The notes under the pieces are model-generated. The model had not been told where the DNA came from. It saw only the letters and a program-made list of their open reading frames with translations, and ran no database searches. Positions 1 through 64,000 of a DNA stretch of 64,000 bases are shown here, piece by piece; position 1 is the stretch's first letter; every line of letters starts with the position of its first letter. This stretch comes from Paucibacter sp. KCTC 42545 (GTDB lineage: Bacteria; Pseudomonadota; Gammaproteobacteria; Burkholderiales; Burkholderiaceae_C): contig NZ_CP013692.1 of assembly GCF_001477625.1 (NCBI RefSeq), positions 2,356,001-2,420,000 of the forward strand, read 5' to 3'. A program made the translations under genes and the position numbers.

Positions 1-1732
1 TGGGCATGCCGTGCTTTTTGTAGGCATCGGACACATCGTCCCAGCTGACCGAATGCAACATATCCAGGTCGGTCACACCCACCCAGGCTACAGCGCAGCG
101 GAATAGCGCCGGATCGCGCACCAAACCCATCAAAGCCGCATAACCGCCATAGCTGCCGCCGGCGATGGCGATACGCTTGGGATCGGCAATGCCTTGCGCG
201 ATTGCCCAGGCAGCGGCGTCCGCCAAGTCAGTCTGCATGGCCTTGCCCCACTGGCGCCAGCCGGCTTGGTGATGCGCCGCGCCGAAGCCTTTGCTGCCCC
301 GGAACTGGGGCTGCAAGACCGCAAAGCCGCGCGCCGCCAGGAACTGCACTTCCGCATCCCAACGCCAGGCCGGGCCACGCACAAAAGGCCCGCCATGCAC
401 CAAGACCACCATGGGCAGATTCTTCGTGCCGGCAGCACCGGGCGGCAAGGTCAGCCAGGCCGGCAACTCCAGGCCATCACGCGCCTTGATGCGCACCATG
501 TCCATCTCGGCCATGGCCTTGGCATTGATGTCCGGTCGCTCGCCACCCAAGCGGCTGAACTTGCGGGTCTCGCGGTTGAACAAAAAGTACTGCGTCGGCT
601 GAATGTCGACAAAGGCTTCGATCAAGACCCAGGGCGCATCGCCCGTCCAGGGCACGCTGAGACGATTGACGGTGCGCGGCAAGACCTTGTCGATCTGTTT
701 TTGCAGGGTCTGCATATCCGTATCCAGCCACTGGGTGACCTCAGCATCGATGGTGAAACGCAGGCCCAGCACCTTGTCCCGGCGCGCAATCACCTCGGCA
801 TCCACATCGAACTGGGGCGATTGAGCCAGGGGCTCGGCCGACCACTCACCGGTGGCGGGGTCAAGCAGCCAGCAGGCTTGCTTGTCGCGGCCACGCTGGG
901 CGGTGACGAACAACTTGCCGTCGGCGCCGATTTGGCGCACGGCCAGCTCACCGCCTTCGGTGAAAGCATTGAACTCTGCCAAGACCTGCCACTGCCCCGT
1001 CGCGGGGTTGCGCCAGCGCAAGGCGCCCTTCTCTGCCTCCAGCGTCTGAGCGACGCGTAACTCGCCCTGCGGGTCGGCCCACCATCCGACCGAGTGCAGC
1101 GGCCCGTCTACCTCAACGCTGCGCCCCGTGCGGGTATTCAGGCGCAGCAGCTTGATATAGCCCACGCTCTTGCTGTCATAGCTCTCGGGCCGGACCACCA
1201 AGACCTCATCACCCACACGCTGGGCGGAGCCATTGAGCAAAAAGGTGTTCCAGGGCTGCAGCGACAGCGAGTCACTGCCATTGCGCGCCCACACACGCTG
1301 GCGCTCCACCAGCTGCTTGAACTCAGAGCCATCGTGCTGCACCGCAAACAAGCCCGGCGCCGCATCGATCTTGCCCTGCGGGGTTTCGCGGTCGTTCAAG
1401 TCAAACGCCAAGCGCTCGTTATTGACCCAGACGAAATTGCCCACATCGGCGGCGTCTGAGCTGTAAACCACCTTGGGCGTCATGCTCTCCAGCGTCAGCA
1501 CCGTGAGCATCATGCGGCCGGCCGGCCCCATGCTGCGCATGGCCAAGCGCCGGCCGTCGGGCGAGAGGCTGGCCGCATCCATCTGCGCCGCGCGGAAGAA
1601 TTTATCTGCGCTCGGCCTGAGGGGCGAAGCAGTGGCTTCAGCCGACGTTTGCGCCTGCGCCCAAGGCCATGCGGCAGCGAGCGAGGCGGCCAAGAGCGTG
1701 CGGCGCTTCAATGTTGTGAGCGAGAGAGTCAT
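1..1732 (-). CDS. S9 family prolyl oligopeptidase (C-terminus beyond window)
   Basis: A serine peptidase of the prolyl oligopeptidase/acylaminoacyl peptidase family that cleaves short peptides. Translation from the ATG at 1732 gives about 577 residues before the window edge. The N-terminus is signal-like (basic, then LLAASLAAAWPWAQAQ), so the enzyme is probably exported. A beta-propeller-like region follows, then the alpha/beta-hydrolase domain with the oxyanion segment VLVHGGPFVRGP and the nucleophile elbow GGSYGGYA near 120-170. The catalytic Asp and His must lie beyond position 1, so the gene is truncated only by the window. It sits downstream of the TonB receptor on the same strand, but a strong terminator lies between them, so it is probably transcribed separately. 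Confidence 0.9.
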   Translation of the reverse strand, partial: MTLSLTTLKRRTLLAASLAAAWPWAQAQTSAEATASPLRPSADKFFRAAQMDAASLSPDGRRLAMRSMGPAGRMMLTVLTLESMTPKVVYSSDAADVGNFVWVNNERLAFDLNDRETPQGKIDAAPGLFAVQHDGSEFKQLVERQRVWARNGSDSLSLQPWNTFLLNGSAQRVGDEVLVVRPESYDSKSVGYIKLLRLNTRTGRSVEVDGPLHSVGWWADPQGELRVAQTLEAEKGALRWRNPATGQWQVLAEFNAFTEGGELAVRQIGADGKLFVTAQRGRDKQACWLLDPATGEWSAEPLAQSPQFDVDAEVIARRDKVLGLRFTIDAEVTQWLDTDMQTLQKQIDKVLPRTVNRLSVPWTGDAPWVLIEAFVDIQPTQYFLFNRETRKFSRLGGERPDINAKAMAEMDMVRIKARDGLELPAWLTLPPGAAGTKNLPMVVLVHGGPFVRGPAWRWDAEVQFLAARGFAVLQPQFRGSKGFGAAHHQAGWRQWGKAMQTDLADAAAWAIAQGIADPKRIAIAGGSYGGYAALMGLVRDPALFRCAVAWVGVTDLDMLHSVSWDDVSDAYKKHGMP

Positions 1733-1778
1733 GTGAGATTCGCCTGTGAGGCTCGACAAAGGGGAGGAAGGAAGGCAC

Positions 1779-1820
1779 AAAGAAAAAACCCCTGCGGGCT
1801 GGAGCAGCCGGCAGGGGTTT
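1779..1820 (-). terminator. Rho-independent terminator of the TonB receptor gene
   Basis: Arms AAACCCCTGC (1786-1795) and GCAGGGGTTT (1811-1820) pair perfectly, with an inner GGCT/AGCC extension. Read on the minus strand the stem is followed by a T-rich run (TTTTTTCTTT). It starts 15 bases after the receptor stop codon. Confidence 0.9.
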
Positions 1821-1834
1821 CGAACTTGCGGAAC

Positions 1835-4615
1835 TTAGAACTTGTAGCTGGCGCCCAGCATCACGGAGCGGCCCCACTTCAGGTATTCCAACGGACGATC
1901 CTTGGTGCCGGCGTAGGTCTGGTACGCCGTGTCGCCCAGATTATTCACTTGCAATTGCAAGCCCAAGCCCTTCATCGCGCCGGTATTGAAGCTGTAGCCG
2001 ATTTGCGCGTCGACGATGCTTTCACCCACCACATAGCGCAGGGTGCGGTTGCCGTTGAAGTTGCCGATTTCACCGATGAAGTCGGAACGCTTGCGCTGGC
2101 TGATGCGGAACTCGAAGCCGTCGGCCTCGTAGTAGGCCGTCAGGTTGTAGACCTGCTTGGACAGGCCCGGCAGGGTGATGTTGCCCGAACCCACGCTGCT
2201 GGCGCTATCCGGATCCTTGATCGCGATATTGCTGTCGGTGAAGCTGGCGCTGGCCACGATGCCAAAGCCCTTCAGCACTGGGCTGACCATTTGCAGAGGC
2301 AGCGAGGCTGACAGCTCGATACCTTGCAGACGGCCACCATTGCCGTTGTAAGGCGCGGTGTAGTCACCCTTGCTGGCGATGGTGGTGCCCGGAATCGGCT
2401 TGGCATCGGCGATATAGGCCGAGAAGTCGTAGTTCGGGTTGGTCTGGGTGTAGATATAGCTCTGCAGGTCTTTGTAGAAATAAGCGGCAGCCACATAAGC
2501 CTTGGTGCCGAAGTACTTCTCGTAAGACATGTCGAAAGCCACCGCACGCCAGGGGTCCAGGCGCGAGTTACCACCGCTGGCACCGGGCTTGCGCACACCG
2601 TTGACATCGGGGTTGTCGCCCACGCCGAACTCCAGGGCCGAGCGCAGCTGATCGACACGCGGACGTGCCACCTGCTTGGCCAGGGCCATGCGCACGGTCT
2701 GATCATCACTCAGGCCAAACACCAAGTTCATGCTGGGCAGCGCATCGGTGTAGGTCTTGCCATCAGTCACCGGCTTGGGGTTGGCGCCATCGGTCAAGCG
2801 AATGGCGGTGGAAGATTGGTCAGTGTGCTGAACTTGCACGCCCACATTGCCGCGCACCGAGATGCCGCCCCAGTTGGTGTCGATGTCACCCTTCAGGTAG
2901 CCGGTGGTGATCTTCTCGTTGACGTCCCAGGCCTTGGCCACCAGATAGGGGAAGGCGGTAGCGCTGGGCTTGAACGTCATGTATTTATCAACCGCGCCAG
3001 GCACATTCCAAGCAGGGATGTTGCCAACGCCGGCAAAGCCGAGGTCAACCTGACCGTACTGGAACTCGGAGCCGACGGCGGTTTCGCCTTGCGCGCCGAG
3101 ATTGATATTGCCTTCAGGCTGGCGCTTTTTCTTGGAACGGTCGGCGTAGTTCAGGCCGAATTGCACTTCGGACAAGAAGGAGCTGGCGAAGGCCGGTGCC
3201 GGCAGGCTGCCACCGAACTTCAGGCTCTTGAGCTCGTCTTCCACGCTGGGCGTCTTGCCGTAGCCGGAGCCGTAAATCGTGCCGCGCAGCAGCAGCTTGC
3301 TCGGATCCGAATAGCTCAGGCTGGGGTTCAGGGTGGAGAAGCCACCGCTCACCACATTGAGCTTGAGGGTGTCCAGCGGTGCCGTTGTCGCATTGCTCGG
3401 CGGCAGTTGCAAATTGTTTTCGAGATTCAGCTCTTCACGCGTGGCCTTGGAGTAGCTGGCATCGGCCAGCCAGTTCACGCCAGCGGCCTTGAACTTATTG
3501 TTCCAGCCCAGCGCGTTGATCTTGTCCTCGCGCTTGTTGTACATGCCGCGCACCAGCGGGTAGAGGCCGCTGATCGTGCCGCCGCCGAAAGTGCCGTTGG
3601 CATTGATGATCGGCGAAGTCACGTTCAGGCCCGGCGTAAAGCCGCCGTTGTAGCCGCTCAGGTTGACTTCGAATTGGTTGGCCGTGTCTTCTTGCTTGGC
3701 CTGGGTGTGATACAGATCAATCACACTGCTCCAGTCGGCCGAAGGGCGGAACTCGATCGTGGCCATCAAGCCATCACGCTTGGTCACGCCGGTGCGGCGC
3801 AGGGCCTTGATACCGTCCGAGTAATAGGTGCCGTCGGCCACGCCAGGACGCCAGCCGGTCTTGATCTGCTGCCAGGGCTCGTACAGGCCGACCTGGTTTT
3901 CCTGCACCGGGGTCTCAAGGTGGGCATAGCCCAGCACGACGCCGATGGTGCGGTTGGCAAACTGGTCGATATAGCTGGCGCTCAAACGATTGCCGCGGTC
4001 CGAGGAATTCGCCGCCTTGCCCAGGGAGTTCTGCGACACGCGGGCGCCGATGGAAACCACGCGGCTGCCGAAGTTCAGCGGGCGAACGGTTTGCATGTCC
4101 AGCGTGCCGGACAAGCCTTGGCCGATCAAGCCTGCGTCGGGCGTCTTGTAAACGGTCACGCCGCTCAGCAGCTCGGACGGAAACTGGTCGAACTCGACGC
4201 TGCGGTTGTCACCGGTGCTGACCATCTCGCGGCCGTTCAGCAAGCTGGTGGCGAAGTCGGGCGACAAGCCGCGCACGCTGATCACTTGGGCGCGACCCGC
4301 CGCGCGCTGGGCCGACAGGCCTGGCAAACGGGCGATGGACTCAGCGATGCTGTTGTCGGGCAACTTGCCGATGTCTTCGGCGGAAACGGCTTCGACGATG
4401 GAGTCGGAGTTCTTCTTCACCGAGATGGCCGCTTCGATACCCTTGCGGATGCCGGTGACGGTGACGGTTTCCAGCTTTTCGGAGCTGGCGGCTTGCTGGG
4501 CAAATGCGCCCGCGGCCATCATCAAGACGGCGCAGCCAATGGCGACTTGCTTGACTTGGAAGGTTTCGCGCTGCTGGGCCTTGGCCTGCATTCGCTTCTC
4601 TGTGGAAGTATTCAT
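1835..4615 (-). CDS. TonB-dependent receptor (Caulobacter/Xanthomonas-type)
   Basis: An outer-membrane active transporter of 926 residues that takes up large substrates using the TonB-ExbB-ExbD system. The ATG at 4615 is chosen over an upstream ATG at 4651 because GAGGAG lies 9 bases before it and the signal peptide (QVAIGCAVLMMAAGAFAQ) then falls near the N-terminus. A TonB-box-like ETVTVTGIR follows, then the plug with IGKLPDNSIAESIARLPG, typical of the receptor class often tied to oligosaccharide uptake. The barrel ends in an aromatic-terminal strand (SVMLGASYKF). The neighbours are two glucokinases and a HexR-fused regulator, and a HexR-like box lies upstream. A glucose-yielding glycan is therefore a reasonable but unproven substrate. 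Confidence 0.93.
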   Translation of the reverse strand: MNTSTEKRMQAKAQQRETFQVKQVAIGCAVLMMAAGAFAQQAASSEKLETVTVTGIRKGIEAAISVKKNSDSIVEAVSAEDIGKLPDNSIAESIARLPGLSAQRAAGRAQVISVRGLSPDFATSLLNGREMVSTGDNRSVEFDQFPSELLSGVTVYKTPDAGLIGQGLSGTLDMQTVRPLNFGSRVVSIGARVSQNSLGKAANSSDRGNRLSASYIDQFANRTIGVVLGYAHLETPVQENQVGLYEPWQQIKTGWRPGVADGTYYSDGIKALRRTGVTKRDGLMATIEFRPSADWSSVIDLYHTQAKQEDTANQFEVNLSGYNGGFTPGLNVTSPIINANGTFGGGTISGLYPLVRGMYNKREDKINALGWNNKFKAAGVNWLADASYSKATREELNLENNLQLPPSNATTAPLDTLKLNVVSGGFSTLNPSLSYSDPSKLLLRGTIYGSGYGKTPSVEDELKSLKFGGSLPAPAFASSFLSEVQFGLNYADRSKKKRQPEGNINLGAQGETAVGSEFQYGQVDLGFAGVGNIPAWNVPGAVDKYMTFKPSATAFPYLVAKAWDVNEKITTGYLKGDIDTNWGGISVRGNVGVQVQHTDQSSTAIRLTDGANPKPVTDGKTYTDALPSMNLVFGLSDDQTVRMALAKQVARPRVDQLRSALEFGVGDNPDVNGVRKPGASGGNSRLDPWRAVAFDMSYEKYFGTKAYVAAAYFYKDLQSYIYTQTNPNYDFSAYIADAKPIPGTTIASKGDYTAPYNGNGGRLQGIELSASLPLQMVSPVLKGFGIVASASFTDSNIAIKDPDSASSVGSGNITLPGLSKQVYNLTAYYEADGFEFRISQRKRSDFIGEIGNFNGNRTLRYVVGESIVDAQIGYSFNTGAMKGLGLQLQVNNLGDTAYQTYAGTKDRPLEYLKWGRSVMLGASYKF

Positions 4616-4811
4616 GTTCAATGTCTCCTCAAGCTCTCTCTGGAACAACAAGGTGGCCCACGCAAGCAGCCACTACCGGTCGCTAGGGGGTTGAGAACTC
4701 AATGTCTCAAGCGCATTTGTACCAAAACTAGATATTCTTCGTGCAAACGTAAACCCTAGACGTTGCATTACTACGACCAAATTTCGTCATAGTTCACTCG
4801 TTTTATCAGGG

Positions 4812-4840
4812 TTAATACGTAGAATTTGCGCATTTTTCAA
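4812..4840 (-). promoter_or_regulatory. Candidate sigma-70 promoter for the TonB receptor
   Basis: On the minus strand, TTGAAA (4840-4835), a 17-base spacer and TATTAA (4817-4812) give a good sigma-70 match in an AT-rich stretch. The 5' leader would be about 190 bases. No other element in this gap fits as well. Confidence 0.5.
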
Positions 4841-4880
4841 GCAATAAAACCACTTCAAGACCAATTTCAGCCAAAAGCTA

Positions 4881-4895
4881 TGTACTTCAACTACA
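4881..4895. promoter_or_regulatory. HexR-like operator upstream of the TonB receptor
   Basis: TGTACTTCAACTACA matches 13 of 15 positions of the TGTARTWWWAYTACA consensus recalled for gammaproteobacterial HexR. It lies about 40 bases upstream of the candidate -35 element. The box also forms the left part of a larger nested palindrome (4881-4917). Related boxes occur at 6420 and 6620, by the gene encoding a HexR-type regulator. Confidence 0.5.
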
Positions 4896-4952
4896 GTCAA
4901 ATTTGACATGAAGTACAAGGCAAAGCCAAGCCTCCCAGCCCCACAAAAAGAC

Positions 4953-4986
4953 AAAGCCGCCGAACCTTGGGGAGTTCGGCGGCTTT
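4953..4986 (-). terminator. Terminator of the stand-alone glucokinase gene
   Basis: Perfect 13-bp arms AAAGCCGCCGAAC (4953-4965) and GTTCGGCGGCTTT (4974-4986) enclose an 8-base loop. On the minus strand the stem is followed by TTTGTCTTTTTG. It lies about 125 bases beyond the glucokinase stop. The stretch between (4987-5111) is a GGCGGC-rich low-complexity sequence with no gene. Confidence 0.85.
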
Positions 4987-5111
4987 GATGGATTTAACGG
5001 CTTGGGCGGCTTTGGCAGCCTAGGCGGCTACGGCTGCCTCAGCAGGTTTAACAACACGAGCCGCACGCGGATCAACTTCCGGCAGCCCGAACTAGTCATT
5101 CACTCAATCAC

Positions 5112-6182
5112 TCAGTCACCCAGCTGCTCAATCGCCGCCGCAGCGCCGGTCAGTGCCGCCAGGGTATCGGTGATCAAGGCTGTCGGGATCGCAGCCAGAT
5201 AAGTCTGGAAACGCCCCTTGGCCTCAAAGCGCTCACGAAAGCGCGAGGCAAAAAATCGCTCACCCAGGCGCGGCACGATGCCGCCGCCGATATAGACGCC
5301 GCCACGCGCCCCCAGGATCAGCGCCACATTACCGGCAAAGCTGCCGAGCAAGGCGCAAAAGCTGTCCAGCGTTTGTGCGCACAGGGGATCCTCGCCAGAC
5401 AAGCCGCGCGCCACAATCTGCTCCGAACTCAAGGCCAGCGGCACGTGGGCCTGTTCGCCTTGCTTGCCTTGCGCACCCTGCACACTCATCACAGCCACCA
5501 CTGCCGCATGAAGCACCGGCAAGCCGATGCCCGACAACAAGCGTTCGGCCGACACATGCGCATACTGCGTGCGCACATGCGCCAGCAAGGCGCTTTCAAA
5601 GTCATCCGCAGCCGACAAACTGGCATGCCCACCTTCGCAAGGCAAAGCAATCCAGCCCTGGGGCGTCGGCGTCACTCCGGCCACGCCCAGGCCGGTGCCC
5701 GGGCCGATCACCGCCATGGTCGCGGCAGCCGAGGCCGGCAAATAAGGCTGAACCGCATCACCCGCCACCCACGCACGCAACTGCCCATCACCCAAGTGCG
5801 GCAAGGACAAGGCCAGGGCCTCAAAGTCGTTCAAGACCAGCAAGGGCGACACACGCAAATCCTGCTGCACCTGGCGCCGCGAGAAACTCCAGTGGCTATT
5901 GGTCAGCTCCACCTGATCGCCAGCGACGGCCGTGGCCACCGCAAAAGCCGCCGAACTCGGGCGCAGTGACGCATCGCCAAGCTGCTGCCGCAGGCCATGC
6001 AGATAGGCATTCGCCGCTGCCACCGGGCCACTATGCTCGCGCACCGGCAAGACCGTGACATGGCTGACTGGCGCATGCCGCGCCGCAAGCCAGCCGAAGC
6101 GCGCATTGGTGCCGCCGATATCGGCCACCAAGCAGGGGTAGAGGGCGCCGCTCACCAAGCCAAGCTCCCGCCACGCACCCAC
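5112..6182 (-). CDS. glk: Glucokinase (stand-alone copy)
   Basis: Cytoplasmic ATP-dependent glucokinase (glucose to glucose 6-phosphate). The N-terminal phosphate-binding motif is LVADIGGTNARFGW, followed by VLNDFEALA and the glycine-rich GPGTGLGVAG and GGVYIGGGI segments typical of bacterial Glk. The open frame begins at a GTG at 6182 (356 residues). A GTG at 6155, preceded by GGGAG, would start the protein as MSGALYPCLVADIGG, closer to the family's usual short N-terminus, so 6155 may be the true start. It is a paralogue of the glucokinase half of the fusion encoded divergently at 6810-8780. HexR-like boxes lie in the shared upstream region. Its substrate could also be another hexose. Confidence 0.9.
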   Translation of the reverse strand: MGAWRELGLVSGALYPCLVADIGGTNARFGWLAARHAPVSHVTVLPVREHSGPVAAANAYLHGLRQQLGDASLRPSSAAFAVATAVAGDQVELTNSHWSFSRRQVQQDLRVSPLLVLNDFEALALSLPHLGDGQLRAWVAGDAVQPYLPASAAATMAVIGPGTGLGVAGVTPTPQGWIALPCEGGHASLSAADDFESALLAHVRTQYAHVSAERLLSGIGLPVLHAAVVAVMSVQGAQGKQGEQAHVPLALSSEQIVARGLSGEDPLCAQTLDSFCALLGSFAGNVALILGARGGVYIGGGIVPRLGERFFASRFRERFEAKGRFQTYLAAIPTALITDTLAALTGAAAAIEQLGD

Positions 6183-6419
6183 CCACCACCACCCCGCGGC
6201 AGCTGAGGCAGTGATTCAAACAATAGTCGTTGTAGGGCTTGCACGTTCTTTTCTTATCTTTTCCAAAGTTCCCAGGGCTCGGTCGCTAGGCGCAAGACCG
6301 GATGGCAGGCCAGCCACCAAGATCAGCCTTAAATCAAGCGACAGCGAGTAGCCAGCCAGCAAGCACCAGTTCGCTCGCCACACCTTCCGCGGGCGCCTAG
6401 GGCCGCAACAGGGCCAGAA

Positions 6420-6434
6420 GGTAGCAAAACTACA
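6420..6434. promoter_or_regulatory. HexR-like operator (middle of divergent region)
   Basis: GGTAGCAAAACTACA matches 13 of 15 positions of the HexR-type consensus and shares the CTACA half-site with the other two boxes. It is 238 bases from the start of the leftward glucokinase gene, so it could serve that gene. Confidence 0.4.
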
Positions 6435-6619
6435 CGCTCAACGCAATAGATAGTTCCCAAGGTCTTGCGCCAATATGGCCGGCCGATATCAGGCCTGAAC
6501 TGCCCACTGGCGGGCAATTTCTCTGAAACAGTGACAAAACTTGAGGAGGTGGGCGCTCGGATCGGCGTAAAAAAGGGTCGCCAGCGGCCAACGAAGCGCC
6601 CCAGATCGCCAAGTACAAC

Positions 6620-6634
6620 TGTAGTCAAGCTACA
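6620..6634. promoter_or_regulatory. HexR-like operator upstream of glk-hexR
   Basis: TGTAGTCAAGCTACA is a near-perfect palindrome with TGTAG and CTACA half-sites. It matches 13 of 15 positions of the HexR-type consensus. It lies about 175 bases before the start of the gene encoding a protein with a HexR domain, a layout expected for autoregulation. Confidence 0.55.
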
Positions 6635-6809
6635 TCATTTACATGCCTAGACGCACTTGCGGGCAATGCTCAGGTCGTGGCAAGCTTGGCTACAGGCTCG
6701 GCTAGGCGGGAGGGCCGCCACAAGCGCGCCGCATAATGCAGCGCCAAACGCTCAAGCTTGCCCGGGCTTGCTCTCTTTTTCCACCTCGCGCCCATTGCCA
6801 GACACAGAC

Positions 6810-8780
6810 ATGTCGCTCAAGTCAAACTTTGACAGCCCACGCTTGATTGCCGATATCGGCGGCACCTATGCGCGCTTCGCGGTGGAGCTAGCCCCGGGCA
6901 ATTTCAGCCAGATCGCTTCCTTGCGTTGCGCCGACTTTGCCGACTTCTATGCGGCGGTCAGCACTTATCTGAATGGCTTGACACCCGTGGGCGCGGCTGG
7001 CTCGACGGGAGTAAATGCCAGCCATAGCCAGCACGGCATCCTGCATGCAGCCATCGCCATCGCCTACCCGGTTGAAGGCGATCAGGTGCGCATGACCAAT
7101 TACCACTGGCAGTTCTCCATCGAGGAAATGCGCCAGCGCCTAGGCCTGGAAACCCTGGTGGTGGTGAATGACTTCACTGCCCTGGCCATGGCCCTGCCCA
7201 AGCTGGGCCCGGCCGATGTGCGCCAGATCGGCGGCGGCGAGGCCCGCATGCCCAGCGTGATCGGCCTGCTGGGCTCGGGCTCGGGCCTGGGTGTGTCGGG
7301 CCTGATCCCGGCGGCAGAAGGCTGGATCGCCCTGGGCACCGAAGGCGGCCACACCAATTTCGCCCCACGTGACGAGCGTGAAATCGCCATCCTGCGCCAC
7401 GCTTGGCGGCAGTTCGAGCATGTCTCTTTTGAGCGCTTGCTGTCGGGCCCCGGCATCGAGTTGATTTACCGCGCCCTGGCCGAGCATGGCGGCGTGGCGG
7501 CAGAAGATTTGCAAGCCCCCGAAATCACCCAACGTGCCCTGGACCACCAAGACCCGCTGTGCGCTGAAACCCTGGATGTGTTTTGCGCCCTGCTGGGCAC
7601 GGCCGCCTCCAACCTTGCAGTAACCTTGGGCGCGCTGGGCGGCGTCTATATCGGCGGCGGCATCGTGCCGCGCTTGGGCGAGTATTTCGACAAGTCCCTA
7701 TTCCGCGCCCGCTTCGAGGACAAAGGCCGCTTCCACGACTATGTGGCCGCCATCCCCACCTTTGTGATCACGGCGGAGCACGCCACCTTCAAGGGAGCCT
7801 CGGCGATTCTGCAAGCGCAGCTGAAGACCCTGGAGGCCACGCCGGGCTCGGCGATTCTGGGCCAGATCCGGCGCGCCTGCGCCGAGTTGTCACCGGCCGA
7901 ATTGCGGGTGGCCGAGCATGTGCTGGCCCATCCGCGCGATGTGCTGGGCGCGCCGATTGTGGAGATCGCCCGCGCGGCAGAAGTCAGCCAACCCACGGTG
8001 ATCCGCTTTTGCCGCTCGCTCGGTTGCGAAGGCTTGTCGGACTTCAAGCTGCGCCTGGCCTCGGGGCTGACCGGCACCGTGCCTGTCACCCACACCCAGG
8101 TCAATCTGGATGACTCGATGGTGGAGCTGGGCGCCAAGGTGCTGGGCAATACCGCCTCGGCGATTTTGCAAGTGCGCAGCCAACTCAACCGCGAGATGAT
8201 CGACCGCGCCATCGACCTGCTGCTGGGCGCTGGCCATATCGAGTTCTATGCCGTCGGCCATTACGGCGTGGTGGCACAGGACGCGCAGTTCAAGTTCCTG
8301 CGCTTTGGCATGTCCAGCGCGGCCTACACCGACACCCGCTTGCAAGCCCTGGCGGTCAATGTGCTCAAACCGCGCGATGTGGTGGTCATCATCAGCAACG
8401 GCGGGCGCCTGCAGGAGTTGCTGGAAGTGGCCGACAAAGCGCATGAGCGCGGGGCCTATGTGGTGGCCATCACCGCCAGCCAGTCCCCACTGGCACGCAA
8501 GGCGGATGCGGCCTTGATCGTGGATCATGTCGAAGACGTGGCCACCCATCTGCCCATGATCAGCCGAATCTTGCACCTGCTGGTGATCGACATCCTGGCC
8601 GTCGGTGTGGCCATGCGCCGCAACCCCGAGGGCGTGGAAATGCTCTCGCGCCTGGCGCAGGATGCGCTGGACGAGAAAGACTCGGCACGACCCGCCGGCC
8701 AGAGCCCACGCGCCCAGCGCACCGCGCCGGGCGTCACCCTGGCCTCACCGCTGGCCAAGCTGACTTCGCACAGCCGCTGA
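6810..8780 (+). CDS. Bifunctional glucokinase / HexR-RpiR family regulator
   Basis: A 656-residue fusion. Residues about 1-335 are glucokinase, with LIADIGGTYARF near residue 12 and GGVYIGGGIVPRLG further on. Residues about 348-425 are an RpiR-type helix-turn-helix (AAEVSQPTVIRFCRSLGC). Residues about 456-597 are a SIS sugar-phosphate-binding domain. HexR proteins sense the Entner-Doudoroff intermediate KDPG and regulate glucose genes. Glucokinase-HexR fusions are known from Burkholderia and relatives. The ATG at 6810 is chosen because it places the phosphate-binding loop near the N-terminus; no clear Shine-Dalgarno sequence is seen. Fusing the kinase to its regulator suggests coupling of glucose entry with transcription (inference). 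Confidence 0.93.
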   Translation: MSLKSNFDSPRLIADIGGTYARFAVELAPGNFSQIASLRCADFADFYAAVSTYLNGLTPVGAAGSTGVNASHSQHGILHAAIAIAYPVEGDQVRMTNYHWQFSIEEMRQRLGLETLVVVNDFTALAMALPKLGPADVRQIGGGEARMPSVIGLLGSGSGLGVSGLIPAAEGWIALGTEGGHTNFAPRDEREIAILRHAWRQFEHVSFERLLSGPGIELIYRALAEHGGVAAEDLQAPEITQRALDHQDPLCAETLDVFCALLGTAASNLAVTLGALGGVYIGGGIVPRLGEYFDKSLFRARFEDKGRFHDYVAAIPTFVITAEHATFKGASAILQAQLKTLEATPGSAILGQIRRACAELSPAELRVAEHVLAHPRDVLGAPIVEIARAAEVSQPTVIRFCRSLGCEGLSDFKLRLASGLTGTVPVTHTQVNLDDSMVELGAKVLGNTASAILQVRSQLNREMIDRAIDLLLGAGHIEFYAVGHYGVVAQDAQFKFLRFGMSSAAYTDTRLQALAVNVLKPRDVVVIISNGGRLQELLEVADKAHERGAYVVAITASQSPLARKADAALIVDHVEDVATHLPMISRILHLLVIDILAVGVAMRRNPEGVEMLSRLAQDALDEKDSARPAGQSPRAQRTAPGVTLASPLAKLTSHSR

Positions 8781-8815
8781 TCAGGTCATTCACCTGATTC
8801 AGCTGATCCAGCGGA

Positions 8816-9625
8816 TCAAGCTGGCTTGACGCCACCGGCCGCCAAGCCGGCAATCTGCGCCAGCACGCCAGGCAACTGGCTCACCCCGTCGATGACGAAA
8901 TGGGCGCCGCCGGCGTACAGCTCAGCGCTGGCCCGGGCGCGCAATTCGGCTTGCTCATGCTCCGTCAATGCCTGCCACTGCGCTTCGCTCAAGCCCAGCG
9001 TATTGCCGGTCACCGCCAGGCCCACCACCCAGCAGCCGATGGCGCGGCCCTCTTGCAAGCCGGGCACCGTGTCATCCACCTTCACCACGCTGGCTGGCGG
9101 CCACACGCCCAGATCGGCCAGGGTCTTGACCATCATCAGAGGGCCAGGTCTTGCCGAGGGCATATCGCCGGCGCAGACCAGGTTGTCTGGCACATAGCCC
9201 TGCGCCGCCGCCAACGGTGCCAGCACCTCCATGATGGGGCGGTTGTAGCCCGTGGTTGAGCCGATCTTGAGCCCCTGCTCGCGCAAGGCTTGCACCACCT
9301 CCAACGCGCCCGGAATCAGCGTGGCATGCTGGCTGACGCTGGCCATATTCATGGGCGTGAAGACCTCGTAGAGCTCGTCGCAATCGGCGTCGCTGAAAGC
9401 TCGGCCGTGCACGCGGGCCCATTCCGCCGCAATGCGCGGGGCATTACCCAGGGCATGGATGTGGTCCCACTTGGCCAACCCCATGGGCACGCGGGCTTCA
9501 TCAATGCTGATGTTCACGCCATAGCGCGCGAACAGCTGCACAAAAGCGCCCATGGGCGCTTGGCTGCCGTAGTCCAGCATGGTGCCGGCCCAGTCGAACA
9601 CCACTGCTTGTAGTTTGTTGCTCAT
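8816..9625 (-). CDS. phnX: Phosphonoacetaldehyde hydrolase
   Basis: A cytoplasmic HAD-superfamily enzyme (269 residues) that splits phosphonoacetaldehyde into acetaldehyde and phosphate, the last step of 2-aminoethylphosphonate breakdown. The nucleophile Asp11 is in FDWAGT. Lys52 in MGLAKWDHI is the expected Schiff-base lysine that sets this family apart from other HAD enzymes. VVKVDDTVPG supplies the late acidic motif. GGAG lies 8 bases before the start. It is the last gene of the leftward phosphonate operon, 17 bases after the FAD oxidoreductase gene, and ends convergently with glk-hexR 35 bases away. Confidence 0.95.
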   Translation of the reverse strand: MSNKLQAVVFDWAGTMLDYGSQAPMGAFVQLFARYGVNISIDEARVPMGLAKWDHIHALGNAPRIAAEWARVHGRAFSDADCDELYEVFTPMNMASVSQHATLIPGALEVVQALREQGLKIGSTTGYNRPIMEVLAPLAAAQGYVPDNLVCAGDMPSARPGPLMMVKTLADLGVWPPASVVKVDDTVPGLQEGRAIGCWVVGLAVTGNTLGLSEAQWQALTEHEQAELRARASAELYAGGAHFVIDGVSQLPGVLAQIAGLAAGGVKPA

Positions 9626-9642
9626 CTTGTTCGCTCCAAAAG

Positions 9643-10776
9643 TTACCAGGCCGCAAAAACCTCTTCGGCCAAACCAAAAGCCGTGCTGGCCCCGGTGCCG
9701 CTGCTGATGGTGACGGCGCGGGTCAGTGCATCGGGCGCTTCCACCAGGCAGGGCTCGGTGGCCGAGGAGGGGTAGGTGCCCACCCAGCGCTCGATCACCT
9801 GGGCTTCGCGCAGATGCAAGGCCTCACGCAGATGGCGCAGGATCAAATCGTCCACCGCTTCGTTAGCGAAGGGCGGCAGCACCGGGCCGTAGTGGTGCGA
9901 ATCCCCCACCACCAAACTGCCGTCAGCGCTTTGCACCACGATCAAGTGGATGCCATGGGCCAGGCTCTCGCCCTCCTCCGCTTGCAAGCGCGCCCGCAGG
10001 GCTTGCGCCTCGGGCAGCTCGGAATAGCCTTCATAACGCACCAGGCTCAGCTCACCCATCACCGACGCCGGCAGCTTGAAGCCCGCTTCGGGCCGCACCC
10101 GCAGCATTTGCAGCTGGCACAGGCGCAGTTGGTGCGGAACCCAGCGCTCGGCAAACAAGCCGTGGAGTTCGGCGCCCGTGCACACCACCACCCGCTCGGC
10201 GCGGTACTCGCCCCGCGAGCTTTGCACATGCGGGGTCTGCAGCGCCAGCACGCTTTCGCCAAAGCGGAACTCCACGCCGTAAGTGCTGGCCAACCAGCGG
10301 GCCAAGAGCGGAATCGCCTCGCGCGACTCGACCCGCAATTCATGCGGGCTGTAGAGCACCCGCCCAGGCACCTGGCCCGAACCATTCCCCAAGCGCAGTG
10401 CCGGCGCGCGTGCGCAGGCTTCCGCCTCGCTCAAAAGCTCGCATTGCTGGGCCATCTCGGTGCGCATGAACGCTTCCTGCACGGCTTGCGCCTCGGGCCT
10501 TTGCGCGGCCAGATACAGGCCGCGGTGCTGTACCTCAATGCCCGCCAGCGGCGCCACATCCGCCCAAACCTGGCGCGAACGCATGGCACGCGCCCAGCTG
10601 GCGCCGGCCTTTTGCCCGGTCACCGTGACAAAGCCGAAGTTGCGGATCGAGGCGCCGATGCACGCGGCATCCCGCTCCAGCACCACCACCTTGAGCCCGC
10701 GCTTGGCGGCGGCATAAGCATGGGCCAGGCCAACGATGCCGGCGCCGACCACCAGTAAGTCACATGTCTTGCTCAT
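9643..10776 (-). CDS. FAD-dependent oxidoreductase of the phosphonate operon (TIGR03364-like)
   Basis: A 377-residue DAO/glycine-oxidase-type flavoprotein. The N-terminal Rossmann motif is CDLLVVGAGIVGLAHAYAAA, and a C-terminal SSGTGASTAFGLAEE segment binds the rest of FAD. The ATG at 10776 is preferred because it places the Rossmann fold at the N-terminus; the frame stays open to 10857. Family members found beside aminophosphonate genes oxidise or dealkylate AEP-like amines. No PhnW transaminase is in this window, so the enzyme may produce phosphonoacetaldehyde for PhnX from a substituted AEP. That role is inference; the flavoprotein assignment is firm. Confidence 0.85.
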   Translation of the reverse strand: MSKTCDLLVVGAGIVGLAHAYAAAKRGLKVVVLERDAACIGASIRNFGFVTVTGQKAGASWARAMRSRQVWADVAPLAGIEVQHRGLYLAAQRPEAQAVQEAFMRTEMAQQCELLSEAEACARAPALRLGNGSGQVPGRVLYSPHELRVESREAIPLLARWLASTYGVEFRFGESVLALQTPHVQSSRGEYRAERVVVCTGAELHGLFAERWVPHQLRLCQLQMLRVRPEAGFKLPASVMGELSLVRYEGYSELPEAQALRARLQAEEGESLAHGIHLIVVQSADGSLVVGDSHHYGPVLPPFANEAVDDLILRHLREALHLREAQVIERWVGTYPSSATEPCLVEAPDALTRAVTISSGTGASTAFGLAEEVFAAW

Positions 10777-10891
10777 TCCAGTTCTCAACTCCAAAAGAAA
10801 AGATTGCGCTCCGTCGGCGCGACAAACGCGCAGGCTCAAGGGATGGGCGGGCTGCAAATGCCGACCTGCCCACTCCGCCCGTTCAGCCGAT

Positions 10892-12619
10892 TCAGCGCGC
10901 CCGCCAGCGCTGCGTCTTGTTGATCAGCAGCCGCTCCAGGCCCGCCAACACCAGGCGGCCCAAGGCCGCAGTTGCGAAGATCAGCACCGCCATCGCGGCC
11001 GCCGGTCCGATATCGCCCGCGTCATCCATGGCCAGCACGGCCACCGAGGCCAAAGTGGTTTCTGGCGAATACAAAAACACCACCGCCGAGACCGTGGTCA
11101 GCGCATTGACGAAGAAGTAGCCCGCCACCTGCACCAACGTCGGCAGGCTGACCGGCAGATGCACCCGCAACAAGGTCTTCCAGAAAGGCACACCCATGCT
11201 CTCGGCCACCAGTTCGTACTCGCGGTCCAGCGAGCGCAGCGCCGTTAGCTGGGTCAGATGCGCCACCGAAAAGAAATGCGCCGTGGTGCAGATCACCAGC
11301 AAACCCAGCGAACCGTAGAGGAAGTGCAGTGGGTTCCAGGCCGCGTTGAAAAACAAGATATAGCCCAGGCCAAGCGCCAAGCCCGGTACTGCCATTGGCA
11401 AGCCAGCCAGCCCGGCCAACAGGCCGCGCGCGGCGGCAAACTGGCGCGGCTTTTCCACCAGATAGGCACTCAAGAAACTCAAGCCCGTGCCCAGCAGCGC
11501 GGTTCCCAAGGCCAGTTTGAGCGAATTGAAGTAGCTGGCCCAACCACCGCCGTCCATCAGATCAAACTGGTAGTTACGCAGCGAAGGCTGCAGCTGATAG
11601 GGCCAATAGGTGGCCAGCGAGGCAAACACCGCCACGCCCATCACCAAGAGCAGCGCGCCGGCCACCAAGCTGCAGTACAGCAGCATGGCGCGGTCCAGCA
11701 AGGGCGCAGGCTTAGGCGAATACGGCACGGCGCGCAGGCCCAGGCTGGCGCTTTGCGAGGCGCGCAGGCGCTGCTCCACCCAGAAAGCCAGCAGGGCGGG
11801 CAGCAGCAGCACCAAGGCCACCACCGCGCCCATTTGCAGCTTTTGCTGACCGATCACCTGTTTGTAGATGTCGGTGGCCAGCACCTGGGTGTTACCGCCA
11901 ATCACCTTGGGCACGCCAAAGTCGGTGATCACCAGCACAAACACCAGCATGAAGGCCATCACCAGGCCGTAGCGGCTGGCCGGCAGCGTCACCGTGCGGA
12001 ACACCCGCCAGGGGCTGGCACCCAGGCTGGCAGCGGCCTCGTACAAGCGCCCGTCGCTGCTGGCCAAGGCCGTCAACAAGACCAGCAAGGCGTGCGGAAA
12101 TGTCCACAACACCGAGCCGGTGACGATGCCAAAAGGCCCGTAAGCACTCAGGCCCGGCAGCCAGCCTTTGAGCAAGCCCTGGTTGCCGAACAGGTAAATC
12201 AGGCTGATGGCCATCAGCAGCGAGGGCGCCAGCACCGGCACCAAGGCCACCGCACGAAAGAAGCGCCGCCCTGGCATGCAGGTCTGCGTCAAGGCAAAGG
12301 CATAGCCATAGGCCAAGCTCACGCAAATCAGCGCACTCAGCACAGACAGCCACAAGCTGTTGAACAAGGAACGGCCCACATTCGGGCTGCTGAGGTAGGC
12401 CAGATGATTGGCCAAGCCGCTGAACTGGCCTTTGTCATCAAAGAAGCTCATGCCGCCCAGGGCGGCCACCGGCAAGCCCACGGCCACCAGCAAACTGAGC
12501 AAACTGAGGGCCAGCAGCACACGCAGCAGCAGGCGCTCAAACGAGCCTCCTGACCAGCTTGAAGTTCGTGGTGCAGCCACGGCCCCAAAACTCAGTTTCG
12601 CCACCGCATCGCTGCTCAT
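10892..12619 (-). CDS. 2-aminoethylphosphonate ABC transporter permease (double-length)
   Basis: A 575-residue inner-membrane protein with two fused permease halves, about 12 transmembrane segments in all, as in the putative AEP permease family (TIGR03262-like) and FbpB-type iron permeases. Each half carries an EAA-type loop (AASLGASPWRVFRTVTLP and AESMGVPFWKTLLRVHLP), the contact points for the ATPase. The start at 12619 overlaps the ATPase stop by ATGA, so the two are probably translationally coupled. The frame continues upstream to 12796 but would then overlap most of the end of the ATPase gene. The substrate is inferred from neighbours phnX and the binding protein. Confidence 0.88.
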   Translation of the reverse strand: MSSDAVAKLSFGAVAAPRTSSWSGGSFERLLLRVLLALSLLSLLVAVGLPVAALGGMSFFDDKGQFSGLANHLAYLSSPNVGRSLFNSLWLSVLSALICVSLAYGYAFALTQTCMPGRRFFRAVALVPVLAPSLLMAISLIYLFGNQGLLKGWLPGLSAYGPFGIVTGSVLWTFPHALLVLLTALASSDGRLYEAAASLGASPWRVFRTVTLPASRYGLVMAFMLVFVLVITDFGVPKVIGGNTQVLATDIYKQVIGQQKLQMGAVVALVLLLPALLAFWVEQRLRASQSASLGLRAVPYSPKPAPLLDRAMLLYCSLVAGALLLVMGVAVFASLATYWPYQLQPSLRNYQFDLMDGGGWASYFNSLKLALGTALLGTGLSFLSAYLVEKPRQFAAARGLLAGLAGLPMAVPGLALGLGYILFFNAAWNPLHFLYGSLGLLVICTTAHFFSVAHLTQLTALRSLDREYELVAESMGVPFWKTLLRVHLPVSLPTLVQVAGYFFVNALTTVSAVVFLYSPETTLASVAVLAMDDAGDIGPAAAMAVLIFATAALGRLVLAGLERLLINKTQRWRAR

Positions 12620-13719
12620 GCCACCCGCCGCATCGACAAGGGTTGAGCCAGGGCATGAATCGCCGCCGCCGGAATGTCCAGCAAGACGTGACCCTGCAGC
12701 CAGGCGGGCAGCGTGGCGTCGCGCGGCGTGGCCAACTCGGCCTCGATCACATCGTCCGCTCCGCAAGCCTCGCAGTGCAAACGCACGAGGGTGCAAGGGC
12801 CGAGGAAGACGGTTTCCAGCACCTTGGCACGCAAGGTGTTCACGGCATCACTGGCGATGCCCACGGAGCCGTGCAGCTCAGCAGGCCGCAGCGTGATCGC
12901 CTCAGGCCGCAAACCCAGCAGCACCGGGCTGCCAGTCTTGAATTCATGGGTGTCGCACTGCAGTTCCTGCGTGCCCACCCGCGCCCGGCCCGCCGCCACC
13001 ACCAGGGCTTGCAGCAGATTCATGCGGCCAACGAAACCGGCCGCAAACGGGCTGACCGGGCGCGCATACAGCGCTTGCGGGCTGCCCTGCTGCTCGACCT
13101 GGCCCTGGTGCATCAGCACCACCCGGTCAGACATGGACAAGGCCTCATCCTGGTCATGCGTCACCATCAAGGTGGTGATGCCCAACTGCTTTTGCAGGCG
13201 CCGGATCTCGCTGCGCAAGCCGACGCGCACCTGGGCGTCCAGGGCCGACAGCGGCTCGTCCAGCAGCAAGAGTGCTGGCTTGGGCGCCAGCGCCCGCGCC
13301 AAGGCGACGCGCTGCTGCTGCCCGCCCGACAGCTGGGCCGGGAACTTATTGGCCTGCTCGGCCAGGCCGACCAGATCCAGCATCTCAAGCGCGCGGGCCT
13401 GGCGATCACGCCGCGCCAAATCCTGCAAACCGTAAGCCACGTTCTGCGCCACGCTCAAATTGGGGAACAGGGCATAGCTCTGAAACACCACGCCAAAGCG
13501 GCGCTGCGAAGCGGCTTGTTGGGTGATGTCTTGGCCGCCCAGGCTGATGCTGCCGGTGTCCGGCGTCTCGATGCCGCACAAGATGCGCAAGAGCGTGGTC
13601 TTGCCGCAGCCCGATGGTCCCAGCAAGCTGATGAACTCGCCAGCGGCCACGTCCAGCGCGATGCCGCGCAGCACGGGCTGCGCGCCGTAGCGCTTGCTGA
13701 TGTGTTTGATTGAGAGCAT
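12616..13719 (-). CDS. 2-aminoethylphosphonate ABC transporter ATP-binding protein
   Basis: A 367-residue ABC ATPase of the PotA/FbpC type (TIGR03265-like). Walker A is GPSGCGKT at residues 34-41, the signature is LSGGQQQRVALARAL, and Walker B is LLLLDEPLSALDAQ. A C-terminal TOBE-like regulatory domain follows. The ATG at 13719 is used because the next in-frame start upstream (13764) adds only an unrelated tail. It is preceded by a gap of about 160 bases containing imperfect tandem repeats, and it overlaps the permease gene by four bases. It powers uptake through the double permease and the binding protein encoded upstream. Confidence 0.9.
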   Translation of the reverse strand: MLSIKHISKRYGAQPVLRGIALDVAAGEFISLLGPSGCGKTTLLRILCGIETPDTGSISLGGQDITQQAASQRRFGVVFQSYALFPNLSVAQNVAYGLQDLARRDRQARALEMLDLVGLAEQANKFPAQLSGGQQQRVALARALAPKPALLLLDEPLSALDAQVRVGLRSEIRRLQKQLGITTLMVTHDQDEALSMSDRVVLMHQGQVEQQGSPQALYARPVSPFAAGFVGRMNLLQALVVAAGRARVGTQELQCDTHEFKTGSPVLLGLRPEAITLRPAELHGSVGIASDAVNTLRAKVLETVFLGPCTLVRLHCEACGADDVIEAELATPRDATLPAWLQGHVLLDIPAAAIHALAQPLSMRRVA

Positions 13720-13752
13720 ATGGGTCAGAGGGGTCCGAGATGGCCGGGGTAT

Positions 13753-13880
13753 AGCGAGGCCCAAGCCCAGCTCTTCATTCAGTCAGTGGGGGCTGAGCTG
13801 GCCGAGTTCAGCAGGTCCAAGCCCAAGTCTCCAGCCAGTGGGGTCGGAGCTCGCTGAATACAGCGAGGTCCAACCCCAGG
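13753..13880. repeat. Imperfect tandem repeat between transporter genes
   Basis: Two and a part copies of a 52-57 base unit begin at 13753, 13810 and 13862. Each starts with AGC(G)AGG(T/C)CCAA and continues, in the full copies, to a CAGTGGGG segment. The repeat fills most of the gap between the binding-protein and ATPase genes of one operon. It encodes nothing recognisable. Confidence 0.55.
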
Positions 13881-13883
13881 TCA

Positions 13884-14921
13884 TTACCTTTTCGGTTCTG
13901 CCTTGGCTTCGTACCGGCGCGCCCACTCGGTCAGGATGCGTTCGCGGTTATTGGCGGCCCAGACAAAGTCGTTCTTCACCAGCAGCTTCTCGATGTCGGC
14001 CGGCACATACTCCAGGCGCTCTTGCACTTGCGGCAGGGCCAGCACGGCAAAGTTGGCGGCGTAGAGCTCATTGGCCTTGCGGGTCACGGCCCAATCGGCC
14101 AAGGCCTTGGCGGCGTCTTGCTTCTTGCTGCTCTTGAAGATGGCAGTAGCCTCCACATCCCAGCCCAAGCCTTCCTTGGGGAAGATGATGTCGATGGGGG
14201 CGCCATCTTTCTTGGTCTTGTTGGCGCGGTAGTCGAAGGACAGGCCGACCGGGAATTCGCCCGCGCCGGCTTGGCGGCAAGGCTTGGAGCCGCTGTGGGT
14301 GTAGACACCCACGTTTTGGTGCAGCGCATCCATGAAGGCCCAGCCCTTGGCCTCGCCCATGCTTTGCAGCCAAGCCGACACCATCAAAAATCCGGTGCCG
14401 CTGGAGGCGGGATGGGGCATGGTGATCGTGCCCTTATAGGCCGGCAGGGTCAGGTCTTGCCAGCTAACAGGCTTGGGCAGCTTGCGCTTGTCGGCTTCGA
14501 CGGTATTGAAGCAGACGGCCGAGGACCACAAGTCCATGCCCACCCACGTTGGATGGATTTGCGGGTCACGCATATTGGCGCGCACCTGGGCCAGGCCCTT
14601 GGGGGCATAGGGCTGCAGCAGGCCCTCTTTGTCCAGCAGCATCAGCGAAGTGGCGGCCAGGCCCCACACCGCATCGGCTTGCGGGTTGGCCTTCTCGGCC
14701 AGCAGGCGGGCGGTGATGATGCCGGTGCTATCGCGCACAAACTTCAGCTCGATGCTGGGGTTGTCTTGCTCGAAGGCGGTCTTGTAGGCCTTGATCTGGT
14801 CAGCTTCCAGGGCCGAGTACACCAGCAGCTCGGTTTTGCCCTGGGCCTGGGCCGTGCCGCCAGCCAAGCTCAGCAGGCTCAGCACGGTCAACATCAGGGG
14901 CTTGATCAACAGTTTGCGCAT
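13884..14921 (-). CDS. 2-aminoethylphosphonate ABC transporter substrate-binding protein
   Basis: A 345-residue periplasmic binding protein of the iron/AEP extracellular family (TIGR03261-like). The ATG at 14921 is preceded by GGAG at a 5-base spacing and gives a clear signal peptide ending LLSLAGGTAQAQ. The mature protein begins KTELLVYSALEADQ, the usual first strand. It is the first gene of the leftward phosphonate operon, divergent from the LysR regulator 124 bases away. The binding-protein, ATPase, permease order matches known AEP import operons. The ligand is assigned by context. Confidence 0.88.
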   Translation of the reverse strand: MRKLLIKPLMLTVLSLLSLAGGTAQAQGKTELLVYSALEADQIKAYKTAFEQDNPSIELKFVRDSTGIITARLLAEKANPQADAVWGLAATSLMLLDKEGLLQPYAPKGLAQVRANMRDPQIHPTWVGMDLWSSAVCFNTVEADKRKLPKPVSWQDLTLPAYKGTITMPHPASSGTGFLMVSAWLQSMGEAKGWAFMDALHQNVGVYTHSGSKPCRQAGAGEFPVGLSFDYRANKTKKDGAPIDIIFPKEGLGWDVEATAIFKSSKKQDAAKALADWAVTRKANELYAANFAVLALPQVQERLEYVPADIEKLLVKNDFVWAANNRERILTEWARRYEAKAEPKR

Positions 14922-15045
14922 CTTGACTCCGGTAGTGAGGGGGACGAATAGGCGAAACTGTAGAGATGGCACATGAAAGCACCGCGTCAACGGGCGCAAA
15001 TATGACAAAGCCGGTATTGGCAAACTTGTGGCGGCGGGTCTTGCC

Positions 15046-15906
15046 ATGCTGGTGACTCAGCTCAAGTCCTTTTTCATCGTCGCCCGCCTGGGCAGCGTCA
15101 CTCTGGCCGCCAAGCAGCTCGGCCTGAGCCAACCCACGGTGACGACGCAGATCCGCGCCCTGGAAGAGCATTACGGCATCGAGCTGTTTCACCGCAGCAG
15201 CGGCCGCTTGGTGATCAGCGATGCCGGCGTGCGCCTACTACCCCTGGTGGACCAGTTGCTGCAGCAAGAAATCGATGTGGAATTCGCCCTGCGCAATGCC
15301 GGCGAGCCGCAGCACGGCAGCCTGCGCCTGGGCGCCACCGCGCCCTACTATTTGCTGGACATCGTGCAGCGCTATCACCAGCGCTTCCCGCAGGTGGAAA
15401 TCAGCGTGGCCGCCGGCAACTCGCGGCAGATGATCGCCACCTTGCTGGAGTACCAGGTTGATCTGGCCACCTCTTCCCAGCTGGAAACCGACCCACGGCT
15501 GTTCCGCCTGGAGCTGGGCGCCGACCCCTTGGTGCTGCTGCTGCACGCGCAGCACCCGCTGGCCCAGATGGACGCGGTGCCGCTGGCGGCCCTGGCCGAC
15601 TGCATGCTGCTGACGCGTGAACGCGGTTCAACCACCCGGCAGATGAGCGAGCAGATGCTCAGCGAGGCCGGTGTGCAGCCCCGCGCCAGCATGGAAATCG
15701 CCAGCCGCGAGGCCTTGCGGGAAGCCGTGCTGCGGCAGATGGGCGTCAGCATCTTCGCCCGCAGCGAGGTCAGCACGCACCCGCTGCTGTGTAGTCGGCC
15801 CTTCGTTGAGCCGGCGCCGGTGCTGCCGGAATATCTGTACTGCCTGAAAGACCGCCGCAACGCCCGGTTGATCGCGAGTTTTCTGGCCGAATACCAGGCG
15901 CAATGA
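15046..15906 (+). CDS. LysR family regulator of aminoethylphosphonate catabolism
   Basis: A 286-residue LysR-type regulator resembling the phosphonate-associated subgroup (TIGR03339-like). The winged helix-turn-helix occupies residues 1-60 (LAAKQLGLSQPTVTTQIRAL). The ligand-binding domain follows. The ATG at 15046 fits the family start; a GTG at 15028 adds six residues. It is transcribed divergently from the transporter operon it likely activates, and the 124-base gap should hold both promoters. The inducer is probably AEP or a catabolite (inference). Confidence 0.88.
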   Translation: MLVTQLKSFFIVARLGSVTLAAKQLGLSQPTVTTQIRALEEHYGIELFHRSSGRLVISDAGVRLLPLVDQLLQQEIDVEFALRNAGEPQHGSLRLGATAPYYLLDIVQRYHQRFPQVEISVAAGNSRQMIATLLEYQVDLATSSQLETDPRLFRLELGADPLVLLLHAQHPLAQMDAVPLAALADCMLLTRERGSTTRQMSEQMLSEAGVQPRASMEIASREALREAVLRQMGVSIFARSEVSTHPLLCSRPFVEPAPVLPEYLYCLKDRRNARLIASFLAEYQAQ

Positions 15907-16026
15907 GCCCTCTGTTTGACTTGTCGCAAGGAGTAATAAGCCCGGGAAAAGGAGTAGAGCAAGCTCACCATTTCCTGCTGGCCAAGCTGCATACTACGGA
16001 CACAAACACTCTCAGCGGAGACCTCG

Positions 16027-16599
16027 ATGCCCAAGCTTGTTGCCGAGAAGATTGAACTGAGCGGTCTGTTGGACCGCGCCGCCCTGCAGAGTACGCTGGA
16101 GCGGGCGGCGAGCAAAGCCATTGCCGATGCCCAAGCCCTGGCCGTGCTGACCATCGATGTGGATCATTTCAAGGACTACCAAGACGCCAAGGGCCTGCCC
16201 CAGGCCGAAGCCACGCTGCTGAACCTGGCCAAATTCCTGCAAACCCAGCTGCCCAGCGGCGCCACCTTGGCCCATCTGGGGGCCGACGCCTTTGTGCTGG
16301 TGCTGCCGGGCCGCGATATCGCCGCTGCCCTGGAGTGCGCCGAAACCTTGCGCCTGGCCGTGCAAGCCGAATTGGCCGGGCTGGACAGCCCTACGCCGCT
16401 GACCATTTCACTCGGCGTGGCCGCCAGCCCCGCTGGCAATAACTGGACCGCACGCGGCCTGCTCTCGCTGGCCGATACGCGCATGACCTTCGCCAAGAAG
16501 CGCCTGCTGCCGCACCACAACCACACCTGGGCCGGCACCCTGCCCTCGGACTGGTATGCGCGCATGGACATTCAACCCGGGGCTTGGCCTAGTCTGTAA
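16027..16599 (+). CDS. Degenerate GGDEF-domain protein
   Basis: A 190-residue soluble protein with the GGDEF fold: LAVLTIDVDHFKDYQD early on, the central LAHLGADAFVLVLPG, and ISLGVAA near the end. The signature GG(D/E)EF is replaced by GADAF, so the acidic catalytic residue is lost and cyclase activity is unlikely. It could still bind GTP or c-di-GMP, or act as an interaction domain. There is no transmembrane or sensory domain. GGAG lies 6 bases before the ATG. It ends 29 bases from the convergent MATE gene and appears to be monocistronic. Confidence 0.8.
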   Translation: MPKLVAEKIELSGLLDRAALQSTLERAASKAIADAQALAVLTIDVDHFKDYQDAKGLPQAEATLLNLAKFLQTQLPSGATLAHLGADAFVLVLPGRDIAAALECAETLRLAVQAELAGLDSPTPLTISLGVAASPAGNNWTARGLLSLADTRMTFAKKRLLPHHNHTWAGTLPSDWYARMDIQPGAWPSL

Positions 16600-16628
16600 A
16601 GCAGCTTTGGCGGCGGGCTGAACGGGGT

Positions 16629-18011
16629 TCACCCCCGCGCGGCCCGCAGTCGGCTATGCACCGCCCTGGCATGCGGCACCCACGCCAGGGTGGCCCAGCG
16701 CCGCCACATCAGCAGCCCACGCAGCCACTCATCCGCCGCGTAGGCGATCCACAAGCCCGGTAAACCCAGGCCGAAATAGGAGCCCAGCAGCCAACTGCCC
16801 CCTGCCAAGACCAGCACCATGGACGCCGCCCCGGCCATAACCGGGTAACGCGCATCGCCCGTGGCCCGCAAAGCGTTGATCACCACCAAGTTGAAGGTGC
16901 GGCCCGGCTCCAGCAGCACGGTGATCCACAACAAGCTCACGCCCAGATCGATGATGGTCGCGTCCTGGGTAAAAAAGCCGAGCAGCCAGCGCCCGCTCAA
17001 GGCCGCCGCCAGCGCCACCAGGGTGCTGACCACCAAGCCACGCGCCAAGGCCTTGCGCACCAGTCGATGCGCTTCGTGCAGAGCGCCCGCGCCGATCATG
17101 TGCCCCACCACGATCTCGGCCGCAAAGCCCGTGGCCAAGCCAAACATCAGCACGCCATACATCAGCTGCAAGGTATACGCTTGGGTGGCCAAGGCGGCTG
17201 CGCCCATCGTCGCCGCCACGCCAACGGTCACCAGAAAGCTCAGGCGATAGGCGATGTTCTCGGCCGCTGCCGGCAGGCCGATGTGTAGCACCGCCGCCAG
17301 CGGCGCACGCGGCAAACGCCACCAATCCGACAACTGCGGCCGCAGCCCCAGATGCGCCCGCCACAACCACAGCAGCAAACCCAGGCCCAGCAAGCGGCTG
17401 ATCAGCAAAGCCAGGGCAAAGCCGGGCAGGCCCAGCGCCGGCACAGGCCCCCAGCCCGACATCAAGGGCACAGCCAGGGCCAGATGGCTGGACTGCATCA
17501 GCACGATCACCGCCAAGGCCGCACGGCTGTGCAGATGCGCGCGCAAAACACTGCTCATCGAGGCCAGCCAAGCGTCCAGCAACATCGCGGGTGCCAAACA
17601 CTGCAAAAAGACGGTGGCCAAAGGCAATACTTCGGCCGGCGCTTGCAGCAAACGCAGCAGCGGCTCGGCAAACAGCAAGGCAGCCAAGGAGACGGGCACC
17701 CCCATCCAAGTACCGGCACCGAGCACGGCACGTGCCACCCGGTCGGCTTCGGCGCGTTGCCCGGCGCCCAGGCTTTGCGTGATCACCACGCTGACGCCCG
17801 CGCCAATGATGCGAAACAAGATGAACAAGGTTGCCGAGAGCTGATTGGCCAGCGCAAAGGCGCCGCCCGCCGCGTCCGACACCCGCCCCGCCAGGGCCGT
17901 ACACACCATGCCCACGGCGATGCCTAGCCACAGCTCCATGAACAAGGGCCAAGCCAGAGGGAAAAGGCGTGGGGCGGGATGGGTCGGTCGATGAGGCGTT
18001 CGGTGGGGCAT
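16629..18011 (-). CDS. MATE family efflux transporter
   Basis: A 460-residue inner-membrane protein with about 12 hydrophobic segments in the two-bundle MATE arrangement. It exports drugs, dyes or metabolites using an Na+ or H+ gradient. Characteristic segments include PLAWPLFMELWLGIAVGM in the first helix and ITQSLGAGQRAEADR after the second. The ATG at 18011 is preferred over the frame extension to 18140, whose residues look non-native and run into the opposite promoter region. The substrate cannot be read from the sequence or the neighbours. Confidence 0.92.
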   Translation of the reverse strand: MPHRTPHRPTHPAPRLFPLAWPLFMELWLGIAVGMVCTALAGRVSDAAGGAFALANQLSATLFILFRIIGAGVSVVITQSLGAGQRAEADRVARAVLGAGTWMGVPVSLAALLFAEPLLRLLQAPAEVLPLATVFLQCLAPAMLLDAWLASMSSVLRAHLHSRAALAVIVLMQSSHLALAVPLMSGWGPVPALGLPGFALALLISRLLGLGLLLWLWRAHLGLRPQLSDWWRLPRAPLAAVLHIGLPAAAENIAYRLSFLVTVGVAATMGAAALATQAYTLQLMYGVLMFGLATGFAAEIVVGHMIGAGALHEAHRLVRKALARGLVVSTLVALAAALSGRWLLGFFTQDATIIDLGVSLLWITVLLEPGRTFNLVVINALRATGDARYPVMAGAASMVLVLAGGSWLLGSYFGLGLPGLWIAYAADEWLRGLLMWRRWATLAWVPHARAVHSRLRAARG

Positions 18012-18182
18012 GGCAGGCAGCACGCCTCTGGTCAACAAGCGCGAAAGCGCATGGAAAGGGGAGCAATTCGAGGGCGCATTCTCCCCGAGAAGCCCGGCCG
18101 ACGCAGTCGCCTCGCCACAAAACCCGGAATGCGGGGACAATCAGCCCCTTACCTGCATTACTCTCTTATTGGAAAGCTCGCC

Positions 18183-18524
18183 TTGAAAAAGACTTATCAG
18201 CTGCGCATCGAAGGCAAAAACCCCGACCGCCTCCTCGAAGCCATCAAGTTCGAGATCCGCAAATACATCAAGCGCGAACAAGGCAAGGCCCTGCCCAAAG
18301 GCTTTGACATCTGGGACTTTGATTGCCACATCGGCGCCGACGAATCCTCGGCCCAGGTGACCCATCCGGCCGAGATCAACCCCGCCATTGACGACGTTGT
18401 CAAAACCGGCGCCACGTCCTTCTACATTGCGTTGACGGCCAAGCCGGCGCAGCGCCGCCCGCGCCAAGCCCCTACCCTGATCCCGCGCAACGGTGGCGAA
18501 GCGGACGACGCGCTGGACGACTGA
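18183..18524 (+). CDS. DUF6172 family protein
   Basis: A 113-residue conserved protein of unknown function with the typical start KKTYQLRIEGKNPDRLLEA. It continues through FDIWDFDCHIGADES, where several acidic and histidine residues cluster. A TTG at 18183 preceded by GGAAAG is the likely start; an ATG at 18129 in the same frame would add 18 residues. It has no signal peptide or membrane segment and an acidic C-terminus. Divergent from the MATE gene and followed by an octamer tandem repeat. Function is not assigned. Confidence 0.8.
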   Translation: MKKTYQLRIEGKNPDRLLEAIKFEIRKYIKREQGKALPKGFDIWDFDCHIGADESSAQVTHPAEINPAIDDVVKTGATSFYIALTAKPAQRRPRQAPTLIPRNGGEADDALDD

Positions 18525-18532
18525 TTCAGCCC

Positions 18533-18572
18533 GGCAGTTGGGCAGTTGGGCAGTTGGGCAGTTGGGCAGTTG
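18533..18572. repeat. Tandem octamer repeat (GGCAGTTG x5)
   Basis: Five perfect head-to-tail copies of GGCAGTTG occupy the gap between two convergent genes. Such short repeats expand and contract by slippage. Confidence 0.95.
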
Positions 18573-18624
18573 GGGATCATGCCCATGCAGGCAATGAACA
18601 CAGGCCCAGGCCCGGTCTAGCCAC

Positions 18625-20370
18625 TCAGACTTGGCTGGGGGAATAGAACCTCACCCCGCCCTGCCCCACGGCCTTGGCCTCGTACATGGCCTTGTCGGCC
18701 TTGGCCATGATCTCCGCACGGGTCTGGCCGTCCTCCGGGAAGCGGCCGATGCCGATGCTGGCACCCAATTGCAGCTGATGGCCTTCGTAGGCGATGGGCG
18801 CGGTCAGGCAAGCCAGCAGCTTTTCCGCAATGGCCGCCACATGCTCCATCTGGGTCTGCGAGTCCAGCAGCACCACAAACTCATCACCGCCCAGGCGCGC
18901 CACGGTGTCAGCCTCGCGCATCATGCCGAGCAATCGCCCGGCCACGATCTTCAAGACCGCGTCGCCGGCATCATGGCCGAAGCGATCGTTCAGCTGCTTG
19001 AAACGATCCAGGTCGATGAAGAGCACGCAGACCCGCCCACCATGCCGCCGGGCATGTGCGCAGGCGGTGTCGAGCCGGTCTTCCAGCAAACGCCGATTGG
19101 GCAGGCCGGTCAGCATGTCATGCTGAGCAAGGTGCTCCAAGGCCTCTTGCTTACGCATCAAATCGGCCAGTTGCTCCTTGATCTGCTCTTGCATCTGCGC
19201 AAAGTTGCGCGCCAGGCTGCCGATCTCATCTTTGCGGGTCAAGGGCAAAGCACCGGCCGGCAATCCAAGCGCAAAGCGCTGTGCGGCAGCGCTGACCGCA
19301 TTGATCGGGCGGGTGAAGGCGCGCGCCAGGCCGATCGCCAGCAGCAGGCAGAGCAGGCACAGCACCGCCACGATTTGCAGGGTGCTCAGCGCCAGCTCCC
19401 GGGTCCGGCCCAGCACATCATCCAGCGGCTGGGCCAGGCCCAGAACCATGCGCCCGTCACTGGAACGCACCCGAATATCATGGACGATGAAGGCCGCGAC
19501 GATGGGTTCCAGCGCATGCGCGCCCTCACTGGCCTCGAACACCGCCTGGATGCTGGCGTCAGAGATCAGCTCGGTCAGCCTGGGCATTTCATCTTGAATC
19601 AATTGACGCTGGCCGCGATCAAAACCAAAGGTTTTTTGCGCGTCCGGGTGAATCAAGATGTCACCCTCGCCGTTGGCCAAAAAGACTTGGTAGCTGGGAG
19701 GCAAGTCGGCCTTGAGCATGGAGAACATGCCGTTCAGGTCTAGATTCACCACCACCAGGCCTAAGGCAGCGGCTGCGTTGTTGTCGGCATTGCCTGCCAC
19801 CCGCACCGGCATGGCCAGCTGCAAAGTGGGCTTGTCCTGACCCGCATTGGCACCGCGCTCGTGATTGATGCTGATGCGTGACAAATAGGTCTCGCCAGCG
19901 GCGAGCTTCAAGGTGTCGGCCACATAGTCGTAGTGGCCCTTTTCCTGCAAATCAGGGCCCTGCACACGCTGCAAGCTGCCGTCTCGCCGGTCCACCCGCA
20001 CCCGCTCCAGGCCGTAGTCATTGGCCGAGATCAGGCGCAGCTGGAAGTAAGCGGGGTTGGCGCCCATGAACTGCGCGAACAAAGTGGCCACCTGATCTGC
20101 CGCCGCCAAGTCACCCGGCTTGAGCAAGGCCTGCACCGCGGCCGGGTGGCTGCTCATCACCAAAAGGTGGCGGCTGATTTCCTCGCGACTCACCGCGATG
20201 CGGCGTGATAGCACCCGGGTCGATGTCAGCAGTTCTTGCTTGGCCGTGTTGACCAACATATCGCGGCTGGCTTCATAGGCATAAAAGCCCGTCAGGCCGG
20301 CGGCCAGCACGCCCACGGCGGCCAGCAACAAGCCCAGCTTGACGGCGATGCCTTGCGCCCAGACTTTCAT
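18625..20370 (-). CDS. Membrane diguanylate cyclase with Cache sensor and HAMP
   Basis: A 581-residue inner-membrane enzyme that makes c-di-GMP from two GTP. A first membrane helix (about 9-30) is followed by a large periplasmic double-Cache-like sensor region. Then come a second helix (LQIVAVLCLLCLLLAIGLA), a HAMP linker and a GGDEF domain. The active-site motif GGDEF is intact at residues 494-498. The inhibitory-site motif READ is at 485-488, five residues upstream, so product inhibition is expected. There is no EAL domain. Its start overlaps the stop of the PotD-like binding-protein gene by ATGA, which suggests the binding protein is its ligand sensor. Confidence 0.92.
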   Translation of the reverse strand: MKVWAQGIAVKLGLLLAAVGVLAAGLTGFYAYEASRDMLVNTAKQELLTSTRVLSRRIAVSREEISRHLLVMSSHPAAVQALLKPGDLAAADQVATLFAQFMGANPAYFQLRLISANDYGLERVRVDRRDGSLQRVQGPDLQEKGHYDYVADTLKLAAGETYLSRISINHERGANAGQDKPTLQLAMPVRVAGNADNNAAAALGLVVVNLDLNGMFSMLKADLPPSYQVFLANGEGDILIHPDAQKTFGFDRGQRQLIQDEMPRLTELISDASIQAVFEASEGAHALEPIVAAFIVHDIRVRSSDGRMVLGLAQPLDDVLGRTRELALSTLQIVAVLCLLCLLLAIGLARAFTRPINAVSAAAQRFALGLPAGALPLTRKDEIGSLARNFAQMQEQIKEQLADLMRKQEALEHLAQHDMLTGLPNRRLLEDRLDTACAHARRHGGRVCVLFIDLDRFKQLNDRFGHDAGDAVLKIVAGRLLGMMREADTVARLGGDEFVVLLDSQTQMEHVAAIAEKLLACLTAPIAYEGHQLQLGASIGIGRFPEDGQTRAEIMAKADKAMYEAKAVGQGGVRFYSPSQV

Positions 20371-21419
20371 GGCTCCAGCACCTTGGCCAGGCGATCGCCC
20401 GAGATGATGCGAGCCCACAGCTGATTGCGCCGCTCTTCGCTTTCCACCGGCTCCAGCCACAAGAGCTTGTCATCCGCCCGATAGTCCTTGGACGCCATCA
20501 TGGCGCTGCCCAGGCCTTGGCTGCTGCCCAGCATGCGGCTGGTTTCGTCTTCCAGCATATGGTTGATCCAGGCATGCGCGAGTTTGCTATCTGGCACCCC
20601 GGCACTGACAACCCAGCAGTCCAGCCAGGCCAAGGCCCCTTCCTTCGGAATCACATAGGCCGCATCCACGCCAGCTTCTTGCAACTCCAACAATTGCTGG
20701 CGCCCAAAATTGGCAAACATCAGCGCAGCTTGGCGGCGCTTGAACAGCGCCACCGATTCATCCGGCTGGGTATAAAAGCCGCCCGCATTGCGGCGCAAGG
20801 CGATCAATTGCTCAACCGCCGGCGCCCAATTCGCTGTGCTCAAGGTAAAAGGATTGCCCAGCCCTAAGCGCAGCGCGGCCAAACTGAAGTTATGGGTGCC
20901 GCCGTTATAGGCAATGACACGACCCCGGTAACGCGCATCCCACAGGTCAGCGATGGAATCTGGCGCGCGCTGAACCTGGCTGCGGTCATAGATGAGACCC
21001 ATTTCCGCATATGCGAAGGGCACACCGAAGAACGCGCCGTTGACGCTCAAGCCAGGCAGGGCATTGTTCTGACGAAAACGCGGCAGTTGCCGCGCAAGAT
21101 TCGGGATCAAATCAGGGCTGATGGGCTGCACCAGCCCGGCGCGCCGGTAGCGCCTGAGCTCTGCGGTATTGACCGCAAAAACATCGAAATCCCGGCCCCT
21201 GTTGGCATTCATCTTCTGCCACAAATCGACGTCGGAATCGATCACCGTCAGCACGACCTGCACGCCGCTGCGCCGCTCAAAGCTGCGCATGACCTCAGGA
21301 TCGACATAGCCGGGCCATGCCAGCACGCGCAGACGCTTTTTGTCTGCCGCCCATGCTGGCGCAGCGCCGGACAAGGCCGTGGCACCAAGGACCCCACAAA
21401 AACTACGACGCTGCCACAT
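20367..21419 (-). CDS. PotD-like periplasmic binding protein coupled to the cyclase
   Basis: A 350-residue spermidine/putrescine-type solute-binding protein. The signal peptide ends near SGAAPAWA, and the mature chain starts with KKRLRVLAWPGYVDPEVM, a typical PotD-family first strand. Segments such as GVPFAYAEMGLIYDR and YVIPKEGALAWLDCWVV match the family. No permease or ATPase gene is nearby. The only partner gene is the membrane diguanylate cyclase it overlaps by four bases. A sensory role like that of NspS, which signals to MbaA in Vibrio cholerae, is the simplest reading. Polyamine binding is inferred from family alone. Confidence 0.87.
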   Translation of the reverse strand: MWQRRSFCGVLGATALSGAAPAWAADKKRLRVLAWPGYVDPEVMRSFERRSGVQVVLTVIDSDVDLWQKMNANRGRDFDVFAVNTAELRRYRRAGLVQPISPDLIPNLARQLPRFRQNNALPGLSVNGAFFGVPFAYAEMGLIYDRSQVQRAPDSIADLWDARYRGRVIAYNGGTHNFSLAALRLGLGNPFTLSTANWAPAVEQLIALRRNAGGFYTQPDESVALFKRRQAALMFANFGRQQLLELQEAGVDAAYVIPKEGALAWLDCWVVSAGVPDSKLAHAWINHMLEDETSRMLGSSQGLGSAMMASKDYRADDKLLWLEPVESEERRNQLWARIISGDRLAKVLEP

Positions 21420-21643
21420 GAGCTGAATTCACAAATTTGCGCTGCGGCGAGGCCTCAAGCAAAGCTTGAAAAGCCTTCCAAAAATCGAAGCTCCGATCTT
21501 GCGCGCTGCCAAGGGTATTTCACCGCATCGGCCGGGCACAAAATCATTATTCGATACTTTTTGCACACACAAAAAGCAACTCAATCCACCTGGCGGCCGT
21601 ACTTGCCTGCAGCTCGGCAGGCAAAACACGGCCCCTCAGTCGC

Positions 21644-22819
21644 TTAAAACGCAGCAATCCCCGTCATCGCGCGGCCCAAAATCAGGGCGTGAATGTCGTG
21701 GGTGCCCTCGTAGGTGTTGACCACCTCCAGGTTGACCAGATGGCGGGCGATGCCGAACTCGTCGCTGATGCCATTGCCACCCAGCATGTCGCGCGCGGTG
21801 CGGGCGATGTCCAGGCTCTTGCCGCAGCTATTGCGCTTCATGATGGAGGTGATCTCCACCGCGGCCGTGCCTTCGTCCTTCATGCGGCCCAGGCGCAAGC
21901 AGCCCTGCAGGCCCAGGGTGATCTCGGTCTGCATATCGGCCAGCTTCTTCTGCACCAACTGGTTCGCAGCCAGGGGCTTGCCGAATTGCTTGCGGTCCAG
22001 GGTGTATTGGCGAGCCTTGTGCCAGCAGTCTTCAGCCGCACCCAGCGCGCCCCAAGCGATGCCATAGCGCGCGCTGTTCAAGCAGGTGAAAGGGCCTTTC
22101 AAACCACGCACCTCGGGGAAGGCGTTTTCCTCGGGGCAGAACACCTCGTCCATGACGATTTCGCCGGTGATGGAGGCACGCAAGCCCACCTTGCCGTGGA
22201 TGGCCGGGGCGCTCAGGCCCTTCCAGCCCTTCTCCAGCACGAAGCCGCGGATGGCGCCTTCATCGTCCTTGGCCCAGACCACAAACACATCGGCCACCGG
22301 GCTGTTGGTGATCCACATCTTGCTGCCGGTGAGGCTGTAGCCGCCCGCCACCTTCTTGGCCCGCGTGACCATGGAGCCGGGGTCGGAGCCGTGATTGGGT
22401 TCGGTCAGGCCGAAGCAGCCAATCCACTCACCCGTGGCCAGCTTGGGCAAATACTTCTGCTTGGTCGCTTCGTTGCCGAAGTCGTTGATGGGCACCATCA
22501 CCAGCGAGCTTTGCACGCTCATCATCGAGCGGTAGCCGGAGTCCACCCGCTCTACCTCGCGGGCGATCAGGCCGTAGGCCACATAGTTGAGACCGGGGCC
22601 GCCGTACTCGGGCGCGATGGTGGGGCCCAGCAGGCCGATCTCACCCATCTCGCGGAAGATGGCCAGATCGGTGCGCTCGTGGCGGAAGGCCTCCAGCACG
22701 CGCGGCGCCAGGCGTTCCTGGCAATAAGCAGCCGCGGCATCGCGGATCATGCGTTCGTCGTCGCTCAGCTGCTCATTCAAGAGCAGCGGGTCGTCCCAGT
22801 GAAAAGAAGCTTTGCTCAT
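21644..22819 (-). CDS. gcdH: Glutaryl-CoA dehydrogenase
   Basis: A 391-residue FAD-dependent acyl-CoA dehydrogenase that converts glutaryl-CoA to crotonyl-CoA and CO2. The N-terminal [18 protein letters not shown] and the motif [16 protein letters not shown] are highly characteristic of GcdH. The catalytic base is Glu371 in [17 protein letters not shown]. It is the last gene of the leftward anthranilate-type cluster, about 30 bases after ridA. In this setting it would handle glutaryl-CoA from ring cleavage and beta-oxidation, or from lysine and tryptophan breakdown more generally. No T-rich terminator follows; the 224-base gap to the PotD-like gene holds only short weak hairpins. Confidence 0.95.
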
Positions 22820-22848
22820 TTTTTGTCTCCAAGAATCTGCATCGTAAT

Positions 22849-23274
22849 TCAGGCCGCGTCGAGCGCCGGCGCCACCGCCGTGACCTCGACTTCCACTTTG
22901 GCGCGATCCTCCATCAGCGCCACCACCTGCACCGCGCTCATGGCGATTTGGTAGTCGCTGCCCAAAACCTCGCGGTAGACCTGGCCCAGCTCGCGGCCGC
23001 GCGCCAGGTACTCGCGCTTGTCGATCACATACCAGGTCATGCGGGTGATGTGTGCGGGCAAGGCGCCGGCCTCGGCCAGCACGGCGCGAATGTTCAGCAA
23101 GGCCTGGCGCACCTGCGCAATGAAGTCATCGCTCTCGAACTGGCAAGCGGCATTCCAGCCGATCTGGCCGGCCACGAAAATCTGCCGCCCGCTGGCCACC
23201 ACGCCATTGGCATAGCCGCGCGGTGCAGCCCAACCAGCCGGCTGCAAGACTTGTTTGTGCGTGTTTGTTGTCAT
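22849..23274 (-). CDS. RidA family enamine/imine deaminase
   Basis: A 141-residue YjgF/YER057c/UK114 protein. RidA homologues hydrolyse reactive enamines and imines to ketones and ammonia. The motifs [12 protein letters not shown] and [11 protein letters not shown] fit, but the C-terminal strand usually holding the catalytic Arg differs from E. coli RidA, so it may be a Rid subgroup. The start overlaps the thioesterase stop by ATGA. Placement in a 2-aminobenzoyl-CoA cluster suggests it removes the amino group exposed after ring reduction (inference). Confidence 0.88.
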
Positions 23275-23708
23275 GTGTTTACTGCTCCTAGCGCGCGGCT
23301 CAAGGCCTCGCGCAAATCATCGGGAAAGGGGGTGGGTTTGTGGGTCAGCAAGGAGGTGCAGACCAGCACCTGCGCGAAGCGTACCCGCAGGCCATCGGTG
23401 CCGGCGAATTCAATCGCCAGGCTCAGCGAGGTGCGGCCCAATTTGACGATTTGAATGCGCTGCGTCAACCAATCGCCCATGCGGCTGACGCGCTGAAAGT
23501 CCGCACTCAAATGCACGCTGGGCATGCCGACACGGCGCGGGCCCAGCAGCTGCGCATAGTCGACCTGCAGGCCTTGGGTGAACCAGTCTTCAACCAGGGC
23601 ATTGAGCATTTCAAAGTAGCGCGGGTAGAAGACGATGCCGGCCGGGTCGCAATGACCGAAGCGCACCAACTCACGCCGCTCAAAAACAAAGTTAGTCACC
23701 AGCGTCAT
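23271..23708 (-). CDS. Hot-dog fold acyl-CoA thioesterase (4-hydroxybenzoyl-CoA type)
   Basis: A 145-residue thioesterase with the family signature VRFGHCDPAGIVFYPRYFE, in which the Asp in CDPAGI is the catalytic residue in this class. It overlaps livF and ridA by ATGA on either side, so it is probably co-translated with both. In aromatic CoA-thioester clusters such enzymes are thought to release trapped CoA by hydrolysing dead-end thioesters. 2-aminobenzoyl-CoA or a ring-reduced product is a plausible substrate. The ATG at 23708 is fixed by the overlap. Confidence 0.87.
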   Translation of the reverse strand: MTLVTNFVFERRELVRFGHCDPAGIVFYPRYFEMLNALVEDWFTQGLQVDYAQLLGPRRVGMPSVHLSADFQRVSRMGDWLTQRIQIVKLGRTSLSLAIEFAGTDGLRVRFAQVLVCTSLLTHKPTPFPDDLREALSRALGAVNT

Positions 23709-24415
23709 ACTCCAAGGTATCGGTGCCACAGCGCGTGGTCGGCATCCAGCGCGGCCGAGTCCCCCTGCCACACCATTTGCCCACGCTCCAGAATGTGATG
23801 CCGATCCGCCAGGCGAATCAGGCGCTTGACGTATTTGTCCACCACCAGAATTGTCTGCCCGGCTTCACGCAAAACCTGAAGGCAGCGCCAAATTTCCTCG
23901 CGAATCAGCGGCGCCAAGCCTTCGGTGGCCTCATCGAGAATCATCAGGCGCGGATTGGTCACCAAGGCCCGGCCGATGGCCAGCATTTGCTGCTCACCGC
24001 CCGAGAGCTGATTGCCCATATTCGACGCGCGCTCGCGCAGGCGCGGGAACAACTCGAACACCCGCTCCACGCCCCAAGGTTCAGCTGCGCCACTGCGATT
24101 GGCCGCAAAAGCCTGCAAATGCTCACGCACCGAAAGATTGGGAAACACCTGCCGGCCTTCTGGCACGATGGCCAGGCCTAAGCGCGCGATGCGGTCGGCC
24201 GACCAGCCGTTGATGACTTCACCGCAAAAGCGGATCTGCCCGGCCTGCGGCTTCATCCATCCGGTCAGGCAGCGCAGCGTGGTGCTTTTGCCCATGCCGT
24301 TGCGACCCAGCAGCGTCACCACCTCGCCGGCCTGCACGGACAAGTCAAGGCCGAACAAAACCTGGCTGCTACCGTAGGCGGCCTCCAGGCCGCTGACTTC
24401 CAGCAAGCTGCTCAC
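23705..24415 (-). CDS. Branched-chain-type ABC transporter ATP-binding protein LivF
   Basis: A 236-residue ABC ATPase of the LivF subgroup. Walker A is GRNGMGKST (37-45), the signature is LSGGEQQMLAIGRAL and Walker B is LMILDEATEGLAP, the last being typical of LivF. It works as a heterodimer with LivG to drive uptake through LivH-LivM. The start overlaps the livG stop by ATGA and the stop overlaps the thioesterase start. Context suggests an aromatic substrate such as anthranilate, kynurenine or tryptophan, not a branched-chain amino acid. Confidence 0.92.
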   Translation of the reverse strand: MSSLLEVSGLEAAYGSSQVLFGLDLSVQAGEVVTLLGRNGMGKSTTLRCLTGWMKPQAGQIRFCGEVINGWSADRIARLGLAIVPEGRQVFPNLSVREHLQAFAANRSGAAEPWGVERVFELFPRLRERASNMGNQLSGGEQQMLAIGRALVTNPRLMILDEATEGLAPLIREEIWRCLQVLREAGQTILVVDKYVKRLIRLADRHHILERGQMVWQGDSAALDADHALWHRYLGV

Positions 24416-25182
24416 AGCGCCGCCTCCATCTCTTCATCGCCCAGATAGGCTTTTTTGACCTCGGGGTGGGCGCGAATTTCATCCGGCGTGCCGCTGGCAA
24501 TGACCCGGCCGAACACCAGGGTAGAGATGCGATCGGCCAGACGGAACACCGCGTCCATATCGTGTTCCACCAGCAGCAGGGTCACCTCTTGCCGCAGCGA
24601 TTGCAGCAGCACGACCATGCGCTCCGACTCGTCCGGCCCCATGCCGGCCATGGGCTCGTCCAGCAAGAGCAAGCGCGGCCGTGCCGCCAGGGCCAGGCCT
24701 AGCTCCAGCTGCCGCTGCTCGCCGTGCCCAAGAGAGCCGGCTTGGCGCTGCGCCTGTGCGGCCAGGCCGATGCGCACCAGCAAGTCCTGGGCTTCGGCGC
24801 GCAGCGCCTTGTCGGCCGCGGCTTTGCGCCACAAGATGGGCCAGCCGGGCCGGCGCGCCTGAACGGCCAGGCAGAGGTTGTCCAACACGCTGAAGCTTTT
24901 GAAGATGCTGGTGATCTGATAAGAGCGCACAAGGCCGGCCCGCACCCGCGCGGCCATGGGCATGAGGGTCAGGTCTTGCCCGGCGAAGAGAATGCGGCCA
25001 GCATCGGGCTTGAGCGCCCCTGAGATTTGATGGATCAAAGTGGTTTTGCCGGCACCATTTGGTCCGATCAAGGCATGCACCTCGCCGGCCTTGACCTCGA
25101 AGCTGGCGTGGTCGGTGGCCGCCAGGGCGCCGAAGCGCTTGACCAAGCCCTCCACCTTCAGCAGCGGCTGCGCGTCAGTCAT
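24412..25182 (-). CDS. Branched-chain-type ABC transporter ATP-binding protein LivG
   Basis: A 256-residue ABC ATPase of the LivG subgroup. Walker A is GPNGAGKTT, and the C-terminal extension includes GRVIASGTPDEIRAHPEV, typical of LivG. The signature region reads LGHGEQRQLELGLAL, with GHGE in place of the common SGGE; this variant is frequent in urea- and aromatic-type LivG proteins. The start at 25182 overlaps the livM stop by ATGA. The frame is open upstream to 26100, but that part is a shadow of livM. Confidence 0.92.
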   Translation of the reverse strand: MTDAQPLLKVEGLVKRFGALAATDHASFEVKAGEVHALIGPNGAGKTTLIHQISGALKPDAGRILFAGQDLTLMPMAARVRAGLVRSYQITSIFKSFSVLDNLCLAVQARRPGWPILWRKAAADKALRAEAQDLLVRIGLAAQAQRQAGSLGHGEQRQLELGLALAARPRLLLLDEPMAGMGPDESERMVVLLQSLRQEVTLLLVEHDMDAVFRLADRISTLVFGRVIASGTPDEIRAHPEVKKAYLGDEEMEAAL

Positions 25183-26144
25183 TTCTCTTCCTTCCGCGGC
25201 CGAGCGAAGCTGCCGGCCAGGCCCTTGGGCGCAAACAAGACCACCAACAAGAGCAAGAGCCCCAGCACCATCTGCCAGTGCAAGGTGTAGCCAGAAAGCA
25301 CTTCTTCCAGCAGCAACAACACCGCCGCACCCAAGACCCCGCCCCACAAAGCCCCGGCGCCGCCGAGGATCAGCATGATGAGCAACTGCCCCGACTGCGA
25401 CCAATGCAGCATATGCGGCGTAACCAGACCGTTCAGATTGGCCAGCAATGCACCCGCCAAGCCAGCCAAGGCACCCGCCAGCACAAAGGCCTGCCACTGC
25501 ACGGCGAACACCGGGCTGCCGACGGCGGCCATGCGCTGTTCGTTCTCCTTGATGCCTTGCAAGAGTTGACCGAAGGGCGAATTGACCCAGCGCTGCAAGG
25601 CCGCCATCACCAACGCGCCCAAAGCCAAAATCAGCCAGTAGAACTGCGCATCGTTTTGCAAATCCAAGCCTGGGGCCAGGGAGCGCTGCGGCAGCGGCAT
25701 GCCGTCTTCGCCGCCATAAGCCTTTAGGGAGACCATGAGGTAGTAAAACATCTGGGCGAATGCCAGGGTGATCATGATGAAGTACACGCCCCGGGTACGC
25801 AGACTGATGGCGCCGATCAAGGCCGCCGCCAGCGCGCTGACCGCCATGGCCAGCGGCCAGGCGATCCAGGCCTGCACCACGCCCGCCTCGGCCAAGATGC
25901 CCACGGTGTAGGCCCCAAGGCCCACAAAAGCCGCATGGCCAAAGCTGACCATGCCGCCGAATCCCAAGATCAGGTTCAGGCTGGAAGCAGCGATGGCGAA
26001 GATCAGCACCCTGCTCATCACGCCCAGGTAGAACTCCATGCCCAGGGCGGTGAGTAGCGGCGGCAAAGCGGCCAGCAAGAGCAAAAGGCCATAAGCCCAA
26101 ACACCCAGGCCGCGATGATGAAGCGATTGACTCATGGCGCTCAT
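25179..26144 (-). CDS. Branched-chain-type ABC transporter permease LivM
   Basis: A 321-residue inner-membrane permease with about 9-10 hydrophobic helices. The conserved LivM stretch reads LNLILGFGGMVSFGHAAFVG, and a later LRTRGVYFIMITLAFAQM matches the cytoplasmic loop that contacts the ATPases. The ATG at 26144 overlaps the livH stop by ATGA; a second ATG at 26135 is possible. It forms the translocation channel with LivH. Confidence 0.92.
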   Translation of the reverse strand: MSAMSQSLHHRGLGVWAYGLLLLLAALPPLLTALGMEFYLGVMSRVLIFAIAASSLNLILGFGGMVSFGHAAFVGLGAYTVGILAEAGVVQAWIAWPLAMAVSALAAALIGAISLRTRGVYFIMITLAFAQMFYYLMVSLKAYGGEDGMPLPQRSLAPGLDLQNDAQFYWLILALGALVMAALQRWVNSPFGQLLQGIKENEQRMAAVGSPVFAVQWQAFVLAGALAGLAGALLANLNGLVTPHMLHWSQSGQLLIMLILGGAGALWGGVLGAAVLLLLEEVLSGYTLHWQMVLGLLLLLVVLFAPKGLAGSFARPRKEEK

Positions 26145-27061
26145 CCCCGCGCCGGGAACAAGCCCGCCGGTTTCCAAAACAAGACCGCCGCCATCAGCAC
26201 ATAGATCAGGATGGACGCCAGCGCCGGGCCCAGATTGCTGGCGACCTCGGCCGACGCCACCTGGCGCAGCAAGGCCGGCAGCAAAGCGCGGCTGCAGGTA
26301 TCTACCAGGCCAACAGCCAAAGCCCCCACCAACGCACCGCGGATAGAGCCGATGCCGCCGATGACGATCACCACAAAAGCCAGGATCAGAATGCTCTCAC
26401 CCATACCCACCTGAACTGCCAACAAAGGCCCCAGCAACGAGCCGGCCAAAGCACACAGTGCCGCGCCAAAGCCAAACACCAGGGTGAACAAACGGCCGGT
26501 ATTGACACCCATGGCCATGGCCATGGGCCGGTTCGATGCCCCCGCCCTCACCCACATGCCAATGCGGGTTCGCGTCACCAACACAAACAGCAGCAAAGCC
26601 ACCGCGAGGCCGACGCCGATGATGAGTAAGCGGTAGGCGGGATACAGCAGACCGGGTAACAATTCCACCGGGCCAGACAAAGCCGCCGGCGTGTTGAGCA
26701 TCATGGGCTGTTCACCCCAGATCATGCGCACGCCTTCATTGCAGATCAGGATCAAGGCGAAAGTGGCCAAGACTTGGGACAGGTGGTCGCGCTGATAGAG
26801 CCGACGCAAAAGCGTCAACTCCAGCAACATGCCAAACAGCGCCGTGCCCACCAGAGCCGCCAGCACCGCTAGCGCAAAAGAGCCGGTAGCCTGCGCCGTG
26901 GCGGCGGCCAGATAGGCTCCCACCATATAGAGCGAGCCATGGGCCAGATTGATCATGTCCATGATGCCGAACACCAGCGTCAGGCCGGCAGCCAGCAAGA
27001 ACAACATCAGGCCAAACTGCAGGCCGTTGAGGGCCTGCTCGGTGATCAAAATCCAGTCCAT
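26141..27061 (-). CDS. Branched-chain-type ABC transporter permease LivH
   Basis: A 306-residue inner-membrane permease. The N-terminal ALNGLQFGLMLFLLAAGLTL and GIMDMINLAHGSLYMVGAYL are diagnostic of LivH. About eight hydrophobic helices follow. It is the first gene of a run of coupled genes (livH, livM, livG, livF, thioesterase, ridA), each overlapping the next by four bases. The cognate binding protein is encoded upstream, separated by a 318-base gap rich in inverted repeats. Confidence 0.92.
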   Translation of the reverse strand: MDWILITEQALNGLQFGLMLFLLAAGLTLVFGIMDMINLAHGSLYMVGAYLAAATAQATGSFALAVLAALVGTALFGMLLELTLLRRLYQRDHLSQVLATFALILICNEGVRMIWGEQPMMLNTPAALSGPVELLPGLLYPAYRLLIIGVGLAVALLLFVLVTRTRIGMWVRAGASNRPMAMAMGVNTGRLFTLVFGFGAALCALAGSLLGPLLAVQVGMGESILILAFVVIVIGGIGSIRGALVGALAVGLVDTCSRALLPALLRQVASAEVASNLGPALASILIYVLMAAVLFWKPAGLFPARG

Positions 27062-27117
27062 TGCGTCCTATTCAATTGAAGATCGCTTGCTGTTTTCGCC
27101 GTGCATACAGACATGCC

Positions 27118-27345
27118 GCTTGTTTGGCTGCTTCGCATAGCGAAGTCAAGGAGGAGGCGAAGGCCGCAGGCCGGAGCCGGGGGACATGAGCGGCGCGAAG
27201 TAGGCAAACAAGCAAGCACGCCACCCCGCACCATCTCTGACGCGAACTCAGGGGAACAGACGGGCGCTGCCGCTCATGTCCCCCGTCCACGGCCTGCGGC
27301 CGCGGCCTCCTCCTTTACTTCGCCGCAGCGCCCGCCTGTTCCCCT
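27118..27345. repeat. Composite inverted-repeat element between binding-protein and livH genes
   Basis: Three pairs of inverted arms interlock in a 318-base gap that has no gene. Pair A: 27140-27194 with 27269-27323, 55 bases, about 48 complementary. Pair C: 27118-27136 with 27195-27213, 17 of 19, enclosing the left A arm. Pair B: 27250-27270 with 27325-27345, 20 of 21, enclosing the right A arm. The RNA could fold as two hairpins with complementary loops, or as one long duplex. Confidence 0.8.
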
Positions 27346-27379
27346 TGGGCAGCCGGCTGTGTTGCGGCGCCTTTCAAGT

Positions 27380-28576
27380 TCACTGCATCTTGCAAGATGC
27401 CGCGTAGGCATCCGCATGATTACTGAAGATCTTGCCCAGGGTCTTGTTGGTGACGCGGCCTTGCGCGTCCTTGGTGATCACGCGCAGGTAGTAGTCCTGG
27501 ATCGGGAACTGGTTGTTATTGAACTTGAAGCCGCCTCGGATGGAGTTGAACTTGGCGGCCTTCAAGGCCTTCAAGAGTGCGGGCTTGTCTTCGATCTTGC
27601 CTTTGACATCACGCACCGCGGCGTCCATCAGCAAGGCGGCGTCATAGCCTTGGGCGGCGAACATCGACGGCAGGCGACCGTAGTCTTTCTGGAAGTCGGC
27701 CACAAACTTCTTGTTGCCGGCGTTGTCCATGTCATGCGCCCATTGCGAGCTGTTGAACATGCCCAGCATGGGCTCGCCCACGGCCTTGATCACATCCTCG
27801 TCAGCCGAGGTGCCGGGGCCGAACAAGGTGATGTCTTTCGACAAGCCTGCACCCACAAACTGCTTGATGAAATTGATGCCCATGCCACCGGGCAGGAAGA
27901 TGTACATGCTGTCGGGCTTGGCCGCACGGGCCTGCGCCAGTTCGGCCGCATAGTCCAACTGTCCGAGCTTGGTGAAGATCTCTTCCACCACCTCGCCCTT
28001 GTAGAAGCGCTTGAAGCCGGCGGCTGCGTCCTTGCCCGCCGGGTAGTTGGGCGCCAAGATCACCACCTTTTTGAAGCCCTTGTCCGTCATGGTCTTGCCA
28101 ATGGCTTCGTGGACGTTGTCGTTCTGCCAAGCCACATTGAAGAAGAATGGGTTGCACTGCTCTCCCGCGTACTGCGAGGGGCCGGCATTGGCGCTGATGT
28201 AAGGCGTCTTGCTGGCGAAGACGCTGGGGCCCACGGCCAGCATCAGATTGGAGAACACGATGCCGGTCATGAAGTCGACCTTGTCGCGCTTGATCAGACG
28301 GTCCGAGGTCTGCTTGGCGACTTCGGGATTTTGCTGGTCATCGGCCGTGATCAGCTCAACAGGCAGGCCGCCGAACTTGCCGCCGCTGTGCTTGAGCGCC
28401 AGGGCAAAGCCATCGCGAATGTCCACGCCCAAACCTGCGCCCGGGCCCGACAAGGTGCTGAGCAAGCCGACCTTGACCTTGTCAGCCGCCTGGGCCTGAG
28501 TGGCACCCAGCGCCATGCAGAGTGCCAACAGGCTGAGGTTCAAACGCTGACTGTTCTTTGCTGCCAACTTCATCAT
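27380..28576 (-). CDS. Liv-type ABC transporter substrate-binding protein
   Basis: A 398-residue periplasmic protein of the LivK/Peripla_BP_6 family. GGAG lies 6 bases before the ATG at 28576, and the signal peptide ends near LGATQAQA. The mature chain begins DKVKVGLLSTLSGPGAGLG, the standard first strand. It captures the ligand for LivH-LivM. Relatives in aromatic clusters bind benzoate- or anthranilate-like acids, so 2-aminobenzoate or kynurenine is a likely ligand here, on context only. It lies between the CoA ligase gene and livH on the same strand. Confidence 0.92.
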   Translation of the reverse strand: MMKLAAKNSQRLNLSLLALCMALGATQAQAADKVKVGLLSTLSGPGAGLGVDIRDGFALALKHSGGKFGGLPVELITADDQQNPEVAKQTSDRLIKRDKVDFMTGIVFSNLMLAVGPSVFASKTPYISANAGPSQYAGEQCNPFFFNVAWQNDNVHEAIGKTMTDKGFKKVVILAPNYPAGKDAAAGFKRFYKGEVVEEIFTKLGQLDYAAELAQARAAKPDSMYIFLPGGMGINFIKQFVGAGLSKDITLFGPGTSADEDVIKAVGEPMLGMFNSSQWAHDMDNAGNKKFVADFQKDYGRLPSMFAAQGYDAALLMDAAVRDVKGKIEDKPALLKALKAAKFNSIRGGFKFNNNQFPIQDYYLRVITKDAQGRVTNKTLGKIFSNHADAYAASCKMQ

Positions 28577-28632
28577 CGAGCTCTCCTTGATTTGAATAGG
28601 AATCACGCTGACCCACAGGCTGTGGATCGGCT

Positions 28633-30273
28633 TCAGGACGATTTCACCGCCGCATCGCTGCGCAAGCGAAAGCGCTGCAATTTGCCCGTTTCGGTGCGTG
28701 GCAGTTGGCTGGTGAACTCGATGGCGCGCGGGTATTTGTAGGGCGCCAGTTGCGCCTTCACAAAGTCCTGCAAGGTCTTGACCATCTCGGCGCTGGCCGC
28801 CTGGCCTGACCGCAAGACCACAAAGGCTTTGACGATCTGCCCCCGTGCTTCATCTGCCTGCCCCACCACTCCGCATTCCGCCACGGCCGGGTGCAATAAG
28901 AGGGCTGCTTCCACCTCCGGCCCGGCGATGTTGTAGCCCCCGGAGATGATCATGTCATCGGTGCGCGACTGGTAGACGAAGTAACCCTCATCGTCGACCA
29001 AATACGCGTCCCCGGTCAGGTTCCAACCCTTCAGAACATAACTAGCTTGGCGCGGGTCGGCCAGGTAGCGGCAACCCGTCGGCCCCTTGATCGCCAAGCG
29101 GCCGATTTGGCCCGCAGGCAAGACCTGACCCTCATCGTCCAGTACGCAAGCCCGGTAGCCCGGCACCGGCTTGCCGGTCGCGCCCGGCTTGGCCGTGGAC
29201 TCGTCATGCGAGATGAAGATGTGCAGCAACTCGGTGGCGCCGATGCCATCGATCAGCTCGATGCCGCTGGCGTCCTTCCACAATGCCCGGGTGGCCGCTG
29301 GTAGCGCCTCGCCAGCGCTGACACATTTGCGCAAGCTGCTGACGTCGTGCTGGGGCAGTTGCGGCGCCATCACGCGGTAAGAGGTGGGCGCGGTGAAGCA
29401 CACGGTGGCGCGGTACTTGGCAATGGCGGGCAACAAGGCGTCCGGCGTGGCCTTTTCCAGCAGCACAGCGGAAGCCCCCACCGTCATCGGAAAGAGCAGC
29501 AAGCCGCCCAGGCCGAAGGTGAAGGCCAAGGGTGGGCTACCGATGAAGATATCGTCCGCCTGGGGTTTCAGCACATGCGGCGGCCAGCAGCGGCAGATCG
29601 CCATCACATCGCGATGGAAATGCATGCAGCCCTTGGGCTTGCCGGTGGTGCCGGAGGTGAAGGCAATCAGGCAGCAGTCATCGGCGGCGGTGTCCACATT
29701 GTTGAATTCGGCGGGCTTGGTGGCGGCGATGGCTTCCAAGTTATCCGCCCCATCGGCACCGCCGCAGTTGAACAGCCGGATCTCGCGCAGCGTTGGGCAT
29801 TGCGCTTGCGCCGCGCACAGGTCATCGATCAGGCGTGCATCGCACAGGGCATGGCTGACCTCGGCTTTTTGAATCACCTGGCTCAACTCACCGCCGCGCA
29901 ACATGGGCATGGTGGCGACCGCAATCCCGCCGGCCTTTTGCACCGCAAACCAGCAGGCCGCCAGCTGCGGCGTATTGGCGCCGCGCAGCAGCACCCGGTT
30001 GCCAGGCACCAGGCCCATGTCTTGCACCAGCACATGGGCGATGCGGTTGGCCTTGGCCTGCAGATCGGCATAAGTCCAGCGCTCACCGCGATCCCCTTGC
30101 AAGCACAGGCGCTCGCCCTGGCCTTCGCTCACCCAGCGGTCCAGCAATTCGCTGGCGCAGTTCAGGCGTTCGGGGAACTTCAGCTCGGGCAGCTCGAAGA
30201 TCAATTCGGGCCATTGCTCGGGGGGCGGCAGGTGATCGCGGGCGAAGGTGTCGAGGTGGGCGGTGTAGGTCAT
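28633..30273 (-). CDS. 2-aminobenzoate-CoA ligase (AMP-forming)
   Basis: A 546-residue acyl-adenylate ligase that activates an aromatic acid with CoA and ATP. The AMP-binding P-loop is FTSGTTGKPKGCMHFHRD, and the adenylation motifs RTDDMIISGGYNIAGPEVE and a C-terminal TGKLQRFRLR with its catalytic lysine are intact. The length and the central SPPLAFTFGLGGLLLFP fit benzoate/2-aminobenzoate-CoA ligases. The 2-aminobenzoyl-CoA monooxygenase/reductase encoded 4 kb away makes anthranilate the best substrate. It supplies the first committed step after kynureninase. No strong Shine-Dalgarno sequence precedes the ATG. A 699-base palindromic gap lies upstream. Confidence 0.88.
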   Translation of the reverse strand: MTYTAHLDTFARDHLPPPEQWPELIFELPELKFPERLNCASELLDRWVSEGQGERLCLQGDRGERWTYADLQAKANRIAHVLVQDMGLVPGNRVLLRGANTPQLAACWFAVQKAGGIAVATMPMLRGGELSQVIQKAEVSHALCDARLIDDLCAAQAQCPTLREIRLFNCGGADGADNLEAIAATKPAEFNNVDTAADDCCLIAFTSGTTGKPKGCMHFHRDVMAICRCWPPHVLKPQADDIFIGSPPLAFTFGLGGLLLFPMTVGASAVLLEKATPDALLPAIAKYRATVCFTAPTSYRVMAPQLPQHDVSSLRKCVSAGEALPAATRALWKDASGIELIDGIGATELLHIFISHDESTAKPGATGKPVPGYRACVLDDEGQVLPAGQIGRLAIKGPTGCRYLADPRQASYVLKGWNLTGDAYLVDDEGYFVYQSRTDDMIISGGYNIAGPEVEAALLLHPAVAECGVVGQADEARGQIVKAFVVLRSGQAASAEMVKTLQDFVKAQLAPYKYPRAIEFTSQLPRTETGKLQRFRLRSDAAVKSS

Positions 30274-30348
30274 GGCTTGGCACTCAAGGTTTTAACTTCC
30301 GGCCGACTTGGCGAGGGCTGCGCGAGCTCGACGGCCCAGCGGGGATTT

Positions 30349-30905
30349 CGCCCCCGCAGGCGACCTTCTTTCTTGGGCGCCCAAGAAAGAAGGCAAAGAA
30401 GCCGCCCCTGCCGCATGGCCCCTGCGGGGTTCGCTGCGGTACTCGGCTTCGCCTGGCCGCGCAGAACTCGCTTCGTTCGCTAACGCTCACTGCGCTCAGA
30501 CAGCTGCGCGAAGTCAGTTCTTGCAGTCGCTGCGCGACGCCAGGCGAATCCTCCGCTCCTCGCCCATGCAGAAGGGGAGACTCAGGTCTCGGCTCGCTAC
30601 GCATCGCCTCGAGTAGCGGCCTGCGCTGCGCACTCGCCGCCTGAATTAAACCGAGGCGATGCGCAGCGAGCCGTGACCGTGTTCGGTCCCATATGTCTGG
30701 GTGAGGAGCGGAGAATTCCAGGGCAGGCGCGCCAGCGCCTTCAAGCTCTAGCTTCGCGCAGCTGTCTGAACGCAGCGAGCGCCAGCGAGCGAAGTGAGTT
30801 CTGCGCGAGCCCTGGAATTTGAGCACCGCAGCGGACCCCGCAGGGGCCAGACATCTGGGTCGCCTTTCTTTGCTTACTTTCTTTGGCGAAGCAAAGAAAG
30901 TGAGG
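30349..30905. repeat. Long imperfect inverted repeat (about 270-base arms)
   Basis: The 699-base gap 30274-30972 holds no credible gene but folds back on itself. Matching arms include 30458-30513 with 30752-30807 (50 of 56) and 30590-30611 with 30652-30673 (21 of 22). The outer parts contain a perfect 30-base palindrome (30364-30393) and a 12-bp hairpin (30864-30875 with 30889-30900). The centre is near 30636. Confidence 0.85.
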
Positions 30906-30972
30906 CGGCTGCCGGGCCGCAATCCCGGCATGGGCCCGGCCACAAGCGCATCGCAAAATGGGCCGAGCGCAT

Positions 30973-32148
30973 TCATCGCAGCAAGTCCCGCCCAATGATG
31001 AGCTGCTGCACCTCGCTGGCCCCTTCGTAGATCCGCAAAGCGCGAATTTCGCGATAGAGCTGCTCCACCATCTCGCCGCTGCGCACACCCCGGCCGCCAA
31101 AGATCTGCACGGCGGCGTCGATCACCTGCTGTGCGCCTTCGGTGGCCATCAGTTTGGCCATGGCGGCTTCGCGGGTCACGTTCTGGCCCTGGTCACGCTG
31201 CCAGGCGGCGCGGTAGACCAGCAGCGCCGAGCTATCCACTGTGCAGGCCATGGTGGCCAGCTTGGCCTGCGTCAGCGGCAAATCTGCCAGCCGCGCGCCA
31301 AACATGGCCCGGCTCTTGGCCTGCGCCAAACCCTCTTGCAAGGCCCGGCGCGCAAAGCCCAGGGCGGCGGCGGCCACCGAAGTGCGGAACACATCGAGCG
31401 TGCGCATCGCGATCTTGAAGCCCTCGCCCGCCGTGCCAATCAGCTGGCTCTTGGGCACCCGGCAATTCACAAAACGCAGACGCGCCAGCGGGTGCGGTGC
31501 GATCACCTGAATGCGCTCGGCAATCTCAAAGCCGGGCGTGTCGGCATCGACGATGAAGGCACTGATGCCTCTCGAACCGCGAACAGCCCCCGCGGGCTGT
31601 TCGCCCTCCCCGGTCCGCGCGAACACGGTGTAAAAGCCCGCGATGCCGCCGTTGGAGATCCAGGTCTTCTCGCCGTTGAGCACATAGCAGTCGCCGTCTT
31701 CCACCGCGCTGCATTGCATCGCCGCCACGTCAGAGCCCGCCTCGGGCTCTGACAAGGCGAAGGCCGCCAGAACTTCACCGCGGGCCACCCGCGGCAGATA
31801 ACGCTCCCGCTGCGCGGCGCTGCCGGCCAGCGAAATTGCGCCCGAACCCAGGCCTTGCATAGCAAAGGCAAAGTCGGCCAGGCCGTTGTGGCGGGCCAGA
31901 GTTTCGCGCAGCAGGCAGATGGCGCGGGTATCGATCACCTCGGCCGCGCCGCCCAAGGCCTGGCCGGCGATCGCGTGGCGCAGCCAACCTGCCTCGCCCA
32001 GCTGTTTGACCAGCGACTGGCACTCGGCATCCACATCCGCCGCATGGCCGGCGTGCAGATGGGCGCCACACCAGGCGTCCAACTCGGCCGCCAATTCGCG
32101 GTGACGCGCGTCGAAGAAAGGCCATTCCAGATGTTTCAGATGGGGCAT
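30973..32148 (-). CDS. Acyl-CoA dehydrogenase of the 2-aminobenzoyl-CoA cluster
   Basis: A 391-residue flavoprotein that introduces a double bond into an acyl-CoA, passing electrons to ETF. It has the FAD-binding segments [15 protein letters not shown] and [16 protein letters not shown], and the catalytic base is Glu375 in [24 protein letters not shown] lies 8 bases before the ATG, inside the end of the hydratase gene 3 bases upstream. In Azoarcus-type aminobenzoate clusters such enzymes act in beta-oxidation of the reduced ring. The exact substrate is not known. Part of the leftward operon starting at 36711. Confidence 0.9.
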
Positions 32149-32151
32149 GGC

Positions 32152-33018
32152 TCAATCTCCCTTGAATGCCGGCCGCTGCTTGGCGACGAAGGCGTGATAG
32201 GCGCGTTGAAAGTCTTGCGTCATCATGCAGATGGCCTGTGCCTGCGCTTCGGACTCGATGGCCTCGTCCACGCCCATGGCCCATTCCTGATGCAGCATCT
32301 TTTTGGTCATGGCATGGCCAAAGCTGGGGCCGCCAGCAATTTGCTCTGCCCAGGCCACGGCGCTACTCAAGACCTCAGCGGGTTCGACCAGGCGGTTCAG
32401 AAAGCCCCAGCTCAAGGCCTCGTCGCCGCCCAGATTGCGGCCGCTGTAAAGCAAGTCAGAAGCGCGGCCCTGGCCGATGATGCGCGGCAAGAGGCTGCAC
32501 GCACCCATATCGCAACCGGCCAGGCCGACGCGGCTGAACAAAAAGGCGGTCTTGCTGCGGGCGGTGCCCACACGCAGGTCCGAGGCCATGGCGATGATGG
32601 CGCCGGCGCCGGCGCAAACGCCGTCAATGGCCGAGATGACAGGCTGCGGGCAGGCCCGCATGGCCTTGACCAAGTCGCCCGTCATGCGGGTGAAGGCCAG
32701 CAAATCGGGCATGCTCATCTGGGTCAGCGGACCGATGATTTCATGCACATCGCCGCCGGAGCAAAAGTTCTCGCCGGCGCCCTGTACGACGATGGCGCGC
32801 ACCTCGTCCACATAGCTCAGCGTGCGAAACAGATCGCGCAGCTCGGCATAGCTCTCGAAGGTGAGCGGGTTCTTGCGCTCGGGCCGGTTCAGGGTGATCA
32901 CACCCACCATGCCGCGCTGCTCCCAGGCGAAATGCTGGGGCGCGAAGCCCTGCAGGCTGCGCTGGTTACCGGCCAGGAGGTGGCTGTCCATCGGCTTCTT
33001 CATTGGTGTGTCGCTCAT
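32152..33018 (-). CDS. Enoyl-CoA hydratase/isomerase family protein
   Basis: A 288-residue crotonase-fold protein. The oxyanion-hole segments [13 protein letters not shown] and [20 protein letters not shown] are present. The usual two catalytic glutamates are not both evident: the region after the second segment reads [20 protein letters not shown]. It may act as a hydratase, isomerase or ring hydrolase on the reduced 2-aminobenzoyl-CoA product. Its start overlaps the MarR stop by ATGA, and the acyl-CoA dehydrogenase follows after 3 bases. Confidence 0.88.
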
Positions 33019-33575
33019 CGCTTGCTCGTCCTATCCTTGGCGCGTGGTTTGGGCGGGGTCAGGTCTTGCCCCGCGGCGTCCAGCGCGCCCAAATGTGTTT
33101 TCAATTCGGCCAGCAAGCCGTGGACTTGCGCTTGCTGCTCGGCATTCCAGCCGCCCAACAATTCCAGCACCCATTGCTCATGGGTGCTGGCCATGCGCTT
33201 GAACTGGCGCCGGCCCTGGGGCGTGAGTTTGACGGAAAAGCTGCGCCGGTCGCTGGGGTGCGGGGCGCGCAGCACCAGGCCTTCGGCTTCCAGCTGATCA
33301 GTGATGCCCGTGATATTGCCGCCGGTCACCATCAGGCGCTGCGACAACTCGCGCATGCTCAGGCCCTGCGGGTGGCGCTCCAGTTGGGCCAGCAAGTCAA
33401 AGCGCGGCAAGGTGGTCGCAAAGTCTTGCGCCAAGCGCTTGCGAATCACCGCCTCGACCCGGGTGGTGCAGGCGAGCATGCGCAGCCAGAGCCTGAGGGC
33501 TTGATGGGTTTGGTGGTCCTGCCCCTGCAGGCGCGACTCCAGATCGGGCGTTTCGGTGGCGGCCACGGTGCTCAC
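33015..33575 (-). CDS. MarR family regulator of the aminobenzoyl-CoA operon
   Basis: A 186-residue MarR-type winged-helix repressor. The DNA-recognition region is [20 protein letters not shown], and the wing contains [17 protein letters not shown] at 33575 overlapping the upstream SDR stop by GTGA is the likely start; the open frame to 33800 is a shadow of that gene. MarR proteins in aromatic-CoA clusters commonly respond to the CoA thioester, so 2-aminobenzoyl-CoA is a plausible inducer. The repeated element around the promoter at 36731-36790 is a candidate operator. Confidence 0.87.
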
Positions 33576-34369
33576 ATCAGCTCCCCACCGCACACGGCAA
33601 TCGACTGACCATTCATCGCGCCAGCGGCCGGGCGGGCCAGCCACAGCACGGCATCGGCAACTTCGGCAGGCTGCACCAGGCGGCCCTGCGGGTTGCTGGC
33701 CGCAAAGCCGGCTAGGGCCTGCTCGGGCGTGCGGCCGGTCTTTTGCACCAGGGTGTCGACGGCGCGGCTGATGATGTCGGTTTCGGTATAGCCCGGGCAT
33801 ACCGCATTGACGGTGATGCCGCGCCGCGCTACTTCCAACGCCAAGGCACGGGTCAAGCCCAGCACGCCATGCTTGGCGGCACAGTAGGCTGCCACATAGG
33901 GGTAGCCCGTCAGCGCGGCCGTGCTGGCGACATTGATGATGCGGCCAAAGCCCTGCTCCAGCATCGCGGGCAAGACTTCACGGCTGCACAAAAAAGTGCC
34001 GGTCAGGTTGACACCCAGCATGGTCTGCCACATGTCCAAACTACTGCGGTGCAGAGGCGCGGTTTGAACCTGGCCGGCGTTATTGACCAAAATGGCTGCT
34101 GGCCCGAAAGCCCCTTGGCTCACTGCACCGAAGGCCTGCTGCACGCTGGCCTCCTCGCTCACATCCACGGTTTGTAGGGCCAAGCGGCCGGGTGCTTGCA
34201 AAGCAGCGGCTTGCGCTTGCAGGCGCTCCAGGCTGCGGCCCATCAAAGTGACATTGGCGCCGGCAGCCAGCAAGGCCTGAGCGATGGCCGCCCCGATGCC
34301 GCTGCCGCCGCCGGTGACGACGGCGTGCTTGCCGTGCAGAACAAGCTCGCTAATTCCTTCCTTGCTCAT
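33572..34369 (-). CDS. SDR family oxidoreductase (3-hydroxyacyl-CoA dehydrogenase-like)
   Basis: A 265-residue short-chain dehydrogenase. The NAD(P)-binding [10 protein letters not shown], the NNAG motif in VNNAGQ, the catalytic Ser in NVASTAAL and the YCAAKHG active site are all intact. It probably oxidises the 3-hydroxyacyl-CoA formed by the neighbouring hydratase. It overlaps the upstream monooxygenase/reductase gene by ATGA and the downstream MarR gene by GTGA, so its expression is coupled to both. Confidence 0.9.
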
Positions 34370-36711
34370 ACGCCCAGCGCCTTCAAATCCTGCGCCTGTG
34401 CCGCCGCGCCCTGGGTGCGCTGGCGCTCAAACTCGCGCTCCAGCTGCTGCTTGCCCGCCAGATAGGGCTGCGGCCAAGCCAGCCCGACCGGGCCGGTGTA
34501 GCCAATGCGCGCGGCTTCGGTCAGCGTCCATGCCGGGTTGGCCAGATGTGGGCGGGCCACGGCGCACAAGTCCGCCCGGCCGGCCGCAATGATGCTGTTG
34601 ACATGGTCGGCCTCGGAGATGCCGCCCACCGCCATGGTCGGGATGCCGACGCGGTTGCGAATGCTCTCGGCGAAAGGGGTTTGCCACATGCGGCCGTAGA
34701 CCGGCCTTTCCTGCTTGCTGACCTGGCCGGAGGACACATCGATCAGGTCCGCCCCAGCGGCCTTAAAGGCTGCTGCGATCTCCACCGCATCTTCGGGCGT
34801 GGTGCCACCGGCCACCCAGTCATTCGCGGAGATGCGCACCGACATGGGCCGCTCCGCCGGCCACAGAGCCCGCATGGCCGCAAACACTTCGAGCGGGAAG
34901 CGCAGGCGATTGGCCAGGCTGCCGCCGTAATCGTCCTGACGCTGATTGGTCAGGGGCGAGATGAAGCTCGAGAGCAAATAGCCGTGGGCGCAATGCAGCT
35001 CAAGCCAGTCGAAACCAGCGGCGGCGGCGCGGCGGGTGGCGGCACAGAAGTCGGCCTTGACTTGGGCCATTTCGGCCAGGCTGATGGCGCGCGCGGTCTG
35101 GCTCACGCCCGCCAAATACTGCTGGCTGGAGGCCGACACCAGCGGCCAATTGCCATCGGCCAGTGGCTGATCGGTCCCCTCCCAGCCGACACGGGTCGAG
35201 CCCTTGGGTCCAGCATGGCCCAGCTGCATCGCAATCTTGGCGCTGCTGTGCTGGTGCACAAAACTGACGATGCGCGCCCAGGCCTCGCCTTGCGCATCGG
35301 TGTAGAGGCCGGGGCAGCCGGGGGTGATGCGGGCATCTGCCGAGGTGCAAGTCATCTCGGCAAACACCAGGCCGGCGCCGCCCAAGGCGCGCGCGCCCAA
35401 ATGGGCCAGGTGGTAGTCGCCGGGCAGGCCGTCCACGCAGCTGTATTGCGCCATCGGCGACACCACCACGCGGTTTTTCAGCGTCAGGCCGCGCAAGGTG
35501 AAGGGAGTGAACATGGGCGGAACTGCTGCATGCTCGGGCGCCAGGCCTGCCCGCTCACCCAACCATTGCTCAAAGCCACGCACATAGGCGGGATCACGCT
35601 GGCGCAGGTTCTCGTGCGAGATGCGTTGCGAGCGGGTCAGCAAGGAATAGGCAAATTGCTCCGGGGCCAGGTGCGCATGGCGAGCCACGTTCTCAAACCA
35701 CTCGGTGGAATTGCGCGCCGCATTCTGGATGCGCAGCACCTCGATGCTGCGGCTGGCCTGGTACTGCGCCAAGGCAGTGGGCAAATCGGACGCATGGGCG
35801 GCGATGTCTTGCGCCAGCGCAATCGCATCTTCCAGCGCCAGCTTGGTGCCCGATCCAATGGAGAAATGCGCCGTGTGCGCCGCATCGCCCATCAACACCA
35901 CTGGCGTGCCTTGGGCGTTGACATGCACCCACTGCTTGCACACCACGCGCGGGAAGCGTATCCACTGGGCCGAGCCGCGCAGATGGGCGGCATTGGAGCG
36001 CAGCGAGTGGCCGTCCAGCACCTTGGCAAACAAGCGCTCGCAAAAGGCAATGCCCTCTTCCTTGCTCATGGCCTCGATGCCGGCGGCCTGCCAGACCGCC
36101 TCCGGCGCCTCGACGATGAAGGTTGAGGTGTGCTCGTCAAAGCGATAAGCATGGGCCTGAAACCAGCCCCATTCGGTTTGCTGGAAATCGAAGGTAAAAG
36201 CCTCGAACAAGCGGCTGGTGCCCAGCCAGACAAAGCGACATTGGCGCAGGTCGATGTCAGGCTGATAGGTGGCGGCGTATTTCTGGCGCAGGCGGCTGTT
36301 CAGGCCGTCGGCGGCGATGATGAGATCAGCCTCAATTTCGCCGTCGTCCGGCACATCGGACTCGAAGCGCAGATCCACACCCAGCTCCACGCAGCGCGCT
36401 TGCAGAATCTGCAGCAATTGCATGCGCCCGATGCCGCAAAAACCGTGGCCGCCGGAGCGCATCGTGCGCCCCTGAACATGCACCTCGATATCGTCCCAAT
36501 GGTTGAAAGCCTGCAGAATCGCATCGGCCGTTTTGGCGTCGGCCTCACGCATGGCGCCGAGTGTTTGATCCGAGAACACCACGCCCCAACCGAAGGTGTC
36601 ACCGGGCTTGTTGCGCTCCAGCACAGTGATGTGATGGCTAGGGTTTTGCTGCTTCATCAGCAGGGCGAAATACAGGCCAGCCGGGCCTCCACCAATGCAG
36701 CAAATGCGCAT
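34366..36711 (-). CDS. 2-aminobenzoyl-CoA monooxygenase/reductase (bifunctional)
   Basis: A 781-residue two-domain flavoenzyme. The N-terminal half is a class A flavin monooxygenase with [16 protein letters not shown] and [20 protein letters not shown]. From about residue 390 it is an old-yellow-enzyme-type reductase ([39 protein letters not shown]). This architecture is that of the enzyme that hydroxylates and then reduces the ring of 2-aminobenzoyl-CoA, described from Azoarcus evansii. Salicylyl-CoA 5-hydroxylases share the fold and are the main alternative. kynU and the CoA ligase nearby favour anthranilate. It is the first gene of the leftward operon. Confidence 0.92.
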
Positions 36712-36730
36712 ATCAAATCTCCTCGGGTTG

Positions 36731-36790
36731 ATCGCACTTTAGGCATGGATAGTTGAGGTGTCAATCAAATAATCGCACTTGTGCATGGGA
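36731..36790 (-). promoter_or_regulatory. Promoter of the aminobenzoyl-CoA operon with flanking repeats
   Basis: On the minus strand, TTGACA (36764-36759), a 17-base spacer and TAAAGT (36741-36736) form a strong sigma-70 promoter about 25 bases before the start codon. Two copies of ATCGCACTT followed by a GCATGG segment lie at 36731-36749 and 36772-36789 in direct orientation, one across the -10 element and one upstream of -35. They are candidate operators for the MarR regulator encoded in the operon. Confidence 0.65.
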
Positions 36791-36903
36791 CTTTCCCGCA
36801 GCGAAAATGCGTCGCACACTTGTTGCTTGCTTGTTGGGATTAACCGACACCACGCCCCGCCACGCCTTGTTAAGGTGCCGACCGTTCAAGCCAAGGGAGA
36901 CTG

Positions 36904-37141
36904 ATCCTAGATCCGACAGTTGACCGCTTGTCTTGACTTGGGAACCTCAATGCCTACTACCTTTGTTTCGTTCAAGTCCCCTCACCATTCGGGTGACAGC
37001 GCTACGCACCCGCCTGGCTCGCTAGGAGGCACGCAGTCTGCGTTGCTTCTCCTCGTGGGCATTAGCCCACTTCGTCGGCGCGCCTTGCCCGCGCGCCCCC
37101 TAGCGACCCCTCCGGGCGCGTCCAACTGCCGGAGCTAGGAT
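36904..37141 (+). other. Structured leader or MITE-like element abutting kynB
   Basis: Bases 36905-36922 pair with 37123-37140 (16 of 18). That pairing covers the kynB Shine-Dalgarno sequence GGAG (37131-37134) and runs into the start codon. Inside lie further nested stems: 37005-37011 with 37114-37120 (6 of 7), 37019-37026 with 37099-37106 (8 of 8), a hairpin GTGGGCATTAGCCCAC (37055-37070) and TCACC/GGTGA near 36982-36996. A reading frame from 36950 ends at 37138, one base before the kynB ATG. Either a regulatory RNA or a small mobile repeat fits. Confidence 0.6.
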
Positions 37142-37793
37142 GATGACCACACCAGCAGCGCCAACAAGGCCACAACGCCTCTGGGATATTTCGCCCCTGG
37201 TGTCACCGCAGTCGCCGATCTTTCCGGGTGACGAGCCCTACTCACTGCGCTGGACCGCCCGGCTCTCGCCCGAGTGCCCGGTCAACCTCAGCGCCCTCAC
37301 CATGTCGCCTCACGTGGGCGCGCATGCGGATGCGCCGCTGCACTATGCAAACGGCGCGGCCAGCGCGGCCGAGGTGGATCTGGCGGCCTATCTGGGCCCA
37401 TGCCGGGTCATCCACGCCATTGATTGCGGCCCCTTGATTCGCATCGAGCATTTGCAGCATGCAGCTGCAGATCTGCCCTCACGCGTGCTGGTGCGCTGCT
37501 GCGAGCGCGCCGATACGCAATGGAACCCCGAGTTCAGCGCCTTCGCCCCCGAGACCGTGGCCTGGCTGGCCGCGCAGGGCGTGCAGCTGATTGGCCTGGA
37601 CACGCCCTCGGTAGACCCTGCCAGCAGCAAGAGCCTGGACAGCCACCAGCAACTGCTGGCCCTGAATCTGCGGGTGCTGGAGAACCTGGTGCTGGACGAA
37701 GTCGCCGAAGGCGACTACGAATTGATTGCCCTCCCCCTCAAACTGGCCGGGGCCTGCGCCTCGCCGGTACGCGCCGTCTTGCGCGAACTTTGA
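37140..37793 (+). CDS. kynB: Kynurenine formamidase (arylformamidase)
   Basis: A 217-residue cytoplasmic metal-dependent hydrolase that removes formate from N-formylkynurenine. The metal-binding motif HVGAHADAPLH (residues 58-68) is the KynB/cyclase family signature. DTPSVDPASSKSLDSH further on is also typical. GGAG lies 5 bases before the ATG at 37140; a second ATG follows directly at 37143. It is the first gene of kynB-kynU-kynA, divergent from the aminobenzoyl-CoA operon. Its ribosome-binding site falls in a large predicted stem. Confidence 0.95.
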   Translation: MMTTPAAPTRPQRLWDISPLVSPQSPIFPGDEPYSLRWTARLSPECPVNLSALTMSPHVGAHADAPLHYANGAASAAEVDLAAYLGPCRVIHAIDCGPLIRIEHLQHAAADLPSRVLVRCCERADTQWNPEFSAFAPETVAWLAAQGVQLIGLDTPSVDPASSKSLDSHQQLLALNLRVLENLVLDEVAEGDYELIALPLKLAGACASPVRAVLREL

Positions 37794-37808
37794 CCAAAAG
37801 GAATGAAC

Positions 37809-39119
37809 ATGAACGCGACCAACATCAGCCGGCAAGACTGCCTGGCGCTGGACCAAGCCGACGCCTTGCGCGGGCTCAAAGACCAGTTCGACTTGCCCGC
37901 CGGCGTGATCTATCTGGACGGCAACTCCCTGGGCGTGCTGCCGCGCGCCACACTGGGCCGGGTGCAAGAGGTGATCAGCCAGGAATGGGGTCAGGGCTTG
38001 ATCAAGAGCTGGAATGATGCCGGCTGGATCGACCTGCCAGAGCGCATCGGCAACAAGATCGGCCGCCTGATCGGCGCCAAGCCGGGCGAGACCATCGTGG
38101 CCGACTCCACCTCGCTGAATCTGTACAAGGTGCTGTCCGCCGCGCTGACCCTGCAGCGCCAGGCCGACCCGGCGCGCACGGTGATCGTGTCCGAGCGCAG
38201 CAACTTCCCCACCGATCTCTATATCGCCCAAAGCCTGGCCCAGCAGCATGGCGCTCGCCTGCACCTGGTCGACGATGTGGCGGAGATTCCCGGCCTGCTG
38301 AACCAAGAACTGGCCGTGCTGATGCTCACGCATGTGAACTACCGCACTGGCTATCAGCACGATATGGCCACGCTGACTGCCGCTACCCATGCGGCGGGCG
38401 GCCTGGCAGTGTGGGATCTGGCGCATTCGGCCGGCGCCGTGCCGGTAGACCTGAATGCGGCGGACGCCGACTTCGCCATTGGCTGCGGCTACAAATACCT
38501 CAACGGCGGCCCAGGCGCGCCCTCCTTTGCCTGGGTCAACCCACGCTGGGCCGATCAGGCGCAGCAGCCCTTGGTCGGCTGGCTGGGCCATGCCGCGCCC
38601 TTCCAGTTCAGCACCGATTACCAGCCTGCTGCCGGCATCAAGCGCTTTGTCTGTGGCACGCCTGCGCTCTTGTCCATGTCGGCACTGGAATGCGGGGTGG
38701 ACACCTTGCTGGCTGCCGAGCAGTTCGGCGGCATGGCGGCACTGCGCAGCAAGTCCGTCGCACTTACCGAGCTGTTCATCGCACTGGCCGAAGCGCGCTG
38801 CGGCGAGCTGGGCGTGCGCCCGGCCTCGCCGCGCGAAGCCCAGCTGCGCGGCAGCCAGGTGTGCCTGAGCCTGGACGCGCCGCTGGAACATGCCGGCTAC
38901 GCCGTGGTGCAAGCCTTGATCGCGCGCGGCGTGATCGGCGACTTCCGCGCCGGCGACCCGCAGCGCCTGGACGCCGTGCCGCACATCTTGCGCTTTGGCT
39001 TCACGCCGGCCTATATCGGCTTCACCGATGTGTTTGACGCGATCGAACATCTGCGCGAGGTGCTCAGCACCCAGCAATGGCAAGAACCCCGCTTCGCCCA
39101 GAAAGGCAAGGTCACATGA
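37809..39119 (+). CDS. kynU: Kynureninase
   Basis: A 436-residue PLP-dependent enzyme that cleaves kynurenine to anthranilate and alanine. The PLP lysine is in [16 protein letters not shown] (about residue 229), with [14 protein letters not shown] near the N-terminus and [13 protein letters not shown] binding the cofactor. The ATG at 37809 has AAGGA at a suitable distance; the ATG at 37803 is too close to it. It starts 15 bases after kynB and overlaps kynA by ATGA. Its product feeds the CoA ligase encoded at 28633-30273. Confidence 0.95.
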
Positions 39120-40018
39120 GCTGCCCCTATCACTCGCAAGACCCGCAAGACAACCAAAGCCTGCCCGCCCAAAGCACGCCTGGCCACACCGAGCAAATCG
39201 TTCAGCAAGAAGGCGCGCAGCTCGATTTCTCGAAAGATATGAGCTACGGCGACTATCTGCATCTGGACCAAATTCTGGGCGCCCAGAAGCCGCTTTCGCC
39301 CGAGCACAACGAGATGCTCTTCATCGTCCAGCACCAGACCTCGGAGCTGTGGATGAAGCTGATGCTGCACGAGATGGAGGCTGCCGTGGCCAAGCTGGCC
39401 GCGGACCAGCTGCCGGAATCCTTCAAGATGCTGGCCCGGGTTTCGCGCATCATGGAGCAGCTGGTGCATGCCTGGGACGTGCTGGCCACGATGACGCCGC
39501 CGGAGTACTCGGCCATCCGGCCCTATCTCTCCAACAGCAGCGGCTTCCAAAGCGCGCAGTACCGCCGCATCGAGTTCATGCTGGGCAATAAGAATGCCGC
39601 CATGCTCAAGCCCCACGCCCACCGGCCCGACTTGCTGGCCGGGGTGGAAGCCGCCTGGCGTGCGCCTTCGCTGTATGACGAGACCCTGCGCCTGATGGCG
39701 CGGCGCGGCATTCAGGTCCCGGCCGAAGCCTTGAACCGCGACTGGACCCAGCCCTATGCCGCCAGCGAGGGCGTCAAGGCCGCCTGGTTGGAGGTCTACC
39801 GCCAACCTCAAGCGCATTGGGATCTCTACCAGATGGGTGAAGAGCTGGTCGATCTGGAAGACGCCTTCCGCCTTTGGCGCTTCCGCCACGTCACCACGGT
39901 GGAGCGTGTCATCGGCTTCAAGCGCGGCACCGGCGGCACCTCGGGCGTGGGCTATCTGCGCAAGATGCTGGATGTGGTGCTCTTCCCCGAGCTGTGGGCC
40001 TTGCGCACCGAGCTTTAA
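39116..40018 (+). CDS. kynA: Tryptophan 2,3-dioxygenase
   Basis: A 300-residue haem enzyme that opens the indole ring of tryptophan to N-formylkynurenine, the first step of the pathway. The haem-ligating His is at about residue 258 in [13 protein letters not shown], and the substrate loop [11 protein letters not shown] follows. [18 protein letters not shown] is a family hallmark. The start at 39116 overlaps the kynU stop by ATGA, fixing it against an earlier in-frame start at 39077. It closes the three-gene operon; no terminator with a T-run follows. Confidence 0.96.
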
Positions 40019-40097
40019 GCAAGCGCTACAGCGCCTGCCAGACCCGCTTTCGGTAGCTAAACCCCAACGCGCAGGCCCTGCCTTCTGCTATAAACCC

Positions 40098-40121
40098 TTG
40101 AGCCGAGCGATCTCGGCTCAA
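40098..40121 (+). other. Hairpin just before a Shine-Dalgarno sequence
   Basis: Perfect 10-bp arms TTGAGCCGAG (40098-40107) and CTCGGCTCAA (40112-40121) enclose CGAT. GGAG of the next gene follows at once. Without a T-run it is not a classic terminator. It could set mRNA stability or ribosome access, or be a protein site. Confidence 0.6.
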
Positions 40122-40134
40122 GGAGTTTGTGGAC

Positions 40135-40959
40135 ATGGTTCGACGCGACCCGTGGCGCAAGTTTGTCAGCCAACTCGGCTTGAGTTGCGGCCTGCTCCTT
40201 GCCTGCGCGCTCACGCCAGGCACCGCACAAGCCGGCGAAGTGATGCAGCGGGTGCTGCAATCCCACAAGCTGCGCGCCTGCATCTGGCCGGGCTACTACA
40301 GCATCAGCTACCGCAGCCCCCGAACGCAGCAACTCAGCGGCATCGATATCGACCTGGCCAAGGCTTTTGCCCAAGACCTGGGCGTGACGCTGGAATTTGT
40401 CGAAACGACCTATACCCGGCTGATCGATGACCTGCGGCATGACCGCTGCGATGTGGCCATGTTCGGCATCGGCGTCACGCCCGAGCGGCAAGCCAAGCTG
40501 GATTTCTCCGCCGCTTATTTGCAAAGCGGCATCTACGCCCTGGTGTCACGCAGCAGCCGCGTCGTCAAGACCTGGGCCGATATCGATCAGCCCGGCGTGC
40601 GCGTGGCCGTGCCCGCCACCAGCTTTATCGCGCCCGTCATGGCCGGCTGGCTGCGCCAGGCGCAGTCGGTTCCTCTGCAGATGGAACAGAACTACGAGCT
40701 GGAATTGGAGTCGGGCCGGGTCGATGTCTTCATGGTGGACTTTCCCTTCAGCCAATACCTGCTGGCCAATACCGACTGGATTCGGCGCCTGAGCCCGCCC
40801 AAGCCACTGGCCGCCATGCCTTACGCCTATGCGGTAAAGCCGGGCGACGAGGCCTGGCTGCAGCGCCTGAATCAGTTTGTCAGCGCCATCAAGCGCGATG
40901 GCCGACTCGCCGCCGCTGCGGGTAAGAACGGCCTCACAGAAATCATGGTGCGCCATTGA
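40135..40959 (+). CDS. Periplasmic amino-acid-type substrate-binding protein
   Basis: A 274-residue family 3 solute-binding protein. The signal peptide ends near LTPGTAQA. The mature part has LSGIDIDLAKAFAQDLGV and CDVAMFGIGVTPERQAKLDF, which match polar amino acid and cyclohexadienyl-dehydratase-like binding proteins. The ATG at 40135 with GGAG nine bases upstream is preferred to a GTG at 40129. No permease or ATPase gene is adjacent. The next gene is a sensor kinase starting within 60 bases or overlapping by TTGA, so this protein may be a sensory accessory. Confidence 0.85.
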   Translation: MVRRDPWRKFVSQLGLSCGLLLACALTPGTAQAGEVMQRVLQSHKLRACIWPGYYSISYRSPRTQQLSGIDIDLAKAFAQDLGVTLEFVETTYTRLIDDLRHDRCDVAMFGIGVTPERQAKLDFSAAYLQSGIYALVSRSSRVVKTWADIDQPGVRVAVPATSFIAPVMAGWLRQAQSVPLQMEQNYELELESGRVDVFMVDFPFSQYLLANTDWIRRLSPPKPLAAMPYAYAVKPGDEAWLQRLNQFVSAIKRDGRLAAAAGKNGLTEIMVRH

Positions 40960-41018
40960 GCCCCGGCACTCCTGACCCCAGCCAAACGGCGCGGCCAAGC
41001 ACTGCCTCTGGGGCTGCC

Positions 41019-43607
41019 ATGCCTTTTTCCGCCCAAGGTACTCTGCAGCCCAAACTCAAGCGCCCGCTGCCCAGCTGGCTGAACGCCACGCTGGCACTCT
41101 GGGGCACGGCTGCGGTGGCACTACTGCTGAGCGCGCTGGCCATGGGCATGCTGTGGCTGAGCTACGCGCAAGAGCGGCTGGCCGAGCAGGAACAGGCCGA
41201 ACTATTCGCCAAAAGCCTGGAATGGCATACCAACCAGACCTTGGCGGCCACCGAGCTGACCCTGCGCAGCCTAGCCCGCGAACTGGACGGTAATGAGGGC
41301 GATGACAAGCCCGCCCCTCCCGCCAAAGCGCCGGCCTTGAGCGCCGCGCGCAGCTTGGAGCTTCGCAATCAGTTGCTGCATCAAGCCCTGGCCACGCGGC
41401 CCTTTGTGCGCAGCTTCTCGCTGCTCAATGCGCAAGGCATGGTGCTGGCCAGCAGCAATCCGGCCAATATTGGTGCCAGCCTGCCCCTGGCGCAGCTGCG
41501 AGGCTCTGCCCAGCCCATCCACAGCCGCCCCGATGGCTTGGGCCGCTTGCTGGCCGGGCGCGATCTGGGTGAACGGATTGACCCAACACGACTCGCGGAA
41601 GGCGAACAGCGCGCTAGTCCAGGCCCGGCCCGCAGCCATGGGCCGTTTTACGTGCCGCTCAGCCTGCAGCTGGGTGTGCAAGCCGCCCGCGGCTATGTGG
41701 TGGCCACACTCAACCCCGACTATTTTTCGAATGTGTTCGAGAGCCAGCTCGGACACAGCGGCCATGTCGCCGCCTTGGTCGGCCTGAATGGCCAATTGAT
41801 CGCCGGCAGCGAGGACCTCAAGCTCAACACCGGCACTCTGCTGAGCGAGCATCTGGTGTTCAAGCAAAAACTGCCAACCCAGGAAGAAGGCAATTACAAG
41901 GACCGGGGCCTGCTCGGCCAAAGCAGTTTGGGCAGCTACCGTCTGACGCATAACTACCCCTGGGTGATCATCGTGGAGGTGCCCAGAAGCCTGGTCTGGT
42001 CGCATGTCCAAGCCGAGGTGCAAGCCGTGCTACTGGCCTATCTCGGCAGCCTGGCCCTGATGCTGGTCTTGGGTATCTTCGCTTGGCGGGCCTTGTCGGC
42101 CTATGACCAAGCCCATATCGAGTTGGCGCAAATGCACCACAGCCTGGCGGCCCGCGAGCGCGAGCAAAGCCTGCTGATCGAGAACGTGCAGGAGCTGATG
42201 TTCCGCACCGACACCCAGGGCGTGTTGCAGTTCATCAACCACGCGAATTTCCTGGCCGGCAAGGATGGCGCGCCCGTGTTGGGGGCAGCTTTCGAAACCC
42301 TGGTGGACGCACGCGACCAAGCCAAGGTCCGCAACCTGTTCCGCAGTGCCAGCGGTTTCCTCAAGCTGCCCATCGCCCTGCGCATGTTGGCGCAGAACGG
42401 TCGCCAGCGGGTGCTGGAAGTCAGCGTGACCCCGTTTCGAGACACCGAAGGCCAGTTGGCCGGCTATGTCGGCTTCGCCATCGATGTGACCGAGCGTGAA
42501 GAAGCCCGAACCCGCTTGCAAGCCCAGCTTGAGTTCACCGCGCGCATGATCGACGTCTGCCCCGTCCCGCTCTATGCCAAAGATGCCTCACTGCGTTACG
42601 TGATGGTCAATCAGGCCTGGAGCGAGATCACCGGCATCGACAAGAACATCGCCATGGGGCGTCGCTTCAGCGAACTCAAGCCGCCCTCCATCGCGGGCCC
42701 GGTGGAAGAGCGCGACAACTGGCTGCTGAACAACGGCGGCAGCGAGCACAAAGAAATTCATGACAACCAACGCACCTTGCTGACCCACAAAACCGTCTTC
42801 GCTGACGGTCATGGCAAGGTCGCTGGCGTGGTGGGCAGCGCGGTAGACATCAGCCGCTTCATCGAAGCGGAGGAGCAAATCCGCGAGGCCCGCGACGCCG
42901 CCGAGCAGGCCAACCGGATCAAGACCGAATTCGTCGCCAATATGAGCCATGAGCTGCGGGCGCCGCTGCAAAGCATCATCGGCTTCTCTGAGCTCGGGCA
43001 GGAACGCAGCCACGAGTCCCCGCGTCTACAAGGCATGTTCCAGCGCATTTTCAGCGCCGGGCACCGCATGCTGGAGCTGGTCAACAATCTGCTCGACTTG
43101 TCTCGGCTGGAAAGCCCGGTCGGTCATCTCAGCTTGCTCAAGCAAGACTGCCGTCCTCTGATCGACCAGCTGCTGAACGAGTATCTGTCGCTGGCTGCCG
43201 AGCGCAAGATCAATCTGCAAGCCCAGTTGCCCGAGCAGCCCCTGATGGCCTCGGTGGACGCGGCCCGCCTGCAGCAAGTGCTGCGCAATATGCTGGACAA
43301 CGCCTTGCGCTTCTCCCCGGCGGACAGCCGCATTGAGCTCAAGGCCCACAGCGACACCCAGGGCCTGCGCATCAGCGTGCGCGACCAGGGCCCGGGCATC
43401 CCGGAGGCCGAGATGGAAAGCATTTTTGCGCCCTTCGTCCAAGGCTCGCTCAGCAAGGATGCCTCCGGCAGCAGCGGCAGCAGCGGCGGCACTGGCTTAG
43501 GGCTGGCAATCTGCCGCAAGATCATGAACGCGCATGGCGGCAGCATCACCGCCCACAATCACCGCGAAGGTGGTGCCTTGTTCGAGCTGCGCTTGCCGCC
43601 GGGCTGA
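41019..43607 (+). CDS. Sensor histidine kinase with periplasmic sensor and PAS domains
   Basis: An 862-residue inner-membrane kinase. A first helix (about 20-47) precedes a large periplasmic Cache-like region (LNAQGMVLASSNPANIGASL). A second helix (LLAYLGSLALMLVLGIFAW) follows, then two PAS domains. The kinase core has phospho-acceptor His644 in VANMSHELRAPLQ, the N-box MLDNALRFSP, and DQGPGIPEAEM and GTGLGLAICRK ATP-lid motifs. The ATG at 41019 is chosen; a TTG at 40956 overlapping the previous stop is possible. No response regulator gene adjoins it. The neighbouring binding protein may present a ligand to its sensor region. Confidence 0.9.
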   Translation: MPFSAQGTLQPKLKRPLPSWLNATLALWGTAAVALLLSALAMGMLWLSYAQERLAEQEQAELFAKSLEWHTNQTLAATELTLRSLARELDGNEGDDKPAPPAKAPALSAARSLELRNQLLHQALATRPFVRSFSLLNAQGMVLASSNPANIGASLPLAQLRGSAQPIHSRPDGLGRLLAGRDLGERIDPTRLAEGEQRASPGPARSHGPFYVPLSLQLGVQAARGYVVATLNPDYFSNVFESQLGHSGHVAALVGLNGQLIAGSEDLKLNTGTLLSEHLVFKQKLPTQEEGNYKDRGLLGQSSLGSYRLTHNYPWVIIVEVPRSLVWSHVQAEVQAVLLAYLGSLALMLVLGIFAWRALSAYDQAHIELAQMHHSLAAREREQSLLIENVQELMFRTDTQGVLQFINHANFLAGKDGAPVLGAAFETLVDARDQAKVRNLFRSASGFLKLPIALRMLAQNGRQRVLEVSVTPFRDTEGQLAGYVGFAIDVTEREEARTRLQAQLEFTARMIDVCPVPLYAKDASLRYVMVNQAWSEITGIDKNIAMGRRFSELKPPSIAGPVEERDNWLLNNGGSEHKEIHDNQRTLLTHKTVFADGHGKVAGVVGSAVDISRFIEAEEQIREARDAAEQANRIKTEFVANMSHELRAPLQSIIGFSELGQERSHESPRLQGMFQRIFSAGHRMLELVNNLLDLSRLESPVGHLSLLKQDCRPLIDQLLNEYLSLAAERKINLQAQLPEQPLMASVDAARLQQVLRNMLDNALRFSPADSRIELKAHSDTQGLRISVRDQGPGIPEAEMESIFAPFVQGSLSKDASGSSGSSGGTGLGLAICRKIMNAHGGSITAHNHREGGALFELRLPPG

Positions 43608-43744
43608 ACGCGTGCCCAGTCGCAGCTTCACAGCACGGGCGGCACGCGGATGAGGCACTGGCGATGCACAAGAAGCCTTTTTTGCTGCGGCCTACAATCC
43701 GCCGATCTTTTTCGCGGCTCAGACCCGAGCCCCGCCGCATCCTC

Positions 43745-43764
43745 GCTGACTGAACCCAGTCAGC
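43745..43764 (+). other. Hairpin in the upstream region of the aminopeptidase P gene
   Basis: GCTGACTG and CAGTCAGC pair perfectly around an AACC loop, about 40 bases before the start codon of the next gene. A TACAAT box (43693-43698) upstream could be a -10 element, but its -35 match is poor. No T-run, so this is not a terminator. Confidence 0.45.
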
Positions 43765-43803
43765 ACCGGGACGGCGTCACAAAATCGCTGGAGATTTGCT
43801 GCC

Positions 43804-45612
43804 ATGGATTCCCGCACATCCACCATCACGCTGCGCATCGAGAAGCTGCGCGACGCCATGAAATCGCAAGGCGTGCACGCCGTGCTGGTGCCCTCCAGCG
43901 ACCCGCATCTGTCTGAGTACCTGCCCGAGCGCTGGCAGAGCCGGCAATGGCTGTCTGGCTTCACCGGCTCGATGGGCACCCTGGTGGTGACGCTGGACCG
44001 CGCCGCCATCTTTGCCGACACCCGCTACTGGACCCAAGCCGAGGCCGAGCTGGCCGGCACCGGCATCACGCTGGAAAAAATCTCTAGCGCCATGTCGCCC
44101 CAGTTCATCGACTGGATCATTGCCCAAATCAAGCCCGGCCAAACCCTGGCTGTCGACGGCCAGGTGCTGAGCCTGGCCCTGGCCCACACCTTGCGCGCGG
44201 CCATGGCCAAGGCCGGCCTGCAACTGCGCACCGATGTCGACCTGATCGACGCCGTGTGGACCGAGCGCGCCAGCCTGCCGCTGGCGCCCATCTACGAACA
44301 CCTGGCCCCGCACGCCACCAGCAGCCGCGCCGACAAGCTGGCGCAGGTACGCGCGGCCATGGCGGCCCTGGGCCAAAGCCATCACTTCATCTCCAGCGTG
44401 GACGATGTGGCCTGGCTGCTCAATCTGCGCGGCGCGGATGTGGACTACAACCCGGTCTTCATGGCCCACGCCCTGCTCAGCGAGCAAGACCTGACCCTGT
44501 TCGTCGGCGCCGGCAAGATTGATGCCGCGCTGCAAGCTCGCCTGGCCGCCGATGGCGTGCGCCTGGCCGCTTACGCCGACGCTGCCCCGGCGCTGGCCGC
44601 CCTGCCCGCCGGTGCCCGCGTGCTGATGGACCCCAAGCGCGTCACCCTGGGCCTGCGTGAGGCCGTGCCGGCCCACGCCAGCGTGCGCGAAGCCATCAAC
44701 CCCAGCACCCTGGCCAAGAGCCGCAAGAGCGCAGCCGACGCCGCCTTTGTGCGCGAAGCCATGGCGCAGGACGGCGCCGCGATGTGCGAGTTCTACGCCT
44801 GGTTTGAACAAGCCCAAGGCAAAGAGCGCATCACCGAAATCACCATCGACGAGCAGCTCACCGCCGCCCGCGCCAAGCGCCCCGGCTTTGTCGGCCTGTC
44901 CTTCCCCACCATCGCCGGCTTCAATGCCAATGGCGCCATGCCGCATTACCGCGCCACGGCCGAATCACATGCGGTGATCGAAGGCAACGGCCTGCTGCTG
45001 ATTGACTCCGGTGCGCAATATCTGGGCGGCACCACCGACATCACCCGAGTCTGGCCCATCGGTGAAGTCAGCGCCGCGCAAAAGCGCGACTACACCTTGG
45101 TGCTCAAGGGCACGTTGAATCTGTCGCGCGCGGTCTTCCCGCAAGGCACGCTGAGCCCCATGCTGGACGCGCTGGCGCGCGCGCCGCTGTGGGCCCATGG
45201 CCTGGACTACGGCCACGGCACCGGCCACGGCGTGGGCTATTTCATGAATGTGCACGAGGGCCCGCAAAGCATCTCCAAGGCCATTCCTGACGCCAATATG
45301 GCGATGGAGCCGGGCATGATCACCTCGATCGAGCCGGGCCACTATCGGCCGGGCCTGTGGGGCGTGCGGATCGAGAACTTGGTGCTCAATGTCGCCAAGC
45401 CCACCAACGAAAACGGTGCCTTCGGCCAGATGCTGGCGTTCGAAACCCTGACCCTGTGCCCGATCGACACCCGCTGCATCGATATGAGCCTGATGTCGGC
45501 CGAAGACTGCGCTTGGCTGAACAGCTATCACGCCGAGGTGCGTGCGCGCCTGCAGCCGCTGGTGAGCGGCGCAGCGCTGGCATGGCTGATGGCGCGTACA
45601 GAGGCGATCTGA
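43804..45612 (+). CDS. Aminopeptidase P family protein (Xaa-Pro aminopeptidase)
   Basis: A 602-residue metallopeptidase that removes N-terminal residues preceding proline. It is of the long, three-domain XPNPEP1-like type. The N-terminal creatinase-like domain contains VPSSDPHLSEYLPERW. The C-terminal pita-bread domain carries the metal ligands in LIDSGAQYLGGTTDITR, HGTGHGVGYFMNVHEGP, ITSIEPGHY and a late Glu in RIENLVLN. No signal peptide is seen, so it is cytoplasmic. It lies alone between the kinase gene and a convergent response regulator gene. Confidence 0.94.
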   Translation: MDSRTSTITLRIEKLRDAMKSQGVHAVLVPSSDPHLSEYLPERWQSRQWLSGFTGSMGTLVVTLDRAAIFADTRYWTQAEAELAGTGITLEKISSAMSPQFIDWIIAQIKPGQTLAVDGQVLSLALAHTLRAAMAKAGLQLRTDVDLIDAVWTERASLPLAPIYEHLAPHATSSRADKLAQVRAAMAALGQSHHFISSVDDVAWLLNLRGADVDYNPVFMAHALLSEQDLTLFVGAGKIDAALQARLAADGVRLAAYADAAPALAALPAGARVLMDPKRVTLGLREAVPAHASVREAINPSTLAKSRKSAADAAFVREAMAQDGAAMCEFYAWFEQAQGKERITEITIDEQLTAARAKRPGFVGLSFPTIAGFNANGAMPHYRATAESHAVIEGNGLLLIDSGAQYLGGTTDITRVWPIGEVSAAQKRDYTLVLKGTLNLSRAVFPQGTLSPMLDALARAPLWAHGLDYGHGTGHGVGYFMNVHEGPQSISKAIPDANMAMEPGMITSIEPGHYRPGLWGVRIENLVLNVAKPTNENGAFGQMLAFETLTLCPIDTRCIDMSLMSAEDCAWLNSYHAEVRARLQPLVSGAALAWLMARTEAI

Positions 45613-45639
45613 GCCGCCGCTGAGCTGCCACTTTGCGCT

Positions 45640-45662
45640 AGCCCCGCCTTACCGGCGGGGCT
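45640..45662. terminator. Hairpin between convergent genes (weak terminator)
   Basis: Nine-base arms AGCCCCGCC and GGCGGGGCT enclose TTACC in the gap between two convergent genes. There is no T-run on either side, so it may terminate weakly or protect 3' ends. Confidence 0.4.
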
Positions 45663-45729
45663 CGCTAGTCAAGTTGGCAACAGCGCTTAGTCTGCTTGTG
45701 AGCGGCGTGCGGACAAGCGCGCCGTGCCC

Positions 45730-46587
45730 TCACATCTGCCGGAACAGGTGCAAATAGCTGCGGCTCACCGGCAGCACCTCGCTGCGGCCGCGCAGATGCA
45801 CATCGGCGGTCTCATTCGCGCCGCGGGTGACATGGCTGATGGCGTGCAGATTGACCACCACCGAGCGGTGTACCTGCACGAACTTCTGCGGGTCGAGTTG
45901 CTCCATCAGCTCACGGATGGGCGTGCGGATCAGTGCCTCGCCCTCGCTCCAAACCACCAAGGTGTATTTCTCGTCGGAGCGCAGATAAATGATGTCGTCC
46001 ACCGGGATCAGCTTCAGCGTGGCGCCGACCGAGGCGCGAATCCATTGCAGATAAGGCTTGGGCTGGGCGCTGCCTCCGGCGGCCACCGGCGCGCCCTCGC
46101 TGTTGCGGGCCAGTTGCGCCAGCAAGCGCTCGATGCGGTCTTCCAAGGCTTGGGTCGTCGCTTGAGCGGCATTGGCCGTGGCCGGTGTCGCCGCCGACGC
46201 TACGCGCTCCCGTAGACGCTCCTGCAAGCGCTGCACCGTGTCGGCCAGGCGCTTGTCTTCCAGCGGTTTGACGAGATAGTCCAAGGCGCCCTGCTCAAAG
46301 GCTTGCACCGCGTACTGGTCGAAGGCGGTAACGAAAACAATCTGGGCGCGCCGCGCCAACTGGCGCGCCGCCTCGATGCCATTCAAGCCCGGCATATGCA
46401 CATCCAGAAAGACGATGTCGGGCTGAAGCTCCTCAAACAGTTCCAGCGCCTCGCGCCCGTTGCGGGCCTGGCCCAGCACTTCCAACTCGGGCCAGGCGGC
46501 CTTCAGGGCGCGTGCCAAGCTGTCGCGCAGCAGCGGTTCGTCATCGGCGATCAGGGCCGTGGGCGGCCTGGGCAAGAAGCTAGTCAT
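45730..46587 (-). CDS. LytTR family response regulator
   Basis: A 285-residue transcriptional response regulator. The receiver domain has acidic residues Asp15-Asp16 (IADDEP), phospho-acceptor Asp62 (FLDVHMPG) and Lys107 (DYLVKPL). A low-complexity Ala/Thr linker leads to a LytTR DNA-binding domain (about 180-285; DIIYLRSDEKYTLVVW, FVQVHRSVVVNLHAI). It overlaps the sensor kinase gene by ATGA, making a LytS/LytR-type pair. Targets are not evident nearby. The true start could be slightly later, since the first eight residues precede the usual domain boundary. Confidence 0.93.
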   Translation of the reverse strand: MTSFLPRPPTALIADDEPLLRDSLARALKAAWPELEVLGQARNGREALELFEELQPDIVFLDVHMPGLNGIEAARQLARRAQIVFVTAFDQYAVQAFEQGALDYLVKPLEDKRLADTVQRLQERLRERVASAATPATANAAQATTQALEDRIERLLAQLARNSEGAPVAAGGSAQPKPYLQWIRASVGATLKLIPVDDIIYLRSDEKYTLVVWSEGEALIRTPIRELMEQLDPQKFVQVHRSVVVNLHAISHVTRGANETADVHLRGRSEVLPVSRSYLHLFRQM

Positions 46588-47678
46588 GGCAGGGGAAACT
46601 CAATCTCGGCGCGCAGGCCATAGGGCAAATTCTCACTCAGGTCCAGGCGCGCCCCGGGGCCGAAAAAGATCTTCAGGCGCTCGCGCAAATTGCGCAGGCC
46701 GGTGCCCGAACCGCTGCTCTGGGTCAGGCCCACGCCGCTATCGCTGACCCAGACGCGGACCTTGCCGGCATCCTGCGACGCCGACACCACAATGCAGCCC
46801 CCCTCCTCGCCGGGGTCGATGCCATGCCGGATGGCGTTCTCCACCAAGGTCAGCAAGGCCATGGGCGGGAAACGCAGGGCATGCAAATCAACCGGCACGG
46901 TGATGTCAAAACTCAAGCGATCAGGCATGCGCAGATGCATCAGCTCCAGATAGGCCTGCACCAGGCTCAGCTCGTCGCCCAGGCTGGCGGCCTCGTTCTG
47001 CAAGCGCGGCATGGCGGCGCGCAGATAGGCGATCAGGCTGCGCAAGACCGGTGCGGCCTGGGGCGAACCCGTTTCCACCAAGGCGCGCACATTGGCCAAG
47101 GTGTTGAAGAGGAAATGCGGCTCCACCTGGGCTTGCAGCAGACGCAGCTGGGCGTCCAGGGTTTGGCGCTCCAGCTCGCTGCGCTCCAGATCAAAACGCA
47201 GGGCCTGGCTGCGCGCCTCGGCATCTCGTTGGCGATAGAGCGAGGCCATGGCCAACAAGGGCGCCACCACCAGGCCTGAGCCAGAAATGAAGATCATGCC
47301 CATGACCTTGCCCTGGCTGTTGAGCAGGGATTCCAGATCGCCGCCCACCGCCACCACATAAACCAGCAAGGTGGCCAGCGGCACGGTCAACACCACCGCC
47401 ACCACCTGCAACAGCCAGCGCGCGATCCAACTGGGCAGCCGGCGCGGCCATTGCCCCGCGGCCGAGAAGGCCAGCAGCCCCAACAGGCCGACCACCAAGG
47501 TGCGTCCCAGCAAGACCGAGAAGGGCGTGATGAAAATGCCTTCCAAGGCCATGGCCGCCAGGGCAGACAAGACCAGCGCCAGCCCCACCCGCGGCAGGGT
47601 CAGATAGGCAATGAACTGCCGCCAGGCCTCAGCATGGCTGGGCAAGGCGGGCGCCGAAAGTGAAGAATTGCTAGACAT
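46584..47678 (-). CDS. LytS/YehU-type sensor histidine kinase
   Basis: A 364-residue inner-membrane kinase with four hydrophobic helices (about 30-150) and no large periplasmic domain. The His_kinase domain has the phospho-acceptor His188 in QVEPHFLFNTLANV, followed by an ATPase domain with LVENAIRHGIDP and GTGLRNLRERL. It would sense a membrane signal and phosphorylate the LytTR regulator encoded immediately downstream. Signal not known. Confidence 0.92.
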   Translation of the reverse strand: MSSNSSLSAPALPSHAEAWRQFIAYLTLPRVGLALVLSALAAMALEGIFITPFSVLLGRTLVVGLLGLLAFSAAGQWPRRLPSWIARWLLQVVAVVLTVPLATLLVYVVAVGGDLESLLNSQGKVMGMIFISGSGLVVAPLLAMASLYRQRDAEARSQALRFDLERSELERQTLDAQLRLLQAQVEPHFLFNTLANVRALVETGSPQAAPVLRSLIAYLRAAMPRLQNEAASLGDELSLVQAYLELMHLRMPDRLSFDITVPVDLHALRFPPMALLTLVENAIRHGIDPGEEGGCIVVSASQDAGKVRVWVSDSGVGLTQSSGSGTGLRNLRERLKIFFGPGARLDLSENLPYGLRAEIEFPLP

Positions 47679-47842
47679 GCCGCAAGGGTAACGGCAGCAC
47701 CCTCGTCACAGAAGCCTAGGCGGGAGGCAAAGCGACGAACAACGGTTTGGCGGCGTCAAATGGCTGCCCACGGCCCGCTCATCAGACCTTCAAACAACAA
47801 GCACAGGCTGCAGGCACGCCGCCAATCAGCTTGGGTGAAGGC

Positions 47843-48091
47843 TTAGGCCAGCGCCCCAACCCGGCACATCACCACCTCACGCCCGGCATTGATGGCAAAA
47901 CGCAAGGCCTCGGCCGCCGTGGCCCAGGCGAAGCCGCCGGCCAGGTTTTCGTCCCGAAAGGCCTCCTGGCGCTGGGCATCGCCGCGCACCCGCATCACCA
48001 CCACCGCCGCCACATAGCCGTAGCGATTGGGGCGATCCAAGGCCCCCGCATAGATCCGAAAATCCCCAGCATCCACTTCGTCGAACTGCAT
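47843..48091 (-). CDS. Small hypothetical protein
   Basis: An 82-residue protein with no recognised family. GGGAG lies 5 bases before the ATG at 48091, which supports it as a real gene; the frame extends upstream to 48181 without support. There is no signal peptide. A valine-rich strand (GYVAAVVVMRV) is followed by an alanine-rich, likely helical segment (AWATAAEALRFAINAG). It stands alone between the sensor kinase gene and the lipoprotein gene. Confidence 0.6.
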   Translation of the reverse strand: MQFDEVDAGDFRIYAGALDRPNRYGYVAAVVVMRVRGDAQRQEAFRDENLAGGFAWATAAEALRFAINAGREVVMCRVGALA

Positions 48092-48402
48092 GATCACTCC
48101 CTGGCGACCCAACAGCGGCCGCCTGCGGTGCCCACTATCCGCGTTCGCGGGCGCGCAAGCATCCCACCCATTGGAGGGCACCCGAAAGAGGGATTTGCGA
48201 AGTCGGCCTTGCTGCCCGCTGGTTTAAAAACCTGGCGGCGCCGGGTTCCCAGGCGCATCCATTACGGTGAACAGAACAGCCTTGGACCTCGCCACGCGCG
48301 CTCTGACCGGAGGGCAGGGTCTGCAGCCGGCCCAGAAAACACTGCCGCAAAAACGGGCCAAACCCTATAGTCAGCGCTCCACCAACCTGATCAGGAGCCA
48401 CC
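48092..48402. other. Intergenic region without a gene
   Basis: A 311-base gap between the divergent small hypothetical gene and the lipoprotein gene. TATAGT at 48366-48371 could be a -10 element for the lipoprotein gene, but no good -35 accompanies it. Frames here have no supporting features. Confidence 0.5.
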
Positions 48403-48888
48403 ATGTCAGCTGTGAAGACGTTTCGTGTTTGCGCCCCGATTTGCTTGCTTGTTCTGGCCGGCTGTGCCTCCAGCCCGCCTGAAACTGTCGCCACTCGCAC
48501 GGAGGTGTGCAAGGCCAGTAGCGAGGCAGAGATTGCCGGCTTGTTTGATCGCTGGAACCAGTCGCTGCAAACCGGCGACGCCAAGAAGGTGGTGGCGAAC
48601 TACGCGCCCAAATCGGTGCTGCTGGCCACGGTGTCCAACACCCCCAGGCTGGACGCGGCACAAAAACAGGACTACTTCGAACATTTCTTGGAGAACAAGC
48701 CCAGGGGCATGATCGACTCGCGCACGATTGAACTGGGCTGCAACACGGCCGTGGATGCCGGGCTCTACACCTTTGCCTTCGGCAAGACCGGCGCCACGGT
48801 CAAAGCCCGCTACACCTACACCTACCGGTGGAACGGCACGCAATGGCTGATCACCAGCCACCACTCTTCGGCCATGCCGGAAAAGTAA
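48403..48888 (+). CDS. SnoaL-like/CaMKII-association-domain lipoprotein
   Basis: A 161-residue NTF2-fold protein of the SgcJ/EcaC or DUF4440-like group. The lipobox LAGC with Cys21 indicates a lipoprotein, so it is held at a membrane on the periplasmic side. The fold region runs from AEIAGLFDRWNQSLQTGDA to ARYTYTYRWNGTQWLITSHH. GGAG lies 5 bases before the ATG. Members vary from enzymes to binding proteins, so no activity is assigned. Confidence 0.82.
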   Translation: MSAVKTFRVCAPICLLVLAGCASSPPETVATRTEVCKASSEAEIAGLFDRWNQSLQTGDAKKVVANYAPKSVLLATVSNTPRLDAAQKQDYFEHFLENKPRGMIDSRTIELGCNTAVDAGLYTFAFGKTGATVKARYTYTYRWNGTQWLITSHHSSAMPEK

Positions 48889-48999
48889 ACAAACAAGCAT
48901 CTAGTTGCGCCATCTGCCAACTCCGCCCGCCCAAGCCTCGGCCCCAAGGCGCGGGCTGGCCCGGGCGGGCCACAAATCCCGCTACACTGCGCGCCAACC

Positions 49000-49371
49000 A
49001 TGATCGCCATCCGCCGCATCCTGCTCATCCTGCTCATGCTGACCCTGGGCCTCCAGTCCAGCTGGGCGGCTGTGGCTGGCTTGTGCCTGCATGAGGTGGA
49101 CGCGCGCGCCGCGACCCATCTGGGCCACCATGCGCATGAGCATGCGCAGCAGGCGGACGATGATGAGGGCCGCAATGCCAAAGCCAAGCAGCAGCCCGGT
49201 CAGCACGCTGACTGCGCCACCTGCCATGTCAGCTGCGGCGTGCTGGTTCAAACCGCTGCCGCGGCCAGCCTGCAGTTGCCCAGCAGCCGGGTCGACACGC
49301 CCTATCTGCGCAGCGTCACCCAGGGTCAGCCCGAGCGCCTGATCCGCCCCCCACGCCACTTCCTCGCCTGA
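49000..49371 (+). CDS. CzcI-like periplasmic protein of the metal efflux operon
   Basis: A 123-residue exported protein. The signal peptide (ILLILLMLTLGLQSSWA) is followed by a His-rich stretch HLGHHAHEHAQQ and a Cys cluster CATCHVSCG. Both suit metal binding. CzcI-type proteins precede czcCBA-like genes and modulate their expression. The position just before a CzcC-like gene supports the call. The family is poorly conserved, so the assignment rests on size, composition and context. Confidence 0.75.
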   Translation: MIAIRRILLILLMLTLGLQSSWAAVAGLCLHEVDARAATHLGHHAHEHAQQADDDEGRNAKAKQQPGQHADCATCHVSCGVLVQTAAAASLQLPSSRVDTPYLRSVTQGQPERLIRPPRHFLA

Positions 49372-49446
49372 CGCCCGGCTCCCTCGCGGAGCCGCCTTCA
49401 CGCTGCACGCAGCCGCTCAAGCACGGGCGCTGCGACGAGGAAATTT

Positions 49447-50757
49447 ATGAGCAAGAAATCGCCGTCGCGCCAGGCCAATGCCTGGGCGCGACTGAGCTTG
49501 GCCATGGGCTTGAGCCTGGGTCTGGCTGGGCCAGTCATGGCCGACCCGCCCAACATCCCTACCACCCCAAACAGCAACACCAGCCCGCCTGCCGCCACGT
49601 TGGCCCAGGCGTTTGAGCAAGCCTGGGCCCAACAGGCCGCGGCTCAAGCCGCACCGCAGTGGCGCAATGCCGCGCAAGGCCGCCAGCAAGCCGCGCAACA
49701 GTGGCTGGCCGACGCCCCTGCGCTGGACCTGTCCGCCAAGACCGACAGGCTCAACCGCAACGGTGGCAGCCGCGACTACGAGGCCGGGCTGAGCCTGCCG
49801 CTGTGGCTGCCAGGTGAGCGTGCGCGCAGCCAGGCCTTGGCCGGCGCCGAACTCAATGCGCTGGAAAGCCAGCTGGCGGCCGAGCGTTTGCGCCTGGCTG
49901 GCAGCTTGCGCCAAGCCTGGTGGGCCTGGCAGCTGAGCAAGCAGGATCAGCGCATCGCCCAAGCGCGCCACGCTGCCGCCGCCCAGTTGGCACAAGATGT
50001 CGCCAAGCGCCTGCAAGCGGGCGACCTCACCCGCGCCGACCAGCATCAAGCGCAGGCCGCTGAGGCCGCCGCGCAGGCCGAGCTGGCCCAGGCCGCCGTC
50101 CAGCGCCTGCAAGCCGAGCAAGCGCTGGCGGCCCTGGGGCTGAGCGACATCTTGGCAAATGGTGCTGCTGAACTTGAGGCGGAGGCTCTGACCGAAGCCC
50201 GCCCCGCGGCAATGGCGGAACTCGCGCCCGAGCATCCGGCCTTGCTGGCCCTGCGAGACCGCGCCGCCCTGGCCCAGCGCAATGCCGAGCTGGCCGCCAC
50301 CCAGACGCGCGCCAACCCGGAGTTGCGCCTGAGCAGCACGCGTGAGCGCGCCAGCTTTGCCGAGCCCTACGCGCAAAGCATCACCGTGGGCCTGCGCCTG
50401 CCGCTGGGCAAATCGGCAGCCTCGCAGAGCAAGCAAGCCACGGCCCTGGCCGAGCAACTGGAAGCGCAAGCCCAGCTGAGCCAGCAAAGCCTGGCCCTGC
50501 AAGCCGAGCTGCGCAGCGCCGAGGCCCAGCTAACAGCCAGCGGCCTGGCAGCAGAGGCGGCCCAGCGCCGCGCCGAACTGCTGGCGGCCACGCGCGGCTT
50601 CTACGCCAAGTCCTTCGCCCTGGGCCAGAGCGATCTGCCGACCCGGTTGCGGGTCGAGCAAGAAGCCTTTGAGGCGCAGCGCCTCAGCGCCCGCGCCCGG
50701 CTGCAAGCGGCGCAAGCCGTCTCGGCCCTGCGCCAGGCCCAGGGCTTGCTGCCTTGA
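49447..50757 (+). CDS. CzcC-like outer-membrane efflux protein (TolC family)
   Basis: A 436-residue TolC-type channel protein. The signal peptide ends near LGLAGPVMA. Two long Ala/Gln-rich coiled-coil repeats, with barrel-strand segments such as YEAGLSLPLWLPGERAR and ITVGLRLPLGKSAA, give the duplicated outer-membrane factor fold. GAGGAAA precedes the ATG. It would form the exit duct for the CzcB-CzcA pump encoded downstream, carrying metal cations across the outer membrane. Confidence 0.9.
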   Translation: MSKKSPSRQANAWARLSLAMGLSLGLAGPVMADPPNIPTTPNSNTSPPAATLAQAFEQAWAQQAAAQAAPQWRNAAQGRQQAAQQWLADAPALDLSAKTDRLNRNGGSRDYEAGLSLPLWLPGERARSQALAGAELNALESQLAAERLRLAGSLRQAWWAWQLSKQDQRIAQARHAAAAQLAQDVAKRLQAGDLTRADQHQAQAAEAAAQAELAQAAVQRLQAEQALAALGLSDILANGAAELEAEALTEARPAAMAELAPEHPALLALRDRAALAQRNAELAATQTRANPELRLSSTRERASFAEPYAQSITVGLRLPLGKSAASQSKQATALAEQLEAQAQLSQQSLALQAELRSAEAQLTASGLAAEAAQRRAELLAATRGFYAKSFALGQSDLPTRLRVEQEAFEAQRLSARARLQAAQAVSALRQAQGLLP

Positions 50758-50807
50758 TGCGCGGTACGCCTCGCGCCTTTGCGACCCACACAAACAATTT
50801 TCCGACC

Positions 50808-51374
50808 ATGAAAAAGATCTCCAACACCGCCGTCCTGGCGCTCTGCTTGCTGGCCTTGCCTGCCGCAGCCGGCCCTGGCCACGACCACGACGAAGAAGCA
50901 TCAGCGCCGATTCACGCGCTCAGCAGCGAGCCCCAAGCTCGCGCCAGCAGCAGCGCCAAGCTGTTTGAGCTGGTGAGCGTGCTGCAAGGGCGTGAGCTGA
51001 CGCTTTACGTCGACCATGTGGCCGACAACCGCCCGGTGCATTCGGCCACCCTGACGGCCACCTTGAACGGGCACCCCATTGGCGTGAAGCCCCATGGCGA
51101 GGGGGAGTTCCATGCGGAACTCGACGCCGAGCCCGCGGCTGGCCCGCTGGCGCTCAGCGTGGTTGTGAACAGCGGCGGCAGCAGCGAAACCCTGCAAGTC
51201 GAACTCAGTCCGCCAGTGCTTGACGCGCAAGGCGATGCCCATGCAGCCGACGGCCCGCGCTGGAAGTCACCCCCGGCCGCATTTGCCACAGCACTGGGCC
51301 TCAGCGCTCTGATCGCCTTCATCTTCACCCGGCGCCGCCGCATGGCCGCCGCTCGCCTGGGAGCCAGCGCATGA
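50808..51374 (+). CDS. His-rich, C-terminally anchored periplasmic protein in efflux operon
   Basis: A 188-residue protein placed between the CzcC- and CzcB-like genes. A signal peptide (TAVLALCLLALPAAAG) is followed by GHDHDEE, a potential metal site. The middle is predicted beta-rich (TLTATLNGHPIGVKPHGEGE), and a C-terminal helix (FATALGLSALIAFIFT) ends in RRRR, so the domain faces the periplasm. The ATG at 50808 starts the signal peptide; an ATG at 50757 overlapping the previous stop is possible. It overlaps the CzcB-like gene by ATGA. It is not part of the classical czcICBA set and its function is unknown. Confidence 0.78.
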   Translation: MKKISNTAVLALCLLALPAAAGPGHDHDEEASAPIHALSSEPQARASSSAKLFELVSVLQGRELTLYVDHVADNRPVHSATLTATLNGHPIGVKPHGEGEFHAELDAEPAAGPLALSVVVNSGGSSETLQVELSPPVLDAQGDAHAADGPRWKSPPAAFATALGLSALIAFIFTRRRRMAAARLGASA

Positions 51375-52540
51375 AAAACATCACCACACCATCCCGCCTA
51401 CACACCCCCTTCAAAGCTCTGGTCTTGGCCCAAGTGCTGGCCCTGATGTGGCCAAGCCTGAGCCTGGCCCATGAGGGTGATGATGAGAAGCCCGCCGCGA
51501 AGCCTGGCATCAGCCAGCCAGCAAACGCAAGCAAGGCGGCCAGCACGCCAAAGCGTCAGGCCGACGGCGGCATCTTTTTGCCCAAGCCGGCCCAGCGCCA
51601 GCTGGATCTGCGCACCCTGGTGGTGACGCAGGCAGAACTGCCGCGCAGCCTGAGTTTGAACGCCCGCGTCAGCATGGACCCCAATGCCGGTGGCTTGGTG
51701 CAAGCCTTGCAAGCCGGCCGCTTGCAGCCGGGCCCGCGCGGCCTGCCGACGCTGGGCCAGCACGTTCAGCAAGGCGAGCTGCTGGGCTATGTGCTGCCCG
51801 CCAGCGCCAGCCTGGACCGGGCCGACAAGCAGGCGCAAATCGCCGAGCTGCAGGCAGCCCAGTCACTGGCCCAAAAGCGCCTGGCGCGCTTGCGCGAATT
51901 GGCCGACACCGTGCCGCGCAAAGACATTGAAGCGGCCGAGAGCGAGCTGGCCAGTCTGAGCGGCCGCGACCAAGCCTTGCGCGCCGGTTTGACCGAGCGC
52001 GAACCCTTGCGCGCGCCGGTCAGCGGCGTGATCGCCGCCAGCTATGCGGTGGCCGGCCAGGTGCTGGAAGCGCGCGAGCGGCTGTTCGAGATCGTCGCCC
52101 CCGGCCGCTTGCAAATCGAGGCCTTGGCCTATGACCCTGCCGTGGCCCAGGATGTGGCCAAGGCCTTTGTGGCCGTGGGCAAGAGCCAGATCGAGCTGCG
52201 CTTTCTGGGCGCCGCCCGCAGCCTGCGCGAGCAAGCCCTGCCCCTGCACTTCCAGGCCCAAGGCACTGGCTTGATGAACCAGCTGGCGCTGGGGCAAAGC
52301 GTCAAGGTAGTGGTGCAGACCCGCAGCAAGATCAGCGGCATGGCCGTGCCGGCATCTGCTTTGGTGAAGAACGCGGCGAATCAAAGCCAGGTCTGGGTCA
52401 AAACCGGGGCCGAACAGTTCGAGCCGCGCGTGGTGAGTTGGCAAGCGCTGGACGCAAGCTCGATCGCCGTTACCGCCGGCCTGCAACCGGGTGAGCGGGT
52501 GGTGAGCCAGGCCGCTGCCTTGCTCAACCAGATTCGCTAA
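51371..52540 (+). CDS. CzcB/CusB-like periplasmic adaptor (membrane fusion protein)
   Basis: A 389-residue periplasmic adaptor linking the RND pump to the outer-membrane duct. After a signal peptide ending WPSLSLA comes HEGDDEK, then a lipoyl/hairpin region with an alpha-helical coiled coil (LQAAQSLAQKRLARLRELAD) and the barrel-sandwich return PLRAPVSGVIAASYAVAGQV. The C-terminal beta domain contains AVPASALVKNAANQSQVWVK. Overlaps with the preceding gene and tight spacing to the pump gene show one operon. Confidence 0.9.
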   Translation: MKNITTPSRLHTPFKALVLAQVLALMWPSLSLAHEGDDEKPAAKPGISQPANASKAASTPKRQADGGIFLPKPAQRQLDLRTLVVTQAELPRSLSLNARVSMDPNAGGLVQALQAGRLQPGPRGLPTLGQHVQQGELLGYVLPASASLDRADKQAQIAELQAAQSLAQKRLARLRELADTVPRKDIEAAESELASLSGRDQALRAGLTEREPLRAPVSGVIAASYAVAGQVLEARERLFEIVAPGRLQIEALAYDPAVAQDVAKAFVAVGKSQIELRFLGAARSLREQALPLHFQAQGTGLMNQLALGQSVKVVVQTRSKISGMAVPASALVKNAANQSQVWVKTGAEQFEPRVVSWQALDASSIAVTAGLQPGERVVSQAAALLNQIR

Positions 52541-52559
52541 ACAGCCGAGGCCTCACATC

Positions 52560-55733
<3,174 letters not shown>

Positions 55734-55836
55734 CATCCGGCTAGGCATGAGTTGACGGTAAGCTTGCGGCCTGTTGGCCGGCAGCCCAGCCCAAGGGCTG
55801 CCGGCCCCACTGGCCCGTTCACTCTTGCCCTTAGCC

Positions 55837-58170
55837 ATGCCTTCAGTGATGCCCGCAGTCCTGCCTCGCCCCTGGCCCGCCGCCTCAGCCCTGAGCCTGC
55901 TGGCCGTGGCCGTCAATTTGGCTTTGGGCGCCGCGCCGGCTTTAGCGGATGGCTCGGCCACGGCAGCAGACAGTGCGGCTGCGACCACGCTGGCAGCGCC
56001 CCCGCCCGCGCCCGCGCAAGCTGCCGAAGCAAAGCCGCGCCCGAGCCGCCCCAAGATCTGCCTGGCCTTGTCCGGCGGTGGCGCGCGCGGCGCGGCCCAC
56101 ACCGGCGTGCTCAAAGTGCTGGAAGAGTTGCGCGTGCCCATCGACTGCATCGCAGGCACCAGCATGGGCGCGCTGGTGGGCGGTGCCTACGCCACAGGCA
56201 TGAGCGTGGCCGAGATGGAGGCCATCAACGCCGACATCACGGTGGAAAAGCTCTTCAAGGAAAGCCCGCCGCGCCAAGAGCTGACCATGCGCCGCAAGGC
56301 CGACGACTACCTCAACCTGATCGGCCCCGAGATCGGCCTCGGCGCCGAGGCCACCGTCCTGGGTAAAGGCCTGGCCACCGGCGTGCAGTTGGAGACAGTG
56401 CTGCGCCAGCTCTCCAAAGTGCATGGTTACCGCCGCTTTGACAATTTGCCCATCCCCTTTCGCGCCGTGGCCACCGATTTGGTGACCGGCAAGGCGGTGG
56501 TTTTCAATGCCGGGGATATGGCCAATGTGATGCGGGCCAGCATGTCGGTGCCGGGTGCGGTGGCGCCGGCCGAAATCAATGGCCTGTTGCTGGTGGACGG
56601 CATGCTGACCAATAACCTGCCGGTGGACGCCGCGCGGGCCATGGGTGCCGACATCGTCATCGCCGTCAATGTGGGCACGCCCTTGCTCAAGCGCGAGGAA
56701 CTCAACAGCATCGTCGGTGTGGCCGGGCAGATGCTCAGCATCCTGACCGAACAAAATGTGCAGGCCTCGCTGGCCTCACTCAAGCCGACCGACATCTTGA
56801 TCTTGCCCGCGCTGGGCAACTACGCCACCAGCGACTTCAACAGCCTGGCCAAGATCTCGCCGCTGGGCGAAGCCGCCGCCCGCGCCGTGGCCGATCGCCT
56901 GAGCCAGCTGTCCTTGCCCGCTGACGAATACCAGGCCTTGCGCTTGCGCCAGCAAGCACCGCTGGCGGCCGACCCGCGCATCATCGACAAGATCACTTTC
57001 GCGCCGATGGCACGGGTCAACGCCGCCGCCGCACAAGCGGTCATGACCACCGAACCGGGCAAGCCCATCGACCAGGCCGCACTCGACGCCGATATGCGCC
57101 GCCTCTACGGCACCGGCGACTTCGAACATGTGGGCTACCGCGTCGAAGACAGCGCCGAAGAACGCGTGCTGGTGGTGGAAGCGGCAGAAAAGTCCTGGGG
57201 CCCCGACTACTTGCGCATCGGCCTGAACATCGCCTCCGACTTCGGCAACGGCGTCAGCGCCGGGCTGCACGCCACCTACCGCCGAACCTGGTTGAATGCT
57301 TTGGGTGCCGAATGGCGCAATGACTTGCAACTGGGCTCCGATATGAGCCTGCACAGCGAGTTCTATCAGCCTTTCACCAGCCAAGGCGACTGGTTCGCAT
57401 CGCCCTACGTGAGCCTGGGCCGACGCGCCGTTTCGGTCTACTCGGAGACCCAAAGGCTGGCGATTTTTCAGCAAGATATCTCACGCCTGGGCCTAGACCT
57501 GGGCCGCTACTTCTACCAGTACGGCGAATTTCGCCTAGGCCTGCAATCCGGCCACATCAAGCAAATCGTCAACACCGGTTTGGAGCATGTGCGTCCCGAC
57601 CCTGGCAAGGCTCGCCTCGGCGGTGTGCGCGCCAGTCTCTTGCTTGACCGCTTGGACAATGCCTACTTCCCACGTTCAGGCTGGACCTTCAAGGGCGAGG
57701 TCTACAACTCGCGGCAAGGCTTGGGCGCCGACGCCAGCTACGGCAAATGGGATGCCAACACCAGCGCGGTCTATTCCCTGGGGGACAGCACCGTCAACCT
57801 GACCCTGCAATCCACCGGCCGGTTGGGCAACAACGCGCTGCCCAGCTATGAACACACCCAGTGGGGCGGCTTCCTCAAACAATCCGGCTATGCCAACAAT
57901 CAACTGCTGGGCCAGCAACTCGACTTCGGCCGCTTGATGTATTACTGGCGCGTCGCCCCCGGCCTTTTGCTGGCCGGCAAGTACGCGGGCTTCAGCCTAG
58001 AACTCGGCCGCATGCGTCAGCCCCTGATCCCCAATATGAGTGAAGGCTGGCGCAAGTCCTATGCCGCTTTCGTCGGCATGGACACCCCGATCGGCCCGGT
58101 CTACTTCGGCTACGGCCGCGCGGTGGACGGGCCTGGCAGCTTTTACCTGACCCTAGGCCCGGCCTATTGA
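55837..58170 (+). CDS. Patatin-like phospholipase with POTRA and outer-membrane barrel
   Basis: A 777-residue protein of the PlpD type. After a signal peptide (VNLALGAAPALA) comes a patatin domain with oxyanion GGGARG near residue 80, nucleophile Ser109 in GTSMG and catalytic Asp254 in VDGMLTNN. A POTRA-like segment (YGTGDFEHVGYRVED) follows, then a 16-strand BamA/Omp85-type barrel ending FYLTLGPAY. Such proteins anchor or export a phospholipase at the cell surface. The ATG at 55837 is preferred to a TTG at 55774, because it begins close to the signal peptide. Confidence 0.92.
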   Translation: MPSVMPAVLPRPWPAASALSLLAVAVNLALGAAPALADGSATAADSAAATTLAAPPPAPAQAAEAKPRPSRPKICLALSGGGARGAAHTGVLKVLEELRVPIDCIAGTSMGALVGGAYATGMSVAEMEAINADITVEKLFKESPPRQELTMRRKADDYLNLIGPEIGLGAEATVLGKGLATGVQLETVLRQLSKVHGYRRFDNLPIPFRAVATDLVTGKAVVFNAGDMANVMRASMSVPGAVAPAEINGLLLVDGMLTNNLPVDAARAMGADIVIAVNVGTPLLKREELNSIVGVAGQMLSILTEQNVQASLASLKPTDILILPALGNYATSDFNSLAKISPLGEAAARAVADRLSQLSLPADEYQALRLRQQAPLAADPRIIDKITFAPMARVNAAAAQAVMTTEPGKPIDQAALDADMRRLYGTGDFEHVGYRVEDSAEERVLVVEAAEKSWGPDYLRIGLNIASDFGNGVSAGLHATYRRTWLNALGAEWRNDLQLGSDMSLHSEFYQPFTSQGDWFASPYVSLGRRAVSVYSETQRLAIFQQDISRLGLDLGRYFYQYGEFRLGLQSGHIKQIVNTGLEHVRPDPGKARLGGVRASLLLDRLDNAYFPRSGWTFKGEVYNSRQGLGADASYGKWDANTSAVYSLGDSTVNLTLQSTGRLGNNALPSYEHTQWGGFLKQSGYANNQLLGQQLDFGRLMYYWRVAPGLLLAGKYAGFSLELGRMRQPLIPNMSEGWRKSYAAFVGMDTPIGPVYFGYGRAVDGPGSFYLTLGPAY

Positions 58171-58319
58171 GGCTGAGGAGCAGTGCCAGACTGCATGTGG
58201 GCCGAGATGTTGCGCCCTAAGGAGCCGGCGAGCCCGCGACTCGTCCGCTCAATCAGCCCAAACCAACAAGGTCGGCGGCAACGCAGATGCCATCCCAACA
58301 ATGCGGCGCAGAAATAAGA

Positions 58320-58352
58320 AAAGCCCCAAGCGACACAGTCGCTTGGGGCTTT
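58320..58352 (-). terminator. Terminator downstream of tRNA-Ser
   Basis: Perfect 15-bp arms (58320-58334 with 58338-58352) around a 3-base loop. On the minus strand the stem is followed by a T-rich run (TTTTCTTATTT) and starts six bases after the tRNA CCA end. It may also stop the rightward patatin transcript. Confidence 0.92.
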
Positions 58353-58357
58353 CTAAC

Positions 58358-58445
58358 TGGAGGAGAGGGGGGGATTCGAACCCCCGAGACCTTTCGGTCC
58401 GCCTGATTTCGAGTCAGGTACATTCAACCACTCTGCCACCTCTCC
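58358..58445 (-). tRNA. tRNA-Ser (anticodon CGA)
   Basis: An 88-base tRNA including the encoded CCA. The acceptor stem is GGAGAGG with CCTCTCC, the anticodon loop CTCGAAA gives CGA, and a long variable arm and GGTTCGAAT T-loop are present, as expected for serine. The base before CCA reads T, where G is usual for bacterial tRNA-Ser. It reads UCG codons. It lies downstream of serS on the same strand, with its own promoter. Confidence 0.97.
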
Positions 58446-58499
58446 GGTATTCGGCAACTCGTGAAAAGCGTTTCAACTTGTCATCGAGTGAAGCCATAG

Positions 58500-58529
58500 A
58501 TTCTAGCGCAAATATTTAGGAATTTGCAA
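58500..58529 (-). promoter_or_regulatory. Promoter of tRNA-Ser
   Basis: On the minus strand TTGCAA (58529-58524), an 18-base spacer and TAGAAT (58505-58500) form a good promoter about 50 bases before the tRNA 5' end. Confidence 0.6.
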
Positions 58530-58700
58530 GAATCCCGATTTCATTTTGTTTTCCTCATCCAAGCGTGCGGTGAGAAAGGTACGAGTTCACTCTAGCCATC
58601 GAGGCGGCACCTGAAAGCCTTAGCGCCGGGCAATAGCCAAAACAGCGATCAAGATCGCCCGAAAGCAAACAAGTCCAGCCCCGCTTGCACCGGCGCCAAC

Positions 58701-58733
58701 AAAAAAGCCCGCCTATGCCAAGCGGGCTTTTTT
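58701..58733 (-). terminator. Terminator of serS
   Basis: Arms AAAAAAGCCCGC (58701-58712) and GCGGGCTTTTTT (58722-58733) pair perfectly. On the minus strand the stem ends in a six-base T-run, 20 bases after the serS stop. Confidence 0.95.
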
Positions 58734-58752
58734 TGCTTCAGCGGCTGCAGGT

Positions 58753-61121
<2,369 letters not shown>

Positions 61122-61122
61122 C

Positions 61123-61569
61123 TCACAGCACCCCGATGACATGGACTTCAAAGCTCACCGGCTGGCCAGCCAGCGGGTGATTGAAGTCAAACAGCAAGGC
61201 TTCCGCGTCGACCTCACGCACCACGCCGGCATAACTGGCTTGGCCGTCGGGCGTGGGGAACTGCACCACATCGCCGACCTTGTAGTCCTCGTCGGCAGCG
61301 CCCAGCTCACGCAGCAGGCTCAGCTTGACGCGCTGAAGCAGCTCGGGATTGCGGTCGCCAAAGGCCTCGCCCGCCGCCAGCTCAAATTGGGTGCGCGTGC
61401 CTTCGGCCAGGCCGAGCAAGCGCGCCTCAATGGCCGGCGACAACTCGCCCGTGCCCAGCGTCAGCGTGGCGGGCTTGTCAGCAAAGGTATTGATCACATC
61501 GCCCCCATCGGGGCCGGCCAAGCGGTAATGCAAGGTCAGAAAGGAGGCGGCTTGAACGGTGGGATTCAT
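61123..61569 (-). CDS. fkpB: FKBP-type peptidyl-prolyl isomerase (SlpA type)
   Basis: A 148-residue cytoplasmic prolyl isomerase and chaperone with an insert-in-flap domain. The FKBP core is [19 protein letters not shown] with [17 protein letters not shown], and the IF domain [14 protein letters not shown] and [16 protein letters not shown] follow, as in SlyD/FkpB proteins. There is no His-rich tail, which separates it from SlyD. It is first in a two-gene operon with ispH and divergent from radC. Confidence 0.93.
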
Positions 61570-61641
61570 TGGGAGAATATTGGCTAGACTGAACGGATTT
61601 TAGGGCCAGCTCGCCCCACTCTTTCTGCGCACTGCCGCAAC

Positions 61642-62316
61642 ATGCCTCTTAGCGACCTCCCTCCCGACGCCCGACCGCGTGAAAAGCTCCTGGCCCGTGG
61701 CCCCCAAGCCCTGGCAGATGCCGAGTTGCTGGCCCTGCTGCTGCGCACCGGCATCCAGGGTTTGCCGGTGCTGCAGCTGGCCCAAAGCCTGCTGGATCAG
61801 TTCGGCGGCTGGCATGGTTTGCTGCACGCCAAGGTGGCTGATCTGGCCCGCGTCAAGGGTCTGGGGCCGGCCAAACGGGCCGAGATTGCCGCGGTGCTGG
61901 AGATCGCCCGCCGCTCGCTGCTGCAGGAATTGGCCCAGCGCCCGGTGTTTGATGCGCCAGATGCGGTCAAACAATTCCTGCGACTCAAGCTGGCCGGCCT
62001 CTCGCACGAGGTGTTTTGCGTGCTGTTTCTGGATGCCCAGCACCGCCTCATCGCCATGGAAGAAATGTTCAGAGGCACACTCACACAAACCTCTGTTTAC
62101 CCACGCGAGGTGGTCAAGCGCGGGCTCGATCTGGGCTGCGCCGCGGTCATCCTGGCGCACAACCACCCCTCGGGTGCCGCCGAACCCTCGCGCGCCGACG
62201 AGTTGCTGACCCAGGCACTCAAGAATGCCCTGGCCCTGGTGGACATGCGGGTGCTGGATCATTTGGTGGTGGGCTGCGGCGAGGTGATTTCCCTGGCCGA
62301 GCGGGGCCTGATATGA
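61642..62316 (+). CDS. radC: RadC family JAB-domain protein
   Basis: A 224-residue protein with an N-terminal helix-hairpin-helix region ([20 protein letters not shown]) and a C-terminal JAB/MPN metalloprotease-like domain. The metal motif is [15 protein letters not shown]. RadC was once linked to DNA repair, but its biochemical role remains unclear. The stop overlaps the start of the Smr gene by ATGA. Confidence 0.94.
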
Positions 62317-62981
62317 GCCACAAAGCCCCCAACAGTTGGCACAGCCTGCAAGACCTCAAACAGCTGCAGCGTGAATTGGCGCTGGCCCGCAAGCTCGAAG
62401 AAGAACGGCGCGAACGCTTGGCGGCCGCCCGCCGCTTGGCCGAGCAGGAGCGGCGCATCTTCGAGCTGAGTGTGGGCCAAGTCACCCCGCTGAACCATGC
62501 CAGCCGCGCCGAGCACGGCTTGGCCAAGCCCGAGGCCCTGCCCTTGCAGCGAGAGGCCGATGAACGCCAGGCCTTGCTGCAGGCCTTGTCGGACGACTTT
62601 GATGTGGACTCGTTGCTGGAGACCGACGACACCCTGTCCTTCCGCCGCCCCGAGATCCCGCCCGAGGTGCTCAACAAGCTGCGGCGCGGCCACTGGAGCC
62701 TGCAAGCCCAGTTGGACCTGCACGGCCTGCGCCGCGACCAGGCGCGCGAAGCCCTGGGCACTTTCGTGCAAGACAGCGCCCGCCGCGGCCTGCGCTGCGT
62801 CCGCGTGGTGCACGGCAAGGGCAATGGCTCGCCCGGCCGCGAGCCGGTGCTCAAAACCAAGGTCAGGCGCTGGCTGGTGCAAAAAGAACAGGTGCTGGCC
62901 TTTGTGCAGGCTCGCGCCAGCGATGGCGGCTGCGGCGCGCTGATGGTCTTGCTGCAAGGCAGCAGCCAGAGCAAGGGCTGA
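62313..62981 (+). CDS. Smr/MutS2-domain protein
   Basis: A 222-residue protein with a charged N-terminal coiled coil (residues about 12-50) and a C-terminal Smr domain. The core motifs [15 protein letters not shown] and [13 protein letters not shown] are intact. Smr domains are nucleases acting on RNA or branched DNA. Overlap with radC suggests co-translation. The frame extends upstream, but those residues are a shadow of radC. Confidence 0.92.
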
Positions 62982-63142
62982 GTCGCCCACGCCTGCAACG
63001 AGCAATCAGAAGCGCGAGGCGCAGGCTGATAGCAGCTTGAGCCGCCTACGCTTCAGCTAGATCTGACAGCGCTTGTCGCCCTCCTCGACCCCAAACTCAA
63101 CAACGGGTTGACGGCATCACGGCCACTGCCGCATGTCGACGT

Positions 63143-63172
63143 TTGACTGCGCCCAATTTCTTAATATATTAT
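63143..63172 (+). promoter_or_regulatory. Promoter of the C69 dipeptidase gene
   Basis: TTGACT (63143-63148), an 18-base spacer and TATTAT (63167-63172) lie in an unusually AT-rich stretch about 78 bases before the start codon. The gap 62982-63249 holds no gene. Confidence 0.65.
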
Positions 63173-63249
63173 CGGTATACAAATTTTCGACAGCGGCCCG
63201 CGACCGACGCGGCTCGCCTCAGCAGCACCAGAAAGCGCAAGGTTTATTG

Positions 63250-64000
63250 ATGTGTACCGTCATCGCCGTCGGACGACTCGCCAGTGCGGATGGCAGCACC
63301 TTGCTCAGCCATTCAGACACCGGGCGCGATTCGCGCATCCGCAAAGTGCCTGCGGCCGACCATGCGCCGGGTGCCAAGGCGCCCGTCTACTTCGGCATCC
63401 AAGACAGCTTCTCCGCTGACCTGACGCATTACGGCGAGGTGATCGGCGAGATCGAGCAGGTGGCCCACACCTACGCTTATTTCCACTCCGCCTACTCGCA
63501 CATCAACGAGCATCAGCTGGCCATCGTCGAGAGCACCACCTCGCAACGGCCCGAGCTGCGCTGCCTGCGCGGCGAGGGTGAGCAGATCATGACCATCGAG
63601 CAAGCGATGGTGTTCGCCTTGCAACGCTGCCGCCACCCGCGCGAAGCGATTGCGCTGATTGGCGAGCTAATGGAGCGCTACGGCTTTTTGTGTTCCTGCG
63701 GCGAAGGCAGTGAGTTGCTGTGCATCGGCGACACCGAGGAGATCTGGGTGATGGAGGTGCTGGGCGTAGGCAAGGGCTGGACCCGCGCCAGCGGCGAGCC
63801 CGGCGCCATCTGGGCCGCCCGCCGCATGCCTGATGACCATGTGATGGTGGCCGCCAACTGGAGCGTGTTGCGCGATCTCAAGCTGGACGATCGCGAAGAT
63901 ACCCTGGCCTGCGCCCATGTCGAGCGCTTTGCCGCGGATCGCGGTTGGTTCGATCCACAAGCCGGCCGGCCTTTCGACTGGCAAGAAGCCTATATCCCCC
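63250..64000 (+). CDS. C69 family dipeptidase (N-terminal part; runs off the window)
   Basis: An Ntn-hydrolase dipeptidase. The first 250 residues are visible. It begins MCTVIAVGRLASADGST, where Cys2 becomes the N-terminal nucleophile after methionine removal. SHSDTGRDSRIRKVPA, ESTTSQRPELRC and EEIWVMEVLGVGKGW match the PepD/U34 family. There is no signal peptide, as expected if Cys2 is the active residue. It is truncated by the window end only. Confidence 0.92.
   Translation, partial: MCTVIAVGRLASADGSTLLSHSDTGRDSRIRKVPAADHAPGAKAPVYFGIQDSFSADLTHYGEVIGEIEQVAHTYAYFHSAYSHINEHQLAIVESTTSQRPELRCLRGEGEQIMTIEQAMVFALQRCRHPREAIALIGELMERYGFLCSCGEGSELLCIGDTEEIWVMEVLGVGKGWTRASGEPGAIWAARRMPDDHVMVAANWSVLRDLKLDDREDTLACAHVERFAADRGWFDPQAGRPFDWQEAYIP

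Follow-up and report, generated by a model that had tools for sequence, protein, structure and literature searches.

What is the large folded region in front of kynB, and how did it come to lie there? The window is a stretch of 64,000 nucleotides from Paucibacter sp. KCTC 42545, and the region ends at the kynB start codon (Table 1). The first-pass annotation saw a folded leader that would bury the ribosome-binding site and start codon, and it proposed a tryptophan- or kynurenine-responsive switch, translational coupling, or an inserted repeat.

Table 1. Coordinates of the element and of the kynB start region within the window.
Feature	Position	Strand	Remark
Whole 234-bp mobile element	36906..37139	-	conserved structured RNA is the minus-strand reading
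Left 17-bp inverted end	36906..36922	+	
Right 17-bp inverted end	37123..37139	-	carries GGAG (37131-37134) and TAG (37136-37138) here
Target duplication, left flank CTGAT	36901..36905	+	4/5 like right flank
Target duplication, right flank ATGAT	37140..37144	+	contains first kynB ATG
Long covarying stem, first arm	37004..37035	-	
Long covarying stem, second arm	37090..37121	-	
Apical hairpin, compensatory changes	37055..37070	-	arms 37055-37060 and 37065-37070
Original kynB Shine-Dalgarno AAGGGAG	36893..36899	+	separated from start codon by element
Small open frame within element	36950..37138	+	coding constraint absent
kynB, 217 aa, Pfam Cyclase	37140..37793	+	first gene of kynB-kynU-kynA
Element terminal sequence			CCTAGANNCNGCAGTTG

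The folded region at the kynB start

The sequence bears out the pairing that had been described. Bases 36905-36922 are complementary to 37140-37123 at 16 of 18 positions, with exceptions at 36911/37134 (A.G) and 36916/37129 (A.C). GGAG (37131-37134) lies inside this pairing, and the first kynB ATG is at 37140. The small frame runs from the ATG at 36950 to a TAG at 37136-37138, leaving G37139 as the sole base before the kynB ATG, and the TGA duplication is present on both flanks (36902-36904 and 37141-37143). The plus strand of 36880-37170 folds at -110.8 kcal/mol (z = -2.81), and 1 of 200 shuffles was equally good. A closed structure of about 236 bases had been suggested; its stable plus-strand fold stands, and its limits are redrawn, the element proper being 36906-37139.

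The predicted burial of the kynB start is moderate. Averaged over -20 to +12, the probability that a base is unpaired comes to 0.23-0.27 for the window and 0.39 for its sister species (G014), compared with 0.43 in an empty-site model made by joining the flanks and 0.46-0.54 in two relatives free of the element.

A dispersed repeat and its insertion between the kynB Shine-Dalgarno and start codon

The region belongs to a dispersed repeat. With 36904-37141 as query, the same genome yielded another copy, 81% identical. This copy (L164:5001-5234) directly precedes an OmpR-type response regulator gene, whose start is about 20 nt past the element. Matches occur in 11 of 18 genus genomes, with up to 16 in one genome and, in one (G003), 27 bases of one end only. 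In the family, 42 of 250 genomes matched a related copy, with three candidates per genome scored. Excluding ten core matches that lack both ends, the genus and family loci hold 99 two-ended copies, of which 76 are exactly 234 bp and 95 are within 228-236 bp. In public genomes, the left end matched at least 122 times, in at least 120 stretches. Among the matches listed, the right end was located for 90, of which 60 are 230-241 bp; the other 32 of 122 lack a right end and were dropped. Copies outside 230-241 bp and near-identical copies were removed before alignments A2 and A3 were made.

The terminal inverted repeats are 17 bp long across the copy sets, and the flanks have the form N-T-N-A-N', with complementary element-adjacent bases in 90 of 99 copies and a complementary next pair in 97 of 99. 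The outer pair of the palindromic target pentamer varies (AT 46, TA 21, CG 12, GC 11; n = 99); a pair that varies and stays complementary is odd if a protein alone does the recognition. Identical 5-bp flanks surround 40 of 99 genus and family copies, 52 of 90 left-end-scan copies and 6 of 12 inspected model hits (see below), and at the kynB site four of five bases agree.

Complete copies were found in Beta- and Gammaproteobacteria, in hosts that include Thiocapsa, Thiohalocapsa, Methylocaldum, Denitromonas, Azonexus, Rhodoferax, Ottowia, Herbaspirillum and Roseateles. At E <= 0.001, a covariance model (R1) built from the element core hits 90 of the 369 class genomes, with many weak and partial matches among them, and it reaches at least 70 bits in 21 of 369. 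At most eight candidates per genome were scored with R1, so its copy numbers are lower bounds. All 12 strong hits inspected, from 10 genomes, are 233-239 bp long with matching ends. Below about 60 bits the hits are weak and often partial, and many of them may be hairpins with no relation to the element; one in the window's own genome (L331) lacks the element ends. Viral contigs held no exact match to the left-end pattern, the window copy had no similarity match in phages or E. coli genomes, and the one plasmid match is partial, in a Polaromonas plasmid.

Terminal inverted repeats, a target-site duplication, short length, several copies and no transposase gene place the element among MITEs by structure, and we file it there as a variant whose content is a strand-specific structured RNA. 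The earlier suggestion of a MITE-like insertion next to kynB, with ends of about 18 bases and a duplicated TGA, is thereby supported. Some variants are longer (281-422 bp; L195, L208, L219, L243, L247, L280); these keep both ends and have other hairpins or repeats inside. Two short copies of 104 bp (L140:2001-2104) and 122 bp (L151:2896-3017) have perfect 5-bp duplications, so the full interior may be dispensable for movement.

No insertion sequence or transposase with the same 17-bp ends was present among the genus, family and class loci inspected. The PF13701 transposase of IS1380-family elements exceeded its cut-off in none of 18 genus genomes and in 43 of 369 class genomes, namely 6 of 21 with strong model hits and 37 of 348 others. 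IS1380-family copies in the class have the ends CCTAAATTCTGCA (duplications TTTAA, TATAA), CCCAAATCTGGAAGT (duplication CTTTA), CCCAGATAATCC (duplication ATAAA) and CCTGAATCCGTG (duplication AAAAG). They resemble the element in their CCYARAT-like beginning and 5-bp duplications, but differ in the remainder of the end and in the target, which for the element is palindromic (N-T-N-A-N'); no common 17-bp end was found. A candidate of 1693 bp (L274) was set aside; its frames and ends, judged by eye, look like a copy of the element with another insertion sequence nested in it, which we take to be IS1634.

At kynB the element is a newcomer to an existing start region. kynB was located in 16 of 18 genus genomes, and the element precedes it in only two, the window genome and G014. 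In G004 and G006, where the element is absent, the kynB ATG follows AGGAG at a distance of 5 nt. The distance from AAGGGAG (36893-36899) to the first kynB ATG is 240 bases in the window, and the joined flanks read AAGGGAGACTGATGACC, which is an ordinary start. The element was thus inserted between the Shine-Dalgarno sequence and the start codon, presumably in the common ancestor of two Roseateles-group species. The right end places a GGAG 5 nt before the first ATG in the window; the same place in G014 reads AAAT, so this substitute is not common to the sister species. We infer that kynB translation may be weaker, or may now rely on the right-end GGAG or on coupling through the small frame. Such putative translational coupling is possible in this lineage.

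The surroundings of kynB offer two further observations. The sequence GTTGGGATTAACCGACACCACG lies upstream at 36833-36854, and part of it, TTAACCGACACCAC, lies upstream of 14 of 16 kynB loci and is absent in G012 and G017. We presume that GTTGGGATTAACCGACACCACG may be the operator of a kyn regulator, which would put the transcription start before the element. A divergent gene of 781 aa (34366-36711) fuses an FAD-binding monooxygenase domain to an NADH:flavin oxidoreductase domain.

Covariation and the strand of the conserved structure

Copies of the element differ in sequence and preserve its pairing. With 58 copies, 14 of the 26 pairs in the RNAalifold structure had changed on both sides. In a set of 73 copies with greater diversity, the top covarying columns are the long stem (positions 101-132 with 187-218, numbered from window position 36904), the apical hairpin and the ends. 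The minus-strand core of these divergent copies (alignment A3) forms a rod-like hairpin with two-sided changes in 42 of 42 modelled pairs, and 92.8% of cells pair. Its covariation score is 0.687 compared with 0.062-0.157 for slid versions, and none of 500 shuffles scored as high, although the structure was taken from the same alignment, which favours it. A small hairpin at element positions 79-92 was seen by eye, and its chosen register is unsupported (125 of 364 cells Watson-Crick).

Departures from Watson-Crick pairing indicate the strand. Read on the kynB strand, the long stem has 356 A.C cells and 15 G.T cells, while slid controls have 232-427 A.C and 104-212 G.T cells, a ratio between 1.1:1 and 2.9:1. 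Since the controls also have an A.C excess, composition explains a small part of the asymmetry. The element ends have 35 A.C and 8 G.T cells, and the apical hairpin, with 11 of each, shows no asymmetry. Seen from the minus strand, a plus-strand A.C is U.G, a pair that RNA can tolerate. The selected molecule therefore appears from these alignments to be a minus-strand RNA, antisense to kynB. Folding is also better on the minus strand than on the plus strand: this holds for 72 of the 73 copies, with means of -127.0 and -107.0, and for all 154 cores, compared with 67 of 142 flanking controls. One sequence alone could not have shown that the structure belongs to the strand opposite to kynB.

The same structure was kept at the kynB site. 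The copies of the window and G014 differ at 22 positions, 11 of them paired, and both retain 50 of 54 minus-strand pairs, among them 37023/37102, where the two bases have changed in compensation. When the same changes were placed at random, 44.0 pairs were left (P = 0.0001), and 45.2 in the reverse test (P = 0.0037), both for one species pair. Minus-strand structure was therefore kept by both kynB copies after they split. Other pairs of copies at a common site have too few differences to add much.

The element is intergenic. Context genes were called by a simple composition rule, and loci with short flanks or N were dropped. None of the chosen gene frames runs across the element in any of the 140 flanked copies. 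Of 87 plus-strand genes that come in from the left, 39 stop within 5 bases of it, and their stop codon is accordingly often the duplicated TGA or TAA; of 52 genes that come in from the right, 14 stop within 0-4 bases. Among tandem gene pairs, 51 point along the plus strand and 20 along the minus strand, which makes the structured strand antisense to its operon more often than not. This bias is significant in the family set, whose copies are partly non-independent (39 and 13, P 0.0004), and non-significant in the wider set (12 and 7, P 0.36). No promoter-like or terminator-like site was found within the element.

Explanations and comparison with known systems

A stable fold across the start region and a covarying structure, both in front of a tryptophan-catabolic operon, are what a riboswitch or attenuator sensing tryptophan or kynurenine would offer. 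A kyn riboswitch would also be expected to recur in kyn-gene leaders, but the element precedes kynB at 2 of 16 loci. With 14 of 16 genus loci lacking it and the majority of copies lying elsewhere, for example upstream of the response regulator gene, the kyn-specific switch envisaged at first is refuted, by the criterion that the first-pass annotation itself had set. Its structure is moreover selected on the strand opposite to kynB, and none of the Rfam 15 families reached its gathering threshold. The best sub-threshold matches were RF03703 (18.6 of 78 bits) for the window copy and RF01581, a Plasmodium RNA (23.4 of 70 bits, E 0.017), for the copy at L229. We give a sensing role almost no credence: the folded kynB leader, one copy of a mobile element, is probably no tryptophan switch. 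Hardly better placed is a small protein gene carried by the element. Of 76 copies, 84% have no stop codon inside frame +2, and the frame ends at the right-end TAG in most copies inspected. Pairs among these copies, however, have a pN/pS of 0.88 in this frame (element positions 78-218), within the 0.73-1.38 of other frames; the small frame has no Pfam family match, and the front third is the least conserved part. Coding constraint is absent, and we rejected the coding reading of 36950-37138.

Two further readings concern what is selected. A passive MITE could owe its complementarity to transposase recognition and hairpin-templated repair of a DNA palindrome, with RNA playing no part. Hairpin repair can restore palindromes, the ends change yet remain complementary, and the ends, the duplications and the internally deleted short copies with perfect duplications fit this reading. 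A DNA palindrome should prefer neither A.C nor G.T, however, and the ratio is 356 to 15; templated repair gives Watson-Crick pairs, but the kynB copies gained A.C pairs; and interior pairs covary as strongly as the ends. We consider this reading unlikely. It is possible, though we hold it with some doubt, that the structured RNA of about 235 nt, antisense to its operon more often than not, is itself the selected unit, either required for spread in an RNA-dependent, SINE-like manner or serving as a mobile regulatory RNA that host loci retain once it has inserted, as with the two kynB copies.

The reading that we favour, and regard as probable, is a MITE-type copy inserted between the kynB Shine-Dalgarno and ATG, with a rod-like RNA on the opposite strand as its content and selection continuing after insertion. 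The element, 234 bp with 17-bp inverted ends, the target N-T-N-A-N' and no transposase of its own, would have been mobilised in trans by a transposase whose ends are somewhat like those of IS1380 elements. Its entry at kynB, between Shine-Dalgarno and ATG, would date from a shared ancestor of the two Roseateles-group species. Selection on a minus-strand RNA, which we infer to be expressed, would have shaped the copies and, once the element had inserted, continued at the kynB site. In the kynB mRNA, the hairpin would then be the complement of this structured RNA.

The element is apparently part of an undescribed family of mobile structured RNA, and no description of it was found in the open-licence literature. 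Bacterial MITEs are mostly viewed as passive leftovers of insertion sequences. The near-fixed length, compensatory change, RNA strand and range across Beta- and Gammaproteobacteria suggest that some MITEs are themselves structured RNAs, and the covariance model with its many natural variants makes an RNA role testable. The kynB site is a natural experiment, in which an insertion split the Shine-Dalgarno from the start codon and was retained by two species.

In the Bacillus cereus group, bcr1 is a mobile repeat found dispersed in the genome, 147-167 bp long and with a stem-loop fold. The element is like bcr1 in being a dispersed mobile repeat that folds in this way, but bcr1 belongs to another phylum and has another size; it is named or tabulated in PMC3110155 and PMC2267715. 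The review PMC10969869 describes bacterial MITEs as short, intergenic and typically AT-rich, with inverted ends, target duplication, no transposase and transcripts predicted to fold. The element has these features in common except that its core is GC-rich (0.70), and it differs in its conserved interior with compensatory, strand-specific changes, its presence in two proteobacterial groups and its near-fixed length. The Beta-proteobacterial repeat element (BRE) is GC-rich and dispersed, is partly transcribed as an sRNA (bprJ), has traits of mobile elements and overlaps in hosts with the element (Rhodoferax, Polaromonas, Acidovorax, Bordetella), according to PMC3110155. By that description BRE units are 75-91 bp and often tandem, whereas the element occurs as single units of about 234 bp with inverted ends, 95 of 99 copies being 228-236 bp. 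Among open-licence papers, BRE and bcr1 are the nearest systems in print.
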